Positions 1 to 12,636 of a DNA stretch of 12,636 nucleotides are shown in pieces; position 1 is the first letter of the stretch; the number at the start of each line of letters is the position of its first letter. This DNA comes from Bacteroidales bacterium. Its GTDB lineage: Bacteria; Bacteroidota; Bacteroidia; Bacteroidales; NBLH01. Made by a program: the position numbers and the translations under genes. The stretch lies in assembly GCA_027083715.1 (NCBI GenBank), contig JALWNR010000558.1:1-12636 (forward strand), given 5' to 3'. The notes below the pieces were generated by a model. It ran no database searches. It was not told the origin of the DNA and worked only from the letters and a program-made list of their open reading frames with translations.

Positions 1-192
1 ATATTAATGAATTTAGCCCAACTAAAACTCCAAATTAACGGAAAGATAAATATGCAACACTCACACTACTCTTTATTTAACACCTCCTTAAAAAACACAA
101 ACAACTAATTAACAATAACTTACAAAAAGAAGTATTGCAAATATAGGAATCTGCCAGCGGTAGACAATATCCATAGAAAGATATTTTAAAGG

Positions 193-222
193 ATTATTAC
201 ACTCCGTATGGAGTGCGATAAT
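193..222. repeat. Imperfect hairpin, 13-bp arms
   Basis: Arms 193-205 and 210-222 pair around a GTAT loop. The inner six pairs (CACTCC/GGAGTG) and the outer five (ATTAT/ATAAT) are perfect. The two positions between them are a T·G wobble and an A/C mismatch. It is the first of three consecutive hairpins and may belong to an interspersed palindromic element. It has no T-run, so it is not a typical terminator. Confidence 0.6.
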
Positions 223-236
223 ACCAATTCTTAGTA

Positions 237-260
237 TAAAATAGTCCAAAGACTATTTTA
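237..260. repeat. Perfect 10-bp hairpin with CAAA loop
   Basis: TAAAATAGTC (237-246) and GACTATTTTA (251-260) are perfect inverted repeats separated by the four bases CAAA. The arms are AT-rich and no T-run follows, so terminator function is doubtful. It sits 14 bases after the first hairpin and is probably part of the same repeat-like block. Confidence 0.65.
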
Positions 261-296
261 TGTTTTAGAATGGCTAATTGTCGATACTGCTTGAAA

Positions 297-331
297 ATAG
301 TAGAAATTTCACTATCGTTTATTTCTACTAT
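297..331. repeat. Perfect 11-bp inverted repeat, 13-base loop
   Basis: ATAGTAGAAAT (297-307) is the exact reverse complement of ATTTCTACTAT (321-331). It is the third hairpin of the block and ends about 140 bases before the DUF2157 promoter. Function is unknown; it could be part of a mobile palindromic element or an upstream regulatory site. Confidence 0.6.
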
Positions 332-472
332 ATTGAAAACGTAATCGGTATAAATTGTATTTCAACAGCTTCTATCTACATGAAGCCTCTACAAGGCTAA
401 AATATTCAGTATTTATATGGTTTTCTTACAGCACAGTTTATCCTAGTATAGTATCCTGACTTGCAGCTGTTA

Positions 473-502
473 TTTGTTTATTAAAATATTATTGTATATT
501 TG
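473..502 (+). promoter_or_regulatory. Bacteroidota-type promoter of the DUF2157 gene
   Basis: TTTG at 473-476 and TATATTTG at 495-502 are separated by 18 bases. This matches the -33 TTTG and -7 TAnnTTTG consensus of the Bacteroidota primary sigma factor. Transcription would start near 508-510, giving a leader of about 20 bases before the ATG at 531. The site also excludes the longer reading frame that opens with TTG at 474, because that codon lies inside the -33 box. Confidence 0.7.
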
Positions 503-530
503 TTTACACACATCATTATTAAAACGAACA

Positions 531-1823
531 ATGAGTATTCAAAAAGACCTTCCAGAACTGATCAAAGCCGGTATTCTTACACAGGAAACTGCAAACAAAA
601 TAACCCTGTACTATAAAGATAAGAAAAAGCAATCACCCAATCGGATTTTTATTGTTTTTGGTATTTTAGGTGCGCTGCTGGTGGGCATGGGAATTATTTT
701 AATTCTTGCGCACAACTGGGATGAGCTTTCCATACCAACGAAAACTTTTTTTGCATTCCTTCCTTTGCTGGCAGGTCAGGCATTCGGGCTGTTAACCATA
801 TTAAAAAAACCGGACAGCCTTGCTTGGCGCGAGGGTACGGGTACTTTTTTGTTTTTTGCAGTAGCTTCAAGCATTTCACTGGTAAGCCAGATTTACAATA
901 TAGAAGGCAGCTTGAGTAGTTTTTTGCTCAGTTGGGTATTACTTTGTCTGCCGCTGGTTTATGTTTTACGTTCATCTTTGGTTTCCCTGTTTTATATTAT
1001 TACCATAACCGCTTATGCATTTACTTCGTACGAACCAGGTATCGGAGGATATGAAAAATACTTTTACTGGTTACTTTTGGCAGCAGTGTTTCCTTTTTAT
1101 TACAATTTACTAAAAAAACAAGCAGAAAGTAATTTTACCGTATTTCACAACTGGGCATACAGTATCTCTGTAATGTATGGTTTGGGTGCGCTCGCAGGAC
1201 AAATGGAAGAATTAATGTACATTGCCTATTTTAGCCTTTTCGGATTATTTTATATGATTGGCAGTTTTGATTTATTTGCAAAGCAGAAATTAAGAAATAA
1301 TGCTTATAAAATTATCGGTTCATTAGGAACGGTAGTTTTATCACTCACATTAAGTTTTAAATGGGCGTGGGATCATTTATGGAACAAGGAATATTTTATC
1401 GGTGAATTAGTTGTTACACCTGAGTTTTGGGCTGCCCTAATTTTAAGTATTGCAGCCGCAATACTTTTATATCAGCAATATAAAAATCGTACTTATCAGG
1501 AGATTCAGCCATTATCGGTAATGTTTGTCTTATTTATCTTTGCCTTTATTGTTGGTTTGTACTCCGCGTTTGCAATTGCATTGATGAATATTTATGTTTT
1601 GGCAATTGGCGTATTAACCATCAGAAAAGGAGCAAAAGAAAACCATCTGGGAGTACTTAATTTTGGCTTATTGATATTAATGACTTTGATTACCGGAAGA
1701 TTTTTTGCTACAGACCTGAGTTTTGTTTTACGTGGTGTAGTATTCATTGTTCTTGGCGCTAGCTTTTTTACTGCAAATTATTGGATGATTAAAAAAAGAA
1801 AGCAAGACAGAGACGCTACATAA
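531..1823 (+). CDS. DUF2157-family polytopic membrane protein
   Basis: This 430-residue inner-membrane protein belongs to the DUF2157 family, whose function is unknown. The soluble N-terminus (about residues 1-35, with the LIKAGILTQETANKI stretch) matches the conserved start of the family. It is followed by roughly 12-14 hydrophobic segments, the first at about residues 38-60, and ends in a short basic tail (KKRKQDRD). I place the start at the ATG at 531, not the in-frame TTG at 474: the extra 19 residues are not family-like and the TTG lies in the promoter. No Shine-Dalgarno is visible, which is usual in this phylum. The stop is 29 bases before the GDYXXLXY gene, so the two are very likely co-transcribed. 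Genes of these two families are often neighbours or fused, which suggests a shared membrane complex (inference). Confidence 0.85.
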   Translation: MSIQKDLPELIKAGILTQETANKITLYYKDKKKQSPNRIFIVFGILGALLVGMGIILILAHNWDELSIPTKTFFAFLPLLAGQAFGLLTILKKPDSLAWREGTGTFLFFAVASSISLVSQIYNIEGSLSSFLLSWVLLCLPLVYVLRSSLVSLFYIITITAYAFTSYEPGIGGYEKYFYWLLLAAVFPFYYNLLKKQAESNFTVFHNWAYSISVMYGLGALAGQMEELMYIAYFSLFGLFYMIGSFDLFAKQKLRNNAYKIIGSLGTVVLSLTLSFKWAWDHLWNKEYFIGELVVTPEFWAALILSIAAAILLYQQYKNRTYQEIQPLSVMFVLFIFAFIVGLYSAFAIALMNIYVLAIGVLTIRKGAKENHLGVLNFGLLILMTLITGRFFATDLSFVLRGVVFIVLGASFFTANYWMIKKRKQDRDAT

Positions 1824-1852
1824 TAAATTTTCTTAATTTTTAATTTAAAATC

Positions 1853-2437
1853 ATGAGCAAACAAAAAATAATAATCCTGATATTTGTTTTAACAGCCTTT
1901 GCACAAATATTTGTACCCGCAAAAATGATTTTCGACAGCGAACAAAATATCCGGCAAGGAAATGAATTTTTATTCAGATTACGTCCTGTTGATCCCAACG
2001 ACCCGTTTAAAGGCAAATACATTATGCTTTATTTTGAGCAAAACAGCTTCCCCGTATCAGATATTGAAAAAAAGAAAAGCGGAGAAACCGTGTATGTTTT
2101 ATTGACCAAAGATAAAGAAGGTTATGCACAAATACTATCGGTACAGGAGATACCTCCTATAGGAGAACAGGATTTTATAGAAGCAAATGTTGCCTATATA
2201 AATACTTATGATTCGCTTCTGATAATTGATTATCCTTTTAATAAATACTATATGGAAGAAAGCAAAGCGGCTCTGGCAGAGGATATTTACAGAGACATAC
2301 GTGATAAAAAAACCGCTTTTGCTTCGATATTTGTTAAAAACGGTAAAGCTACGCTTGCAGGTGTGTATATCGATGGTGTGCCGATTGAACAACTGGTAGA
2401 AGAAAAACAAGCTGAACTTGAAAATAAAATTGAGTAG
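1853..2437 (+). CDS. GDYXXLXY-domain protein, C-terminus altered by an intron
   Basis: The gene encodes 194 residues. An N-terminal hydrophobic anchor or signal segment (about residues 5-24) is followed by an extracytoplasmic domain. The signature sits at residues 54-61 (GKYIMLYF), a variant of GDYxxLxY with D to K and the last Y to F. It lies in the usual context DPFKGKY, and a later conserved part reads YPFNKYYMEE (about 127-136). Biochemical function is unknown; the family is typically paired with DUF2157, as here. The last codons are unusual. From position 2429 on, the sequence belongs to the 3' end of a group II intron on the other strand, so Ile193, Glu194 and the TAG stop come from the intron. 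The core domain is complete, so the protein is probably functional. The native C-terminus may have been about 14 residues longer. Confidence 0.82.
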   Translation: MSKQKIIILIFVLTAFAQIFVPAKMIFDSEQNIRQGNEFLFRLRPVDPNDPFKGKYIMLYFEQNSFPVSDIEKKKSGETVYVLLTKDKEGYAQILSVQEIPPIGEQDFIEANVAYINTYDSLLIIDYPFNKYYMEESKAALAEDIYRDIRDKKTAFASIFVKNGKATLAGVYIDGVPIEQLVEEKQAELENKIE

Positions 2438-2465
2438 GTAGAGGGATTACTCCCTTGCCCTCTCA
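2431..2465 (-). ncRNA. Group II intron domain VI with bulged branch-point A
   Basis: On the minus strand TGAGAGG (2465-2459) pairs with CCT-A-CTCA (2438-2431). This gives seven base pairs with a single bulged adenosine at 2435. That A is seven nucleotides from the intron end at 2429, the expected place for the branch point that forms the lariat. The distal part holds a small GGGA-GTAA-TCCC hairpin (2454-2443). Confidence 0.82.
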
Positions 2466-2466
2466 C

Positions 2467-2496
2467 ACCACCACGCATGCTTTCGCACGTGGCGGT
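2467..2496 (-). ncRNA. Group II intron domain V (catalytic hairpin)
   Basis: On the minus strand the 30-nt hairpin has a lower helix ACCGCCACG/CGTGGTGGT, a two-nucleotide bulge on the 3' strand, a short upper helix TGC/GCA and a GAAA tetraloop. A CGC triad at 2494-2492 pairs through the expected central G·U wobble. This is the layout of the group II active-site domain, and the CGC triad points to the IIC type. The helix looks intact, so the ribozyme core may still work. Confidence 0.83.
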
Positions 2497-2535
2497 TTCA
2501 GTTAATAGTTTAACTTTTCGTAATTTAATGACAAA

Positions 2536-2721
2536 TTAAACAAATTTTGCCATCAAATTTGATGTTAAAGCTCGTCCTTGTCCTCCTTCTTCGTTTAATT
2601 GCCCCTCTTTTATCTCTTTTGCTTGGTTTACGTTCTTACGATTGTCGAAAAAGTGAATATCATTCTGCTTGTGTTCTACAAACAAATCAAGCTGATACGA
2701 TATTTCTTGCCAGTGCTTCAT
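2536..2721 (-). pseudogene. N-terminal stub of a group II intron reverse transcriptase
   Basis: The open frame encodes 61 residues (MKHWQEISYQLDLF ... LNEEGGQGRALTSNLMAKFV). The LNEEGGQGRALTSNLM part resembles the segment that precedes the reverse-transcriptase fold in Bacteroidota group II intron proteins, which normally runs on into the AYKxVKxNKGAxGVDGM region. Here a TAA follows at once and domain V begins about 40 bases later, so the RT fingers, palm, thumb and any maturase part are missing. The family assignment is from memory of the pattern and from position inside the intron, after the conserved pre-ORF region. AAGGAG about 20 bases upstream is a weak possible ribosome site. Short AAATTTG-like repeats around 2540-2565 could have served as deletion end points (inference). 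Confidence 0.65.
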
Positions 2722-3148
2722 AAATGAAAATTATTACTGACTGCTCCTTATATTAACTAATTCAGTCCTTCGTCCTGCAAAAAAACAGAACTACTATGAG
2801 CTCTGCTGACTTCTTATAAGCTTTCGCCGATTGTCGCTGCTCGGTTTGTTACTGTTGCAACTGCTTATAAGGTCTCTCGGGATAAGATAATAAACTTTTC
2901 TTTATCCTGCCTGATTTACTTTTGTGGGCTTTACGTTTGAATTTTTGGACGTTCCCAATTCATAGCTCAGCAACCCTCCCAATTAAGCCTTGTATCAGAT
3001 TTAGCTCACAAATAATGTATTTTATAAGGTGTTCGTGATTTACACTACGCTTCAATTCTGTGCGTCAGAACTTCAAGTTTGCTAATGGCTTTACCGAATC
3101 AAGTTTGGCACAGGATTTTCAAATTTGCAGTAAAAGATACTTGCGGAT

Positions 3149-5377
3149 TTAAGGTAATATAATTAACGGTATTTTAACAAATATTTGGGTTCCTAAGTTA
3201 GTTTTACTTTTAATATCGATTGAAGCACCTAATTTATTTACCACTTTATTAACAATTGCTAAACCCAAACCTGTACCGCGGTATAATCGTTCCGTACTTT
3301 TTTCTAATTTCCTGAAAAAATCAAAAATTATATTATACTCTTTTTGATCAATTCCAATTCCAGTATCTTTTATAAAAATAACCAGTTCAAAATCACTGTC
3401 ATTATTGCCAATCTTAAATTTTCTGTTTTCAATTTGAGTATTTCCGTTTGTTTTTGTTAATTTATAACCAATTTCTACTTTTCCTTTTTCTGTATATTTT
3501 AAGGCGTTTTCAAATAAATTATAAACAATATACATAAAAGCTTTAAAATCCGAAAGAATAAATAATCCATCGTTAAAGGGTAAATTAAGAACACAATTAA
3601 CTTTTTCAGCTTTTAGTTTCTTATGATTAACCAACTTATCAAAAGCCGAATGAAATACTAAATTTAAATCAAACAGAGTTTCTAAAAAAACATATTGATC
3701 TGCTTGCAATTTTGATGCATCCATAATGTTTTCAATAAACTCAATTAAATCATCAGTGTTTTTACTTATAATATTAGCATATTGCGAAATTGTTTTGTCA
3801 GCAGATTTATGCTCGGAAAGTAATTGTGCAAAACCCGATATGGCATTCATCGGTGTACGAATTTCATGCGACATATTCTCTAAAAATGCCGTGATTAGGT
3901 TTCTGCTTTCTTCTGCTTTTTTTAATGCAACTTCAAGTTCTGCTGTTCTGTTTTTAACCTTTTCTTCAAGATTTTGGTTTAATTTTTTTAACTTATATGA
4001 CAAGGTTTTCAGCTCTTCTGATTGATTAAGTATTGCATCTTGTTTTTTTATTAATTCTATATTGCTTTGTTTTAATTGTTCTTTTTGTTCATCAAGAGTA
4101 GTGTTCATTGCATTTATTTGTTCATTTTGTAAATGCAGTTCACTGTTTTTTGTCTCAATTTCTTTTTTTTGCCGGGTAAGAATTTTATTTGCTTTTTGTT
4201 TTTGCAAAAAACCGTATAAAATAACTAGTCCAAAAACAGCAGCAACAATAAATCCCAAAACAAATAAATTACGAATCATTCTTTGCCTTTTGGCTTCTTC
4301 TCTTTGAACAGCCTCCTTTTTTTGTTGTAACAACATATCTGCTTGCTTTTCTTTATCATAGTTATACTGATATTCCATAGTAGCTATTCTGGATAAGTTT
4401 TTAGCACTAAAAATACTGTCATTCAATTTCTTGTATAAAACATAATTTTGGTAGGCTTTTTTATAATTGTTTGTTTCTTTATAAATATTTGATAAAAGTT
4501 TGTAAATATCTTTTTGCACAGTTAAAAAATTATATTGCTTAGCTTCCTTCATTCCTTTTACTGCATTATTTAATGCTCTGGAATAATATTTCGTTTCAAA
4601 ATAACATATCCCTAAATCTTTGTATGAAATACAAACCCCTAATTTATAATCAATTTTCTTGTTATAATTTAATGCTTTTTTAAAATAGTTTAATGCTTTT
4701 GTATAATGTCCTGTATTAAGGTAAACTTCTCCAATGTTTATGTATGAATTAGCAATACCTAATTTATAGTCTATTTGTTTATAAAGAGCTAAAGCTTCAT
4801 GATGATATTTTAGAGCTTTGTCTGATTTTTCTAATTTTGCGTTTAAAATACCAAGATTTGTTAAATTACTTGCTATACCTCTTTTATAATTAATTTCTCT
4901 ATTAACTTTTAATGATTTTTGGGTATATTTGAATGCATTTTTATAGTCGTCTTGAGCTTTATATAAAATACCAATATTATTAAGTACTTTACTGATACTT
5001 TTTTTATTACTCGTTTTTTCAGAAATTTTCAGAGCTTGAAAGTAGTATTTCATTGCTTGAGTATAATATCCTTTTACTTTATAATAAACTCCAATAATTC
5101 GTAAACTTTCGGCTTTTCCTGATATAAAATTTAAACTTTCGGCTAAACTCAGAGCTTCCTGAGCATATTTTAAAGATTGTTCCGGTTTAATATAATACAG
5201 TTTGTAAGCAATGTTATTTAATAAAACTACTCTGTTGGTATCTCTTTCCTGATTTTGAATTAATAAGTTTTTGAGGCTGTCAATTGTTGTGTTTTGTCCG
5301 TAAACAGAAAATAGTTCACTTACTATTAATATAATAAGCAGTATTGTGTGCTTTCTTATTTTAATGATAACTTTCAA
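3149..5377 (-). CDS. TPR-containing membrane sensor histidine kinase
   Basis: This 742-residue sensor kinase starts with a signal peptide (about 1-27, ending VYGQ). About seven 40-residue TPR units follow (about 50-320), lying outside the cytoplasmic membrane. Then come a transmembrane segment (about 369-390), a long coiled coil (about 395-495), a HisKA dimerisation domain with phospho-acceptor His504 in NMSHEIRTPMNA, and a HATPase_c domain. The ATPase has an N box at 620-624 (NLFEN), G1 DTGIGI at 671-676 and G2 GTGLGL at 701-706. There is no receiver domain, so it must signal to a separate regulator, and none is encoded nearby. About 20 extra residues (641-662) separate two strands of the ATPase domain compared with the other kinase in this window. 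The start is a TTG at 5377: no in-frame ATG is near, and this start gives a proper signal peptide. The stimulus is unknown. Confidence 0.87.
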   Translation of the reverse strand: MKVIIKIRKHTILLIILIVSELFSVYGQNTTIDSLKNLLIQNQERDTNRVVLLNNIAYKLYYIKPEQSLKYAQEALSLAESLNFISGKAESLRIIGVYYKVKGYYTQAMKYYFQALKISEKTSNKKSISKVLNNIGILYKAQDDYKNAFKYTQKSLKVNREINYKRGIASNLTNLGILNAKLEKSDKALKYHHEALALYKQIDYKLGIANSYINIGEVYLNTGHYTKALNYFKKALNYNKKIDYKLGVCISYKDLGICYFETKYYSRALNNAVKGMKEAKQYNFLTVQKDIYKLLSNIYKETNNYKKAYQNYVLYKKLNDSIFSAKNLSRIATMEYQYNYDKEKQADMLLQQKKEAVQREEAKRQRMIRNLFVLGFIVAAVFGLVILYGFLQKQKANKILTRQKKEIETKNSELHLQNEQINAMNTTLDEQKEQLKQSNIELIKKQDAILNQSEELKTLSYKLKKLNQNLEEKVKNRTAELEVALKKAEESRNLITAFLENMSHEIRTPMNAISGFAQLLSEHKSADKTISQYANIISKNTDDLIEFIENIMDASKLQADQYVFLETLFDLNLVFHSAFDKLVNHKKLKAEKVNCVLNLPFNDGLFILSDFKAFMYIVYNLFENALKYTEKGKVEIGYKLTKTNGNTQIENRKFKIGNNDSDFELVIFIKDTGIGIDQKEYNIIFDFFRKLEKSTERLYRGTGLGLAIVNKVVNKLGASIDIKSKTNLGTQIFVKIPLIILP

Positions 5378-5504
5378 CTTATTTTTGTTTTTGGAATGTG
5401 TCGTAAAATTATAAAATAAATGGTAGTTAAAAGATATTATAGTAGAATTAATTATTTATAAGCATTCATTAATGCCGGTACGAAATTAATATTTTCCACA
5501 ATTA

Positions 5505-5537
5505 AAAAAGCTTGTCGGAAATTCCAACAAGCTTTTT
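5505..5537 (-). terminator. Rho-independent terminator of ppdK
   Basis: A perfect 11-bp inverted repeat (AAAAAGCTTGT at 5505-5515, ACAAGCTTTTT at 5527-5537) lies 23 bases after the ppdK stop on the minus strand. On that strand the inner bases TTGGA/TCCGA pair as well (one G·T wobble), giving a 16-bp stem with a three-base loop that ends in a run of T. The wobble pairs only in minus-strand RNA, which fits ppdK as its source. Confidence 0.85.
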
Positions 5538-5560
5538 AAAAACTATTCAATTAAACAATC

Positions 5561-8272
5561 TTATCTTAAAGCAGCTTGTGCAGCAGCAAGGCGTGCAATC
5601 GGCACACGATAAGGAGAACAACTTACATAGTGTAGTCCCGCACGATGGCAAAACTCTACTGATGAAGGCTCACCGCCGTGCTCACCACAAATACCTAATT
5701 TAATATCAGGACGTGTTTGCTGTCCCTTTTTAACAGCCATTTCAACCAACTGTCCAACACCTTCCTGATCCAATACTTCAAACGGATCGTGTTTCAGGAT
5801 ACCTTTCTCAATGTAAATCGGTAAGAATTTACCGGCATCATCACGAGAGTATCCGAAAGTCATTTGAGTAAGGTCGTTGGTACCAAATGAGAAGAACTCT
5901 GCTGATTGTGCAATTTGATCGGCTGTAAGTGCAGCACGCGGAATTTCAATCATTGTGCCTACCAGATAGTCAATTTTATCACCTCTTTCTTCAAATAATT
6001 TATCGGCAGTTTCACGAACAATCTTTTCCTGCATTTTCATTTCGGCTAATGTTCCTGTTAAAGGAATCATAATTTCAGGATGTGCACTAATTCCTTTTTG
6101 TTTCAGGTTCAGAGCAGCCTCCAAAATAGCACGTGCCTGCATTTCGGTAATTTCAGGATAAGTATTACCTAAACGGCAACCACGATGACCAAGCATCGGG
6201 TTAAATTCTGATAAATCTTCAACTTTTTGCTTGATTACATCAACACTAACCCCCATTACATCAGCCATTTCCTGCTGACCTTTTTCGTCATGAGGAACAA
6301 ACTCATGCAAAGGCGGATCCAATAAACGAACCGTTACAGGAAGGTCTTGCATTGCTTCAAAAATACCTTCAAAATCTTTACGCTGAATTGGTAGTAATTT
6401 GGCAAGTGCTTCGCGACGACCTGCTTCATCATCTGCTAAAATCATTTCGCGCATTGCAATAATTTTTTCTCCTTCAAAGAACATATGTTCCGTACGGCAA
6501 AGTCCGATTCCTTTTGCGCCAAAATCACGAGCTACTTGCGAATCGTGTGGAGTATCTGCATTAGTACGAACGTACATACGTGCATATTTATCGGCTAATT
6601 CCATTAATTTACCAAAATCACCGCTTAACTCAGGATCAATAGTTTCAATTTTACCGTCATAAACTTCACCGGTACTACCGTTTAATGAAATCCAATCACC
6701 CTCTTTAATGATTTTTCCGTCCATTACCATTGTGCGGGTTTTGTAATCAATTTTAATGCTTCCGGCACCTGATACACAGCATTTACCCATACCGCGGGCA
6801 ACAACGGCAGCGTGAGAAGTCATACCTCCGCGAGCGGTTAAAATACCGTTTGCAATGTTCATTCCTTCAAGGTCTTCGGGCGAAGTTTCGATACGTACCA
6901 ATAGTGAGTTCGGATATTTTTTTGCTTCATCAGCAAAGAAAATAACCTGACCTGTAGCTGCTCCCGGAGATGCAGGTAAACCTTTTGCCAGAACTTTTGC
7001 TCCTGCCATCGCTTCTTTTTTGAAAACAGGGTGCAATAATTCGTCTAATTTGTTCGGTTCTTGTCTTAAAATGGCTTCTTTTTCGTCAATGATACCTTGT
7101 TTAAGCATATCCATTGCAATTCTTACCATAGCAGCACCGGTACGTTTACCGTTACGTGTTTGCAGCAACCATAATTTACCATCCTGAATGGTAAATTCAA
7201 GGTCTTGCATATCACGGTAGTGGTCTTCCAGTTTTTGCTGAACCTCATCCAATTGTTTATATAATTCAGGCATAGCTTCTTCCAATGATGGGAATTTGCT
7301 TGCTCTTTCTTCTTCCGAAACATGAGCTAATTTAGCCCAACGCAAAGAACCTTCTTTGGTAATTTGCTGAGGAGTGCGGATACCTGCTACAACATCCTCT
7401 CCCTGTGCATTAATCAGGTATTCACCGTTGAAAATATCTTCACCGGTTGCTGCGTCGCGTGTAAAAGCAACACCTGTGGCTGAATTATCGCCCATATTAC
7501 CAAATACCATTGCCTGAACGTTTACTGCAGTTCCCCACTCTTCCGGTATTTTGTTCATTTGACGATAATATTTTGCACGTGAAGTGTTCCAACTGTCAAA
7601 AACCGCCATCACAGCACCCCAAAGTTGCTCCCATGGGTCGGTAGGAAAGTCGTGTCCTGTTTGTTTTTTTACGGCTTCTTTGAATTTTGTAACAATTTCT
7701 TTCAAATCATCAACTGAAAGTTGATTATCGTTTTCAACACCTTTTGCTTCTTTATAATGGTCTAATATTTCTTCAAAGGGATCAATGTCTTCTTTTGATG
7801 CAGGTTTCATACCCAAAACCACATCGCCATACATTTGAACAAAACGGCGGTATGAATCCCATGCAAATGCTTCATTTCCGGTTTTTTTAGCCAAACCTTC
7901 CACTGCATCATCATTTAAACCAAGATTTAGAACTGTGTCCATCATACCGGGCATGGAAACTCTTGCTCCCGAACGAACTGAAACTAAGCAAGGGTTTTCT
8001 TTTGAGCCAAATTCAGTACCCATTATGCTTTCTATGTTTTTAACACCGGCTTCAACCTCTGCTTTTAATAATTTCACTACTTTGTCTCTGCCCAGCTCAT
8101 TGTATTCAGTACATACTTCGGTAGTAATTGTGAATCCCGGAGGTACGGGAACACCAATTAAGTTCATTTCAGCCAGATTGGCACCTTTACCTCCTAAGAG
8201 GTTCTTCATTTCAGACTTACCTTCTGCTTTTCCGTTTCCAAATGTGTAAACGCGTTTTTTATCCATAATCAT
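5561..8272 (-). CDS. ppdK: Pyruvate, phosphate dikinase
   Basis: The cytoplasmic enzyme interconverts pyruvate + ATP + Pi and PEP + AMP + PPi. In anaerobes it often replaces or complements pyruvate kinase, and it also serves gluconeogenesis. The 903 residues match the full family length. The N-terminal nucleotide-binding domain begins with GGKGANLAEM (27-36). The swivelling phosphohistidine domain carries His487 in GGMTSHAAV, with Thr485 at the position phosphorylated by the PPDK regulatory protein in other organisms. The C-terminal PEP/pyruvate TIM barrel has GTNDLTQMTFG (797-807) and Cys862 in GICGEHGGEP. All key residues are present. Two in-frame ATGs (8272 and 8266) are possible starts; the second gives MDKKRVYTFG, close to homologues, so the choice is open by two codons. 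It is a single-gene unit with its own promoter region, hairpin-rich leader and terminator. Confidence 0.98.
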   Translation of the reverse strand: MIMDKKRVYTFGNGKAEGKSEMKNLLGGKGANLAEMNLIGVPVPPGFTITTEVCTEYNELGRDKVVKLLKAEVEAGVKNIESIMGTEFGSKENPCLVSVRSGARVSMPGMMDTVLNLGLNDDAVEGLAKKTGNEAFAWDSYRRFVQMYGDVVLGMKPASKEDIDPFEEILDHYKEAKGVENDNQLSVDDLKEIVTKFKEAVKKQTGHDFPTDPWEQLWGAVMAVFDSWNTSRAKYYRQMNKIPEEWGTAVNVQAMVFGNMGDNSATGVAFTRDAATGEDIFNGEYLINAQGEDVVAGIRTPQQITKEGSLRWAKLAHVSEEERASKFPSLEEAMPELYKQLDEVQQKLEDHYRDMQDLEFTIQDGKLWLLQTRNGKRTGAAMVRIAMDMLKQGIIDEKEAILRQEPNKLDELLHPVFKKEAMAGAKVLAKGLPASPGAATGQVIFFADEAKKYPNSLLVRIETSPEDLEGMNIANGILTARGGMTSHAAVVARGMGKCCVSGAGSIKIDYKTRTMVMDGKIIKEGDWISLNGSTGEVYDGKIETIDPELSGDFGKLMELADKYARMYVRTNADTPHDSQVARDFGAKGIGLCRTEHMFFEGEKIIAMREMILADDEAGRREALAKLLPIQRKDFEGIFEAMQDLPVTVRLLDPPLHEFVPHDEKGQQEMADVMGVSVDVIKQKVEDLSEFNPMLGHRGCRLGNTYPEITEMQARAILEAALNLKQKGISAHPEIMIPLTGTLAEMKMQEKIVRETADKLFEERGDKIDYLVGTMIEIPRAALTADQIAQSAEFFSFGTNDLTQMTFGYSRDDAGKFLPIYIEKGILKHDPFEVLDQEGVGQLVEMAVKKGQQTRPDIKLGICGEHGGEPSSVEFCHRAGLHYVSCSPYRVPIARLAAAQAALR

Positions 8273-8295
8273 AAAATTTAAAAAACTGTTAATTT

Positions 8296-8315
8296 ATTAG
8301 AACACAGGTTCTAAT
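8296..8315. promoter_or_regulatory. Perfect 8+4+8 palindrome in the ppdK leader
   Basis: ATTAGAAC (8296-8303) and GTTCTAAT (8308-8315) are exact inverted repeats around ACAG. The 20-bp dyad starts 23 bases upstream of the ppdK ATG. It could be an operator for a dimeric regulator or an RNA hairpin in the leader. A terminator is unlikely, since no T-run directly follows. The role is inferred only from symmetry and position. Confidence 0.5.
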
Positions 8316-8339
8316 TATATAGTTGTTACGTAAAAATTT

Positions 8340-8354
8340 TGCCGTACTTCGGCA
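8340..8354 (-). promoter_or_regulatory. Short GC-rich hairpin at the ppdK transcript start
   Basis: On the minus strand TGCCG (8354-8350) pairs with CGGCA (8344-8340) around a five-base loop. It begins a few bases after the proposed -7 box, so it would form the very 5' end of the ppdK mRNA. Such hairpins often protect messages from degradation. That role is inference. Confidence 0.45.
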
Positions 8355-8356
8355 CG

Positions 8357-8364
8357 CAAATTTA
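8357..8364 (-). promoter_or_regulatory. Candidate -7 box of the ppdK promoter
   Basis: TAAATTTG on the minus strand (8364-8357) fits the Bacteroidota TAnnTTTG consensus exactly. Eighteen bases upstream the -33 element reads TTA, not TTG, so that half is weak. Transcription would begin near 8350, giving an untranslated leader of about 80 bases that contains both hairpins listed beside it. Confidence 0.5.
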
Positions 8365-8769
8365 GCTTAAAATTTTGAATATTAATAATTTTATTTTTAT
8401 GCTTTGCAACTTGTTCCTATTAACCATAACAACAGGTACAGATAAATGAATCCGGCGCAAGTTTAAAGTAATTTTGTTACCTGTTATTTTTGTTTTTAAA
8501 CCTGACTAACAAATAGTTGGTTGTTGATGATTAGCCAATTTTACAAATATTCAATAAACAATATTCAACATGCAGCACTCAAGTATGCAAACACCAAGTA
8601 TCCGGTAGCGAATAAACAATTATCTAATGACAAATATACCAATAACTTGCTTTTTTATATACTACCTTAAATCCGTAATTATCTTAAACATAAAGCAATA
8701 ATGAATATAGTGGTAATTATTTCAGGTTCTCGTAAATAAAAAATTTAGGCTAAATCCGTTTTATTTTAA

Positions 8770-8860
8770 CTTCCCTCGCCAGATGCTAAAGCACCGGGGT
8801 AGTTATTGACTCTGACTTCAAGATATAGCTAAGTATCTTTATACTATCCGGCAAGGAAAA
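8770..8860 (-). ncRNA. Candidate structured RNA, family not recognised
   Basis: On the minus strand TTTTCCTTGCC (8860-8850) pairs along all 11 positions with GGCGAGGGAAG (8780-8770), enclosing 69 nt. Three of the pairs are G·U, which would be mismatches on the plus strand, so the RNA is most likely read from the minus strand. Inside are a perfect AGTAT-AAAG-ATACT hairpin (8845-8832), a TTGA/TCAA stem (about 8821-8806) and GGTGC-TTTA-GCATC with one wobble (8795-8782). The GC-rich ends stand out in an AT-rich gap. It directly follows the terminator of the hybrid kinase gene and lies about 500 bases before ppdK. It could be a small RNA, a 3'-UTR element or an interspersed repeat. I do not recognise a known riboswitch. 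Confidence 0.5.
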
Positions 8861-8887
8861 AGTGATTTTCTATTTCAAAAAATCACT
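8857..8887 (-). terminator. Terminator wrapped around the kinase stop codon
   Basis: On the minus strand AGTGATTTT (8887-8879) and AAAATCACT (8869-8861) form a perfect 9-bp stem that runs into a T-run (8861-8857). The nine-base loop contains the TAG stop of the hybrid histidine kinase (8872-8870), so the 5' arm codes for the last amino acids. The stem is AT-rich, so termination strength is uncertain. Confidence 0.65.
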
Positions 8888-11227
8888 CAGTGCTTTATAA
8901 ATCTCTTGCTTTTGTAAAGGTTTTTTCAGGAACCGATCGCATCCTGACTGGATAATACGTTTTTTTTCATCGGCAAAAGCAAAAGCTGTTTGAGCAATAA
9001 CGGGTAATTTAGGTTTTATCTGCTTAATTTTTTTTGTAGCTTCATAACCGTTCATTTTCGGCATTTTAATATCCATAAAAACCAAATCTATATCACTGCG
9101 GCTCTTAACTATATCTAATGCTTGTAAACCATCTTTAGCCCAAACCACATCGGCACCGGTACGTTTCACTAATGTTTCCAATAGTTTATAGTTGAGTATT
9201 TCATCTTCGGCAATTAAAATAGTTTTACCTTTAATTTTTAGATTTTCATCAGTTTTTGAGTTACTTTTATTTCTGAGGGTATCTTTATTTTGTTTTATTT
9301 CATTTAAAGGAATGGTGAAAAAGAATTCAGCTCCATTTTTATAGTTGGTATTCAACCACATATCACCACCCAAAAGTTGAATAAGGCTTTTCGAGATGCT
9401 TAAACCCAAACCTGTTCCGCTTTGATTAAACCTTTCAGGGTCTTCTAACTTTCCAAAACGTGTAAAAATAAATTGTTCTTTTTCTTTGGGAATTCCTAAG
9501 CCTGTATCTCGAACAAAAAATTTTATATACTTGTTTTCAAGGGTATATCCAAAATCAATTCTTCCGTTTTTTGTAAATTTAATGGCATTATTTAACAAAT
9601 TAGAAATAACTTGCTGTAAACGATACGGATCACTTTCTACGCTTATTCCTTCGCCAGACAAGGCTTTTTCCAGATACAATTTAATTTCGTTGGGTTGTTT
9701 TAATGTAAGTAATTCTTCATATCTGCTATGTAACTGATTAAGCAGCTCATTAATATTTACCCGAGCTTTTTCAATTTTCAGTTGTTCGGCTTCAATTTTT
9801 GAAACATCAATAATGTCATTAATTAAATTTAATAAATTATCACCGGATTGAATAATATGATTCAGGTATTCAAGTTTGTTCTGTTCATCTAAATCGGGTA
9901 TTTTTAATAAATTGGCAAAGCCGATAATGGCATTCATAGGAGTACGAATTTCATGACTCATATTTGCCAAAAAAGCTGATTTTAAACGATCCGATTCTTC
10001 GGCTTTTTTCTTTGCTTTTTTTAATTGCTCTTCGGCAAGGATACGTTCAGTAATATCCAACCAAGTACCAATAAAGTATTTATCTTTCTTATCGCTTGAA
10101 TATATTTGGCTATGTGCTTGAATTATTTTTTTATTTCCTTTTGCAGTAATAATTGGAAACTGGTGTTCGCATTGTACATTATTTCGGTATGCATGTAAAA
10201 AAGCTTTAAAAAGTTCCTTGCGTTCCTCTTTGGGAACAAAATTAATTAACCAATTTACTTTAACTCTTTTTTGTTGATTTTGGACTTCTAAAATACGGTA
10301 CACTTCATCTGAACAATAAAACTCTTTATTTTCTAGATTTAATTCCCAACTACCTAATTTGACAATTTTTTGTGCTTGTTCTAAAATATGCTTATCACGC
10401 TGGTGGAGCTGTTCAATAAGTTTTCGGCGAGTTATATCTCTTATAAAAATAAAGCGTGATTTTTCTGATTTTAATGAAAAAGTACTTATTTTAAGTTCAA
10501 TGTAACAAATATTCCCGTCAGGTTTAACAAAACCCGTTTCCAAGGGCATGTCTTCTTCTTTGTTTGTACGGCTTTTAAAGTAAGTTTCTGTCAGGCGCTT
10601 TAATTCTGATCGACCAATAAAATCAGCAATGTTTTTATGAACAAAATCTTGCATTTTTTGACCAAAAATTTTAGCAGCCTGTTTGTTTGAATAAACAATT
10701 ATATCGTTTTGCAGAATAATTATTCCATCGTTTCCTCTTTCAACAATTAAACGATATTTTTCCTGCATTTCACGCTTTTGCAATTCAATTTGCTCTTGTT
10801 CTGTAATATCTATTGATATACCAAGAGCACCGGTTTTTTGATTTAAAGGGTCGGTAAAAGGGATCTTTGTGGTTTTAAAAATTCTTTTATTACCCAAATG
10901 ATCGGTTAAAGTAAGCTCATCTATTTCAACACTTTGCTTATTTTCAATAACATTTTTATCTGTTTTCAAAATTGCATTTAACTCGCTTTTATTGGTATGA
11001 TAATCTTTAATATTTGAATAAACCAATTTTTTGGGTGTGGTATTATAAAAGTTGGCACAAGCCTGATTTGCCATCAGAATTTTACCGTTTTTATCTTTTA
11101 AAAAAATCATGTGAGGAACTAAATCCAGTATTTTACGTAATCGTTTTTGATTTTTCAAATACTTTTTTTGATTAAGTTCCGCATCTTTGCATATTTCAGC
11201 TTCAGAATTTGTTGAATCTTTCTGCAT
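8870..11227 (-). CDS. PAS-PAS-PAS hybrid sensor histidine kinase
   Basis: This is a cytoplasmic hybrid kinase of 785 residues from the ATG at 11227, with no signal peptide or transmembrane segment. Three PAS domains come first (about 28-145, 155-272 and 280-400), the third with the GSWELNLENKEFYCSDE pattern of PAS_3. A short coiled coil leads to HisKA with phospho-acceptor His425 in NMSHEIRTPMNA. The HATPase_c domain has an N box at 543-547, DTGLGI at 574-579 and GTGLGL at 604-609. A C-terminal receiver domain (about 668-785) has Glu674/Asp675, phospho-acceptor Asp719, Thr747 and Lys769, so all catalytic residues are intact. It has no output domain and no adjacent regulator or phosphotransfer protein, so partners are elsewhere. 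An in-frame TTG at 11257 would add ten residues. I prefer the ATG because the TTG lies in a possible -7 box (TAAAATTTG). Confidence 0.9.
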   Translation of the reverse strand: MQKDSTNSEAEICKDAELNQKKYLKNQKRLRKILDLVPHMIFLKDKNGKILMANQACANFYNTTPKKLVYSNIKDYHTNKSELNAILKTDKNVIENKQSVEIDELTLTDHLGNKRIFKTTKIPFTDPLNQKTGALGISIDITEQEQIELQKREMQEKYRLIVERGNDGIIILQNDIIVYSNKQAAKIFGQKMQDFVHKNIADFIGRSELKRLTETYFKSRTNKEEDMPLETGFVKPDGNICYIELKISTFSLKSEKSRFIFIRDITRRKLIEQLHQRDKHILEQAQKIVKLGSWELNLENKEFYCSDEVYRILEVQNQQKRVKVNWLINFVPKEERKELFKAFLHAYRNNVQCEHQFPIITAKGNKKIIQAHSQIYSSDKKDKYFIGTWLDITERILAEEQLKKAKKKAEESDRLKSAFLANMSHEIRTPMNAIIGFANLLKIPDLDEQNKLEYLNHIIQSGDNLLNLINDIIDVSKIEAEQLKIEKARVNINELLNQLHSRYEELLTLKQPNEIKLYLEKALSGEGISVESDPYRLQQVISNLLNNAIKFTKNGRIDFGYTLENKYIKFFVRDTGLGIPKEKEQFIFTRFGKLEDPERFNQSGTGLGLSISKSLIQLLGGDMWLNTNYKNGAEFFFTIPLNEIKQNKDTLRNKSNSKTDENLKIKGKTILIAEDEILNYKLLETLVKRTGADVVWAKDGLQALDIVKSRSDIDLVFMDIKMPKMNGYEATKKIKQIKPKLPVIAQTAFAFADEKKRIIQSGCDRFLKKPLQKQEIYKALSDFLK

Positions 11228-11353
11228 CTCCTCTTTGTATTCATTCAGCCCGTGCAAATTTTAAAAAAGCACAGAAAATAAAATTAATATACTGTTTCTT
11301 AAAAAATGTTAAACTTTATTAACAAACTTTTTCTACTATTAAAAAACACATAT

Positions 11354-11377
11354 AGCAAATTAGGTTCCGTATTTGCT
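11354..11377. terminator. Weak hairpin between the Mop and kinase genes
   Basis: AGCAAAT (11354-11360) and ATTTGCT (11371-11377) form a perfect 7-bp stem with a 10-base loop. On the plus strand it is followed directly by T residues. On the minus strand, the direction of the flanking genes, the T-run starts about 8 bases after the stem. It is the only candidate I see for ending the mod transcript before the kinase gene, but it is poor in that direction and may have another role. Confidence 0.3.
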
Positions 11378-11453
11378 TTTTTGGAAGGTAAAATTTGGAT
11401 GCTTGTTAGTTTCGGGGGCTAAAGTATATAATTTTATTGTAAAAATTGTTTTT

Positions 11454-11861
11454 TTAATCAGTTTTACTCAAAAGAATTTCTTGGGTACGTAAGATTACAA
11501 TTGCTTTATCGTTTACATGTAAGTCTAATTCGTTTAAATGGCGACTCAAAATAATAGCTGTAATCATTTGATGTTTATAATCAAACTGTATTTCACTTAA
11601 AATAATCCCTTTTTGTATATTTTTTACAATAGTTACAATTTTATTTTTTCTTTTTTTATGAAACTCGGGGTGATAATTTTTAACCGACACTTCTGTTTCT
11701 TTAAACAAAAGATTTATATTATTCCCTAGTTTAATGTACTCATCTGTTATATTGGAATTAATAATTAATGAACTAAATTCATCCTCATCAATTGCAATAT
11801 CAATTAAGGAAATACCTTCGTGCGACTGAATGTCTTTTATGATACCTTTCAGTTTATTCAT
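11454..11861 (-). CDS. Two-repeat Mop/TOBE-domain molybdate-binding protein
   Basis: The protein is small (135 residues) and probably cytoplasmic. Two copies of the Mop (TOBE) fold make up nearly all of it: about 1-66 (NKLKGIIKDIQ ... LIINSNITDEYIKLGNNINLLFKETEV) and about 73-133 (RKNKIVTIVKNIQ ... TAIILSRHLNELDLHVNDKAIVILRTQEI). Each repeat shows the family pattern of an N-terminal basic strand, a central xxSxIIT-like strand and an LGLxxGDxVxxxxKAxxV ending. Family knowledge: di-Mop proteins (molbindins, the C-terminal part of ModE) bind molybdate or tungstate and act in storage, buffering or sensing. No ATPase or DNA-binding part is present, so it is not ModC or full ModE. It starts 73 bases after the modA stop with no terminator between, so it is probably in the modA operon. 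I give no gene symbol because naming varies. Confidence 0.78.
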   Translation of the reverse strand: MNKLKGIIKDIQSHEGISLIDIAIDEDEFSSLIINSNITDEYIKLGNNINLLFKETEVSVKNYHPEFHKKRKNKIVTIVKNIQKGIILSEIQFDYKHQMITAIILSRHLNELDLHVNDKAIVILRTQEILLSKTD

Positions 11862-11934
11862 AGATTTAATTAAACATTATTTCAAAAAATATTCTTAAAA
11901 CCTGTATTATTATAAACATGTTTTTGACATGACA

Positions 11935-12636
11935 CTAGTTTTTGAGAACGATATATCCATTTTCTTCAAAAATATTTTGTGCTTCATCACTAAATAAAAA
12001 ATGATAATACTGTTTTGCACTTTTATTATTTTCGGCACTTTTGGTTAAAATTACATATTCACTCAATGGTTTATGAAGTGTATCGGATAACTCAATCCAC
12101 TTACCTTTGTCTTTAAGTTGAGTACTTAATACAATAGATTTACTTGTAAAACCAATATCAGCATTTTGATTAACAACATACTGACTAATCTGTGAAACAT
12201 TTTCAGTGTAAATAATTTTTGATTCAAAGTATTTGTAGATATTCAAGGATTTTAAAGACTCTATTGCTGCCATACCAAAAGGTGCATTTTGAGGATTTGC
12301 AATAGCAATGGTTTCAATTTTTAATAAACTTAAATTTTTTAAATTTGGGTCGATATTAATACCTTTCGTTGTCCAAAGTACTAAAACTCCACTACAAATT
12401 TTCTCAGGTTTATTAAGTGCAAAGCCGTTTTCGTACAAATAACTAGGGTATTTTTTATTGGCAGAGAGAAAAATTTCGTAAGGTGCACCATTTTGAATTT
12501 GTGCAGTTAATTTACCTGAACTGGCTGTGGACATCTGAATTTTAATACCTGTTTTCTTTTCAAAAGCCAGATTAATATCTTCCAAAGCATAGCTTAAATT
12601 TGCGGCGGCGGCAACAGTTACCGTATTATGTGTTTT
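11935..12636 (-). CDS. modA: Molybdate ABC transporter substrate-binding protein, 5' end missing
   Basis: ModA binds molybdate or tungstate outside the cytoplasmic membrane and delivers it to the ModBC transporter. The frame is open to the right edge, so the signal peptide and first residues are missing; 233 residues are visible. The mature N-terminus is typical: VTVAAAANLSYALEDI (visible residues 5-20), then TASSGKLTAQI (37-47) and GAPYEIFLSA (50-59). The hinge motif ANPQNAPFG follows at 113-121. The early serines (39-40) and the backbone of these motifs form the oxyanion site in known ModA structures. The C-terminus ends normally (NGYIVLKN). A start at the TTG at 12585 would be wrong because the conserved VTVAAAANL lies upstream of it. 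modB and modC are not downstream in this window; the di-Mop gene follows instead. Confidence 0.9.
   Translation of the reverse strand, partial: KTHNTVTVAAAANLSYALEDINLAFEKKTGIKIQMSTASSGKLTAQIQNGAPYEIFLSANKKYPSYLYENGFALNKPEKICSGVLVLWTTKGINIDPNLKNLSLLKIETIAIANPQNAPFGMAAIESLKSLNIYKYFESKIIYTENVSQISQYVVNQNADIGFTSKSIVLSTQLKDKGKWIELSDTLHKPLSEYVILTKSAENNKSAKQYYHFLFSDEAQNIFEENGYIVLKN

Follow-up and report, generated by a model that had tools for sequence, protein, structure and literature searches.

The window, that is, the whole 12,636-nt stretch of DNA analysed here, carries on its minus strand (2429-3114) what is very probably a dead group II intron of a class-C-type (IIC) lineage of Bacteroidales, truncated at its 5' end and internally deleted. 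Intron, strand and 3' end are all genuine: this end falls correctly at 2429, and the alignment with a sister copy on another contig of the same genome (C181) runs from 3114. Domains V and VI (2429-2497) match RF00029, a family unlisted in the first whole-window Rfam scan (E up to 1) and found both by scanning 2300-3250 alone and by the genome search. These domains score 41.4 bits against a cut-off of 40. A core segment (2765-2848, minus strand) matches RF01998 (group-II-D1D4-1) with 44.6 bits (cut-off 35), and a distal domain I segment (2910-3002, minus strand) gives a partial RF02001 match of 29.5 bits, below the cut-off of 32. With RF00029 and RF01998 both above their cut-offs, the minus-strand group II intron proposed in the first-pass annotation is borne out. 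So is the anatomy it had described at the 3' end, where 2429-2500 folds with an MFE of -35.2 kcal/mol (z = -5.38, equalled by 0 of 200 shuffles) into a 30-nt domain V hairpin with a GAAA loop and a 2-nt bulge (2467-2496, minus strand) and a domain VI hairpin (2431-2465, minus strand) with a bulged A at 2435, the seventh nucleotide from the 3' end. The same short form of domain V was recognised by eye in relatives from G043, G223 and G337 and in the full-length copy L166. Over its last 121 nt the window intron is 87-96% identical to those relatives that are complete over that stretch.

What has become of the reverse transcriptase (RT) is best read against L166, the best full-length relative found (JAUXEM010000111.1, Salinivirgaceae MAG CSMAG_2877; 1911 nt). 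Its intact RT of 470 aa matches TIGR04416 (393.8 bits, cut-off 300), RVT_1 and GIIM; TIGR04416 indicates only a group II RT, and the lineage is one that we take to be class C (IIC). L166 shares with the window a collinear ribozyme (77% over 110-573, 96% over 563-683), the same domains V and VI and the same RT leader (52%); unlike the window, it has a complete 5' end and an intact 470-aa RT/maturase, and it lacks a 55-nt insert. In the window the RT is reduced to 61 codons, as the first-pass annotation had it: the ORF at 2536-2721 (minus strand) is a remnant of the N-terminal leader that stops short of the RT domain. Over residues 1-58 it matches the beginning of the L166 protein with 52% identity, the RT profiles in the intact protein begin at residues 64 (TIGR04416) and 120 (RVT_1), and the stub itself has no match in Pfam or in NCBIfam. 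Thus, an RT/maturase ORF with RVT_1 and GIIM, as expected of an autonomously mobile intron, is absent from the window. Relative to L166, the window skips ~1193 nt between codon 58 and the final RT codons, so that its description as an RT-deletion derivative holds. The junction (2538-2549, minus strand) lies between what in L166 are 12-nt near-repeats, CAATAGTTTGTT and CAAAACTTGTTT, identical at 8 of 12 positions, and beyond it the C-terminal tail of the RT, LFNLSLNYEKLNY-stop, persists out of frame (2502-2543, minus strand). Since three does not divide 1193 evenly (1193 mod 3 = 2), a frameshift stop follows immediately; the clean stop had been taken as a sign of a maintained form, an argument that this deletion removes.

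The 5' side departs furthest from the earlier description. In a nine-row alignment the window row begins at column 84, whereas the eight other rows (C181 and seven copies from five genomes) hold 81-82 letters in columns 1-83; the 5' loss is thus an alignment-based result. Because all eight carry these additional letters before the window's start, the 683 bases are not the whole element, and neither the 5' boundary placed at 3111 nor the intactness claimed for both ribozyme ends can be upheld: one end is missing. The GTGCC at 3111 was rejected as intron start, being internal sequence in C181, where the intron continues upstream of it to ATGTCAGGCATGG, directly after a hairpin with a T-rich tail. 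A degenerate 5' end hidden in 3115-3230 was likewise rejected, as similarity did not rise above shuffles for any of five references: when the 116 nt upstream of 3114 were compared with the missing 5' part, 69 to 248 of 500 shuffles did equally well, and the resemblance of the stretch bearing GCAAGTATCT to the expected 5' region, seen with two of the five references, was also not above shuffles. Between the kinase stop and the remnant there is a gap (3115-3148, minus strand) with no recognisable intron 5' end and no reported terminator. The window intron therefore offers no complete 5' end, no 5' splice site and no domain I root such as a functional intron has, and this would, to judge from the sequence, make both cis splicing and mobilisation impossible. 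As a caution, a GTG-like start together with a clean stop mimicked a compact intron here, and only the sister copy revealed that the 5' end was gone.

The surroundings of the relatives differ from those of the window in one further respect. Class C introns prefer terminators as insertion sites, according to the available part of the literature (PMC8919778), which backs the class C label. By eye, intron copies start after a terminator in C181, C436, G043, G223, G242, G337 and G087, and the 5' flank of L166 has a hairpin without a T-run. In the window, a terminator scan of 2300-3300 reported nothing upstream of 3111, where an insertion just after an intrinsic terminator would have placed it, and its single site, 2784-2807, lies within the intron.

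Base pairing tells the same story of partial preservation. The consensus of seven copies comprises 105 pairs, 51 of which show a compensated change in one sequence or more, and L166, which lies outside the consensus set, keeps 103 of the 104 pairs for which it has both sides. The lost columns 1-83 take with them one strand of 35 of the 105 pairs, the outermost helix included. The window keeps 53 of 60 pairs when its insert is left out; as it stands, it aligns poorly and keeps 55 of 81. Elsewhere the figures are 56/69 for C181, 84/99 for the second RT-less copy of G337 (mini2), 95/104 for G195 C62, 98/105 for G173 and 28/28 for G043, and 58/103 for G103, where intron is present only in the first ~160 nt. 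The decay does not appear old, because domains V and VI and much of domains I-III are well kept.

The insert is a copy of a short dispersed repeat, 55 nt long, in domain I (3003-3057, minus strand; ends ambiguous by ~2 nt), absent from the eight other aligned rows; its core reads TCACGAACACCTTATAAAAT and, further on, TTTGTGAG. The first-pass annotation, which had picked up neither the insert nor the out-of-frame RT tail, had named lesions in domain I as the mark of a dead relic, and the window has them. Among 149 genomes of the order the exact repeat pattern occurs in three (19 copies in G074, one in G094 and one in the window genome), and variants are found in stretches of G095, G346, G267 and G174. 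The window copy is without GTGAGT, and a pattern requiring it has no match in its own genome. As side observations, the repeat takes the form GCGAAGCGATTTCACGAACACCTTAAAAAAT...TTGTGAGTAA at L107, L108 and L110-L126, and the 19 exact-core matches of G074 are often nested in larger repeats; the intron also provides a filled and empty site pair for the repeat, which fixes its ends to ~2 nt.

In the genome of the window (3.94 Mb in 884 contigs, 92.37% complete) the searches found four loci of the lineage, namely the window, C181, C416 and C436. The related introns anticipated in the first-pass annotation are thus there, yet all are decayed. With the intron DNA as query, the hits elsewhere were four stretches, spread over the contigs C181 and C416. 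C181 has complete ends and an RT in broken pieces, the last two of which are 86 and 88% identical to L166; C416 consists of only the last 85 nt of the intron and C436 of only a 5' piece. RVT_1 is found in C181 only, and an intact RT of the lineage was not found in this fragmented assembly beyond the C181 fragments and the window's stub; at 884 contigs and 92.37% completeness, an intact copy could be missing from it. Domain V matches on C325 and C505 were rejected by eye as members of the lineage, as they belong to a different intron type. L022 (13-88) and L023 (C505:8369-8443) are domains V/VI of another type of group II intron in this genome, and one of the two lies at a contig end, so that the assembly may lack its full copy.

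Beyond this genome, an exact search of genome contigs for the domain V pattern gave 41 loci: 14 in MAG 132-544, 12 in GH36, 10 in Tobar13.5m-G9, two in CSMAG_2877 and one in each of three others. At 34 of the 41 the DNA stops no more than 105 nt short of domain V, as expected if contigs end within the intron, and the same break, again fitting contig ends, is seen at 33 of 36 lineage loci in three other MAGs. L166 is the sole locus of the 41 to match both ends of the window intron. In some genomes the parent lineage would appear to be a retroelement that is proliferating. Some part of the window intron is matched in 40 of 393 genomes of the order (two candidates scored per genome); some of these matches cover nothing but the 55-nt repeat or a conserved motif of the core. 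Among six genomes of the same genus it has no match; two same-genus genomes, G002 and G006, match at domain V with a different query of the intron family.

We thus favour a history in which an RT-coding parent of ~1.9 kb would have inserted between the histidine kinase and GDYXXLXY genes, by analogy with its relatives probably after a terminator. A deletion would then have taken the intron's 5' 81-82 nt, together with the terminator if present, another between the 12-nt near-repeats would have cost the RT gene ~1193 nt and changed its frame, and the 55-nt repeat would have entered domain I, in an order that we leave unspecified. The losses and the insertion come from the comparison with relatives, and how they arose we infer. 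An element of this kind fits the common class of truncated bacterial group II copies and differs from it in nothing essential: in the available portion of one account (PMC4424553), most copies in bacteria have been truncated or inactivated. The window itself accordingly matters little, such truncation being, in the same source, the rule in bacteria (PMC4424553).

The 5' loss could instead date from the insertion itself. Incomplete first-strand synthesis from the 3' exon would give such a 5'-truncated copy; an element so copied would have been dead on arrival, with the RT deletion and the repeat either acquired later or already present in the template. The loss on the 5' side only and the exact 3' end are consistent with this, as is C416, which also retains 3' sequence only. 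However, most relatives follow terminators and none is reported at the window, which suggests a later deletion spanning both terminator and intron end, although this argument is less clear for L166, with its hairpin but no T-run before the 5' end; and C436 is truncated in the opposite sense, with only its 5' piece left, which points to random deletions. On balance we regard truncation at insertion as rather unlikely and a later loss from a complete insertion as the better account.

The genes on either side, for a TPR histidine kinase (stop at 3149) and a GDYXXLXY protein, raise the matter of a role for the host. The stop codon of the GDYXXLXY ORF (1853-2437, plus strand) comes from the intron's final bases, 2429-2437, and a T-rich stretch, TTTATTTT, follows the intron's 3' end. 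The remnant might on this basis have been kept to terminate transcription downstream of the kinase gene or to provide the GDYXXLXY gene with a stop codon, as that ORF ends in the intron's last 9 nt and the very stable hairpins of domains V/VI are followed by T-rich DNA. Such retention is very improbable, however: the terminator scan reports nothing at domain VI, stable hairpins are inherent to the intron, and the GDYXXLXY protein has no match in 30 relatives with which the end of the gene might be compared (and hence no empty site comes from orthologous flanks). A decaying intron without such a role remains the better description.

RT-less relatives with complete ends bear on a wider proposal. 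The genome G337 (a single contig) holds two of them, mini1 and mini2, of 687 and 677 nt (C1:180986-181672 and 82655-83331; L057 687-1373 and L127 656-1332), which share one deletion junction and follow two different terminators; G337 has full-length copies too, one with a 471-aa RT ORF. Homology between the two is confined to the intron and ~11 nt of T-rich 5' flank (81%). Outside the junction, the differences from the three full copies that mini1 and mini2 have in common and that are absent from copy 1350384 number only two, with a gap in that copy at one of them. Like the window, these copies belong to the same intron family and have had the RT gene deleted, mini1 keeping 54 leader codons and the last six; unlike the window, they lie after terminators with both of their ends complete, and their junction is a different one. 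On this evidence trans-mobilised forms may exist elsewhere, and the shared junction of G337 might also reflect independent or repeated deletion, or gene conversion. The G337 copies resemble the ORF-less introns of Thermosynechococcus (PMC2882425) and, if borne out, would represent the RT-less equivalent of that system among class-C-type introns. By titles and the beginnings of abstracts, no paper among the matches listed treats RT-less class C introns of Bacteroidales.

It is doubtful in the extreme that Bacteroidales class-C-type introns in general give rise to RT-less forms copied in trans by full-length siblings, as G337 might suggest, and that the window is a decayed member of such a set, moved after it had lost its RT. 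The ORF-less TeI3 of Thermosynechococcus elongatus is like the window in having a single RT-gene deletion with N- and C-terminal remnants, going by the section of the source available (PMC2882425). TeI3, however, has 17 copies with shared breakpoints that are mobile through a driver RT (PMC2882425, same section), whereas the window junction was found once and the 5' end is gone. Across the 393 genomes the window junction has a 0-mismatch match only in the window itself, and at two mismatches a single one, in G001, where nothing matches the intron, so that same-junction copies elsewhere were rejected as candidates; a second copy bearing this RT-deletion junction, as expected of a trans-mobilised form, was thus not found. 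Viral contigs gave no exact match to the junction, and plasmid and phage records gave no match. The least probable view, barely tenable, is that of the first-pass annotation, a maintained RT-less intron mobilised by an RT encoded elsewhere: the intact domains V/VI, the complete-ended RT-less copies in relatives (in G337 two sites with one junction) and the same anatomy in the trans-mobile Thermosynechococcus introns, as far as the text available extends (PMC2882425), speak for it, but the ends are not intact, the 5' end being missing, domain I carries an insertion, the stop is a frameshift, the junction was not found elsewhere and an intact RT of the lineage was not found in the genome.

The family has other short copies. 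G087 has three of ~280-293 nt with the same internal deletion (L136 585-877, L068 1408-1700 and L207 340-620), each retaining the initial portion of domain I as well as domains V/VI. They were rejected as mobile mini-elements, as the 776 nt common to copies 2 and 3 extend ~550 nt into the downstream DNA, of which copy 1 shares 40-53 nt; from these sequences an origin by duplication or recombination seems likelier. The genes near the duplicated stretch that holds two of the copies are presumably Rhs-like, and the 293-nt form has a whole-length match in no other genome among the 393. Finally, G195 carries a further RT-less family member that has both its ends (L137, ~1233-1690), in which a short tandem-like insert stands in place of most of domains I-III.
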